From contig CALWMN010000022.1 of the NCBI GenBank assembly GCA_944381935.1, positions 1 through 41,593 on the forward strand: a stretch of DNA of 41,593 bases, read 5' to 3'. Shown one piece after another: positions 1-41,593 of the stretch. How positions within the stretch are numbered: the stretch's first letter is position 1; every line of letters begins with the position of its first letter. The notes beneath the pieces are model-generated. The model was not told the origin of the DNA. It did no database searches and was given only the letters and a program-made list of their open reading frames with translations. The translations under genes were made by a program, and so were the position numbers. This stretch comes from an uncultured Mediterraneibacter sp. (lineage in GTDB: Bacteria > Bacillota > Clostridia > Lachnospirales > Lachnospiraceae).

Positions 1-82
1 TTTTTGTGACAGTACCGGCGGTCTTAATATTGCCGTAGCCGTGATCCACGCCGATGATCATGAGATTTTTAAATTCTTTCAT
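1..82 (-). CDS. ParM/StbA-like actin-type ATPase, 5' end only
   Basis: Only the first 27 codons are in the window; the gene continues past the left edge. The translation starts MKEFKNLMIIGVDHGYGNIK. The I-G-V-D-H-G-Y-G-N-I-K-T stretch is the phosphate-1 loop of actin-like plasmid segregation ATPases of the ParM/StbA type, which occur on plasmids and conjugative elements of Clostridia. A GGGAGGTG ribosome binding site (plus-strand bases 92-99) lies about ten bases before the ATG at 82. The family polymerises to push DNA copies apart, usually with a small DNA-binding partner acting on iterated sites upstream of parM. Phased repeats are present upstream at 228-260. Because so little is visible, the family call rests on one motif. 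Confidence 0.6.
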   Translation of the reverse strand, partial: MKEFKNLMIIGVDHGYGNIKTAGTVTK

Positions 83-157
83 GCGTCTTTGCACCTCCCT
101 GATTTGTCTTTTTGCTCATAAAATAAATCCTCTTTTCTGTAGATTTGTCTGGAAAGC

Positions 158-184
158 AGCACCGGTTTTAAAGAAATGGTGCTG
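158..184. repeat. Inverted repeat upstream of the parM-like gene
   Basis: AGCACC (158-163) pairs with GGTGCT (179-184), with a few extra A-T pairs inside. No T tract follows on either strand, so it is not an obvious terminator. The 12 bases AGCACCGGTTTT recur at 265-276, inside the terminator of the next gene. Confidence 0.4.
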
Positions 185-227
185 TATTCACTGCAAGTTC
201 ATTCTACTGAAAGAAGGCTGTAAGAAC

Positions 228-260
228 ATTGAGAGGGGATTGAGCGGAAATTGAGCAAAA
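228..260. repeat. Three 11-bp direct repeats (iteron-like) upstream of the parM-like gene
   Basis: ATTGAG begins at 228, 239 and 250, giving exact 11-bp spacing. The three units are ATTGAGAGGGG, ATTGAGCGGAA and ATTGAGCAAAA. Plasmid parMRC systems use 11-bp direct repeats near the parM promoter as a centromere bound by ParR. The position here, about 145 bp upstream of a parM-like start, fits such a site, but three short units are weak evidence. Confidence 0.45.
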
Positions 261-264
261 GAAA

Positions 265-289
265 AGCACCGGTTTTCAGAACCGATGCT
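265..289 (-). terminator. Rho-independent terminator of the small membrane protein gene
   Basis: Read on the minus strand, AGCATCGGTT and AACCGGTGCT form a 10-bp stem with one G-T pair, followed by TTTCTTTT. It lies just past the stop codon of the minus-strand gene that ends at 318. Confidence 0.75.
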
Positions 290-317
290 ATATGATTTTG
301 CCGGGATAATCCGCAAA

Positions 318-632
318 TTAATTATGAGTATAATTGAAGATTACTGTTTTAAATGGCACTGATCCATGCCTGAGGTGCCAGCGGGAATAATAGAGATCCA
401 TTTCAAGAGAGGTCGGTGTGCCGTTGATCCGGTTATGTTCCTGTTCAATGGCTTTGATTGTATCATCTATATTGTGATATTTGTAAATCACAACTTTTAT
501 TTCCGTCTCCCGGGTATTTTCACTGTTAAATGACATACTGTTTACAACAATATAGTCAGGCAGGCTGATATAATAGCAGACTGCCGATAATAGAATAACG
601 GAAATAAGTAGAATGATCATTTTTCGCTTCAT
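318..632 (-). CDS. Small membrane-anchored protein of unknown function
   Basis: A 104-residue protein that I do not recognise. It starts with MKRK and a single hydrophobic stretch (about residues 5-24), which would serve as a signal anchor or uncleaved signal peptide. The rest (about 80 residues) is polar and likely extracellular. The Cys near the end of the hydrophobic stretch is preceded by Ser-Ala-Val, which is a poor lipobox. I chose the ATG at 632 because GAGG precedes it by nine bases; an in-frame ATG at 656 has no ribosome binding site. The gene is divergent from the small HTH regulator at 739 and has its own terminator. It probably belongs to the same accessory element as its neighbours. 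Confidence 0.6.
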   Translation of the reverse strand: MKRKMIILLISVILLSAVCYYISLPDYIVVNSMSFNSENTRETEIKVVIYKYHNIDDTIKAIEQEHNRINGTPTSLEMDLYYSRWHLRHGSVPFKTVIFNYTHN

Positions 633-662
633 TTTTTTAACCTCGCTTTTCAACATGGGATA

Positions 663-687
663 ACTATATAGTACCTCACTATATAGT
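663..687. promoter_or_regulatory. Tandem palindromic operator candidate
   Basis: Two identical, perfectly palindromic copies of ACTATATAGT lie at 663-672 and 678-687, 15 bp centre to centre. A third half-overlapping inverted repeat, TAGT-N5-ACTA, spans 684-696. They sit in the short divergent region between the minus-strand membrane protein gene and the plus-strand HTH gene, where a repressor would control both directions. The nearest candidate to bind is the HTH protein at 739. Confidence 0.55.
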
Positions 688-738
688 GAATTACTACATA
701 AAGATTTATCAAATATACTTTGTGTTGAGGTGAGGAGA

Positions 739-954
739 ATGAATTACGGTCATCTGGAAATGCGCATAGAAGAATTGCTGAAAGAAAAGGGAATCAGCAA
801 GAATACGATCTGCCGTGACCTAGATATTCCAAGAGCGAATTTTAACAGGTATTGCAGAAATGAATTCCAACGGATAGATGCAAATCTGGTCTGTAAATTA
901 TGCAGTTATCTGGAATGTGAGATTGGAGAACTGGTCGTATATGTAAAAGAATAA
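739..954 (+). CDS. Small Cro/CI-family (XRE-like) HTH regulator
   Basis: A 71-residue protein that is almost entirely one helix-turn-helix domain. The stretch from LEMRIEELLKEKGISKNTIC through DLDIPRANFNRYCR has the spacing of helices 1-3 of the Cro/CI fold, and the C-terminal LVCKLCSYLECEIGELV matches the last helix of the compact YozG-like class. The start is the ATG at 739, with GAGG eight bases upstream; a GTG nine bases earlier would overlap that site. A terminator follows directly. These small regulators usually autoregulate within mobile elements, and the paired palindromes at 663-687 are a plausible operator. Confidence 0.75.
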   Translation: MNYGHLEMRIEELLKEKGISKNTICRDLDIPRANFNRYCRNEFQRIDANLVCKLCSYLECEIGELVVYVKE

Positions 955-957
955 AAG

Positions 958-1018
958 GCCTGACGGATTAGAAAAAAATTTCTGATTTTACCGTGCAGGC
1001 TTTTCTTCTTTTTGTTTT
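958..1018 (+). terminator. Terminator between convergent HTH and STAND genes
   Basis: GCCTG-ACGG pairs with CCGT-G-CAGGC (958-1000), with an inner AGAAA/TTTCT stem. The T-rich run at 1001-1018 follows. It ends the HTH gene on the plus strand. Confidence 0.75.
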
Positions 1019-3328
1019 CTAATTATTAAGCAGCTGTTGTCCTAAGGCTATCCCTGCCTGAGTATAAATCTGGAGGATTTCCAGCTTTTTCGTCTCAATC
1101 ATATCCGGTTCCCCATTATATACCGCTTCATAGATAGCCAGTGCTTTTTTAAAATGAGTGGTGGCCTGACGGATATCGCCTGCAGCCAGGCAGACGCCGC
1201 CCATTGCTTCCTGAACTGTGGCATAATCTATGGTCTGGTCAGAGTTCAAGTCACGGATCATCAGGGATAGTTTTTTCAGAGCGGAGAGCCCTCTTTCCGG
1301 CTGCCCCATTTCAGTAAGGAGAACGGCATAGTTCGCAGTCTGGGCAATACTGTCATGGTAGTAAAGCAGATCATACTGTTCCAGGATTCGAAGCCCCTGC
1401 TCCATAGCCTGCTGTGCCAGATCCCGTTTCCCTGCCCTTTTGTAAAGCCCGCCCAGATTGGAGTAGAGATTGGAAATAAGATGAGCGTTTTCTTCTGAGA
1501 TCTCCGGGATCAGGGCGATGGCTTCCTTTTCCAGTCTGATGGCTTTTTCTGTTTTTATCTCACAGGCTGCACGATAATCCAGAAGGAGCGCCCGGTCTGT
1601 ACTGCGCCCGACAGTTTCATCTGTGAGTAGCCCGGATAATTTGCCGATGATTAATTCCATTCCAGCTGTATAGTGGTACTTTTCCATGTAGGGAAATACA
1701 TCTTCCAGAAAACTCAAATAAGTCGGCGTATTGTCATCTGCAATCTCCCGAATGATGTTCTCGATGGTCAGAAACAGCGGTTTGTACCAGGTGACGTCAT
1801 GTCCATGTAGCAGACAGATGGTTTGCAGGCTGTCAAGCAGTACAGCACTGTTATTTACTGACGGTCTGGTCTCGTCAATTGCCACTTCCTGTATCATGGG
1901 ATGAAGAGAAATCTGTCTTCCGGATTGTGTCTGTACAAAGCCTTTCTCAATCAGGTCATTGATCCTGTTCATGTCCGAAAGTTTCATCCAGTTTGCATAC
2001 AGTCGTCCGCTGACTCCGCTGACGGGAACAAAAATCAGTCCCCGCATAATATCAAGTTCTTCCTCGGAGAGACGATACAGAGAAAACAACGTATGTATAT
2101 GCTCATAATAGGTAGCTTTCCGACTTTGTCCGTCTTTTACGATATCAATGGTATCCGTTGCGCCAAGGGCAGATTTTTCAACCTGTAGCCGTGCCAGTAA
2201 TTCCTGTGGTTCCAGGATACCTGTTTCCAACAGCCGTGCGGATAATTCTACCGCCAGTGTATGGCTGTGAACGGCCTGAATAATCTGCTCCAGGATAGAC
2301 TGTTCCTTCTCTGCATCTGAGTAGAAATATCCCATTAGTGACAATAAAGCATCAGGATCAGATATTTCGCCAAGATTGAAAGACGCATAGTTATCAAAAC
2401 GGCTTCGGGTAGTAAAAAGGATACGGCAGCGGTATTTTAACAGTACAGAGAAGAAGGCGTCTTTTCCGGCTGTAGTATTAAAGTTGTCTGTGATAAGCAA
2501 AGTATCTTCTTTTAGTGACCGCAGGAAACGGTTGTGCTTGCGGAAACGGTCTTCTTCCGTGTCCTCCGGCAGATCATCCACAAAGTCCAGATCAATGATA
2601 TCCTGTCGCAGATCACCGCTGTAGGTCAGATACAAAATATTTGTATAGTCTTTTCTGTAAGCTCTTGCATATGCTTTGGCAAGCTCGCTTTTCCCGATAC
2701 CGGCAATCCCCTGCAGAAAAATGATCCGCTTTTCTGAAATTAATTCGTGAAGTGTGGAAAGCTCTTGATTCCTTCCGCAGAAATGAGCACACGCCTTGGG
2801 AACTTCTCCGTTATAAACAAAATCACTGATTACCGGAGACAGTGTTCCGGCAGCAAGCAGTTTTTTGGTGGCAGCGTTCCTTTTAACAAATGTCCGTTCC
2901 ATTCCAAAGCAAAGAACAGACGCAAGAAAAGCAGCCTGTTCTTCAGAAGTATGACACGGGTAATCCTGAGTAAGCTGTTCTTTTTTCTGATCGGAAATAG
3001 TTCCATCCTGTATCAGGATCTTGTAGATTTCCTGTATTGCCATTGCGCTGTCACACATTAGCGGCAGAATATTTGTTTCTATATCATCAGCCAGACGGTT
3101 CCTGTTGTCTGTATGGAGATAATATCCGGAGATGCGGGGGCTGATCCGGGCCTGTCCGTTAAACCAGCGGCAGACAAGACCGTTGTCAAAATCAAAGTCC
3201 TGTGAAGATTCCTCTTCAAGAAAACCTTCAAACAATTCATAAAGCAGATCAATCTGATTCATTCCTCTGTCATCGCCGATATACTTGCGAACCGTGGTAA
3301 TGATTGAACTGAAATCGCAGCGTTCCAT
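1019..3328 (-). CDS. STAND (NB-ARC-like) NTPase with C-terminal TPR-like repeats
   Basis: A 769-residue protein in three parts. Residues 1 to about 180 are an N-terminal domain I do not recognise. The NTPase core has a Walker A motif GIAGIGKS (about 207-214), a Walker B-like LLITDN (about 277-282) and the ILFTTR sensor motif (about 302-307), typical of NB-ARC/AP-ATPase STAND proteins. About residues 580-769 are helical hairpins resembling tetratricopeptide repeats, for example NLYSNLGGLYKRAGKRDLA. STAND proteins are switches: the C-terminal repeats sense a ligand and the N-terminal effector responds. Many bacterial examples on mobile elements act in phage defence, others in regulation; which applies here cannot be seen. 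Start at 3328 with AGGAGG eight bases upstream, in preference to an ATG-less in-frame extension. It is convergent with the HTH gene at 739. Confidence 0.75.
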   Translation of the reverse strand: MERCDFSSIITTVRKYIGDDRGMNQIDLLYELFEGFLEEESSQDFDFDNGLVCRWFNGQARISPRISGYYLHTDNRNRLADDIETNILPLMCDSAMAIQEIYKILIQDGTISDQKKEQLTQDYPCHTSEEQAAFLASVLCFGMERTFVKRNAATKKLLAAGTLSPVISDFVYNGEVPKACAHFCGRNQELSTLHELISEKRIIFLQGIAGIGKSELAKAYARAYRKDYTNILYLTYSGDLRQDIIDLDFVDDLPEDTEEDRFRKHNRFLRSLKEDTLLITDNFNTTAGKDAFFSVLLKYRCRILFTTRSRFDNYASFNLGEISDPDALLSLMGYFYSDAEKEQSILEQIIQAVHSHTLAVELSARLLETGILEPQELLARLQVEKSALGATDTIDIVKDGQSRKATYYEHIHTLFSLYRLSEEELDIMRGLIFVPVSGVSGRLYANWMKLSDMNRINDLIEKGFVQTQSGRQISLHPMIQEVAIDETRPSVNNSAVLLDSLQTICLLHGHDVTWYKPLFLTIENIIREIADDNTPTYLSFLEDVFPYMEKYHYTAGMELIIGKLSGLLTDETVGRSTDRALLLDYRAACEIKTEKAIRLEKEAIALIPEISEENAHLISNLYSNLGGLYKRAGKRDLAQQAMEQGLRILEQYDLLYYHDSIAQTANYAVLLTEMGQPERGLSALKKLSLMIRDLNSDQTIDYATVQEAMGGVCLAAGDIRQATTHFKKALAIYEAVYNGEPDMIETKKLEILQIYTQAGIALGQQLLNN

Positions 3329-3546
3329 ATATTTCCTCCTGATCCTGGTCAATTTATGCTCAAACTGCGCTCAATGAGCTTTTGCAAACTCCCTGATAAG
3401 ATGGTATCACAAAGAAGTTTTAATGCGTTTCTTCTATATATTATAACATCAAATTTAATCTGATGATGCAGAAAAAGGAAACAGTCTCCGGAAGAATAGC
3501 GGACAACTTCTCGTTCATAAACTGAAATACCGGGGAGGTGCGTGGT

Positions 3547-3750
3547 ATCGCAAGGAAAAGTGCTCCGATCCATGTGATCGTTCATTATCCGAAGACAGAA
3601 GAGGGCAGACATGAGCTGGCAGTCCGGGCGGCAGGCGTCCACGCTGATATGGTCGGTCAGTATATCAACAGGTTGAATTGCCCCTCTGAACAGAAAATAC
3701 AGTTGATTGATGAGATCATCCATTCAGCTGTCAAAGAAAAAACAGACTGA
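3547..3750 (+). pseudogene. Small mobile-element protein with an apparent lost start codon (ATC)
   Basis: The frame reads (I)ARKSAPIHVIVHYPKTEEG and continues for 67 codons to a TGA at 3748. I associate this kind of small protein (basic N-terminus, A-P-I, H-Y-P-x-T-E-E-G, H-A-D-M-V) with clostridial integrative elements, often near serine recombinases, but this is from memory. A strong GGGGAGG (3532-3538) lies eight bases before codon 3547, where ATG would be expected, but the codon is ATC. The only in-frame conventional start is a GTG at 3538 that overlaps the Shine-Dalgarno sequence. Either ATC is used inefficiently or the gene is decaying. No recombinase follows it. Confidence 0.5.
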
Positions 3751-3778
3751 CGATCTGGGTTCAAGATGGTCAGTCTGT
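3734..3778 (-). terminator. Terminator of the XRE regulator gene
   Basis: A 10-bp perfect stem, ACAGACTGAC (3742-3751) with GTCAGTCTGT (3769-3778), extended by ATCT/AGAT inside. On the minus strand it is followed by TTTTTTC (3735-3741). It overlaps the stop codon of the convergent plus-strand frame. Confidence 0.8.
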
Positions 3779-3798
3779 CGAAGTATGACTTCAATTAT

Positions 3799-4344
3799 TC
3801 AAATGTTATTCTGATTTGATGCATTCTGGTTGGCTAAGAGCACTTCACGAAAATATTTTTCCCAGGTAAGCTTAAACATTCTTTTTTTATCTGATTCCCA
3901 GTTCCGGTAAGTATTTGGATCCACATGCAGCATTCTCGCAAAGGGTTTCTTCTTTAACCCCATTTTTTCCCGGCACTCTTTTAGCATTTTCCCCTGACCT
4001 TTATATAAGAAAAGATTGTATTCATCCAGAAGGTCTTCAACCGGGATATGATAGAAGTCTGCCAGCCTGTCCACCACTTCTTTCGGGTAGTAATCTACAT
4101 ATCCTACTTCATAATCTATATAGTGCCCTCTGGAGATCCCGATCTGTTCTGCAACCTCTTTCTGCATCAGCCCCATGTGATGGCGGCACCAGCGCAGACG
4201 GTCAGGAACGTTTTGTATTTCTTCATAACTGTGATACTGCTGATTAAACTGCTGGGCTTCCAGGAGTTTGCGGGGAGCGATCAGCCGGAATGTATGGATG
4301 CACAGAGGAGCGTACTGTACAATGCCGTCTTCTGTTCTGCACAT
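3799..4344 (-). CDS. XRE-family regulator with two HTH-like segments
   Basis: A 181-residue protein. Residues about 49-103 form a clear Cro/CI helix-turn-helix domain (LRWCRHHMGLMQKEVAEQIG, then SRGHYIDYE). A second helix-turn-helix-like unit follows at about 118-160 (MLKECREKMGLKKKPFARML, then DPNTYRNWE). The N-terminal 40 residues are not part of either. The ATG at 4344 lacks a convincing ribosome binding site, so the start is uncertain, although the N-terminal region reads like part of the protein. The gene sits just inside the foreign side of the sigma-K junction; its first 64 bases overlap the out-of-frame extension of the sigK fragment. It is probably a regulator of the inserted element, and its position next to the attachment site suggests control of excision or transfer. 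Confidence 0.7.
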   Translation of the reverse strand: MCRTEDGIVQYAPLCIHTFRLIAPRKLLEAQQFNQQYHSYEEIQNVPDRLRWCRHHMGLMQKEVAEQIGISRGHYIDYEVGYVDYYPKEVVDRLADFYHIPVEDLLDEYNLFLYKGQGKMLKECREKMGLKKKPFARMLHVDPNTYRNWESDKKRMFKLTWEKYFREVLLANQNASNQNNI

Positions 4345-4715
4345 GAGATAATTTTCATCTGAAAACTTTGTAAATACCTTCCAATGTGACTGAAATCCTT
4401 GCTGGGGGATTTCTCCCGGGAGTAAAACCCTATTGGCGAGAGGATAGCATTTTCTATACAGCGAGACGCATACGCTGCGAGCCTGTTCCCTTTGTCAGGA
4501 TTAAAGGTCGTGACCGCTTTTATGAGACCAACTGTGCCGATCGAGATGAGATCCTCGGTTTCTTCTTCCAGATTCTGATATTTTTTGACGACATGGGCGA
4601 CCAGGCGGAGATTGCGCTCAATGAGGATGTGTTTTGCTTCGAGGTCTCCCTCCGTGTATTTCTGGATGTAGTACTTTTCTTCGGAAGGGGTGAGGGGATT
4701 CGGAAATGATTTCAA
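4281..4715 (-). CDS. sigK: Sigma-K, N-terminal fragment truncated by an inserted element
   Basis: The first 92 or so residues match the mother-cell sporulation sigma factor sigma-K: FPNPLTPSEEKYYIQKY, NLRLVAHVVKKY, EDLISIGTVGLIKA and YASRCIEN are the core of sigma region 2. Homology stops after R-C-I-E-N near base 4448. The frame then runs about 50 codons into unrelated sequence to a TGA at 4281. Sigma regions 3 and 4 are missing. The start is taken as TTG at 4715, six bases after AGAGGTG; a GTG at 4733 has no ribosome binding site. In B. subtilis and C. difficile sigK is split by a skin element that is excised in the mother cell, and the break here is at the motif where, from memory, the B. 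subtilis skin crossover lies. A possible CATANNNT -10 of a sigma-E promoter (CATAAACT on the minus strand, around 4746) fits mother-cell expression. Confidence 0.8.
   Translation of the reverse strand: MKSFPNPLTPSEEKYYIQKYTEGDLEAKHILIERNLRLVAHVVKKYQNLEEETEDLISIGTVGLIKAVTTFNPDKGNRLAAYASRCIENAILSPIGFYSREKSPSKDFSHIGRYLQSFQMKIISCAEQKTALYSTLLCASIHSG
4446..4453. other. Probable attachment/junction site of the element in sigK
   Basis: The sigma-K reading frame stays conserved up to the Glu-Asn codons, which contain AATG (minus strand, bases 4448-4451), and diverges from the next codon on. In sigma-K proteins this position normally reads I-E-N-E-I-L. I place the core-element boundary here to within a few bases. 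The matching right half of sigK is not in the window, so direct repeats cannot be checked. Confidence 0.5.
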
Positions 4716-4850
4716 GATGGCACCTCTTAGCACATTTAGTATAGTTTATGAAAAAACAGGGGAAATTGTGCTTTTCCAATAAAAAAGGGGACTGTGTGCC
4801 ATGTGTGCGGCAAAAATTCCTTCTAAAAATAAAATAAGGGCAAAAACCGA

Positions 4851-4880
4851 TTGACAGTGGGAGGAAAAGTGCATTATTAT
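4851..4880 (+). promoter_or_regulatory. Sigma-A promoter of comM
   Basis: TTGACA (4851-4856), an 18-bp spacer and TATTAT (4875-4880). A small hairpin, CCGGA (4893-4897) with TCCGG (4907-4911), follows in the leader of about 115 bases. Confidence 0.7.
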
Positions 4881-4999
4881 ATTTTTACATTTCCGGAGAA
4901 CTCTTTTCCGGTGATCACTTCAGGCTGTTTCAGCCAAAGTTTCGTTTTATGTTTTATGTGGTGTTTGACAGGCAGGAACTCAGGAAAGGAAGTGCAAAC

Positions 5000-6541
5000 A
5001 TGAGTTTCAGCACAGTAGTGTCCGCAGCCATAGAGGGACTCGGAGTCGAGTTCGTCCAGGTGGAAGCAGATGTAAGCAACGGACTGCCGGTATTCCACAT
5101 GGTGGGGTATCTGTCATCAGAAGTAAAGGAGGCGGCGGAGAGGGTTCGCACTGCGATACGCAATTCGGGGTTTGATTTTCCGGCAAAGCGAACCGTGATT
5201 AATCTGTCCCCTGCCGCCGTGAGAAAGAGAGGGGCATCCTTTGACCTGCCTATTGCGGTAGCTGTTTTGACTTCCCTGGGAAGTGTGCAAAAGCACAGGC
5301 ACGCCGAATGTCTTATGATCGGGGAACTGGGTCTGGACGGCAAAGTAAAAAAGGTGCCGGGCATACTGCCTGTTGCGGCAGAAGCGAGAAGGAGAGGGGT
5401 TAAGCGCTGTATTGTGCCCGAGGAAAATGCGGCGGAAGCTTCACTTGTTGACGGGATAGAGATTATTGGCGTCAGAGACTTAAGACAGGCTGTGGGATTC
5501 CTCAATGGTGCGGCCCGGGTGAAGGCAGGAGCGTCCGGCAGGACGCCGCAGAGAAAGTCTTCTTCTCCGGCAGAGGATTTTTCGCAGGTTAAGGGACAGG
5601 AAAATGTAAGGCGGGCGGCAGAGATTGCGGTGGCAGGCGGCCATAACCTTTTGCTGATCGGTCCGCCCGGCAGCGGCAAAACGATGACGGCCAAGTGTAT
5701 AGCTGGGATCCTCCCTCCCCTCAGCATGGATGAAAGTATTGAAATCACAAAGATATACAGTGTGATGGGGCTTCTGGATGAGAGGGAACCTCTGATCCGG
5801 GAGAGACCGCTGCGCAGTGTCCACCACACAGCGACGAAAGCTGCCCTGACCGGGGGAGGAATGGTTCCAAAGCCGGGAGAGATCAGCCTGGCCCACAGAG
5901 GAGTTCTTTTCCTTGATGAGCTTCCGGAGTTCGGAAAAGGCGTCCTGGAAGTCCTCAGGGAACCGATGGAGAGACATTCGGTGCAGATTACAAGAACACA
6001 TGGAACCTACAGCTTTCCTGCAAGCTTTATGCTGGTGGCAGCCATGAACCCCTGTCCCTGCGGATGCTATCCTGACATGGAGAAATGTACCTGTACTCCG
6101 GCACAGATCCAGGCATATATCGGAAGAGTCAGCCAGGCGTTCCTGGATAGAATTGATATCTGCGCCGAGGCGTCAAAAGTAAAATACGAGGATCTGACAG
6201 AAGAAAAACCGGCAGAAAGCTCACAGCAGATACGCAGAAGGGTGTGCCAGGCACGTGAGATACAGAAGGAAAGATACAGAGGGACATGCAGGAGCGTAAA
6301 TGCCATGCTTGACGGGGAGGAGATGAGGAAATACTGTGGGCTGGGAACTGATGAACAGAAGATTATGGAGAGGGCCTTCTCTGTGCTGGGGATGAGTGCG
6401 AGGGTATATCACAGGGTAATCAAAGTGGCACGCACGATCGCAGACCTGGAAGGTGATGAGAAAATCAGAAGCTCCCACTTAAGAGAGGCGATCGGATACC
6501 GTACAGTGGATAAAAAATATTGGGGAAGGCAGCAGATATGA
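5000..6541 (+). CDS. comM: YifB/ComM-family Mg-chelatase-like AAA+ ATPase
   Basis: A 513-residue protein. Residues 1 to about 165 are the Lon-protease-like (ChlI) N-terminal domain, with VFHMVGYLSSEVKEAAERVR and KRTVINLSPA. The AAA+ core has Walker A GPPGSGKT (221-228) and Walker B FLDELPE (D306, E307). A Cys cluster, MNPCPCGCYPDMEKCTC (about 349-365), typical of the family, precedes the DRIDI motif. ComM acts as a branch-migration helicase that extends heteroduplex DNA during natural transformation in Haemophilus and Vibrio; the role in Clostridia is less clear. The start at 5000 has AGGAAAGGA upstream. The stop codon overlaps the dprA start (ATGA), so the two are translationally coupled. 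Linkage to dprA supports a DNA-uptake role. Confidence 0.93.
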   Translation: MSFSTVVSAAIEGLGVEFVQVEADVSNGLPVFHMVGYLSSEVKEAAERVRTAIRNSGFDFPAKRTVINLSPAAVRKRGASFDLPIAVAVLTSLGSVQKHRHAECLMIGELGLDGKVKKVPGILPVAAEARRRGVKRCIVPEENAAEASLVDGIEIIGVRDLRQAVGFLNGAARVKAGASGRTPQRKSSSPAEDFSQVKGQENVRRAAEIAVAGGHNLLLIGPPGSGKTMTAKCIAGILPPLSMDESIEITKIYSVMGLLDEREPLIRERPLRSVHHTATKAALTGGGMVPKPGEISLAHRGVLFLDELPEFGKGVLEVLREPMERHSVQITRTHGTYSFPASFMLVAAMNPCPCGCYPDMEKCTCTPAQIQAYIGRVSQAFLDRIDICAEASKVKYEDLTEEKPAESSQQIRRRVCQAREIQKERYRGTCRSVNAMLDGEEMRKYCGLGTDEQKIMERAFSVLGMSARVYHRVIKVARTIADLEGDEKIRSSHLREAIGYRTVDKKYWGRQQI

Positions 6542-7689
6542 GGAAAGAGAAAATGAAAAAAGGAATAGGGCAGGAAGGGATGAAACAGACTGTTAATCAG
6601 GCGGCAGAACTGCAATATGAATCCTGGCTGGCAGGCCTTAATCTTCCTGCGCGAAAAAAATATATCCTCAGGGAGCATATGGGAACGGGAAAGGCGCTCT
6701 ATTATATAGAAGAAAAAGAAATTTCTCATCTTAAGTTCTTAACAGAGCGGGAGCAAAATACAATTAGGCAGGCACAGAAGGATCAGTCTCTGGCAGAAAA
6801 ATATGGCGTACTTTGCGAGAAAGGAATCCGCTTCATTCCATACTTTTCAGAGGAATACCCGAAAAAGCTTCTGGAGATACCGGATTTTCCGTATGCACTC
6901 TATGTGAAGGGAAGCCTTCCGGACAGGCGGAGGAAGAAGGCTGCTATTGTCGGGGCGAGAAGATGCTCCCCCTACGGTGAAAAATATGCGGAAGAATTTG
7001 GCAGGATGCTGGCAGAAGCCGGTGTTGAGATTATCAGCGGCATGGCAAGAGGCGTCGACGGCATGGGTCAGCGGGGCGCACTGCTGGGCAGAGGAAAAAC
7101 GTTTGCAGTTCTAGGGTGCGGCGTTGATATCTGTTATCCCAGGGACCATATTGGGCTCTACATGGATATTCTGGAGCGGGGAGGAGGTATCCTGTCAGAG
7201 TATCCGCCGGGAACGCCTCCTCTTTCCCGGAACTTCCCTCCCCGTAACAGGATTATCAGCGGCATATCAGATGCAGTGCTTATCATTGAAGCGAGAGTAA
7301 GAAGCGGCTCCCTGATCACGGCGGATCTTGCGCTGGACCAGGGGAGGGATGTATATGCTCTGCCCGGACCGGTGAACAGCGAACTGAGCTACGGGTGCAA
7401 CAGGCTGATCCAGCAGGGCGCAGGGATCCTGATGAACCCTCAAAGCCTGCTGCAGGAGTGGAATATTCCATTGAATGGGCGGACTGAAAAAGAAGACAAA
7501 AATAAAAAAGTGCTTGAAACAACAGAAAATTTGGTGTATAGTTGTCTCGGTTTGTATCCAAAGAAAGCCGGTCAGCTTGTGCAGGAAACAGGGCTGGATA
7601 TAAAAGAAGTCATGAATATCCTGGTTTCTTTGGAATTGCATGGATACGTACGAGAAATCTCTAAAAACAATTATGTAAAATCGGAATAG
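6538..7689 (+). CDS. dprA: DNA-processing protein DprA (Smf)
   Basis: A 383-residue protein that loads RecA onto incoming single-stranded DNA during transformation. A helical N-terminal region (1 to about 90) is followed by the DprA Rossmann fold. AIVGARRCSPYGEKYA begins at residue 135, then come SGMARGVDG, VLGCGVDICYP, NFPPRNRIISGIS and SGSLITADLALDQGR, all hallmarks of the family. The last 60 residues are the winged-helix DprA C-terminal domain. The start is the ATG at 6538, which overlaps the comM stop and has GGGAAGG nine bases upstream; an in-frame ATG at 6520 lies inside comM without a site. topA follows 32 bp downstream, probably in the same transcript. Confidence 0.95.
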   Translation: MRKEKMKKGIGQEGMKQTVNQAAELQYESWLAGLNLPARKKYILREHMGTGKALYYIEEKEISHLKFLTEREQNTIRQAQKDQSLAEKYGVLCEKGIRFIPYFSEEYPKKLLEIPDFPYALYVKGSLPDRRRKKAAIVGARRCSPYGEKYAEEFGRMLAEAGVEIISGMARGVDGMGQRGALLGRGKTFAVLGCGVDICYPRDHIGLYMDILERGGGILSEYPPGTPPLSRNFPPRNRIISGISDAVLIIEARVRSGSLITADLALDQGRDVYALPGPVNSELSYGCNRLIQQGAGILMNPQSLLQEWNIPLNGRTEKEDKNKKVLETTENLVYSCLGLYPKKAGQLVQETGLDIKEVMNILVSLELHGYVREISKNNYVKSE

Positions 7690-7721
7690 AAGGCTACCGT
7701 CAGACGGAGGAATCAGATCTT

Positions 7722-9815
7722 ATGGCACATTATCTTGTTATTGTGGAGTCGCCGGCAAAGGTGAAGACAATTAAAAAATTTCTTGGGAGCAATTATACGG
7801 TTGCGGCATCTCAGGGACATGTTCGCGACCTTCCGAAAAGCCAGCTTGGAATAGACATTGAGCATGACTATGAACCGAAATATATTACGATACGGGGAAA
7901 AGGGAGTATCCTGGCTGATCTCAGAAAAGAAGTGAAGAAATCAGACAAAGTATATCTGGCGACCGACCCTGACCGTGAGGGTGAGGCGATATCCTGGCAT
8001 CTTGCGGCAGCGCTTAAGCTGGATGACAAGAAGATGCGCCGCATCACCTTTAATGAGATTACAAAGACCGCGGTGAAGGCATCCTTAAAGGCCCCCCGTG
8101 ATATTGATATGAATCTGGTGGACGCGCAGCAGGCAAGGCGTGTGCTCGACCGAATGGTCGGATACAGGATCAGTCCGCTCCTCTGGGCAAAGGTAAAGAG
8201 AGGCTTAAGCGCAGGCAGGGTCCAGTCTGTGGCCCTCAGGCTTGTTGCGGACAGAGAAGATGAGATCAATGCGTTTATACCGGAAGAGTACTGGACGCTG
8301 GACGCAGTATTGAAGATCAAAGGGGAGAAACGCCCCCTGACGGCAAAGTTCTACGGAACAGAGAAAAAGAAGGTCGCAATCCACAGCAGGGAAGAGCTGG
8401 ACGAGATTCTGGCAGCGGTAGAAAATGCGGAGTTTACCATCACAGATATCAAAAAGAGTGAGAGAATACGAAAAGCCCCTCTGCCCTTTACCACCAGTAC
8501 GCTTCAGCAGGAAGCGGCAAAAGCATTGAATTTCGGCACCCAGAAGACTATGAGGATTGCCCAGCAGCTCTACGAAGGAGTCGATATTAAAGGAAACGGC
8601 ACTGTCGGCGTCATCACGTATCTGCGTACAGATTCTACCAGAATATCAGATGAGGCGGATGCGTCCGCACGCGAATATATCAGCTCGGTGTACGGGAAGG
8701 AATATGCCGCGGGGAAGAGCGCGCAGAAAAGCGGAAACAAAAAAATTCAGGATGCGCATGAAGCGATCCGCCCGACAGACATCACCAGGACTCCGGCGGC
8801 TTTAAAGGATTCACTGTCGAGGGATCAGTTCAGGCTGTATCAGCTTATCTGGAAACGGTTTGTGGCAAGCCGGATGCAGCCGGCACGGTATGAGACAACT
8901 TCGGTGAAGATCAAAGCGGCAGAGTATTTCTTTACAGTTTCTACAACAAAGACAATTTTTGATGGGTTCCGCTCTGTGTATACGGAGGCGGATGAGGAAA
9001 AAGAAGAGAGCAATGTGCTCGTAGGGAGCCTTAGCCCGGATTCCGTGCTCACAAGAGAAAAGTTTAACACGGATCAGCATTTCACACAGCCGCCGGCGCA
9101 TTATACGGAGGCTGCCCTGGTTAAGACACTGGAAGAGCTGGGGATCGGGCGTCCCAGCACGTATGCCCCGACGATCTCCATCATCCTGGGCAGAAGATAT
9201 GTGACCAAAGAGGCTAAAAATCTGTATATCACGGAGATCGGAGAAGTCGTGAACAATATGATGAAGCAGTGTTTTCCGAGCATTGTGGATGTCAATTTTA
9301 CAGCTAACATGGAAGGTCTTCTTGATATGGTGGAAGAGGGGAAGGTCCCCTGGAAAGAAGTGATCCGCAATTTCTATCCCGATCTCGACGCAGCGGTGAA
9401 AAAAGCGGAAAAAGAGCTTGAGACGGTGAAGATAGAGGATGAGGTCACGGATGTCATCTGTGAAGAATGTGGGCGCAATATGGTGATCAAATACGGCCCC
9501 CACGGGAAGTTTCTTGCATGCCCGGGGTTCCCGGAGTGCAGGAATACAAAGCCTTATTTGGAAAAGATCGGCGTATCATGCCCGCTGTGCGGGAAAGATA
9601 TCGTGATCCGAAAGACAAAGAAAGGAAGGAAATACTACGGGTGCGAGAATAATCCCGAGTGCGAGTTCATGTCATGGCAGAAGCCGTCGAAAGAAAAGTG
9701 CCCGGAGTGCGGAGGATACATGGTAGAAAAGGGAAACAGGCTCGTATGCGCAGATGAAAAGTGCGGATATGTGACTACTCTGCACCATGATAAAAAAGAG
9801 GAAAAAAAGAATTAG
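7722..9815 (+). CDS. topA: DNA topoisomerase I
   Basis: A 697-residue type IA topoisomerase that relaxes negative supercoils. The Toprim domain opens with YLVIVESPAKVKTIKKFLG and includes the DPDREGEAI acidic motif. The active-site tyrosine is Tyr300 in TYLRTDSTR. The C-terminal part has three four-Cys zinc ribbons (about residues 580-690), beginning CEECGRNM, CPLCGKDI and CPECGGYM, as is usual for the Firmicutes enzyme. The start has GGAGG about ten bases upstream. It is the third gene of the comM-dprA-topA run, an order shared with many Firmicutes, where codY follows. Confidence 0.97.
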   Translation: MAHYLVIVESPAKVKTIKKFLGSNYTVAASQGHVRDLPKSQLGIDIEHDYEPKYITIRGKGSILADLRKEVKKSDKVYLATDPDREGEAISWHLAAALKLDDKKMRRITFNEITKTAVKASLKAPRDIDMNLVDAQQARRVLDRMVGYRISPLLWAKVKRGLSAGRVQSVALRLVADREDEINAFIPEEYWTLDAVLKIKGEKRPLTAKFYGTEKKKVAIHSREELDEILAAVENAEFTITDIKKSERIRKAPLPFTTSTLQQEAAKALNFGTQKTMRIAQQLYEGVDIKGNGTVGVITYLRTDSTRISDEADASAREYISSVYGKEYAAGKSAQKSGNKKIQDAHEAIRPTDITRTPAALKDSLSRDQFRLYQLIWKRFVASRMQPARYETTSVKIKAAEYFFTVSTTKTIFDGFRSVYTEADEEKEESNVLVGSLSPDSVLTREKFNTDQHFTQPPAHYTEAALVKTLEELGIGRPSTYAPTISIILGRRYVTKEAKNLYITEIGEVVNNMMKQCFPSIVDVNFTANMEGLLDMVEEGKVPWKEVIRNFYPDLDAAVKKAEKELETVKIEDEVTDVICEECGRNMVIKYGPHGKFLACPGFPECRNTKPYLEKIGVSCPLCGKDIVIRKTKKGRKYYGCENNPECEFMSWQKPSKEKCPECGGYMVEKGNRLVCADEKCGYVTTLHHDKKEEKKN

Positions 9816-9823
9816 AAATCGCA

Positions 9824-9867
9824 TTGATATTTTGCAAATTGTATGATAATATAGTCTTGTCTATATT
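9824..9867 (+). promoter_or_regulatory. codY promoter with overlapping inverted repeat
   Basis: TTGATA (9824-9829), a 17-bp spacer and TAATAT (9847-9852). The inverted repeat AATATAG (9848-9854) / CTATATT (9861-9867) covers the -10 and start point and may be an operator. It does not match the CodY box. Confidence 0.6.
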
Positions 9868-9909
9868 ATTAGTGTGATTTGTATATACAATTATTGGGGC
9901 ATATGACTG

Positions 9910-9939
9910 CAGTCCACCTCTGTACAGAAGAGCGGACTG
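9910..9939 (+). promoter_or_regulatory. Hairpin in the codY leader
   Basis: CAGTCC (9910-9915) pairs with GGACTG (9934-9939), with CTCT/AGAG inside. It ends 23 bases before the codY ribosome binding site and has no T tract, so it is a leader structure, not a terminator. Confidence 0.4.
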
Positions 9940-9972
9940 TAATGTCATGTGGAATAAAATTCGGAGGAAATG

Positions 9973-10752
9973 ATGAGCGTACAACTATTGGATAAAACCA
10001 GAAAAATCAATAAGCTGCTTCACAACAATAATTCAAGCAAAGTAGTGTTCAATGATATCTGTGCCGTCCTTACGGAGATCCTGGATTCTAATGTGCTTGT
10101 GGTCAGCAAAAAGGGGAAAATCCTCGGGGTCAGCAAGTGCAGCAGGGTAAAGGAGATCAATGAATTGATCACAGAAGCGGTTGGCTCTCATATTGACAGT
10201 ATGCTGAATGAACGGCTTTTAAGTATTCTGTCGACGAAGGAAAATGTCAATCTTGAGACGCTTGGCTTTTCTCCGGAAGCGGTGGCAGGCTGCCAGGCAA
10301 TCGTTACGCCCATTGACATAGCAGGGGAGCGGCTTGGCACGCTGTTTATCTATAAGCAGGATTCTACTTATTCGATCGATGATATTATTCTCAGTGAATA
10401 CGGCACTGCAGTGGTCGGTCTGGAGATGCTCCGTTCCGTAAATGAAGAGAGCGCTGAGGAGACAAGGAAGGAGCATATTGTCCAGTCCGCGATCAGCACT
10501 CTGTCATTTTCTGAGCTGGAGGCCATCATACATATCTTCGATGAGCTTGACGGGACGGAGGGGATCCTTGTCGCCAGCAAGGTTGCGGACCGGGTCGGGA
10601 TAACCCGTTCTGTGATCGTCAATGCGCTGCGGAAGTTTGAGAGCGCGGGGGTCATCGAATCCCGTTCCTCAGGCATGAAGGGGACCTATATCAAAGTTTT
10701 GAACGACTATGTGTTCACGGAGCTTGAGCGCATTAAAAAAGAGAGGATGTAG
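9973..10752 (+). CDS. codY: GTP/branched-chain amino acid-sensing repressor CodY
   Basis: A 259-residue protein, the standard CodY length. The N-terminal GAF domain (about 1-155) binds isoleucine and valine; the C-terminal winged helix (about 200-259) carries VADRVGITRSVIVNALRKFE and SGMKGTYIKVLNDYV, nearly identical to B. subtilis CodY. CodY represses nitrogen and amino acid metabolism, and other adaptive genes, when GTP and branched-chain amino acids are plentiful. Two ATGs are adjacent; the second (9973) has better spacing from GGAGG and gives the family N-terminus (SVQLLDKTRKIN). It follows topA but has its own promoter. Candidate targets in this window are the CodY-box-like sites upstream of gltB (32075-32130). 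Confidence 0.97.
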   Translation: MSVQLLDKTRKINKLLHNNNSSKVVFNDICAVLTEILDSNVLVVSKKGKILGVSKCSRVKEINELITEAVGSHIDSMLNERLLSILSTKENVNLETLGFSPEAVAGCQAIVTPIDIAGERLGTLFIYKQDSTYSIDDIILSEYGTAVVGLEMLRSVNEESAEETRKEHIVQSAISTLSFSELEAIIHIFDELDGTEGILVASKVADRVGITRSVIVNALRKFESAGVIESRSSGMKGTYIKVLNDYVFTELERIKKERM

Positions 10753-10766
10753 CAGGAGGAAATGTC

Positions 10767-11093
10767 ATGTACGAGGGAAATCCTGTTGACCTGCAGATGG
10801 GAAAGGTAATATCGGCAGATGGGATATTTGACGATTCCACAAGAAGGTGCCGGGTATATAAGTATGATCTTGAGGAGGATTATATCTATCTGGAACTGAA
10901 AGAAGATAACCTGACGGCAATATCTCTGGACGCAAAATACAGATGTTATATATCCACCAGGACAGAACTGCTTTACTGTACGGGCGTGGTGAAGGAGAGA
11001 TATCGTTCGGAGGATAAGAGCATTATCCGGTTCCGGATTGAGAATGGATTTTATAATGCGAATGAAGGTCAGAATGTGATGAAAAGAGCATGA
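10767..11093 (+). CDS. Conserved small protein of unknown function downstream of codY
   Basis: A 108-residue soluble protein with no signal peptide or membrane segment. It is mainly predicted beta strand (RCRVYKYDLEEDYIYLELKE, YRCYISTRTELLYCTGVV, SIIRFRIENGFY), which is reminiscent of the small beta-barrels of PilZ or YcgR N-terminal domains, but I see no RxxxR or D/NxSxxG motif, so no cyclic-di-GMP role is claimed. AGGAGG precedes the ATG with normal spacing. It starts 14 bases after the codY stop and ends in a terminator, so it is most likely co-transcribed with codY. Confidence 0.7.
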   Translation: MYEGNPVDLQMGKVISADGIFDDSTRRCRVYKYDLEEDYIYLELKEDNLTAISLDAKYRCYISTRTELLYCTGVVKERYRSEDKSIIRFRIENGFYNANEGQNVMKRA

Positions 11094-11101
11094 GGACAGT
11101 A

Positions 11102-11140
11102 AAAACGGGTTTTCACTGTATGTGATGACCCGTTTTGCTA
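11102..11140 (+). terminator. Terminator of the codY operon
   Basis: AAAACGGGT (11102-11110) pairs with ACCCGTTTT (11128-11136); TCAC/GTGA extends the stem inward. Confidence 0.8.
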
Positions 11141-11175
11141 TATTATATAATTATATAAAAAAAGTTTAAACAGTG

Positions 11176-11204
11176 TTGACAAATATCAGCAGGAGTGCTA
11201 TTTT
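11176..11204 (+). promoter_or_regulatory. Sigma-A promoter of groES-groEL
   Basis: TTGACA (11176-11181), 17-bp spacer, TATTTT (11199-11204). GAGTGCTA at 11193-11200, overlapping the -10, repeats the right arm of the CIRCE element downstream. Confidence 0.75.
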
Positions 11205-11216
11205 ATATTCATGAGG

Positions 11217-11243
11217 TTAGCACTCGACTTAAATGAGTGCTAA
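11217..11243 (+). promoter_or_regulatory. CIRCE operator (HrcA binding site)
   Basis: TTAGCACTC (11217-11225), nine bases, GAGTGCTAA (11235-11243): an exact match to the CIRCE consensus, directly after the groES promoter. HrcA represses from it and is inactivated by heat stress. Confidence 0.97.
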
Positions 11244-11269
11244 TAAACAAAGGTCAAGGAGGAATTACA

Positions 11270-11557
11270 ATGAAGTTAGTACCATTGGGTGACAAAATTG
11301 TTTTAAAACAGTTAGAAGCAGAAGAGACAACAAAATCCGGTATTGTTTTAACGGGACAGGCGAAAGAGAAACCGCAGGAGGCAGAAGTGATTGCCGTGGG
11401 ACCCGGCGGAAATATAGATGGCAAGGAAGTTGTCATGCAGGTGAAAGAGGGGCAGAAAGTAATCTATTCCAAATATGCGGGAACAGATGTGGAGCTAGAC
11501 GGAGAAGAGTATATCATTGTAAAACAGAGTGATATTCTCGCAATCGTTGCTGACTGA
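11270..11557 (+). CDS. groES: Co-chaperonin GroES
   Basis: A 95-residue protein, normal for GroES. MKLVPLGDKIVLKQLEAEET and the terminal VKQSDILAIV are family signatures, and the mobile loop (around TTKSGIVLTG) that contacts GroEL is present. It forms the heptameric lid of the GroEL folding chamber. The start at 11270 has AAGGAGG eight bases upstream; the open frame upstream is inside the CIRCE leader. groEL starts 65 bp downstream in the same HrcA-controlled operon. Confidence 0.97.
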   Translation: MKLVPLGDKIVLKQLEAEETTKSGIVLTGQAKEKPQEAEVIAVGPGGNIDGKEVVMQVKEGQKVIYSKYAGTDVELDGEEYIIVKQSDILAIVAD

Positions 11558-11574
11558 TCCACTTAAGTGCATGA

Positions 11575-13248
<1,674 letters not shown>

Positions 13249-13282
13249 TTCCCCATACCGGAACGAAAGGCAAAGGATTCAG

Positions 13283-13322
13283 ACCCGGGTAAGAATTTGA
13301 ATGGTTCTTATCCGGGTTTTCT
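13283..13322 (+). terminator. Terminator of groESL
   Basis: ACCCGG-G-TAAGAA (13283-13295) pairs with TTCTTA-T-CCGGGT (13305-13317), followed by TTTTC. Confidence 0.85.
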
Positions 13323-13341
13323 GCGATTGCGGAAAGAACTC

Positions 13342-13370
13342 TTGACATCTGTTGTGAATTTTTGTAGTAT
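13342..13370 (+). promoter_or_regulatory. Sigma-A promoter of guaB
   Basis: TTGACA (13342-13347), 17-bp spacer, TAGTAT (13365-13370). The leader is only about 45 bases, too short for a purine or PRPP riboswitch. Confidence 0.75.
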
Positions 13371-13387
13371 ATCAGATAATATCATAA

Positions 13388-14875
<1,488 letters not shown>

Positions 14876-14895
14876 AGAAGAGGAAAGCATGCCAG

Positions 14896-14944
14896 AAGGC
14901 GCTGCAAACCGGTATTTTACATGCCGGCATGCAGTGCCTTTTAT
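14896..14944 (+). terminator. Terminator of guaB
   Basis: AAGGCGCTGCA (14896-14906) pairs with TGCAGTGCCTT (14930-14940), followed by TTTT. GCATGCC (14887-14893) can pair alternatively with GGCATGC (14925-14931). Confidence 0.75.
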
Positions 14945-15024
14945 AAATTCATAAGAAAATTTTCACAAACCGTTATAAAATATGTGCTATCATTATGTCA
15001 GTGTTGAAAAAGCGGGGGATACAA

Positions 15025-15705
15025 ATGACATCGTCTAGAGGAACAAAGAGAAGAAAGAAAAGAAAGCTGAAGGATAAAAAATTGATGATATGTATCGGAC
15101 TGGTGATCCTCGTCGTTATAACAGTTGTGCTGGGAATTTACTCGTGCGTTTCAGGCAGAGGCAGGGCCCTCAATGTAGATGCCTCAGAGCCGGAAATAGA
15201 CGTGCAGCTTCTGGACGTCAACTCATATTCCAGACCAGGGATCGAGACAAATACAATCACGGGCATTGTAATCCATTACACAGCAAATCCCGGAAGCACG
15301 GCGCAGGATAACAGGGATTACTTTAACGGGCTGCAGTACAGCCATGCCACGGAGGCGAGCAGTAATTTTGTTATTGGACTGGAGGGGGAGATCATACAGT
15401 GCGTCCCCACCTGGGAGGTTGCCTACGCATCGAACGACAGGAATATGGACACAGTATCCATAGAGTGCTGCCATCCGGACGGGAGCGGAGAATTTACGGA
15501 TGAGACATACAGGTCGCTGGTGCAGCTTACGGCGTGGCTCTGCATGAAGTTTGACCTGACGCAGGATGACGTGATTCGCCATTATGATATTACGGGAAAG
15601 ATATGCCCGAAGTATTTTGTCGATCACGAGGACGCATGGGATCAGTTCAAAGAAGACGTGAGGACGGCAATAGAAAAGACGATGGAAAAGGAAGAAAATC
15701 AATAG
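15025..15705 (+). CDS. Membrane-anchored N-acetylmuramoyl-L-alanine amidase (Amidase_2)
   Basis: A 226-residue protein. A very basic cytoplasmic N-terminus (about 20 residues) precedes one membrane segment (about 20-40), so the catalytic domain is outside the cell. The domain is of the Amidase_2/PGRP type that cleaves the bond between N-acetylmuramic acid and L-alanine in peptidoglycan. Zinc ligands would be His84 (GIVIHYTANPG), His186 (IRHYDITGK) and Cys194 (KICPKYF). A family motif that usually reads S-S-H-F is S-S-N-F here; that residue is not one of the zinc ligands I infer. The ATG at 15025 has GCGGGGGA upstream; an in-frame ATG at 14995 has none and lies near the probable -10. It may act in cell separation or spore germination, but its role is not visible. 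Confidence 0.85.
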   Translation: MTSSRGTKRRKKRKLKDKKLMICIGLVILVVITVVLGIYSCVSGRGRALNVDASEPEIDVQLLDVNSYSRPGIETNTITGIVIHYTANPGSTAQDNRDYFNGLQYSHATEASSNFVIGLEGEIIQCVPTWEVAYASNDRNMDTVSIECCHPDGSGEFTDETYRSLVQLTAWLCMKFDLTQDDVIRHYDITGKICPKYFVDHEDAWDQFKEDVRTAIEKTMEKEENQ

Positions 15706-15752
15706 AAAATATGGCAGTTAACCGGGGATCTTCCCTTTCCTGTAATCCGTTC

Positions 15753-15781
15753 TTGCTATCATTTGGGAAAGTTGTTATAAT
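15753..15781 (+). promoter_or_regulatory. Promoter of the chorismate mutase-shikimate kinase gene
   Basis: TTGCTA (15753-15758), 17-bp spacer, TATAAT (15776-15781). Confidence 0.65.
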
Positions 15782-15861
15782 AAAACGGTTATAGGTTCTG
15801 CATGGATATGCAGATCGGTTTCTGGCCATTCAGGAAAGAGCGGAAAATATGGAGGAGAAAG

Positions 15862-16647
15862 ATGAACGATTTGGAAATGTACCGTGAGCAGCTTGCGATC
15901 TGCGATGACAAGCTGATCGACGTTCTTGTGGAGAGGAATGCGATCATTGAAAAGATCATGGCATACAAGGAAAAGTACGGGATGCCGATCCTTCAGCCGG
16001 CGCAGGAAGCGAAGCAGGAGCGCAGGCTGGCTGAGAAGCTCAAAGAGAACAAATACAAGGATGAGATCCATGATGTGTTTCAATGTATCTTGAAAAACAG
16101 CAAACGCATCCAGGCAAGGAATCTCTTCCCGTATAATATTGTGCTCATCGGTTTTATGGGAGCGGGAAAGTCGACAATATCGGATTATCTGAGTACCATG
16201 TTTGACATGAAGCTCGTGGAGATGGATCAGGTGATTGCCGAGCGTGAGGAGATGAGTATCCCTGATATATTTGCCACCTACGGGGAAGAATATTTCCGGG
16301 ACTTGGAGACACAGCTGCTTCGGGAGCTGCAGGAAAAGAAGCACTATGTGATCTCCTGCGGCGGCGGCGTGGCGCTCAGAGAAGAAAATGTTGTTGAGAT
16401 GAAAAAGAACGGGCGGGTTGTCCTTCTGACAGCGAGTCCCTCCACGATCTATGAAAGGGTGAAGGACAGCAACGACAGACCTCTTTTGAAGGAGAATAAC
16501 AGCGTGGAATCCATTTCCAGGCTGATGGAGAAACGCCGCGAAAAATACGAGGCGGCTGCGGATGTTGTGATACAGACTGACCATAAGACGATCCTTCAGA
16601 TAAGCGAGGAACTGATTTCAAAGTTGATGGAGCTGGATGCAAAATAA
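15862..16647 (+). CDS. Bifunctional chorismate mutase / shikimate kinase
   Basis: A 261-residue fusion. Residues 1 to about 85 are an AroQ-type all-helical chorismate mutase: MNDLEMYREQLAICDDKLID, then LVERNAIIEKIMAYKEKYG, matching the first long helix with its Arg, and further helices. From about residue 92 a complete shikimate kinase follows: P-loop GFMGAGKST (97-105), the substrate-binding E-M-D-Q, CGGGVALREEN, and NDRPLL in the lid. Shikimate kinase and chorismate mutase catalyse the fifth step of the shikimate pathway and the first step toward Phe/Tyr. The ATG at 15862 has GGAGGAGAAAG just upstream; in-frame codons before it are in the leader. The stop overlaps the next start (TAATG), so it is coupled to the YqeG gene. 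Confidence 0.88.
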   Translation: MNDLEMYREQLAICDDKLIDVLVERNAIIEKIMAYKEKYGMPILQPAQEAKQERRLAEKLKENKYKDEIHDVFQCILKNSKRIQARNLFPYNIVLIGFMGAGKSTISDYLSTMFDMKLVEMDQVIAEREEMSIPDIFATYGEEYFRDLETQLLRELQEKKHYVISCGGGVALREENVVEMKKNGRVVLLTASPSTIYERVKDSNDRPLLKENNSVESISRLMEKRREKYEAAADVVIQTDHKTILQISEELISKLMELDAK

Positions 16648-17174
16648 TGTTTGAAAGATTTTTTCCGGATGAATATGTGGCGTCCACATATGTCATCCCG
16701 TTTGAGAAACTGTATGAGGACGGATACAGGGGTGTGATCTTTGATATAGACAATACGCTTGTGCCCCACGGAGCGCCGGCAGACGACCGCGCAAGAAAGC
16801 TGTTTAAAAGACTGGATAGGATCGGATTTGCATCCTGCCTTCTGTCGAACAATCAGGAACCGAGGGTGAAAATGTTTAACAGGGATATCGGAACACAGTA
16901 TATTTTTAATGCCCACAAGCCATCGGTAAAGAACTATGTGCGCGCTATGGAGCTTATGGGTACGAAACGGGAGAACACGCTGTTTGTGGGAGATCAGCTC
17001 TTCACTGACGTCTGGGGTGCAAAGAGGGCGGGTATTCGGAATATTCTGGTGAAGCCGATTCACCCCAGAGAAGAGATCCAGATTGTTCTCAAGCGATTCC
17101 TGGAGAAGATCGTTCTCCATTTCTATAGGAAAGAACGGGAAAAAAACATTGAAAAAAGTAGAAATCTATTATAG
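16647..17174 (+). CDS. YqeG-family HAD (IIIA) phosphatase
   Basis: A 175-residue HAD hydrolase. The nucleophile motif is FDIDNTLV, with Asp33 and Asp35. Motif II is around LLSNNQE, and motif IV is GDQLFTDVWGAKRAG. The closest family I recognise is YqeG of B. subtilis (subfamily IIIA), whose physiological substrate is not well established. The ATG shares a base with the upstream stop codon (TAATG), so it is translationally coupled to the chorismate mutase-shikimate kinase gene. Its last codons contain the efp promoter. Confidence 0.88.
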   Translation: MFERFFPDEYVASTYVIPFEKLYEDGYRGVIFDIDNTLVPHGAPADDRARKLFKRLDRIGFASCLLSNNQEPRVKMFNRDIGTQYIFNAHKPSVKNYVRAMELMGTKRENTLFVGDQLFTDVWGAKRAGIRNILVKPIHPREEIQIVLKRFLEKIVLHFYRKEREKNIEKSRNLL

Positions 17175-17177
17175 AAT
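17149..17177 (+). promoter_or_regulatory. Promoter of efp
   Basis: TTGAAA (17149-17154), 17-bp spacer, TAGAAT (17172-17177); it overlaps the end of the YqeG gene. Confidence 0.55.
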
Positions 17178-17226
17178 GGTATGAAGATAGTGCCTGTTAG
17201 GATGCACGATTGAAGGAGGAAGATAA

Positions 17227-17784
17227 ATGGTCGCAGCAGGAGATTTTAAAAATGGAATTACCGTAGAGATTGACGGAAATATTTACCAGATTCTGGAATT
17301 TCAGCATGTAAAACCTGGAAAAGGAGCGGCGTTCGTAAGAACTAAATTAAAAAATATTATCAGCGGCGGGGTTGTGGAGAAGACATTCAGGCCGACTGAG
17401 AAATTCCCGAAAGCCCATATCGACAGGAAGGATATGCAGTATCTCTACAGGGATGGAGACCTGTATAATTTCATGGATGTTGAGACATATGACCAGATCG
17501 CATTAAATGCGGATGTAGTGGGGGATGCCCTGAAATTTGTGAAAGAGAATGAGACTGTCAAGGTATGTTCCCATAATGGAAATGTATTCTCTGTGGAACC
17601 GCCTCTTTTTGTCGAACTTGCCATCACAGAGACAGAGCCGGGATTCAAGGGAGACACAGCGCAGGGTGCGACAAAACCGGCTGTTGTCGAGACGGGTGCG
17701 ACAGTTATGGTGCCGTTATTTGTCGAAGTTGGCGATGTGCTTAAGATCGATACCCGCACAGGAGAGTATCTTTCAAGAGTATAA
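17227..17784 (+). CDS. efp: Translation elongation factor P
   Basis: A 185-residue protein of normal EF-P length with the three beta-barrel domains. It rescues ribosomes stalled at polyproline. The tip of domain I reads [14 protein letters not shown], so the residue normally modified or inserted near the peptidyl-transferase centre is Lys32. The C-terminal signature [13 protein letters not shown] is intact. AAGGAGGAAGATAA precedes the ATG. It has a promoter at 17149 and a terminator at 17829. Confidence 0.97.
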
Positions 17785-17828
17785 TTCTGATAATACCGTC
17801 TGCCACAGCGGACAGGCTATTCCCCTGT

Positions 17829-17863
17829 ACCTGCATTTTCGGATGCGGGTGCAGGTTTTTTGT
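17829..17863 (+). terminator. Terminator of efp
   Basis: ACCTGCA (17829-17835) pairs with TGCAGGT (17850-17856), followed by TTTTTGTTTT. Confidence 0.85.
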
Positions 17864-17887
17864 TTTATGGCTGTCCGAAATTTTTTC

Positions 17888-17925
17888 TTGCCTTTTTTAA
17901 AGTGTTCGTCTATAATAGAGAACAC
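17888..17925 (+). promoter_or_regulatory. Promoter with flanking inverted repeat, DUF5688-adhesin operon
   Basis: TTGCCT (17888-17893), 17-bp spacer, TATAAT (17911-17916). The -10 is bracketed by GTGTTC (17902-17907) and GAACAC (17920-17925), a perfect 6-bp inverted repeat that would let a dimeric repressor block the promoter. A further TGTTCTG lies a few bases downstream. The arms are too far apart for a LexA box. The leader is about 105 bases. Confidence 0.6.
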
Positions 17926-18029
17926 ATAATATTGTTCTGAAACATCATCATTTTTATTTTCAAATAGGCACATATCGTGCCGGTTTTCTCATTTAATACA
18001 AATGAACCGCGTTTTAAGAAAGGAGAAAG

Positions 18030-18974
18030 ATGGACTACACAGAATTTGTGAGCGCGGTGGAAAGAAGACTGAGTGATAAATTGGAGGGAGGCGTTAAAAT
18101 CTCTCCTTACACGGCGATGAAAAATAACGGGAAAGAGAGAAGGGGAATCATTATCGAGACGCCGGGAATCAATGTTTCGCCGACAATCTACCTGGAGGAA
18201 TACTATGAATGGTATGAACGGGGAAAGACGCTTGGGGAAATTGTGAAGGATATCCACAGTTTCTACGTGGATATCAGGCAAAATGAATCATGGGACTACG
18301 GGAACGCTCTGAACTGGGAAGGGGTAAGGGGAAGAGTTGTTTTCAAACTGATCAATACCCGGAAAAACAGTATGCTCCTGAAAGAAATGCCGCACAGGAA
18401 ATTCCTGGACCTGTCCGTTGTGTATTATGTCCTGGTAGAGATGAACTGTGAGGGATCTGCGGTTATGCAGATTTATAACAGCCATATGAGGCATTGGGGG
18501 ACGGATGAAGAAACCCTGTGGAGCATAGCTGTTAAAAATTCCAAAGAGCTGCTGGCAGCAGAACTTTTTACGATAAGCCATGCACTGCGTGAGTGTCTTC
18601 CCTCTGGGGGCAGAGACGTTAGAGGGGAGAACCTCCTGGAAAAGGATGACGACACAAGGGACGGCATGTATGTGCTGACAAACCGCACAAGAAATTATGG
18701 GGCGGCATGCATGGCATATCCATATGTGCTGGAAATGATAGGCGATATCCTGGAAAGGGATTACTACATACTGCCAAGCAGTGTGCATGAGGTGATCATT
18801 GTGCCAGATCTCTGCGGGGTCATGGAGGAGGAACTGGACGAAATGATCCGGGACGTCAACCATGCGCAGGTAGCGGCAGAAGAAGTCCTTGGCGACCATG
18901 CATATTTTTTTGAACAGGGCGGAAAAAGACTTCTCCCAGGAAAAAAGAAGAGCGGAGAGGAGGGAGTGTCATGA
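18030..18974 (+). CDS. DUF5688 family protein
   Basis: A 314-residue soluble protein that I place in DUF5688, a family of unknown function common in Lachnospiraceae. Recognisable features are the N-terminal MDYTEFVSAVERRLSDKL, the central LVNxR-like KLINTRKNSMLLKEMPHRKF and DLSVVYYVLVE, and the C-terminal region from ILPSSVHEVIIVPD. There are no signal peptide, membrane segment or obvious catalytic residues. AAGGAGAAAG precedes the ATG. The gene ends inside the start of the adhesin gene (ATGA), so expression of the two is coupled; this may be an incidental operon or a hint that the protein affects adhesin production. Confidence 0.8.
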   Translation: MDYTEFVSAVERRLSDKLEGGVKISPYTAMKNNGKERRGIIIETPGINVSPTIYLEEYYEWYERGKTLGEIVKDIHSFYVDIRQNESWDYGNALNWEGVRGRVVFKLINTRKNSMLLKEMPHRKFLDLSVVYYVLVEMNCEGSAVMQIYNSHMRHWGTDEETLWSIAVKNSKELLAAELFTISHALRECLPSGGRDVRGENLLEKDDDTRDGMYVLTNRTRNYGAACMAYPYVLEMIGDILERDYYILPSSVHEVIIVPDLCGVMEEELDEMIRDVNHAQVAAEEVLGDHAYFFEQGGKRLLPGKKKSGEEGVS

Positions 18975-21900
18975 AGGGCGTGAGAGGAATGGCTCTGCTT
19001 ATGTGCGTACTTTTCCTGGCGTTTTTTCTGTCTGTCGGGAATCGTGTCAGAGCGCAGGAGAGCGGGGGAGAGAACTATGTTCCCTCCGATACGGAAAATA
19101 TGACTGTCCTCACAACAGCGAACTTAAAATCTGCAGCCAGGGTGTCGCTGGAAGTCGGGGATGTGGTCGGATACGGGGGATACAGCACAAACTATTTCTC
19201 TGTGGACGGGAAGACAGCCTACTGCCTGGAACCGCTGAAATCCACCCCGCCGGCAGGGGAATACACGCCGGAACCCCTGGAAAACGGGAGGCTGAGAAAG
19301 GGACTCTATTATGTATACGGAGGACCCGGCTATAATACGTTCGTGACAAAATACGGCTATCTAGGATATGCCGCAGAGTTCCGGCTGGATAGTGAGTACT
19401 GTATGAGCCACTGCATTGTCGCATATCTGTACAGCGGGGATCAGGACGCTTTTGTCGGGCTTGGGGATGACCTGGTATCTGCGCTCAAGACGGAGATTGA
19501 CTGGATCATGAGCCTTCCTGACCCGCCGGCGTCATTTTATGCGTTTACCTTCCGTTCCGGCTCTGACAGCCAGGCGATAGGAGGAAGCGGGAAGGACAGG
19601 ACAGGGACAATAGAGGTATACAAGAAGTCTAATCGGGAGGAGTGGACAAAGGATAATTCATGTTACTCGCTGAAGGGGGCGGTCTTTGGCATCTATGAGC
19701 AGGGGAGCGATACTCTCGTGTGCACGGTCACGACAGATGAGAAGGGATATGGGCGGGCAGCAGAGCTGCCGATAGGAGATTATGAGATCGCGGAACTGAA
19801 AAATCCGAAGGGATTTGCGCTCGACGGCACAAAGAGCAGGATAACGGTGGAAGAAAATATCGTATCCCGGTATGACTGCACAGAGAAAGCGCAGAATTAT
19901 CCGGCAAAACTGCTTATAAAGAAAACAGATGCAGATACAGGGAAATCACAGCCACAGGGAGAAGCGTCTCTTGAGGGGGCAGAGTTTACGGTGAAATATT
20001 ATGCGGACCATTTCAGTTCTGACCCGGAAAAGGCAGGGGGTGTTCCACGGAAGACCTGGGTGTTCCGGTCCGACCGGGAAGGCAGGGTCCTGTTCACGGA
20101 AGATATGAAAACAGGAGGGGATGCGCTCTACACCGATTCTGACGGAAATAATACGCTTCCGCTGGGTACTCTCGTAATACAGGAGACAAAAGCTCCGACC
20201 GGATATCTGGCAGACCCGGATATCCATATCCTTCCGATTGAATCAGCAGGACCCGGAGAGACCGACACGGTTTATCACTCTCCTGTAATTGAAGAACAGG
20301 TGATAAGGGGAGGCGTCCTTGTCGAGAAATGGGACAGTGAGACAGAGCAGAACAAGCCGCAGGGGAAAGCGATGCTTTCCGGGACGAAAATACAGATTAT
20401 CTCCCTTAATGATTCTCCTGTTACAGTGGACGGTGTGGTGCAAAACAAAGGGGATGTAATCACAACGCTTGTCACAGATGAAAACGGAACGGCACAGACC
20501 GGGGAGAGCTATCTCCCGTATGGGAGCTACAGGCTCAAGGAGGCGGAGCCGCCCGAAGGATATAACTGCACCGGCGTGCTCTCCAGAGATTTTGAAATCA
20601 GGGAGGATGGCGTGAAAGTGGAGATGAATACATCTTCAAAGGCGATAAAAAACGATATCATCCGGGGAGGGGTGGCGCTTGTAAAATTCCGTGAAGATAC
20701 AGACGAGGAACAGGACCAGAAGACATCCCTGGAAGGGATTGTATTCTCCATCACGTCAAAGACGACGAAGGAGCAGTATGAGATCGTTACGGATGAACGC
20801 GGGTATGCGTCGACAGAGCAGCTCGGGAACAGCGGGCGCGGCGGCCTGGTATACGATACCTATGTGGTCAGCGAGAAAAATACGCCGAAGGGACTCAAGC
20901 CGGTTGAGGATTTTGAGGTCACGATATCAGAGGAGGGGAGAGTGCTGCACTATATTTTGGAGAACAAACAGATTATGTCGCCTGTAAAGCTGGTAAAAAC
21001 GGACGCGGATACCGGAAGGGTGATCCCGCTGGCGGATTCTGAGTTCCGGCTGTTGGATGAGAACCGGGAACCGATCGCCATGACCATGCATTATCCGAAA
21101 GAAACGGTTATGGAGACGTTTTGCACCGATGAAAACGGCAGCTTTATCCTGCCGGAGAAGCTGCCGGCAGGCACCTACTATTTTGAGGAGATACGGGCGC
21201 CGGAAGGATATGTTCTGGCAGATGAGCCGGTAAGGTTTGAGATAGAGGAAGGGCATAACTGGGATGAGCCGTTTGAAGCAGAATTTTCCAATCAGCCGGC
21301 AAAAGGCAGGATCCATATCAAAAAAACGGATGATGCGACAGGAAAGCCGCTTGCGGGCACTGTGTTTGAAATACGGGCGAAAGAAGATATCATAACACCG
21401 GACGGGACAGTGCGCGTGGAGAAAGGGGAGACGGCGGGTTCGGTCACGACAGGGGAGGACGGAAGCGCGGTTTCGGAAGAACTATTTCTGGGCATATATG
21501 AAGTGGAGGAGGTTCGGCAGACTCCGGGATATGTCCGGGCAGATGAAAAATATGAGGTATCTCTGCAATATGAGGGCCAGGACACTGCTGTCGTAACGGT
21601 GGTGTCTGAAGTGAGGAACAGCCCGACCAGGATCGTGATAGAAAAGAGGGAGGCAGGAACCATAAAAGGGTTATCCGGCGTAGAATTTGCCATATGGATG
21701 AAGGAGAAAGATGACCCGGGGGATCCCTCCGGTGATGAGGCGGAAAAAGCGGAAAGCGTGCCTCCCGGACTCTACAGCGAGGTTATTGCCACCAATGGAG
21801 AGGGAAGGATCGTCCTGGAAGGACTATTGCCCGGCACATACTGTATCCAGGAAAGGGAAGGACTCGACGGCTACCGCATGGACGATACGGTCCGCGAGAT

Positions 21901-22477
21901 TACAATTGATGAAGCGGGAAGAATAGAAGGGAAAGGAAGTGTGATACTTACAGTAGAAAATGACAGGACACACATCGCCGACACCACAGCAGTCTGGAAG
22001 GGGAGCGGTGCAAAGCTTATAAAGAGCGGAGGAAAAGAAAGGGTTGTCGATACGGTAGAGCTTACAGGACTGCAGATGGGAGAAGAATACCGCCTGTCGG
22101 GAGTCCTGATGGATAAAACAGAAAAAGAAGAGCTCCTCCAGAACGGCAAAGCCGTGATGACGGAGAAGACTTTCACCGCAGAAACGGCAGAGATGGAGGT
22201 GGAGATGGAATTTGACGTCGATACAGCCGGACTGGAGGGAAGGCAGCTTGTGGTATATGAAACACTCTGCCTTGGAGAGCAGACCATTGATTCACATAAA
22301 GACCTGGAGGATGAAGGGCAGACAGTAGAGGTGCAAAGTGAACAGAGGGCATCCGTAAAAACAGGAGACAGAACAGCATGGGTCCCGGCTTTTGCCCTCG
22401 CAGCAGCAATATCGGCAGGGGTATGGGGAATGGCAGTTGTCATGCACAGAAGAAAAAACAGAAAGCAGAGTGATTGA
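18971..22477 (+). CDS. Large multi-domain SpaA/VaFE-repeat surface adhesin
   Basis: A 1168-residue secreted protein. A signal peptide (1 to about 28, cleaved near RVRA) leads to an N-terminal domain (about 55-200) with Cys85 in YCLEP and Cys144/Cys148 in YCMSHC, resembling the Cys-containing head domains of Gram-positive pilins. Seven SpaA/Cna-B-type domains follow (starting about 210, 308, 446, 565, 670, 778 and 886), most with an early Lys (for example KKTDADTG) and a late E in strands such as YEIAEL, VIQETKAPTGY and YFEEIRAPEGY, the residues that form isopeptide bonds. One VaFE repeat (about 1000-1120; DTVELTGLQMGEEYRLSG, VVYETL, SHKDLED) comes next. The end is a membrane segment (about 1136-1158) with a basic tail. 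Instead of LPXTG the sorting-signal position has SVKTGD. No sortase gene is in the window. Confidence 0.88.
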   Translation: MKGVRGMALLMCVLFLAFFLSVGNRVRAQESGGENYVPSDTENMTVLTTANLKSAARVSLEVGDVVGYGGYSTNYFSVDGKTAYCLEPLKSTPPAGEYTPEPLENGRLRKGLYYVYGGPGYNTFVTKYGYLGYAAEFRLDSEYCMSHCIVAYLYSGDQDAFVGLGDDLVSALKTEIDWIMSLPDPPASFYAFTFRSGSDSQAIGGSGKDRTGTIEVYKKSNREEWTKDNSCYSLKGAVFGIYEQGSDTLVCTVTTDEKGYGRAAELPIGDYEIAELKNPKGFALDGTKSRITVEENIVSRYDCTEKAQNYPAKLLIKKTDADTGKSQPQGEASLEGAEFTVKYYADHFSSDPEKAGGVPRKTWVFRSDREGRVLFTEDMKTGGDALYTDSDGNNTLPLGTLVIQETKAPTGYLADPDIHILPIESAGPGETDTVYHSPVIEEQVIRGGVLVEKWDSETEQNKPQGKAMLSGTKIQIISLNDSPVTVDGVVQNKGDVITTLVTDENGTAQTGESYLPYGSYRLKEAEPPEGYNCTGVLSRDFEIREDGVKVEMNTSSKAIKNDIIRGGVALVKFREDTDEEQDQKTSLEGIVFSITSKTTKEQYEIVTDERGYASTEQLGNSGRGGLVYDTYVVSEKNTPKGLKPVEDFEVTISEEGRVLHYILENKQIMSPVKLVKTDADTGRVIPLADSEFRLLDENREPIAMTMHYPKETVMETFCTDENGSFILPEKLPAGTYYFEEIRAPEGYVLADEPVRFEIEEGHNWDEPFEAEFSNQPAKGRIHIKKTDDATGKPLAGTVFEIRAKEDIITPDGTVRVEKGETAGSVTTGEDGSAVSEELFLGIYEVEEVRQTPGYVRADEKYEVSLQYEGQDTAVVTVVSEVRNSPTRIVIEKREAGTIKGLSGVEFAIWMKEKDDPGDPSGDEAEKAESVPPGLYSEVIATNGEGRIVLEGLLPGTYCIQEREGLDGYRMDDTVREITIDEAGRIEGKGSVILTVENDRTHIADTTAVWKGSGAKLIKSGGKERVVDTVELTGLQMGEEYRLSGVLMDKTEKEELLQNGKAVMTEKTFTAETAEMEVEMEFDVDTAGLEGRQLVVYETLCLGEQTIDSHKDLEDEGQTVEVQSEQRASVKTGDRTAWVPAFALAAAISAGVWGMAVVMHRRKNRKQSD

Positions 22478-22502
22478 CACGCGAAATTGAAAATGGTATT
22501 GT
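22474..22502 (+). promoter_or_regulatory. Promoter of the small membrane protein
   Basis: TTGACA (22474-22479), overlapping the adhesin stop codon, a 17-bp spacer and TATTGT (22497-22502). Confidence 0.65.
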
Positions 22503-22554
22503 AAAAAATGAATTTTACATATTTTTAAGGAATTTTTAACAAAGGGGAGGAAGA

Positions 22555-22974
22555 ATGATGCAGAAAATGAAATGTATATCAACTGCTGCAATAGTTTTAT
22601 CTGTTGTTCTTTTTTCCCTTTTTCATTTCCAGTCTGGGAGAGAGCCGTTCCATACAGAGGAGCAAAGGATGTCTTTCGTATCGCTTCAGCCCCGGGAGAG
22701 CAGGGATTTTTCGGGATTTTATAACAATGAAACATCTTTGCGCAGCAGAGCCGGAGCAATCTGCTTTCAACAGCTCAGGATGCTGAAGACGGAGCAGAGG
22801 GCAGCAGCATTTGTATTGGCAGTGGAGGTATTTTCCTTATGTGTGAGGAAAGAGCTGATCTGGCAGCTGCGTTTTTGCGCACGTTTATTTTCTTCTGAAC
22901 GGTTTTTGTGCGAGCTTCTGACACGGCTTAAAAAGGATGGGAAAAAGCGTGGGATACAGCTTCAACAGATGTGA
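22555..22974 (+). CDS. Small membrane protein of unknown function
   Basis: A 139-residue protein I do not recognise. Residues about 8-24 (ISTAAIVLSVVLFSLFHF) are a membrane segment or signal anchor, and a second weaker hydrophobic stretch lies at about 82-98 (AAAFVLAVEVFSLCV). The C-terminal third is rich in Arg and Leu (LRFCARLFSSERFLCELLTR), suggesting an amphipathic helix. GGGGAGGAAGA precedes two adjacent ATGs; I took the first. It has its own promoter and is followed 44 bp later by the phosphate transporter gene, so it may lead that operon. The ribosome binding site and codon use argue that it is real. Confidence 0.6.
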   Translation: MMQKMKCISTAAIVLSVVLFSLFHFQSGREPFHTEEQRMSFVSLQPRESRDFSGFYNNETSLRSRAGAICFQQLRMLKTEQRAAAFVLAVEVFSLCVRKELIWQLRFCARLFSSERFLCELLTRLKKDGKKRGIQLQQM

Positions 22975-23018
22975 ACAGAAGTATTGCGCATTGAGTCTGC
23001 GCAGAAGGAGTAAAAAAT

Positions 23019-24074
23019 ATGGACATATCACTTGAGTATTTTCTGGATCATATTGCGGGCGATCCGATGCTGGCCATCACAGTTCTGCTCACTTTGGGCG
23101 TGATTTTTGTGAATGGATGGACAGATGCACCCAATGCTATTGCTACCTGTGTGACGACACGCTGCTTAAGTCCGCGCAAAGCGATTATGATGAGTGCGGT
23201 GTTTAATTTTCTGGGAGTATTTATTATGACTCAGATCAACAGCTCGGTCGCTTCTACGATCAGCAATATGGTGGACTTCGGGAATCATACACATGAAGCG
23301 CTGATCGCGCTGTGTGCAGCTCTGGTATCGATTGTGGTGTACAGTGTGGGGGCTTCGGTTTTCGGGATTCCAACCAGCGAAAGCCACAGCCTGATTGCAG
23401 GGCTGTCCGGGGCGGCTATCGCGATACAGGGAGGGATAGGCGGAATAAACGGAAGCGAGTGGGTGAAGGTAATCTACGGTCTGGTACTCAGCCTTGCCCT
23501 TGGCTTTCTGATCGGATGGATAGTCTGTAAAATTACCACTGTGCTCTGCAGGGAAGCGGACAGGAGAAAAACGAATGATTTCTTTGCCGGGGCACAGATT
23601 GTCGGCGCTGCGGCTATGAGCTTTATGCACGGCGCGCAGGACGGGCAGAAATTCATCGGAGTGCTTTTTCTTGGCATTGCCTTTGCAGACGGGCAAAGTT
23701 CCGTTACAGGGATACCAATTCCGGTATGGCTTATGATGCTCTGCAGTATCGTGATGGGCGTCGGGACAAGCGTGGGCGGAGAAAAGATCATAAAATCCGT
23801 CGGGATGGATATGGTGAAGCTGGAGCGTTATCAGGGATTTTCTGCGGATCTTGCCGGGGCGCTCTGCCTCTTGTTTTCCAGCCTGTTTGGTATTCCGGTG
23901 TCGACGACTCATACCAAGACGAGCGCCATCATGGGCGTCGGGGCGGTGAAACGGTTGTCCGCGATTAATTTCGGCGTTGTGAAAGATATGATGCTTACAT
24001 GGATCTTTACCTTTCCGGGATGCGGTGTGATCAGTTTTGTTATGGCAAAGATCTTTATGTTTGTTTTCGGTTAA
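23019..24074 (+). CDS. pit: PiT-family inorganic phosphate transporter
   Basis: A 351-residue membrane protein with about ten hydrophobic segments. Both inverted halves carry the PiT signature: VNGWTDAPNAIATCVTTR near the N-terminus and FGIPVSTTHTKTSAIMGVG near the C-terminus. GVFIMTQINSSVASTI and MSFMHGAQDGQKFIG are also typical. It imports phosphate (as metal-phosphate) driven by the proton gradient. AAGGAGTAAAAAT precedes the ATG. The DUF47 gene starts 15 bp downstream, the usual low-affinity phosphate uptake pair. Confidence 0.95.
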   Translation: MDISLEYFLDHIAGDPMLAITVLLTLGVIFVNGWTDAPNAIATCVTTRCLSPRKAIMMSAVFNFLGVFIMTQINSSVASTISNMVDFGNHTHEALIALCAALVSIVVYSVGASVFGIPTSESHSLIAGLSGAAIAIQGGIGGINGSEWVKVIYGLVLSLALGFLIGWIVCKITTVLCREADRRKTNDFFAGAQIVGAAAMSFMHGAQDGQKFIGVLFLGIAFADGQSSVTGIPIPVWLMMLCSIVMGVGTSVGGEKIIKSVGMDMVKLERYQGFSADLAGALCLLFSSLFGIPVSTTHTKTSAIMGVGAVKRLSAINFGVVKDMMLTWIFTFPGCGVISFVMAKIFMFVFG

Positions 24075-24089
24075 TGAGGAGGAAAAAGA

Positions 24090-24713
24090 ATGGCAAGGAA
24101 ACAGGATGCATTTTATTATAATAATTTTGCTGCATGTGCAGGGTATTCGTGTAAGGCCGCGCATCTTCTGCGGGATATTCTGACGGATTTCATGCCCGAT
24201 GAAATCGAAAAGAGGCTGCAGGAGATACACGAGATAGAGCGTCAGGCGGATGAAGAGAGGCATCAGATGGATGATGTGCTGACAAAAGCCTTTATCACGC
24301 CGATTGAGAGGGAAGATATCGCTGAGCTCAGCCAGAATATCGATGAAGTGACAGACAAGATCGAGGATGTTCTGATCCGGGTCTACATTAATAATGTGCA
24401 GAAGATACGCCCGGAGGCCCTAAGGCTTCTTGATACGGTTATCAAGTGCTGTGACGCCCTGTGCGATCTCCTGGGAGAGTTCTCTGATTTCCGAAAATCA
24501 AAAAAAATAAGCGGAAAGATTATTGAGATCAATACGCTTGAGGAGGAGGCTGACCATCTCTACATGTCCAGTATGAGACAGCTCCACGTCGAGGAGAAAG
24601 ATGTATTGCAGATCATCGCGTGGCGGGAAATCTACGACTATCTGGAGAAATGCGCTGATGCATGCGAGCATGTGGCCGACGTGATCGGAAGAGTGGTTAT
24701 GAAAAATTCATAG
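24090..24713 (+). CDS. DUF47 family PhoU-like partner of the Pit transporter
   Basis: A 207-residue all-helical cytoplasmic protein. The motif HEIERQADEERHQMDDVLTK and the later EINTLEEEADHLYMSSM are the two metal-binding E-x-x-x-D-like bundles of PhoU/DUF47 proteins, and FITPIEREDIAELSQNIDEV is the family core. DUF47 proteins are usually encoded beside pit and are thought to gate or regulate it. GAGGA lies just before the ATG. Same operon as pit. Confidence 0.93.
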   Translation: MARKQDAFYYNNFAACAGYSCKAAHLLRDILTDFMPDEIEKRLQEIHEIERQADEERHQMDDVLTKAFITPIEREDIAELSQNIDEVTDKIEDVLIRVYINNVQKIRPEALRLLDTVIKCCDALCDLLGEFSDFRKSKKISGKIIEINTLEEEADHLYMSSMRQLHVEEKDVLQIIAWREIYDYLEKCADACEHVADVIGRVVMKNS

Positions 24714-24761
24714 CGGGCAGAGGGCAGGATAAGAGAATATTTATGATGTCGTGTTTTGCCC

Positions 24762-24790
24762 TTTACATTTTCTGTAATTTATGCTAGGAT
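24762..24790 (+). promoter_or_regulatory. Promoter of the tRNA-Arg gene
   Basis: TTTACA (24762-24767), 17-bp spacer, TAGGAT (24785-24790), 50 bases before the tRNA. Confidence 0.6.
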
Positions 24791-24840
24791 AATTAAGGTT
24801 GCCGGAAGGAAGAAAGATTCCGCCTTTTGGCAGCACAGAT

Positions 24841-24912
24841 GCGTCTGTAGCTCAGTGGATAGAGCGATGCCCTCCGGAGGCATGTGCGGCGGTTCGACTC
24901 CGCTCAGACGCT
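24841..24912 (+). tRNA. tRNA-Arg (anticodon CCG)
   Basis: The cloverleaf is complete: acceptor GCGTCTG/CAGACGC, D stem GCTC/GAGC, anticodon stem ATGCC/GGCAT with loop CTCCGGA giving anticodon CCG, and T arm GGCGG-TTCGACT-CCGCT. CCA is not encoded. It reads CGG codons and has its own promoter. Confidence 0.95.
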
Positions 24913-24923
24913 TTCAATTTATG

Positions 24924-24972
24924 AATCCCGGGAAATGCTTTAAATTCAGTGTTTATCGCATTTTCCGGGATT
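24924..24972. repeat. Long imperfect stem-loop downstream of tRNA-Arg
   Basis: AATCCCGGGAAATGC (24924-24938) pairs with GCATTTTCCGGGATT (24958-24972): 15 pairs with one G-T and a 19-base loop. The plus-strand flank TTTCATATTTC is only weakly T-rich, so it may be a poor terminator shared by the tRNA and the convergent permease gene. Confidence 0.5.
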
Positions 24973-25007
24973 TCATATTTCAAGGGGAGGTACAAAAGCA
25001 CTCCTTT

Positions 25008-25811
25008 TTATAGAAGATTGACCTTCTTTTTCATGATGATATGTGTGACGATATATTGGAAGACGGACACGGCCACCATGATGATAAGAGTTACACCCAT
25101 TATGGATAAAGTGTATCTTGCGGCATCTATGCCGCTTGCCATATCCGTGTATGCGCCGGCAGGAAACAGCCTCATTGCTGCAAGGACAGCGAAAGCAAGA
25201 AGCTGTGAGATGAACGAGTAGACAAAGTATGCGATGAGCGCGCCCAGTATTCTGTGGGAAGGGAATAGCTGTCCCGCAGCGATGCAGAAGTAGGTTGAGA
25301 TTACGCTGCAGATGCAGGAAACCAGCATATAGATAAAAAAGACGGATGCGAATGTGCCAGGCGGCATCCCAAAATACTCTGTAACTTCGGGCGCGATCGC
25401 GAAGTAGGCATCCCTGACATTGCTGCCTGTGACCAGCAATATGATACCGGCTGCACAGATGAAGCAGTCAAGAAAAAACCAGATGCATCCTGAGAGGATC
25501 TTTGCCCAGAGATGCAGGACGCCTGATACGGGGAACGTCCAGCTCAGATACCCTTCGCCTGTAAACAGGCTGCGGTAAAATCTTGCGGCTATTATGAGCC
25601 ATGTGCAGAAACACACCACAATGTACAAAAACAGCATAACGGACACAAAGATCGCCAGCGATGAAACAACAATACTGTCCGTGCGGCCGAAGTCCAGATG
25701 ATCAAGAAAGAAAAACCTTCCGAAGATACAGGCTGCCAGCAGGATTGCGTGGACAAGAATAAAGATCTTCGCTCCGTATTTCAGATCGTATTTTATCAGT
25801 TTCCCTAACAT
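25008..25811 (-). CDS. ABC transporter permease subunit
   Basis: A 267-residue integral membrane protein with about six hydrophobic segments (for example AIFVSVMLFLYIVVCFCTWL and LDCFICAAGIILLVTG). It begins MLGKLIKYDLKYGAKIF, a start seen in ABC-2-like permeases of the YtrC/YtrD type. The start codon overlaps the end of the ATP-binding gene by seven bases, so it is coupled to it. With the GntR and ATPase genes it forms a YtrA-type three-gene exporter operon, a class often induced by cell-wall-active compounds. The substrate is unknown. Confidence 0.85.
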   Translation of the reverse strand: MLGKLIKYDLKYGAKIFILVHAILLAACIFGRFFFLDHLDFGRTDSIVVSSLAIFVSVMLFLYIVVCFCTWLIIAARFYRSLFTGEGYLSWTFPVSGVLHLWAKILSGCIWFFLDCFICAAGIILLVTGSNVRDAYFAIAPEVTEYFGMPPGTFASVFFIYMLVSCICSVISTYFCIAAGQLFPSHRILGALIAYFVYSFISQLLAFAVLAAMRLFPAGAYTDMASGIDAARYTLSIMGVTLIIMVAVSVFQYIVTHIIMKKKVNLL

Positions 25812-26503
25812 TTGAACACCTCCCTGAACAGAGTATCCACAGATTTCCCGTAGTCTGTCCGTATCTCATCCACGGATGCGTTGAGCGTGACCTGCCCCGC
25901 GCTTAGAAAGACCACCCGGTCAAGTACATTTTCGATGTCGGCAATGAGATGTGTTGATATCAGTATTGTCGCATTCTCGTTGTAATTTGTCAGTATCGTC
26001 TGAAGGATATAATCCCTGGCGGCAGGGTCTACCCCGCCGATCGGTTCATCCAGGACATACAGATCCGCATTACGGCTCATGACGAGCACAAGCTGCAGTT
26101 TTTCTTTCGTCCCCTTTGAAAGGGAGGAAAGCCTTGCCTTCCGGTCGATTTCAAGGGCGTCAAGCATCCGGGAAGAATTTTCAGCGCTGAAATCCTTATA
26201 GAAATCCATATAGTATGCAAGAACATCCTTTACCCGCATATGCCTGCTCAGATAGTCTCTGTCAGGAAGATAGGATACGATTTTTTTTGTTTCGACGCCG
26301 GGCGCCTGGCCATCGACCAGGATCCTGCCTTCCGTGGGCGTCAGAAGACCGTTGATAAGCTTGATCAGTGTAGTCTTTCCGCTCCCGTTGGGGCCGAGCA
26401 GCCCTACGATCTGCCCGCGTCCAAGTGCGAGATCAACCCCAAAGAGCGCATAGTCGCTGCCGTATTTTTTTGTCAGGCTCTGACATTCCAGAATGGGTCT
26501 CAT
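25805..26503 (-). CDS. ABC transporter ATP-binding protein
   Basis: A 232-residue ATPase. Walker A GLLGPNGSGKTTLIKL is near residue 34. The signature loop is the divergent LSKGTKEKLQLVL instead of LSGGQ, as in many YtrB-like ATPases. Walker B is LYVLDEPIGGVDP, and the switch histidine is in ILISTHLIADIE. It powers the permease encoded directly downstream. GGGGGAG lies before the ATG. The start overlaps the stop of the GntR gene (ATGA). Confidence 0.93.
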   Translation of the reverse strand: MRPILECQSLTKKYGSDYALFGVDLALGRGQIVGLLGPNGSGKTTLIKLINGLLTPTEGRILVDGQAPGVETKKIVSYLPDRDYLSRHMRVKDVLAYYMDFYKDFSAENSSRMLDALEIDRKARLSSLSKGTKEKLQLVLVMSRNADLYVLDEPIGGVDPAARDYILQTILTNYNENATILISTHLIADIENVLDRVVFLSAGQVTLNASVDEIRTDYGKSVDTLFREVFKC

Positions 26504-26871
26504 TGCTTCTCCCCCTTTAAAGTCTTCTGCATCATTTCCAGTGTTTCGTCATCGCTGAAACCAAGCTGATGCATTTGTTCAAAAAAATCCCGGATATGCT
26601 GTTGTGCAAGTTCCGTCTTCATTTTTTTGAGCATCGTTTCATCTTCCGTGATAAAGCGTCCGCTCGTCCTCTGAGAATATACAAGTCCGCTCCGCTCCAG
26701 CTCAGAGAGCGCCTTCTGCATCGTGTTCGGATTCACTGCTGCATCCAGCGCCAGATCGCGGACAGAAGGTATCTTGTCCCCGGGTTTATAAACACCGGAG
26801 ATGATGTCATGTTGAATACGCTCCATTAACTGCAGATAGATAGGGCGGTCATTGTCTAAATCCCATGGCAT
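26500..26871 (-). CDS. GntR-family (YtrA subfamily) repressor
   Basis: A 123-residue protein: an N-terminal winged helix (PIYLQLMERIQHDIISGVYK, then KIPSVRDLALDAAVNPNTMQ and RTSGRFITED) plus a short helical tail, the compact YtrA layout without a large effector domain. The ATG at 26871 follows GAGG by seven bases. YtrA-type regulators repress their own operon with the ABC genes, and a 22-bp palindrome sits over the promoter at 26900-26921. First gene of the gntR-ATPase-permease operon. Confidence 0.92.
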   Translation of the reverse strand: MPWDLDNDRPIYLQLMERIQHDIISGVYKPGDKIPSVRDLALDAAVNPNTMQKALSELERSGLVYSQRTSGRFITEDETMLKKMKTELAQQHIRDFFEQMHQLGFSDDETLEMMQKTLKGEKQ

Positions 26872-26899
26872 CAAATCACCTCGTTTTCTTTCCTGTTAA

Positions 26900-26921
26900 T
26901 TGTATTACCTGTGTAATACAA
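26900..26921. promoter_or_regulatory. Palindromic operator of the GntR-ABC operon
   Basis: TTGTATTAC (26900-26908), four bases, GTAATACAA (26913-26921): a perfect 9-bp inverted repeat that covers the transcription start and touches the -10. It is the likely site of autorepression by the YtrA-like protein. Confidence 0.8.
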
Positions 26922-26949
26922 TCGTACACTGAAAGAGAAGGACTGTCAA
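26921..26949 (-). promoter_or_regulatory. Promoter of the GntR-ABC operon
   Basis: On the minus strand, TTGACA (26944-26949), 17-bp spacer, TACGAT (26921-26926). The -35 overlaps the stop codon of nfo upstream. Confidence 0.65.
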
Positions 26950-27863
26950 GAGCCAACACCGTTTTCGCAGGCATCGATGATCTCTTCTTTCAACCGTCTG
27001 CGGAATGTGCCTTCCCTTAGCATCTGGATTTCATACCTATATGGGGCATACGATTTTTTCGGATGAGAGGGGGAAGGGATATAGGGTGTTTCCAGGATTT
27101 TGGGTATGCCATCGAAATCAGGATGGCGGACAATGTAATGCAGCGCGTCAAATCCAATGTGGCCGAAACCGATGTTTTCATGCCGGTCTTTCTGCGCCCC
27201 GGACGGATTCTTGCTGTCATTGATATGGAATACGGCGATCTGATCCTTCCCGAGCAGACGGTCAAATTCATCTATGACATCGTCAAAATGCCGGACAATA
27301 TCGTAGCCGCTGTCGCTTGTGTGGCAGGTGTCGAAACAGACGCGCAGCTTTTCGTTGTGTGCAACCCCGTCATAAATGCGGGCGAGCTCTTCAAAAGAAC
27401 GCCCGATCTCGGAACCCTTTCCTGCCATTGTCTCCAGGGCGATCAGACAGTCCGTATCCGCAGTCAGGACTTCATTGAGTCCCTTGACGATCTGGGAAAT
27501 TCCCGCGTCAACGCCTGCGCCCACATGGGCGCCGGGATGGAGGATGAGGGTGTGGCTTTTACAGCTTATCGTGCGCTCAATCTCTTTGGCGAGAAATTCC
27601 ACTGCGAGGGAGAAAGTCTCAGGCTTTACAGAGTTCCCGAGATTGATGATATAGGGGGCGTGGACGATAATCTCCCGGATTCCGTGTTCATGCATGTATT
27701 CCCACGCCGGTTCGATGTTTAATTCGCTGATTTCCTTTCTGCGGGTATTCTGGGGGGCGCCGGTATAAAACATAAATGTGTCGGCTCCGTAAGAGACGGC
27801 TTCCTTTGCGGAGCCCAGGAGCATTTCCCTGCCGCTCATGCCGACATGTGATCCTATTATCAT
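26946..27863 (-). CDS. nfo: Endonuclease IV (AP endonuclease)
   Basis: A 305-residue TIM-barrel enzyme that cuts DNA 5' of abasic sites in base excision repair, using a three-zinc centre. Metal-ligand motifs are visible in order: [69 protein letters not shown] and ILETPY. The length is slightly above the usual 280-300 residues because of a basic C-terminal tail. AAAGG lies about ten bases before the ATG. Single gene, upstream of the GntR-ABC operon on the same strand and divergent from argS. Confidence 0.95.
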
Positions 27864-27981
27864 ATCATAACTGCCTTTCCATTCTGAATTTGGGAGCCAT
27901 CTTGCAGAGTTTCCCCTTTTGTATTATAAAGTTCAGAGATCATATGTGCAAGCAGGACCGGGAAAAAGTTCCGGGAAGGAC

Positions 27982-28010
27982 TTCCGCAAGCATGGAAATC
28001 ATGGTATACT
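27982..28010 (+). promoter_or_regulatory. Promoter candidate of argS
   Basis: A weak -35 TTCCGC (27982-27987), 17-bp spacer, good -10 TATACT (28005-28010). Confidence 0.45.
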
Positions 28011-28042
28011 GTCAATCATACGGATGAAGGAGTGTGGGAAAA

Positions 28043-29809
28043 TTGAAAACGTTACTGGAATTGATCACGATAGATACAAAAAAAGCATTCCGCGAATCGG
28101 GATACGATGAGGAACTGGCGAAGGTCACGCTGTCCAACCGCCCGGATCTGTGCGAATACCAGTGCAACGGTGCGATGGCAGGGGCAAAGCAGTATAAAAA
28201 GGCTCCCTTTATGATCGCGGATGACGTGGCAGGATATTTAAAGAGGAGCCCCTGCTTTGAATCGGTCGATGTGGTGAAGCCGGGATTTATCAATCTGAAG
28301 CTTGACCCGGAGTTTGTCGCTTCCTATCTCAATGCGATGGCCTCGGATGGCAGGCTGGGCGTAAACGAGGTGGAAATGCCGAAAACAATCCTTATTGATT
28401 ACGGTGGCCCGAATGTGGCAAAACCTCTTCATGTGGGACACCTGCGTTCCGCGATCATAGGGGAAAGCATCAAGCGGATCGCAAGAATGAAAGGGAACCG
28501 GGTAATCGGAGACATTCATCTTGGCGACTGGGGATACCAGATGGGACTGATTATTACAGAGCTTAAGAAGAGAAAACCCGAGCTTCCGTATTTTGACGAT
28601 CAGTATGAGGGAGAATATCCGAAGGAGGCGCCGTTTACGATCAGTGAGCTGGAGGAGATCTATCCCACGGCAAGCGCCTACGCAAAAGAGCATGAGGATT
28701 ACAGGGAAGAAGCATTGCATGCGACCTATCTTCTGCAGAACGGGCACAGGGGATACACTGCCATCTGGAATCATATCATGGCGGTTTCCGTTGCAGACTT
28801 AAAGAAAAATTACCGGCGGCTTAATGTGGAGTTTGACCTCTGGAAAGGGGAGGCGGACGCCCAGAAATACATTCCCGACATGGTGCAGATGTTAAAGGAG
28901 AAAGGATATGCCCGCTACGACGAGGGGGCGCTTGTGGTGGATGTGCAGGAAGAGGGCGACAATATGGAAGTGCCGCCCTGCATGATCCTGAAATCGGACG
29001 GCGCTGCCCTGTATGATACGACGGATCTGGCAACTCTCGTGGAGAGGGAGAAGGATTACCATCCGGATGAAGTGATCTATGTAGTGGATAAGCGGCAGGA
29101 GCTCCACTTTATACAGGTATTCCGCTGTGCGAAAAAGACCGGGATCGTGCCCCGCAAGACGGAGCTTAAGTTCCTGGGATTCGGAACGATGAACGGAAAG
29201 GACGGAAAACCTTTCAAGACAAGGGAAGGCGGGGTCATGCGCCTGGAGAATCTGATCCGGGAAATCAATGAAGAGATGTATAAAAAGATCATGGACAACC
29301 GGACGGTTGCGGAGGAAGAAGCAGAGCGCACTGCCCGGATTGTCGGACTTGCGGCAATCAAGTACGGCGACCTGTCCAACCAGGCGTCCAAGGATTATAT
29401 CTTTGATGTGGACAGGTTTACTTCCTTTGAGGGGAACACGGGACCCTATATCCTTTATACGATCGTCCGCATCAAATCAATTCTGAATAAATACCGGGAA
29501 AGCGGCGGCAGCCTGGAAGGAAAACAGATTCTTGCCGCCGGTAGCGTGTACGAGAAAGCGCTGATGCTCCAGGTGCTCAAATACAACGATGTGATAGACA
29601 CGGTTTATGAGGAGACTGCTCCCCACAGGCTCTGTGCCTATATCTATGACTTGGCGAATGAGTTTAACAAATTTTATCACGAGACAAAAATCCTCTCAGA
29701 GGAAGACGAAACGAGAAAATCTGGATATATCGCGCTTCTGGTCCTTACGAAGGAAGTGCTGGAAACATGCATCGGACTTCTTGGATTCGATGCACCGGAA
29801 AGGATGTAA
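28043..29809 (+). CDS. argS: Arginyl-tRNA synthetase
   Basis: A 588-residue class I synthetase that charges tRNA-Arg. The N-terminal additional domain (about 1-110) precedes the HIGH-type motif H-V-G-H at residue 130 (GGPNVAKPLHVGHLRSAIIG). KMSKS is replaced by the degenerate GKPFKTREGG, which is common in ArgRS. The C-terminal anticodon-binding domain ends ETCIGLLGFDAPERM. I chose TTG at 28043, ten bases after AAGGAG, because it gives the family-like start (M)KTLLELIT; the GTG at 28034 is too close to the ribosome binding site. alaX starts shortly after the stop. Confidence 0.95.
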   Translation: MKTLLELITIDTKKAFRESGYDEELAKVTLSNRPDLCEYQCNGAMAGAKQYKKAPFMIADDVAGYLKRSPCFESVDVVKPGFINLKLDPEFVASYLNAMASDGRLGVNEVEMPKTILIDYGGPNVAKPLHVGHLRSAIIGESIKRIARMKGNRVIGDIHLGDWGYQMGLIITELKKRKPELPYFDDQYEGEYPKEAPFTISELEEIYPTASAYAKEHEDYREEALHATYLLQNGHRGYTAIWNHIMAVSVADLKKNYRRLNVEFDLWKGEADAQKYIPDMVQMLKEKGYARYDEGALVVDVQEEGDNMEVPPCMILKSDGAALYDTTDLATLVEREKDYHPDEVIYVVDKRQELHFIQVFRCAKKTGIVPRKTELKFLGFGTMNGKDGKPFKTREGGVMRLENLIREINEEMYKKIMDNRTVAEEEAERTARIVGLAAIKYGDLSNQASKDYIFDVDRFTSFEGNTGPYILYTIVRIKSILNKYRESGGSLEGKQILAAGSVYEKALMLQVLKYNDVIDTVYEETAPHRLCAYIYDLANEFNKFYHETKILSEEDETRKSGYIALLVLTKEVLETCIGLLGFDAPERM

Positions 29810-29830
29810 TACTCTATGGAAGGAGAGCTT

Positions 29831-31033
29831 ATGACGGAGAAGCTGTTTTACCGTGACAGCCATCTCAAAACATTTACAGGAAAGGTGACGGCGTGTACCA
29901 GGGCCGGAGAGTATTATGCGGCAGAGCTTGACCGGACGGCGTTTTTCCCGGAAGGCGGAGGGCAGTATGCGGATACGGGAACACTCGGAGGCGTCCGCGT
30001 TCTGGATGTCCAGGAGAGGGGAGGGCATATCCTTCATATGACGGAGGCGCCTCTGGAGCCGGGACAGCAAGTGGAAGGCCGTATTGACTGGGAAGAACGG
30101 TTCATGAAGATGCAGCAGCATACCGGGGAGCACATCGTGTCGGGACTGATCCATGCCAGATTCGGGTACCGCAATGTCGGATTCCATCTCGGCAGCGAGG
30201 ACTGTACGATGGATTTTGACGGCGAGATATCCAGGGAAGAGCTGTCTCAGATTGAACTTGAGGCGAACCGTGCGGTGTGGAAGAATCTTGAAGTCCGGGT
30301 CCTGTATCCTTCCGGCGAAGAACTGGAACAGATGGAATACCGCAGCAAGATCGAGATAGAGGGGCAGGTAAGGATCGTAGTCATACCCGGGTATGACGTG
30401 TGCGCCTGCTGCGCGCCCCATGTGGACTATACAGGGGAGATCGGCATTATCAAGCTGACGGATGTGCAGCGGTATAAGGGAGGCGCCCGTGTGACCATGC
30501 TCTGCGGCGTGCGCGCCCTGGCGGATTATGTGTGTAAACAGGAGCAGGCGGCAGACATATCAGCGCTTCTGTGCGCGAAGCAAAATGAGATCGCAAATGC
30601 CGTGCATCATTTAAAGGATGAAACCCAGGAGCTGAAGGCAGAAATCACGCGAAAAGAGAAGAAGCTTGTTGAATACCGCGCCCGGATGGTGCCGGATGAG
30701 GAAGAGGTTGTCTGCATCTTTTCTGAACATATAGGAGGAGAATCGATGCGCATGCTCATGAACCATATCCTGGAACATGCCGAGTCAGACGGGGCAGGAA
30801 AGACCGGTACAGAAAGAAAGCTGTGCGCGGTCTTTCACGGGAATGATGGCGGCGGATACCGGTATGTGATCGGCAGCAGGAGGCTGGATATGCGTCCGTT
30901 TGTGAAGGCGTTTAACGCAGCCTTTGGAGGACGGGGCGGAGGGCGTCCTGAGATGGTACAGGGGTCCGTGAGCGGAAAGCGCGAAGAGATGAAAGCCTGG
31001 ATTCTGGAGAAAGCGGGGAAGATGGAGGAATGA
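29831..31033 (+). CDS. Alanyl-tRNA editing protein (AlaX) with DHHA1 domain
   Basis: A 400-residue stand-alone AlaRS editing homologue that hydrolyses mischarged Ser- or Gly-tRNA-Ala. RTAFFPEGGGQYADTG is the N-terminal AlaX signature. Zinc ligands are His97 and His101 (QQHTGEH) and Cys193 and His197 (CACCAPH). A coiled-coil region (about 255-285) leads to a C-terminal DHHA1-like domain ending in FGGRGGGRPEMVQGS. AAGGAGAGC sits before the ATG at 29831; the earlier in-frame ATG at 29816 has no such site. It follows argS by 21 bp, and its stop overlaps the next start (ATGA), so the three genes form one operon. Confidence 0.92.
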   Translation: MTEKLFYRDSHLKTFTGKVTACTRAGEYYAAELDRTAFFPEGGGQYADTGTLGGVRVLDVQERGGHILHMTEAPLEPGQQVEGRIDWEERFMKMQQHTGEHIVSGLIHARFGYRNVGFHLGSEDCTMDFDGEISREELSQIELEANRAVWKNLEVRVLYPSGEELEQMEYRSKIEIEGQVRIVVIPGYDVCACCAPHVDYTGEIGIIKLTDVQRYKGGARVTMLCGVRALADYVCKQEQAADISALLCAKQNEIANAVHHLKDETQELKAEITRKEKKLVEYRARMVPDEEEVVCIFSEHIGGESMRMLMNHILEHAESDGAGKTGTERKLCAVFHGNDGGGYRYVIGSRRLDMRPFVKAFNAAFGGRGGGRPEMVQGSVSGKREEMKAWILEKAGKMEE

Positions 31034-31947
31034 ACCATATTTACAGAAAGAATCCCTTCTGGAGCCTGGCCGGTCCGCTTCTTGCATACTGGGGGATACA
31101 GCTGGCTGTTGAGTTCGTCATACAGTTCATCATACAGGCCCCATATATATCAGAACTTTTGCTTGAAATGATGTCGTCGGGAGAGGAACTCTCAATAGAA
31201 GCATATCTGGCAGGACTTGCTCCGGCATATGAGATGCTGATCCGGTATCAGGCGGAGATCACAGGAGTATCTGCCCTGTGCACGCTTCCGCTCACGGTGC
31301 TCCTGTTCAGGAAGGACAGAGAGCTTGAGAAATCACTTGGGATTGAACCGGCGGTGAAGATACCGCTTCTGAAATACTGGCCCATTGCCGTGTTCGCGGC
31401 GGCGGGGAGCATTGGCGTCACCTGCCTGTCGGCAATGGCACAGGCTGCGCTTTACGATGCCGAATATCAGCAGGCTGCGCAAAGCATCTATGCATCCCCT
31501 TTCCTGATCCAGATCCTTACGGTGGGGATTATCATTCCTCTTGCGGAAGAATTTATGTTCAGGGGAATCCTGTTTAAGCGACACAGGGAAAACCAGAAAT
31601 TCTGGTATTCGGCGATATGGTCCTCTGTGTTTTTCTCCCTGATGCATACAAACACCATTCAGATGATATACAGTTTTCTTCTGGGGCTTCTGCTCTGTTA
31701 TCTGTATGAGAGATTCGGATCATTTAAGGCTCCGGCAGCGCTCCATATTGCACTCAACCTCTGGTCCCTTGTGTCTACCGAGGCGGGCGTCTTTGCGTGG
31801 CTGTCGAAAGATCCGCTCAGGATGGCTGTGGCAGTCATTATCAGCGCGTTTATCTGTTCGGCAATGTTTGTGTACATTCAGCAGATGACATACAGGGGAC
31901 GTGAGGATCCACCGGAGGAAAAGAAGAATTTCGGGGATTTGTTTTGA
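31030..31947 (+). CDS. CPBP family intramembrane metalloprotease
   Basis: A 305-residue membrane protein with about eight hydrophobic segments. The CPBP (CAAX protease/Abi) motifs are intact: E-E-F-M-F-R (Glu173, Glu174, Arg178), FSLMHTNTIQMIYSFLLG with its His, and ALHIALNLWS with the second His and Asn. Related enzymes process prenylated proteins or bacteriocin-linked peptides; no peptide substrate is visible here. Coupled by ATGA to alaX. A terminator follows at 31972. Confidence 0.9.
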   Translation: MNHIYRKNPFWSLAGPLLAYWGIQLAVEFVIQFIIQAPYISELLLEMMSSGEELSIEAYLAGLAPAYEMLIRYQAEITGVSALCTLPLTVLLFRKDRELEKSLGIEPAVKIPLLKYWPIAVFAAAGSIGVTCLSAMAQAALYDAEYQQAAQSIYASPFLIQILTVGIIIPLAEEFMFRGILFKRHRENQKFWYSAIWSSVFFSLMHTNTIQMIYSFLLGLLLCYLYERFGSFKAPAALHIALNLWSLVSTEAGVFAWLSKDPLRMAVAVIISAFICSAMFVYIQQMTYRGREDPPEEKKNFGDLF

Positions 31948-31971
31948 TAAAAATACAATTTTAAATTGTGT

Positions 31972-32003
31972 GCGGCGGATTGTGAGATCCGCCGCTCTTT
32001 TGT
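31972..32003 (+). terminator. Terminator of argS-alaX-CPBP operon
   Basis: GCGGCGGAT (31972-31980) pairs perfectly with ATCCGCCGC (31987-31995), followed by TCTTTTGTT. Confidence 0.9.
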
Positions 32004-32074
32004 TGCATACAAATGTTAATAAAGCGGGAAGTGGAAATAATTTCAGTAAGGATTCCTATAGTTCTGAAAACGTT

Positions 32075-32130
32075 AAATTATCTGATAATTTATATTTTTT
32101 ATATATAAATTCAAATTATCTGATTATTTA
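32075..32130. promoter_or_regulatory. Two CodY-box-like direct repeats upstream of gltB
   Basis: AAATTATCTGATAATTTA (32075-32092) and AAATTATCTGATTATTTA (32113-32130) differ at one base of 18 and lie 38 bp apart. The core of the first, AATTATCTGATAATT, is palindromic and matches the CodY consensus AATTTTCWGAAAATT at 13 of 15 positions; the second matches at 12. A weaker TTCTGAAAA lies at 32062-32070. They sit about 15-70 bp upstream of the gltB -35. Confidence 0.6.
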
Positions 32131-32143
32131 GAAGAATTTCTTG

Positions 32144-32172
32144 TTTACAAAAAGAAAAAAATGAGGTATAGT
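32144..32172 (+). promoter_or_regulatory. Promoter of gltB-gltD
   Basis: TTTACA (32144-32149), 17-bp spacer, TATAGT (32167-32172), in an AT-rich leader. Confidence 0.75.
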
Positions 32173-32203
32173 CTAGGAAAATGCAAAAGAAAGGACAGCG
32201 ATT

Positions 32204-35200
32204 ATGGAGAAGATAAAGGAAAGTCCGCAGGGATTATACCGGGAAAGCTTCGAGCACGATAACTGCGGTATCGGTGCGATTGTGAATATCAAAGGGGTGA
32301 AAAGCCATCATACTGTGGCAGGGGCCCTTAAGATTGTAGAGAATCTGGAGCACAGGGCAGGAAAGGACGCGGAAGGGAAGACCGGTGACGGCGTCGGCAT
32401 CCTGCTCCAGGTTTCGCATAAGTTTTTCAGTAAGGTCTGTCAGCCGCTGGGGATCCCTCTGCGCGGCGAGAGAGATTACGGAGTCGGGATGTTTTTCCTT
32501 CCCCAGGATGAGCTCAAGAAAAATCAGGCGAAGAATATTTTTGAGGTCATCGTGAAAAAAGAAGGGCTTAACTTCCTCGGCTGGAGAGAGGTTCCCATTC
32601 ACCCGGAGATTCTGGGAAAGACAGCGGTTGACTGTATGCCGTGCATTATGCAGGCCTTTATTGAGAGACCGGAAAAGGTGAAGAAGGGACTTCCTTTTGA
32701 CCGGAAACTCTATGTAGTGCGCAGGATTTTTGAACAGAGCAGCGATGATACGTACGTTGTTTCACTTTCAAGCCGTACGATCGTATATAAAGGTATGTTC
32801 CTTGTAGGGCAGCTTAGACCCTTCTTTGGAGACCTGCAGGATGAAGACTATGAATCCGCGATCGCAATGGTCCACTCAAGGTTCAGCACGAATACTGCCC
32901 CAAGCTGGCAGAGGGCGCATCCGAACCGGTTTATGGTGCACAACGGAGAGATCAATACGATCCGCGGAAATGCGGATAAAATGCGTGCGAGGGAAGAGAC
33001 GATGGAATCCGGGGCGCTCAAGGGAGAGCTTCACAAAGTCCTTCCGGCGATCAATACGTCCGGTTCGGATTCCGCGATGCTTGACAATGCGTTGGAGTTC
33101 ATGGTGATGAGCGGCATGGAGCTTCCGCTTGCGGTGATGATCGCGATTCCTGAGCCGTGGGTGAACAACCGGAGCATGTCCCAGAATAAAAAGGATTTCT
33201 ATCAGTATTATGCGACAATGATGGAACCCTGGGATGGACCTGCATCTATCCTCTTCTCAGACGGAGATGTGATGGGAGCGGTCCTTGACCGCAACGGCCT
33301 GCGGCCGTCCAGATATTATATCACGGATGATGATAACCTGATCCTTTCATCAGAGGTAGGGGTCCTTGATATTGACCCCGGGAAGATCCTGGTAAAGGAA
33401 CGTCTCCATCCCGGCAAGATGCTCTTAGTGGATACGGTTGCAGGAAGAGTGATCGATGATGAAGAACTGAAAGAAAAATATGCGAATGAGGAACCCTACG
33501 GAGAATGGCTGGACAGAAACCTGATTGAGCTGAAGGGGCTTAAGATCCCGAATGTGGATATCCCGAAATATACGAAGGAAGAGTGCACCCGCCTTCAGAA
33601 AGCGTTCGGTTATGCCTATGAAGATGTGAAGACATCCATCCTTACGATGGCGAAAAACGGGGCGGAAGGCATTGCGGCGATGGGAATCGACATCCCGCTG
33701 TCCGTGCTCTCGGAAAAGCGCCAGCCTCTGTTCGGATATTTCAAGCAGCTCTTCGCGCAGGTGACGAATCCTCCCATCGATGCGATCCGTGAGGAGATTG
33801 TCACTTCGACGACCATATATGTGGGAAGGGACGGCAACCTTCTCGAAAAGAAAGAGGAGAACTGCAAGATGCTCCGGGTCAACAACCCGATCCTGACCAA
33901 TACAGACCTGCTCAAGATCAAGCACATGAATGTGGACGGGTTCAAGGTTGCGGAGATTCCGATTACCTACTATAAAAACACCAGCCTGGAGAAAGCGATC
34001 GAATATCTCTTTATTGAGGTGGACAGGGTGATCCGGGAAGGGGCAAATATCCTGATCCTGACGGACCGCGATATGGACGAGTATCACGTGGCGATCCCCT
34101 CTCTCCTCGCAGTATCAGGTCTGCAGCAGCATCTTGTGCGCACGAAGAAGAGGACCTCTGTCGCCATGATCCTGGAAAGCGGGGAGCCAAGGGAGGTTCA
34201 TCACTTTGCAACGCTGCTCGGCTACGGTGCCTGTGCGATCAATCCTTACCTGGCTCATGAGTCTATCCGCCAGCTGATAGAGGCAAGGCTCCTCCACAAA
34301 GATTATTACGCAGCGGTAGACGACTACAACTCTGCCGTGATACACGGGATCATCAAGATTGCTTCCAAGATGGGGATCTCTACGATCCAGTCCTACCAGG
34401 GGGCGAAAATCTTTGAGGCAATCGGACTGAAAGCGGAATTTATCAACCGGTATTTCACCGATACAGTCAGCCGTGTGGGAGGTATTGGCATCGAAGAGAT
34501 CGCGGAGGACTATACAGCTTTCCATACGCAGGCGTTTGACCCGCTCGGCCTTGACTCTGACATGACGCTTGACAGCATGGGAAGGCATAAATATAAAAGC
34601 GGCGGGGAGGAACATCTCTATAATCCCCAGACCATCCATATGCTCCAGCAGTCGACACGGCGCGGAGATTATGAGATGTTCAAAGAGTATACAAGGATGG
34701 TGGATGAAGAGGGAGAGAAGATCAACCTCAGAGGGCAGCTTGATTTTAAATATCCCAGGAAAGGCGTGCCGCTGGAAGAGGTCGAGAGCGTGGATTCCAT
34801 CGTGACGAGATTCAAGACGGGAGCGATGTCATACGGCTCGATCTCAAAAGAGGCGCATGAGACGCTTGCCATCGCCATGAATACGCTGCATGGGAAGTCA
34901 AACAGCGGCGAAGGCGGAGAGGATATCGAACGTCTTGACACGAACCGCTGCTCGGCGATCAAGCAGGTGGCGTCAGGCCGTTTCGGGGTGACGTCCAGAT
35001 ACCTGGTGAGCGCCCAGGAGATCCAGATCAAGATGGCGCAGGGCGCAAAGCCAGGCGAGGGAGGACATCTTCCGGGAGGCAAGGTCTATCCGTGGATTGC
35101 GAAGACACGCCACTCGACACCGGGCGTGAGCCTGATCTCACCGCCTCCGCATCACGATATCTATTCCATTGAGGACCTCGCGCAGTTGATCTATGACTGT

Positions 35201-36736
35201 AAAAATGCGAATAAAAATGCCAGGATATCGGTAAAGCTTGTCTCTGAGGCAGGCGTGGGGACTGTCGCTGCCGGTGTTGCGAAAGCGGGCGCGGGAGTTA
35301 TTCTGATCTCGGGATATGACGGAGGCACCGGTGCTGCCCCCAGAAGCTCTATCCAGAATGCAGGGCTGCCGTGGGAGCTGGGGCTTGCCGAGACTCATCA
35401 GACCCTGATCCAGAACGGACTGCGGGACCGTGTGCGCATCGAGACGGACGGAAAGCTGATGAGCGGACGCGACGTTGCTGTCGCGGCTCTTCTGGGAGCG
35501 GAAGAATTTGGCTTCGCCACTGCGCCGCTTGTGACGATGGGATGCGTGATGATGAGAGTCTGCAACCTGGATACCTGCCCCGTCGGTGTGGCGACCCAGA
35601 ATCCCGAGCTGCGCAGACGCTTTACCGGAAAGCCGGAATACGTGATCAACTTTATGCGGTTTATCGCAGAAGAGTTAAGAGAATATATGGCAAAACTGGG
35701 CGTGCGCTCAGTGGATGAGCTGGTGGGCCGAACCGACCTGCTGAAGGTAAAAGACATGCCGACTTCAAATCGGGCGGCTTCGCTGGATCTAAGCGGCGTG
35801 CTCTATAACCCGTATGCAAAGGACAGGAAAGGGATGATCTTCAATCCGAAGAAGGTCTTTGACTTTGAACTTGAAAAGACGCTGGATGAAAAGGTTCTTG
35901 TCAGACAGCTCATGCCGGCGCTTGAGAAAGGGCAGAAGAGAAGCATTGAAGTGGATGTGACCAATACGGACCGGACATTCGGGACCATTTTCGGGTCGGA
36001 GATCACCCGGAGGTACCCGGAAGGGCTTCCAGAGGACAGCTTTGTGATCCAGTGCAAGGGCGCCGGCGGACAGAGCTTTGGGGCATTTATCCCGAAGGGA
36101 CTGACACTGGAGCTGACCGGGGACAGCAACGACTATTTCGGGAAAGGGCTTTCCGGCGGGAAGCTGGTTGTGTGTACCCCGAACGGCACAAAATTTAAAT
36201 CGGATGAGAATATTATAATAGGAAACGTTGCATTTTACGGGGCGACAAGCGGGAAAGCATTTATCGGCGGTGTGGCAGGAGAAAGGTTCTGCGTGCGTAA
36301 TTCCGGCGTGAAAGCAGTCGTAGAAGGAGTCGGAGATCACGGCTGTGAGTATATGACAGGAGGATGTGTCGTGATCCTGGGCAGTGTCGGCAAGAATTTT
36401 GCCGCAGGAATGAGCGGCGGGATCGCGTATGTACTGGATATGGACAGCCGCCTTTACATGAAGGTCAACAAGGATATGGTCAACATTGAACGTGTGACGG
36501 ACAAATATGACGTGCAGGAATTAAAGAGCATGATCCAGGAGCATGTTTCCTATACAAATTCCGAGATCGGAAAGAAAATCCTTGACAACTTTAAAGATTA
36601 TCTTCCAAAATTCAAGAAGATTATCCCGGAGGATTATGAGAAAATGATGTCTGCCATCATCCAGATGGAGGAAAAAGGGTTAAGCAGCGAAAAAGCGAAG
36701 ATTGAAGCGTTCAACAAGATCAAGAACGGAAGATAG
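32204..36736 (+). CDS. gltB: Glutamate synthase, large (alpha) subunit
   Basis: A 1510-residue enzyme that makes two glutamates from glutamine and 2-oxoglutarate. The class II glutamine amidotransferase domain needs a free N-terminal Cys; here it is Cys21 in HDNCGIGAIVNIKG, so a 20-residue propeptide must be removed. The central domain, the FMN- and Fe-S-binding synthase barrel (MSYGSISKEAHETLAIAMN, SNSGEGGED, PGEGGHLPGGKV and the Cys cluster CNLDTCPVGVATQ) and the C-terminal beta-helix (GAFIPKGLTLELTGDSNDYF) are all present. AAAGGACAGCG precedes the ATG. gltD follows directly. Upstream CodY-like sites suggest regulation by nitrogen status. Confidence 0.97.
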   Translation: MEKIKESPQGLYRESFEHDNCGIGAIVNIKGVKSHHTVAGALKIVENLEHRAGKDAEGKTGDGVGILLQVSHKFFSKVCQPLGIPLRGERDYGVGMFFLPQDELKKNQAKNIFEVIVKKEGLNFLGWREVPIHPEILGKTAVDCMPCIMQAFIERPEKVKKGLPFDRKLYVVRRIFEQSSDDTYVVSLSSRTIVYKGMFLVGQLRPFFGDLQDEDYESAIAMVHSRFSTNTAPSWQRAHPNRFMVHNGEINTIRGNADKMRAREETMESGALKGELHKVLPAINTSGSDSAMLDNALEFMVMSGMELPLAVMIAIPEPWVNNRSMSQNKKDFYQYYATMMEPWDGPASILFSDGDVMGAVLDRNGLRPSRYYITDDDNLILSSEVGVLDIDPGKILVKERLHPGKMLLVDTVAGRVIDDEELKEKYANEEPYGEWLDRNLIELKGLKIPNVDIPKYTKEECTRLQKAFGYAYEDVKTSILTMAKNGAEGIAAMGIDIPLSVLSEKRQPLFGYFKQLFAQVTNPPIDAIREEIVTSTTIYVGRDGNLLEKKEENCKMLRVNNPILTNTDLLKIKHMNVDGFKVAEIPITYYKNTSLEKAIEYLFIEVDRVIREGANILILTDRDMDEYHVAIPSLLAVSGLQQHLVRTKKRTSVAMILESGEPREVHHFATLLGYGACAINPYLAHESIRQLIEARLLHKDYYAAVDDYNSAVIHGIIKIASKMGISTIQSYQGAKIFEAIGLKAEFINRYFTDTVSRVGGIGIEEIAEDYTAFHTQAFDPLGLDSDMTLDSMGRHKYKSGGEEHLYNPQTIHMLQQSTRRGDYEMFKEYTRMVDEEGEKINLRGQLDFKYPRKGVPLEEVESVDSIVTRFKTGAMSYGSISKEAHETLAIAMNTLHGKSNSGEGGEDIERLDTNRCSAIKQVASGRFGVTSRYLVSAQEIQIKMAQGAKPGEGGHLPGGKVYPWIAKTRHSTPGVSLISPPPHHDIYSIEDLAQLIYDCKNANKNARISVKLVSEAGVGTVAAGVAKAGAGVILISGYDGGTGAAPRSSIQNAGLPWELGLAETHQTLIQNGLRDRVRIETDGKLMSGRDVAVAALLGAEEFGFATAPLVTMGCVMMRVCNLDTCPVGVATQNPELRRRFTGKPEYVINFMRFIAEELREYMAKLGVRSVDELVGRTDLLKVKDMPTSNRAASLDLSGVLYNPYAKDRKGMIFNPKKVFDFELEKTLDEKVLVRQLMPALEKGQKRSIEVDVTNTDRTFGTIFGSEITRRYPEGLPEDSFVIQCKGAGGQSFGAFIPKGLTLELTGDSNDYFGKGLSGGKLVVCTPNGTKFKSDENIIIGNVAFYGATSGKAFIGGVAGERFCVRNSGVKAVVEGVGDHGCEYMTGGCVVILGSVGKNFAAGMSGGIAYVLDMDSRLYMKVNKDMVNIERVTDKYDVQELKSMIQEHVSYTNSEIGKKILDNFKDYLPKFKKIIPEDYEKMMSAIIQMEEKGLSSEKAKIEAFNKIKNGR

Positions 36737-36748
36737 GAGGCGATGAAA

Positions 36749-38248
36749 GTGGGAAAACCGACAGGATTTATGGATTATGCGCGAGAGGATAAGACGGCGG
36801 AACAACCGCTTGAGAGAATACACCATTTCAACGAATTTTACACGCCTCTGTCCAAAGAGGAACAGGAGCTGCAGGGGGCGCGCTGCATGGCGTGCGGAGT
36901 CCCCTTCTGCCAGTCGGGACTGAACCTGATGGGAATGGCGAGCGGATGCCCTCTGCACAACCTTGTGCCGGAGTGGAATGACCTGATCTATAACGGGAAC
37001 TGGGAGGAAGCATATTACCGTCTGGTCAAGACGAACAATTTCCCGGAATTTACCTCCCGTGTGTGCCCGGCACTGTGTGAGAATGCCTGTACTTGCGGTC
37101 TGAACCAGGAGGCTGTGGCGACGAAGGGCAACGAGTATGCGATTGTTGAAAATGCATATGCGATGGGATATGCGAAAGCGCGTCCGCCCAAGGTCCGTAC
37201 GGGGAAAAAGGTCGCGGTCATCGGTTCCGGCCCCTCTGGGCTGGCAGCTGCGGACCTGCTCAACAGAAGAGGGCACAGTGTGACGGTTTTTGAGAGGGAG
37301 GACAAGCCGGGCGGACTGCTCCGCTATGGAATCCCGAATATGAAGCTGGAAAAACAGATCATTGACAGGAAGCTTTCCGTTCTGGAGGCAGAAGGCGTTG
37401 AGTTCCGGACAAACTGCAATGTGGGAAAAGATGTGAAACCTGCCCAGCTTTTGAAGGAATATGACCGCATTGTCCTCGCATGCGGAGCGTCGAACCCGAG
37501 GGACATCAAAGCGGCGGGAAGAGACGCGGAGGGGATTTATTTCGCGGTGGATTTCCTGAAGTCTACGACAAAGGCATTGTGGGCGAATGATATGAAATTA
37601 AAAGACGGAACCTATATCTCCGCAAAAGGAAAGCGGGTCATGGTTATCGGCGGCGGCGATACAGGAAATGACTGTGTCGGAACGGCGATCCGGCACGGGG
37701 CAAAATCAGTGATCCAGCTCGAGATGATGCCGAAGGCACCGGATCAGAGGGCAGAGAATAATCCCTGGCCCGAGTGGCCCAGGATCTGCAAGACAGACTA
37801 TGGGCAGCAGGAAGCGATCGCCCTGTACGGCAGCGACCCGCGTGTCTATACGACGACAGTGAAAGAATTTGTGAAGGACAAACAGGGAAAAGTCTGTAAA
37901 GCGGTTCTTGTGAAGCTGGAGAGCAAAAAGGATGAAGCGTCGGGAAGAATGGTTATGGCAGAAATTCCCGGAAGCGAGTATACGGTGGATACAGACCTGG
38001 TGCTTATCGCGGCAGGATTCCTGGGCAGTGAGGATTATGTCACAAAGGCGTTTGGTGTTGAGGTTAATGCCCGGACAAATGTAAAGACAGAAGAGGGCAG
38101 GTATGCCACTAATGTAAAAAATATCTTTACAGCAGGTGATATGCACAGAGGACAGTCGCTTGTTGTGTGGGCGATCCGCGAAGGAAGGGAAGCTGCACGG
38201 GAGGTGGATGAAAGCCTTATGGGATATACCAACCTGTATATCCAGTAA
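36749..38248 (+). CDS. gltD: Glutamate synthase, small (beta) subunit
   Basis: A 499-residue partner of GltB that takes electrons from NADPH and passes them through FAD and Fe-S clusters. Two N-terminal Cys groups, CMACGVPFC and CPALCENACTCG, bind 4Fe-4S clusters. The FAD fold has VAVIGSGPSGLAAADLLNRR and the NADPH fold VMVIGGGDTGNDCVG. I chose GTG at 36749, which gives the family start (M)GKPTGFMDYARE and normal spacing from AGGAGG; the ATG at 36743 is only two bases from it and remains possible. Same operon as gltB, 12 bp downstream. Confidence 0.95.
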   Translation: MGKPTGFMDYAREDKTAEQPLERIHHFNEFYTPLSKEEQELQGARCMACGVPFCQSGLNLMGMASGCPLHNLVPEWNDLIYNGNWEEAYYRLVKTNNFPEFTSRVCPALCENACTCGLNQEAVATKGNEYAIVENAYAMGYAKARPPKVRTGKKVAVIGSGPSGLAAADLLNRRGHSVTVFEREDKPGGLLRYGIPNMKLEKQIIDRKLSVLEAEGVEFRTNCNVGKDVKPAQLLKEYDRIVLACGASNPRDIKAAGRDAEGIYFAVDFLKSTTKALWANDMKLKDGTYISAKGKRVMVIGGGDTGNDCVGTAIRHGAKSVIQLEMMPKAPDQRAENNPWPEWPRICKTDYGQQEAIALYGSDPRVYTTTVKEFVKDKQGKVCKAVLVKLESKKDEASGRMVMAEIPGSEYTVDTDLVLIAAGFLGSEDYVTKAFGVEVNARTNVKTEEGRYATNVKNIFTAGDMHRGQSLVVWAIREGREAAREVDESLMGYTNLYIQ

Positions 38249-38273
38249 GAACAGGAATTTCAGAAGATTTTGC

Positions 38274-38316
38274 ATCGGCATGCAGAGGGGGAACACCTCT
38301 GTATGCCGATATTTTT
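38274..38316 (+). terminator. Terminator of gltBD
   Basis: ATCGGCATGCAGAGG (38274-38288) pairs with CCTCTGTATGCCGAT (38296-38310), with one G-T pair, followed by ATTTTT. Confidence 0.92.
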
Positions 38317-38401
38317 GCAACCGTGATGAGCCAAAGCCCGGATTTTCCCGAGGCTTTGCCGACCGCTTATAATGCCGGGATATTCCTTTGGGCATTTCCG
38401 G
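38312..38401. repeat. Dispersed 90-nt structured repeat, copy A
   Basis: This aligns without gaps to 41377-41466 with about 20 differences in 90 positions. It begins in the T tract of the gltBD terminator. Hairpin 1 is CAAAGCC (38332-38338) with GGCTTTG (38352-38358), plus CGG/CCG inside. Hairpin 2 runs from CCGG (38375-38378) to CCGG (38398-38401), with a bulged T at 38381 and loop TTTG. The linker GACCGCTTATAATG is nearly invariant between copies. Confidence 0.75.
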
Positions 38402-38526
38402 TGGCTGCGCGCAGATCCTTTGGGCTACCTCTCAGAATAAAAAACATCTGGCAGGATGCTTTTGCTGCGAAAAAGGAGGAATTGTGACTGTCAGGCTGAA
38501 AATATTACATAAATATTAAAAATATG

Positions 38527-38555
38527 TTGAATTTTCTCCCGAAATTTATTATAAT
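38527..38555 (+). promoter_or_regulatory. Upstream promoter of the NlpC/P60 gene
   Basis: TTGAAT (38527-38532), 17-bp spacer, TATAAT (38550-38555). The spacer holds an imperfect inverted repeat (AATTTTC and GAAATT). Confidence 0.65.
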
Positions 38556-38620
38556 CTATTAAGTATTAAATAATCGACGCTTTGTGTCCCAAAGAAAATC
38601 ATCTTTTTTGTGAATTGCTG

Positions 38621-38649
38621 TTGAAAAAGACAAATTAATGTTGTATGAT
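38621..38649 (+). promoter_or_regulatory. Downstream promoter of the NlpC/P60 gene
   Basis: TTGAAA (38621-38626), 17-bp spacer, TATGAT (38644-38649). Confidence 0.65.
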
Positions 38650-38700
38650 TATCAATATATGGGGGCATAAATAATACATAAGGAGTAGTGGAGAAGAGAG

Positions 38701-39831
38701 ATGAAATGGAAAAAGATAAGTAGTGTATTTCTCGCTACAGCGCTTACATGTTCACTCGCTGTTACACCTGTTTTTGCAGATGAAGTGGATGATTTAAAAC
38801 AACAGAAGCAGGAAACGCAGAGTGAAGTGAACAGTCTTCAGTCACAGCTGAACACTCTGATGTCAAAGATATCCGACCTGGAAGACGAATTGATCACAAC
38901 CGGTGAAGAGATTGCGCAGGCGGAGGAAGATCTCAAGGAAGCAGAAGCCGAGGAAGAAGCACAGTATGAGGCTATGAAACTCCGAATCAAATATATGTAT
39001 GAGGAGGGAAGCGGTACAGCGACACTTGAGAAGGTATTCACCTCGGGAGATATCACCAGCATGCTGACTCAGGCAGAGTACTCCCAGCAGGTACATAATT
39101 ATGACCGTGAGAAGCTGGAGGAATATGCGGCTACGGTCCAGAAAGTAGAAGACCTCAAAGAGACGCTTGAGACAAAGCAGGAAGATCTGAAAAACACGCA
39201 GGCTGAGTACCAGACACAGCAGACGGAGCTGAATGAGACGATCACTGAGAAGAGCGCAGAGATCGAGAATCTGGATGAACAGATTGAGGAAGCCGCGCGC
39301 AAGGCTGCCGAAGAAGAGGCTGCACGGAAAGCCGCTGAGGAAGCTGCAAGGGCTGCCGAGGCTAATAATGAAGCTGGTGGCAGCGAAAATGCCGGCGGTT
39401 CCAGCCAGGATGACAACAGCACTGGCGGAAGCAGCAATAACAGTTCAGGCGGAGGCGGAAGCTCGTCCAGTTCCTCATCAGGCGGAGGGGCAAGTTATAA
39501 TGCCAGCACAGGAAATGCAATTGTAGACGCTGCATGGTCACAGGTTGGCAATGCGATCTATGAGTGGGGAGCACAGAGACCGTATGATGCATTTGACTGT
39601 TCAGGACTTGTCCAGTGGTGTTATGCACAGGCGGGAATATCCATTCCGAGAACAAGCAGTTCGATTCTGAGCAGCGGCACGATCGTAAGTGATCCGCAAC
39701 CCGGAGATATCTGTTGGACACCGGGACATGTTGCCATTTATATTGGCGGCGGGCAGATGATTGAAGCACAGCAGGACGGTGTGCCGATCTGTGTAAGTTC
39801 CGTACGTGTTACATATTATGTGAGATTCTAA
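38701..39831 (+). CDS. Secreted coiled-coil NlpC/P60 peptidoglycan hydrolase
   Basis: A 376-residue secreted protein of the CwlO/PcsB layout. The signal peptide ends at Ala26 (PVFA-DEV). A long coiled coil (about 28-225) begins VDDLKQQKQETQSEVNSLQS and ends in an Ala/Glu-rich stretch. A Gly/Ser/Asn-rich linker (about 226-265) leads to the NlpC/P60 domain: catalytic Cys300 in FDCSGLVQWCY and His343 in PGHVAIYIGGG. Such enzymes cut D-Glu-diamino acid bonds in cell-wall peptides, and the coiled coil usually docks to FtsEX for activation. AAGGAG is well upstream of the ATG, with GGAG closer. Two tandem promoters precede it and a strong terminator follows. Confidence 0.9.
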   Translation: MKWKKISSVFLATALTCSLAVTPVFADEVDDLKQQKQETQSEVNSLQSQLNTLMSKISDLEDELITTGEEIAQAEEDLKEAEAEEEAQYEAMKLRIKYMYEEGSGTATLEKVFTSGDITSMLTQAEYSQQVHNYDREKLEEYAATVQKVEDLKETLETKQEDLKNTQAEYQTQQTELNETITEKSAEIENLDEQIEEAARKAAEEEAARKAAEEAARAAEANNEAGGSENAGGSSQDDNSTGGSSNNSSGGGGSSSSSSSGGGASYNASTGNAIVDAAWSQVGNAIYEWGAQRPYDAFDCSGLVQWCYAQAGISIPRTSSSILSSGTIVSDPQPGDICWTPGHVAIYIGGGQMIEAQQDGVPICVSSVRVTYYVRF

Positions 39832-39857
39832 AGAAAAATGAAGATAAAATACAAAAG

Positions 39858-39888
39858 AAAGACCGCTGCAAACTGCAGCGGTCTTTGC
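39858..39888 (+). terminator. Terminator of the NlpC/P60 gene, probably bidirectional
   Basis: AAAGACCGCTGCA (39858-39870) and TGCAGCGGTCTTT (39874-39886) form a perfect 13-bp stem with a three-base loop. It also lies at the 3' end of the convergent VOC gene. Confidence 0.92.
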
Positions 39889-39907
39889 CGTGTGAGTGGC
39901 ATGCTGG

Positions 39908-40276
39908 CTATTTCGCAGGAACAATTTCAAGCCAGTATCCGTCAGGATCTTCTATAAAATAGATTCCCATGCCCGGATTCTCAAAGCAGACACAACCCAT
40001 TTCTTTGTGTTTGCTAAGGGACGCTTCAAAATCATCTGTGTAAAAGGCAAGATGGATCTCATTATCCCCCAGCTCATAAGGACGGTCCATATCCCTTAGC
40101 CATGTCAGCTCCAGGAGATGGGAAGTAACGCCGTCTCCCAGATAGACCAGCTTAAAGCTTCCGTCAGAGGCATCTTTTGTCCGGGTCACGGTAAGACCAA
40201 GCGCCTCTTCATAAAAGGCAAGTGATTTTTCAAGGTCATATACATTAAGGTTATTGTGTGCGAATGTGAACTTCAT
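39908..40276 (-). CDS. VOC-superfamily protein (glyoxalase I-like)
   Basis: A 122-residue protein with two beta-alpha-beta-beta-beta modules. The first begins KFTFAHNNLNVYDLEKSLAF with YEEALGL; the second contains HLAFYTDDFEASLSKHKEMG and ends FIEDPDGYWLEIVP. A metal site like that of glyoxalase I is plausible: His9, Glu in HLLEL, His in EIHLAF and Glu in YWLEIV. It may detoxify methylglyoxal, but VOC proteins vary too much in function to be sure. The ATG at 40276 gives the usual start MKFTFAH and lies about ten bases after GGAGG; an ATG two codons earlier is closer to it. Confidence 0.88.
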   Translation of the reverse strand: MKFTFAHNNLNVYDLEKSLAFYEEALGLTVTRTKDASDGSFKLVYLGDGVTSHLLELTWLRDMDRPYELGDNEIHLAFYTDDFEASLSKHKEMGCVCFENPGMGIYFIEDPDGYWLEIVPAK

Positions 40277-40404
40277 GAGCATACATCCTCCTGTCTGATA
40301 TTGTTCGGCGTCAGCCTTATATCCAGAATATCATAGAAGTGACGAAAAGAACAGGAAGAATTTGGAATCCTGATTCCTGTTTTGCCAGCATCATCTGAAA
40401 ATGC

Positions 40405-40433
40405 TTGCAAACACGCGTTTTCTGTGATATACT
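40405..40433 (+). promoter_or_regulatory. Promoter of rpsB
   Basis: TTGCAA (40405-40410), 17-bp spacer, TATACT (40428-40433). The leader of about 115 bases (40441-40555) contains CCGG-N6-CCGG and could hold an autoregulatory structure, but I recognise no known class. Confidence 0.7.
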
Positions 40434-40555
40434 ACACACGTTGCAAAAAAACACGTATGCGGATTTTGATGAGGGTGCCTAAGCCGGGTATGTCCGGACG
40501 GTCTCGGAAAAGCGTAAAGCATGCGGAAGAAGAAAACCAAACGGAGGAAAGAAAC

Positions 40556-41320
40556 ATGAGTGTTATTTCAATGAAGCAGTTACTGGAAGCCGGTGTTCAT
40601 TTCGGACATCAGACAAGAAGATGGAACCCTAAGATGGCCCCATATATCTATACGGAGAGAAACGGTATTTATATCATTGACCTTCAGAAGTCTGTGGGAA
40701 TGGTAGACGATGCATATCAGGCCGTTTCTGACATCGCTGCTGAGGGCGGCACAATCCTCTTTGTAGGAACGAAGAAACAGGCTCAGGACGCGATTAAAAC
40801 AGAAGCGGAGCGCTGCGGAATGTTCTATGTAAACGAGAGATGGCTGGGCGGTATGCTTACCAACTTTAAGACGATCCAGAGCCGTGTAAAACGTCTCAAA
40901 GAGATTGAGGCAATGTCAGAGGACGGAACATTTGACGTACTTCCTAAGAAAGAAGTTATCGCACTCAAAAAAGAGTGGGCAAAACTGGAGAAGAATCTCG
41001 GCGGAATCAAAGAGATGAAGAGACTTCCGGATGCGATCTTTGTAGTAGATCCGAAGAAAGAGAGGATCTGTGTCCAGGAAGCACATACGCTTGGAATCCC
41101 GCTGATCGGTATCTGTGATACAAACTGTGATCCGGAAGAGCTGGATTATGTAATCCCGGGAAATGATGATGCAATCAGAGCGGTGAAACTGATCGTCTCC
41201 AAGATGGCTGACGCAGTTATCGAGGCAAATCAGGGCGCGACCGCTGAAGAAGAATATTATGATGAGGAAGCTGCAGACGACGTGGAAGCAGTGGAAGCTG
41301 AAGAGGCTGTAGAGGCGTAA
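40556..41320 (+). CDS. rpsB: 30S ribosomal protein S2
   Basis: A 254-residue ribosomal protein. [20 protein letters not shown] and [20 protein letters not shown] are the N-terminal S2 signature. [25 protein letters not shown] and [24 protein letters not shown] are also diagnostic. The end is an acidic Glu/Ala-rich tail (about residues 235-254), common in Clostridia. GGAGGAAAGAAAC precedes the ATG at 40556; the open frame upstream lies in the leader. tsf follows, the standard rpsB-tsf pair, but with a terminator and repeat copy B in between. Confidence 0.97.
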
Positions 41321-41345
41321 TATCACTTCGGGATATGAAAGGAAA

Positions 41346-41381
41346 TGCTTCAGCCTGATCTGACAGGTTGAGGCATTTTTT
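41346..41381 (+). terminator. Terminator/attenuator between rpsB and tsf
   Basis: TGCTTCAGCCTG (41346-41357) pairs with CAGGTTGAGGCA (41364-41375), 12 pairs with two G-T, followed by TTTTTT. It would make tsf expression depend on readthrough or on a promoter inside the next 130 bases. Confidence 0.88.
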
Positions 41382-41466
41382 GCAACGGCGGCGAGCCAAA
41401 GTCCGCATATGCCCGGGACCTTGGCGACCGCTTACAATCCCGGAATGTGCCTTCTGGCACTTCCGG
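41377..41466. repeat. Dispersed 90-nt structured repeat, copy B
   Basis: Second copy of the element at 38312-38401. Hairpin 1 is CCAAAGTCC (41396-41404) with GGACCTTGG (41416-41424). Hairpin 2 is CCGGAA-T-GTGCC (41440-41451) with GGCAC-TTCCGG (41456-41466) and loop TTCT; the bulged T is conserved. It begins in the T tract of the rpsB terminator and ends 35 bases before the tsf ribosome binding site. Confidence 0.75.
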
Positions 41467-41513
41467 TAATGGAACGAACAGGATAACGAATATTTTAAAT
41501 GGAGGAATTTATC

Positions 41514-41593
41514 ATGGCAATCACAGCAGGAATGGTAAAAGAATTAAGAGAGATGACAGGCGCAGGCATGATGGACTGCAAGAAAGCTCTCAC
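41514..41593 (+). CDS. tsf: Translation elongation factor Ts, 5' end only
   Basis: The first 26 codons are present before the window ends. [20 protein letters not shown] followed by DCKKAL is the N-terminal UBA-like domain and TGAGMMDCK signature of EF-Ts, the nucleotide exchange factor of EF-Tu. GGAGG lies eight bases before the ATG. Confidence 0.95.

Follow-up and report, generated by a model that had tools for sequence, protein, structure and literature searches.

A terminator-associated 90-nucleotide repeat of Lachnospiraceae and its possible movement as folded single-stranded DNA

Two intergenic segments of the window, the whole 41,593-nt stretch analysed here from a contig of an uncultured Mediterraneibacter sp., resemble each other closely, and each follows a transcription terminator. 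Are they copies of a conserved structured RNA, or of a short repeat, mobile or REP-like, with terminators as its target? An earlier note, made from the sequence of this DNA, had put forward both options.

Two copies and their fold

Segments 38312-38401 and 41377-41466 align without gaps and, counted by eye, differ at 20 of 90 positions; this resemblance is not due to chance. Both begin within the T's that follow a strong hairpin, one after a pair of glutamate synthase genes and the other after rpsB, as the earlier note had stated (the genes upstream of both copies were identified by Pfam). The start at the T tract stands, but the bounds of the repeat itself have shifted. The T run is not part of it: the first copy (A) starts at 38317 and the second (B) at 41382. 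The right end lies about 5 nt farther, at 38406 and 41471, the additional ~5 nt corresponding to a consensus TGATT (Table 1). The near-invariant linker between the two hairpins, GACCGCTTAYAAT, occurs exactly in the window only in copies A and B; with up to three mismatches it has 10 matches in the window, below the chance mean of 15.7.

Table 1. Coordinates of the two repeat copies and of the terminators that precede them
Feature	Position in window	Strand	Basis and remarks
Intrinsic terminator of glutamate synthase genes	38274..38316	+	sequence; genes by Pfam; presumed target of copy A
Parts of this terminator	hairpin ~38274-38310, T run 38312-38316	+	sequence
Copy A	38317..38406	+	left end GCAACCG; right end TGGCT (consensus TGATT)
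Copy A hairpin 1	38330..38360	+	folds, pair covariation
Copy A linker, GACCGCTTATAAT	38361..38373	+	
Copy A hairpin 2, bulged T	38375..38401	+	folds, pair covariation
Intrinsic terminator of rpsB	41343..41381 (T run 41376-41381)	+	sequence, locus comparison, Pfam; presumed target of copy B
Copy B	41382..41471	+	left end GCAACGG; right end TAATG (consensus TGATT)
Copy B hairpin 1	41395..41425	+	folds, pair covariation
Copy B linker, GACCGCTTACAAT	41426..41438	+	
Copy B hairpin 2, bulged T	41440..41466	+	folds, pair covariation

Both copies had been said to form the same two hairpins. Copy B and the consensus do so, whereas copy A on its own gives a rearranged fold, as RNA and as DNA. Five RNA folds of three copies yielded z-scores of -2.1 to -5.5. 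The compensatory changes read from the original pair are real in an enlarged copy set, in which 20 of 35 pairs show two-sided change against 7.4 in shuffled sets (0 of 500 as high). The excess had been slight when the six initial copies were analysed (5 versus 2.7 expected; 23 of 500 shuffles as high).

Strong covariation and stable folds are features of a conserved structured RNA, either a cis element or an sRNA, that would sit behind terminators and act, for example, on read-through transcripts. The pairing does covary, but transposition through single-stranded DNA would demand covariation too, and none of the results points to an RNA role. Copies are patchy and genome-specific, numbering from 0 to 52 per genome; orthologous sites are empty, tandems occur, and Rfam offers no match. 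Together these observations make a structured RNA improbable. The earlier note had recognised no known RNA family, and Rfam searches at the gathering cut-off and at E ≤ 10 returned nothing relevant: the window gave tRNA only, and five copy-bearing loci gave five matches, all far under gathering scores.

Dispersal and insertion behind terminators

Searching the genome with a copy-derived model recovered further copies. There are 18 matches at E ≤ 1, among them the six copies from which the model was built, and eight of the 18 are full-length with E of 8e-16 or better. Model matches are present in 24 of 37 Mediterraneibacter-group genomes and in 51 of 299 Lachnospiraceae genera sampled, with the largest number in G009 (52 copies) and 36 copies in G013. 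The exact core pattern had no match in viral contigs and a plasmid search found no match to the repeat; ten unannotated faecal records among phage records do match. A literature search by title and abstract found no account of the repeat, which is no proof that none exists.

Placement relative to terminators is far from random. The start of 30 of 40 copies falls no more than 6 nt from the T run of a predicted terminator, compared with 16 of 4000 at random, and the other 10 copies are farther than 6 nt from any predicted terminator. The orientation is that of the leading strand for 35 of 40 copies and, among 138 control terminators, for 97 (p=0.039), a weak bias given that 82% of genes share this orientation. 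At the rpsB-tsf loci of the genus, 13 of 30 have the terminator without the repeat, and the same terminator has been hit by independent insertion, orthologous sites being either empty or independently occupied. Identical 90-mers occupy two sites (L116 and L117), and tandem copies occur head-to-tail. The option of a small mobile repeat, REP-like or otherwise, that targets terminators is supported by dispersal, empty sites, independent insertion and targeting above chance.

The junctions are informative about how such a repeat could move. TT precedes the repeat in 79 of 82 copies, GC or GT begins it in 78 of 82, and TGATT closes it in 53 of 82; the left heptamers are mostly genome-specific, and genome-specific subfamilies occur. 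The ends are not inverted copies of one another (GTACAGG or GCAACGG on the left, GGTGATT on the right). Compared with diverged empty relatives, from which the junctions differ by a few nucleotides, the insertions at rpsB-tsf and at G009:C3 130046 and 132176 show no target-site duplication, and the target is kept to the left of the repeat. Short gains or losses at these junctions are possible.

A single-stranded DNA route and its rivals

We think it fairly probable that the repeat, ~90 nt long, is a non-autonomous element which transposes in the form of folded single-stranded DNA; its likeliest mover is an IS200-type (Y1, HUH) TnpA acting in trans. By analogy, it would work like the PATEs of IS200/IS605. 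We do not claim membership of that family because we found no parent IS with these hairpins and no IS200-type gene in the source genome, where the sole Y1 match is weak and lies in a 274-aa frame. Since the assembly yielded no IS200-type transposase gene, copies A and B are probably old, immobile relics.

TnpA would cut after TT at both ends, namely the T tract on the left and TGATT on the right, with the linker serving as guide to the cleavage sites. The repeat would then peel out and be reinserted downstream of a different terminator, the hairpin of which may assist in exposing single-stranded T's. Hairpin 2 together with the GATT of the repeat is similar to a target site of this kind, a likeness that would explain the head-to-tail tandems. 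Sites behind terminators may be a safe haven, in which genes stay intact and termination is retained.

Across the family, the left T tract and the right end are possible pairing partners for the CAA and AAT parts of the linker, and the last four bases of the repeat are complementary to the 5' foot of hairpin 2. Within the genus, the AATC/GATT pairing of foot and right end is found in 44 of 82 copies (0 of 82 when shuffled); foot pairing was not found in 23 of the 82 and shows no significant covariation at this level. Among 69 family copies the pairings are AATC/GATT in 20, AACT/AGTT in 15 and AACG/CGTT in 3, against 1 of 69 when shuffled; in 29 no pairing was found. Right end and foot change in step from genus to genus. 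The left end pairs with the linker, which sits 3' of hairpin 1. A left guide in that position counts against the single-stranded DNA reading, as it is unlike IS608, whose guides are each placed on the 5' side of the hairpin they belong to (rules and PATE definition from portions of PMC5934647, PMC7290912 and PMC8266576).

The strand signals also conflict. The structure pairs better on the strand opposite the terminator strand (91.9% versus 82.9% of cells). Of 82 genus copies, 67 have the more stable hairpin 1 on that opposite strand, whereas 58 of 80 have the more stable hairpin 2 on the strand of the terminator. We rejected G-U wobble as a means of choosing the strand, as the two hairpins contradict each other.

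Truncation at the right end, a further point against single-stranded DNA, fits reverse transcription better. Judged by eye, about 10 fragments are right-truncated and about 3 left-truncated, a bias that is not significant, and several of those anchored at the T tract stop in the linker just ahead of hairpin 2. Such fragments would suit a bacterial SINE, that is, a structured RNA of ~90 nt without a gene, made from the opposite strand, that retroposes into terminators using a borrowed reverse transcriptase. Its 3' oligo-A, the complement of the T tract, would anneal to that tract where the terminator is nicked, and target-primed reverse transcription would follow in trans. The wobble pairs conserved in hairpin 1 favour the opposite strand, and the absence of a visible target-site duplication also agrees with this model. 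We nevertheless consider a SINE unlikely. No reverse transcriptase (PF00078) was found in G013, despite its 36 copies, or in G000, G002, G010, G016, G022 and G027; heptamer-only remnants behind terminators show no clear excess over the heptamers of other genomes; no transcript is known; and the IS200-like right end and common sites would have to be coincidence. The one RVT_1 match of G009 (L166) was rejected: its frame is fused into the gene of a transporter permease, away from any position behind a terminator, and the adjacent repeat match is weak (26.7 bits).

IS200-type elements of these bacteria, which often share the insertion place, are the best clue to the mechanism of the repeat. NCBIfam classes their transposase as IS200-type, and ISHp608 TnpA is among its relatives. 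Among copies with a defined left end, 15 of 17 lie directly behind a hairpin and T's; as a baseline, a hairpin of -6 kcal/mol or lower precedes 61 of 300 random points. Right ends are TGACT, TGATT, CGACT or TTATT, in most cases a hairpin followed by a terminal TGAYT, and the left end is TTGT in 9 of 15 terminator-sited copies. One IS200 copy (L156) has a T tract on one side and a fragment of the repeat on the other, and another lies immediately behind a repeat (L142). One IS200-type group (L395 and L144) ends in TGACT and starts with AATGAAA and no T run, L144 also lacking the hairpin, which indicates that the TGAYT end is not tied to terminators. The elements in G085 and G178, each followed by a second, putative tnpB frame, start elsewhere.

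The likeness to known IS ends, which the earlier note had listed as counting against its reading, extends to short junction motifs and to nothing beyond them. The IS200 hairpins are unlike hairpins 1 and 2 in sequence, and model searches of Y1 and reverse transcriptase loci (60, then 50) found no autonomous IS with repeat-like hairpins. A contig-end Y1 gene (L503) that follows a decayed stretch resembling the repeat at a distance of ~340 nt was rejected as parent (13 bits, E 0.92). Y1 genes were not found in G009, which has the most copies, or in G035, G226, G246 and G292; G001 has nine Y1 genes and no repeat. Neither Y1 nor reverse transcriptase families track copy number in 23 genus genomes.

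Significance and relation to known systems

If our preferred reading is true, single-stranded DNA transposons of gut Lachnospiraceae find a safe haven behind intrinsic terminators, and 51 of the 299 sampled genera carry a passenger without a gene. The end-to-foot pairing, rewritten across genera, amounts to a natural experiment on IS200/IS605 target choice, and the genome-specific subfamilies make mobility testable in strain collections. The repeat may also account for conserved-looking "RNA structures" behind genes, which could be mistaken for regulators.

Several known systems share features with the repeat. Small MITEs such as NEMIS, ERIC, CIR and RU are likewise short, non-autonomous, intergenic and stably folded (excerpts of PMC2229807). 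Those described there, unlike the repeat, are bounded by terminal inverted repeats or carry TA at one of their ends; the word "terminator" is absent from the text of that article. Group IIC introns follow an identical target rule, inserting directly behind intrinsic terminators (described in sections of PMC8919778). The repeat has no ribozyme, no reverse transcriptase gene and only 90 nt, Rfam detects no intron, and the RVT_1 frame of G009 does not follow a terminator; we regard a group IIC remnant or passenger as highly improbable.

REPs are short, intergenic sequences without a gene of their own, whose imperfect hairpins carry conserved irregularities, mismatches and bulges, as those of the repeat do, and they too involve single-strand chemistry. 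Their mover is a single-copy domesticated transposase, RAYT (TnpA-REP), and weak Y1 matches, in frames of ~260-286 aa, occur once each in many of these genomes. Such frames are, however, also present in the zero-copy genomes G030, G032 and G033 and were not found in G009; the fetched loci around RAYT-like genes contain no model match, and no RAYT is linked to the repeat at the loci examined. With no conserved GTAG at the left end, left ends that vary by genome and two dissimilar hairpins in fixed order, the repeat is unlike a classical REP in appearance, and movement by a RAYT seems a slim prospect.

The repeat differs from the IS200/IS605 family (the IS200 group, IS608 and ISDra2) and its PATEs in that no parent IS was found, a whole terminator is the target, both ends seem to rely on a single linker, and tandems occur. 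What it has in common with them are ends that are not inverted, no duplication seen, a target kept on the left, imperfect hairpins that lie subterminally and contain an unpaired T, and, in part of the copies, a right end that pairs with the foot of its hairpin; with the local IS200-type elements it further shares a similar right end and the same type of site.

A dispersed repeat that targets terminators

Two 90-nt stretches of the window, 38312-38401 behind a pair of glutamate synthase genes and 41377-41466 behind rpsB (gene assignments by Pfam), align without gaps, differ at 20 of 90 positions as counted by eye, and both start inside the run of T's that follows a strong hairpin, just as the earlier note described them.

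Window copies of the repeat (T run excluded, right ends set from better copies) and left heptamers common to most copies within one genome (from 60 copies in eight genomes, chosen from the better matches)
Feature	Window position	Sequence
Repeat copy A	38317-38406	
Repeat copy B	41382-41471	
Linker of copy A	38361-38373	TATAAT or TACAAT, -10-like box
Linker of copy B	41426-41438	TATAAT or TACAAT, -10-like box
Left heptamer, own genome		GCAACGG or close to it
Left heptamer, genome G009		GTGAYGG
Left heptamer, genome G013		GCGTGGG
Left heptamer, genome G021		GTACAGG
Left heptamer, genome G034		GTATAGG

BLAST and a linker pattern detected further copies in the same genome. The earlier note had proposed a covariance-model search of this genome and its relatives. 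A first model, built from six full copies, gave 18 matches at E≤1 in this 3.04-Mb genome, including the six founding copies; eight matches are full-length at E 8e-16 or better, and E rises to 0.04 and 0.07 for the two weakest. In 61 genomes (this one, 36 others of the Mediterraneibacter group and 24 from other families), the same model found the repeat in 24, all among the 37 group members, at 0 to 52 copies per genome, with no match in any of the 24 genomes from other families. A second model, built from 82 copies, matched at E≤0.001 in 51 of 299 Lachnospiraceae genomes sampled at one per genus, where 13 candidates were scored per genome and per-genome counts are thus lower bounds. A pattern scan of named genomes returned 67 stretches, many under the name Mediterraneibacter and others under Ruminococcus torques, R. 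turbiniformis, Mordavella, Eubacterium sp. ER2 and further names; the genus assignment rests on these names. Copies at six loci (L266, L268, L273, L272, L277 and L142) are nearly identical across different genera, a sequence similarity that suggests horizontal spread. Whole or partial repeats also occur in MT835472.1 (L362) and nine more unannotated faecal phage records.

The repeat targets terminators. In 1.64 Mb surveyed by BLAST (parts of genomes G009, G021 and G034, plus the window), we found 52 copies or fragments. Excluding the two window copies and ten without a T-tract side leaves 40, of which 30 have their start no more than 6 nt from a predicted hairpin and T run; the same holds for 16 of 4000 random positions. 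Twenty-six copies lie behind a co-oriented gene and outside coding frames; 138 gene-end terminators carry no repeat. Leading-strand orientation was seen for 35/40 repeats versus 97/138 of these control terminators (p=0.039) and for 991/1210 genes, which is at most a slight indication that the exposed lagging-strand template is favoured.

The repeat is also real and mobile. Among 30 rpsB-tsf loci sorted by eye, two are filled by it, in our genome and in G034, and 13 have the terminator alone; the G034 insertion belongs to that genome's own subfamily and sits a few bases further on. The remaining gaps, 15 of 30 in the genus, have no terminator. When two G009 insertions are compared with relatives, the T tract abuts the flank and no duplication is seen. 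At 130046, TTTTTT-element-TGCGGACGG stands against TTTTTTCGTTGCGGACGG in a relative; at 132176, the flank is about 9 bases longer than in G023, the sole relative that aligned. Comparison at G009 sites 11612 and 136649 yielded no clean empty site. At six loci (L124, L125, L128 in G021, L060, L078 and L133), a left stretch such as GTACAGGCG reappears on or close to the right end of the copy, which looks like a truncated second copy. With its dispersal, genome-specific subfamilies and terminator sites, the element fits the small mobile, terminator-targeting repeat that the earlier note had offered as one of two readings.

Conservation of the two hairpins

Compensatory base changes, first noticed in the window pair, hold across 81 distinct copies: 92.4% of cells are paired, 20 of 35 pairs are changed on both sides versus 7.4 in shuffles, and 50 cells carry a both-side change versus 11.0, with 0 of 500 shuffles as high; this alignment was fitted to the model and is biased towards structure, and the shuffles do not preserve relatedness. 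The signal is lost when the partner position is slid. Two pairs close to the left end are open in about half of the copies. In other genera, entire stems are rewritten and the shape is kept; in hairpin 2, for example, GAGAAAC..GTTTCTC replaces CCGGAA..TTCCGG. Rfam contains no family corresponding to the repeat. Locus L341 has about 40 additional bases in the hairpin 1 loop and otherwise resembles L340; this loop is possibly a cargo site. The -10-like box in the linker might supply the next gene with a promoter.

IS200-type elements at similar sites

Terminator-adjacent IS200-type elements in Lachnospiraceae comprise several groups (L139, L156, L165, L140, L157, L522-L524, L490, L501, L493-L495, L159 and L142). 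NCBIfam assigned both transposases tested to IS200/IS605, and PDB relatives include ISHp608 TnpA. Fifteen of 17 IS200-type copies with a defined left end lie behind a hairpin and T's; the count omits L138 and L492, at contig edges, and L510, a single copy behind a hairpin. Left borders of the 15 came from copy comparison in G034 (three), G001 (five) and G065 (two), and five from homology or eye. In all 15, the left end is preceded by a hairpin at least as stable as -12 kcal/mol, with T's at the junction; of 300 random points, 61 are preceded by one of -6 or better. The other two (L395 and L144) belong to another group and lack the T run, and L144 also lacks the hairpin. Elements in G085 and G178 with a second, tnpB-like frame start away from terminators.

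The ends share short junction motifs. Nine of the 15 IS200-type copies begin TTGT (in G001, TTT followed by AATAGGGG), and the right ends that were read consist of a hairpin and then TGACT, TGATT, CGACT or TTATT, L142 being ambiguous. The repeat begins GC or GT in 78/82 copies, is preceded by TT in 79/82 and ends in TGATT in 53/82. One IS200 copy has a T tract on one side and a fragment of the repeat on the other, and one lies directly behind a repeat.

The repeat is most plausibly a passenger carried along by IS200-like transposition. TnpA would cleave after TT at both ends and release the element as a single strand, which would then be joined behind a different hairpin and T's. Hairpin 2 with GATT would mimic such a target, a proposed reason for the head-to-tail tandem repeats at L324, L332 and L284. 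Movement through RNA seems improbable, and what room it has comes from two observations: the strand with the better pairing is the opposite one for hairpin 1 and the terminator strand for hairpin 2, and right-shortened fragments outnumber left-shortened ones by about 10 to 3 (by eye, several others being internal deletions or ambiguous). In G009 (contig C42, L166), a reverse transcriptase frame is fused, as in an intron, into what is presumably a transporter permease gene. As to an IS source, Y1 gene numbers do not track repeat copy number, and model searches of Y1 and reverse transcriptase loci found no IS bearing hairpins like those of the repeat. IS copies are often missing from draft assemblies, so this absence is weak evidence.

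End-to-foot pairing and known systems

The final four bases of the repeat are complementary to a tetranucleotide at the 5' foot of hairpin 2, usually with one base bulged. The pairing is AATC/GATT in 44 of 82 genus copies; among 69 family copies, it is AATC/GATT in 20, AACT/AGTT in 15 and AACG/CGTT in three. Shuffled letters gave 0/82 and 1/69, respectively. Pairings of another type or register (15 genus, two family) were left out of this support, 23/82 genus and 29/69 family copies have no such pairing, and the foot shows no significant covariation inside the genus.

PATEs are described as short elements with ends only that often move in trans, from a family that produces no duplications (PMC7290912). 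A search for a parent among the Y1 and reverse transcriptase loci found none, and for this reason we do not class the repeat as a PATE. For IS608, the literature describes a target retained on the left, contact made to an unpaired T, and guides 5' of hairpins that pair with cleavage sites (PMC5934647, PMC8266576). The pairing of the repeat's last four bases with the hairpin 2 foot may be guide-like.
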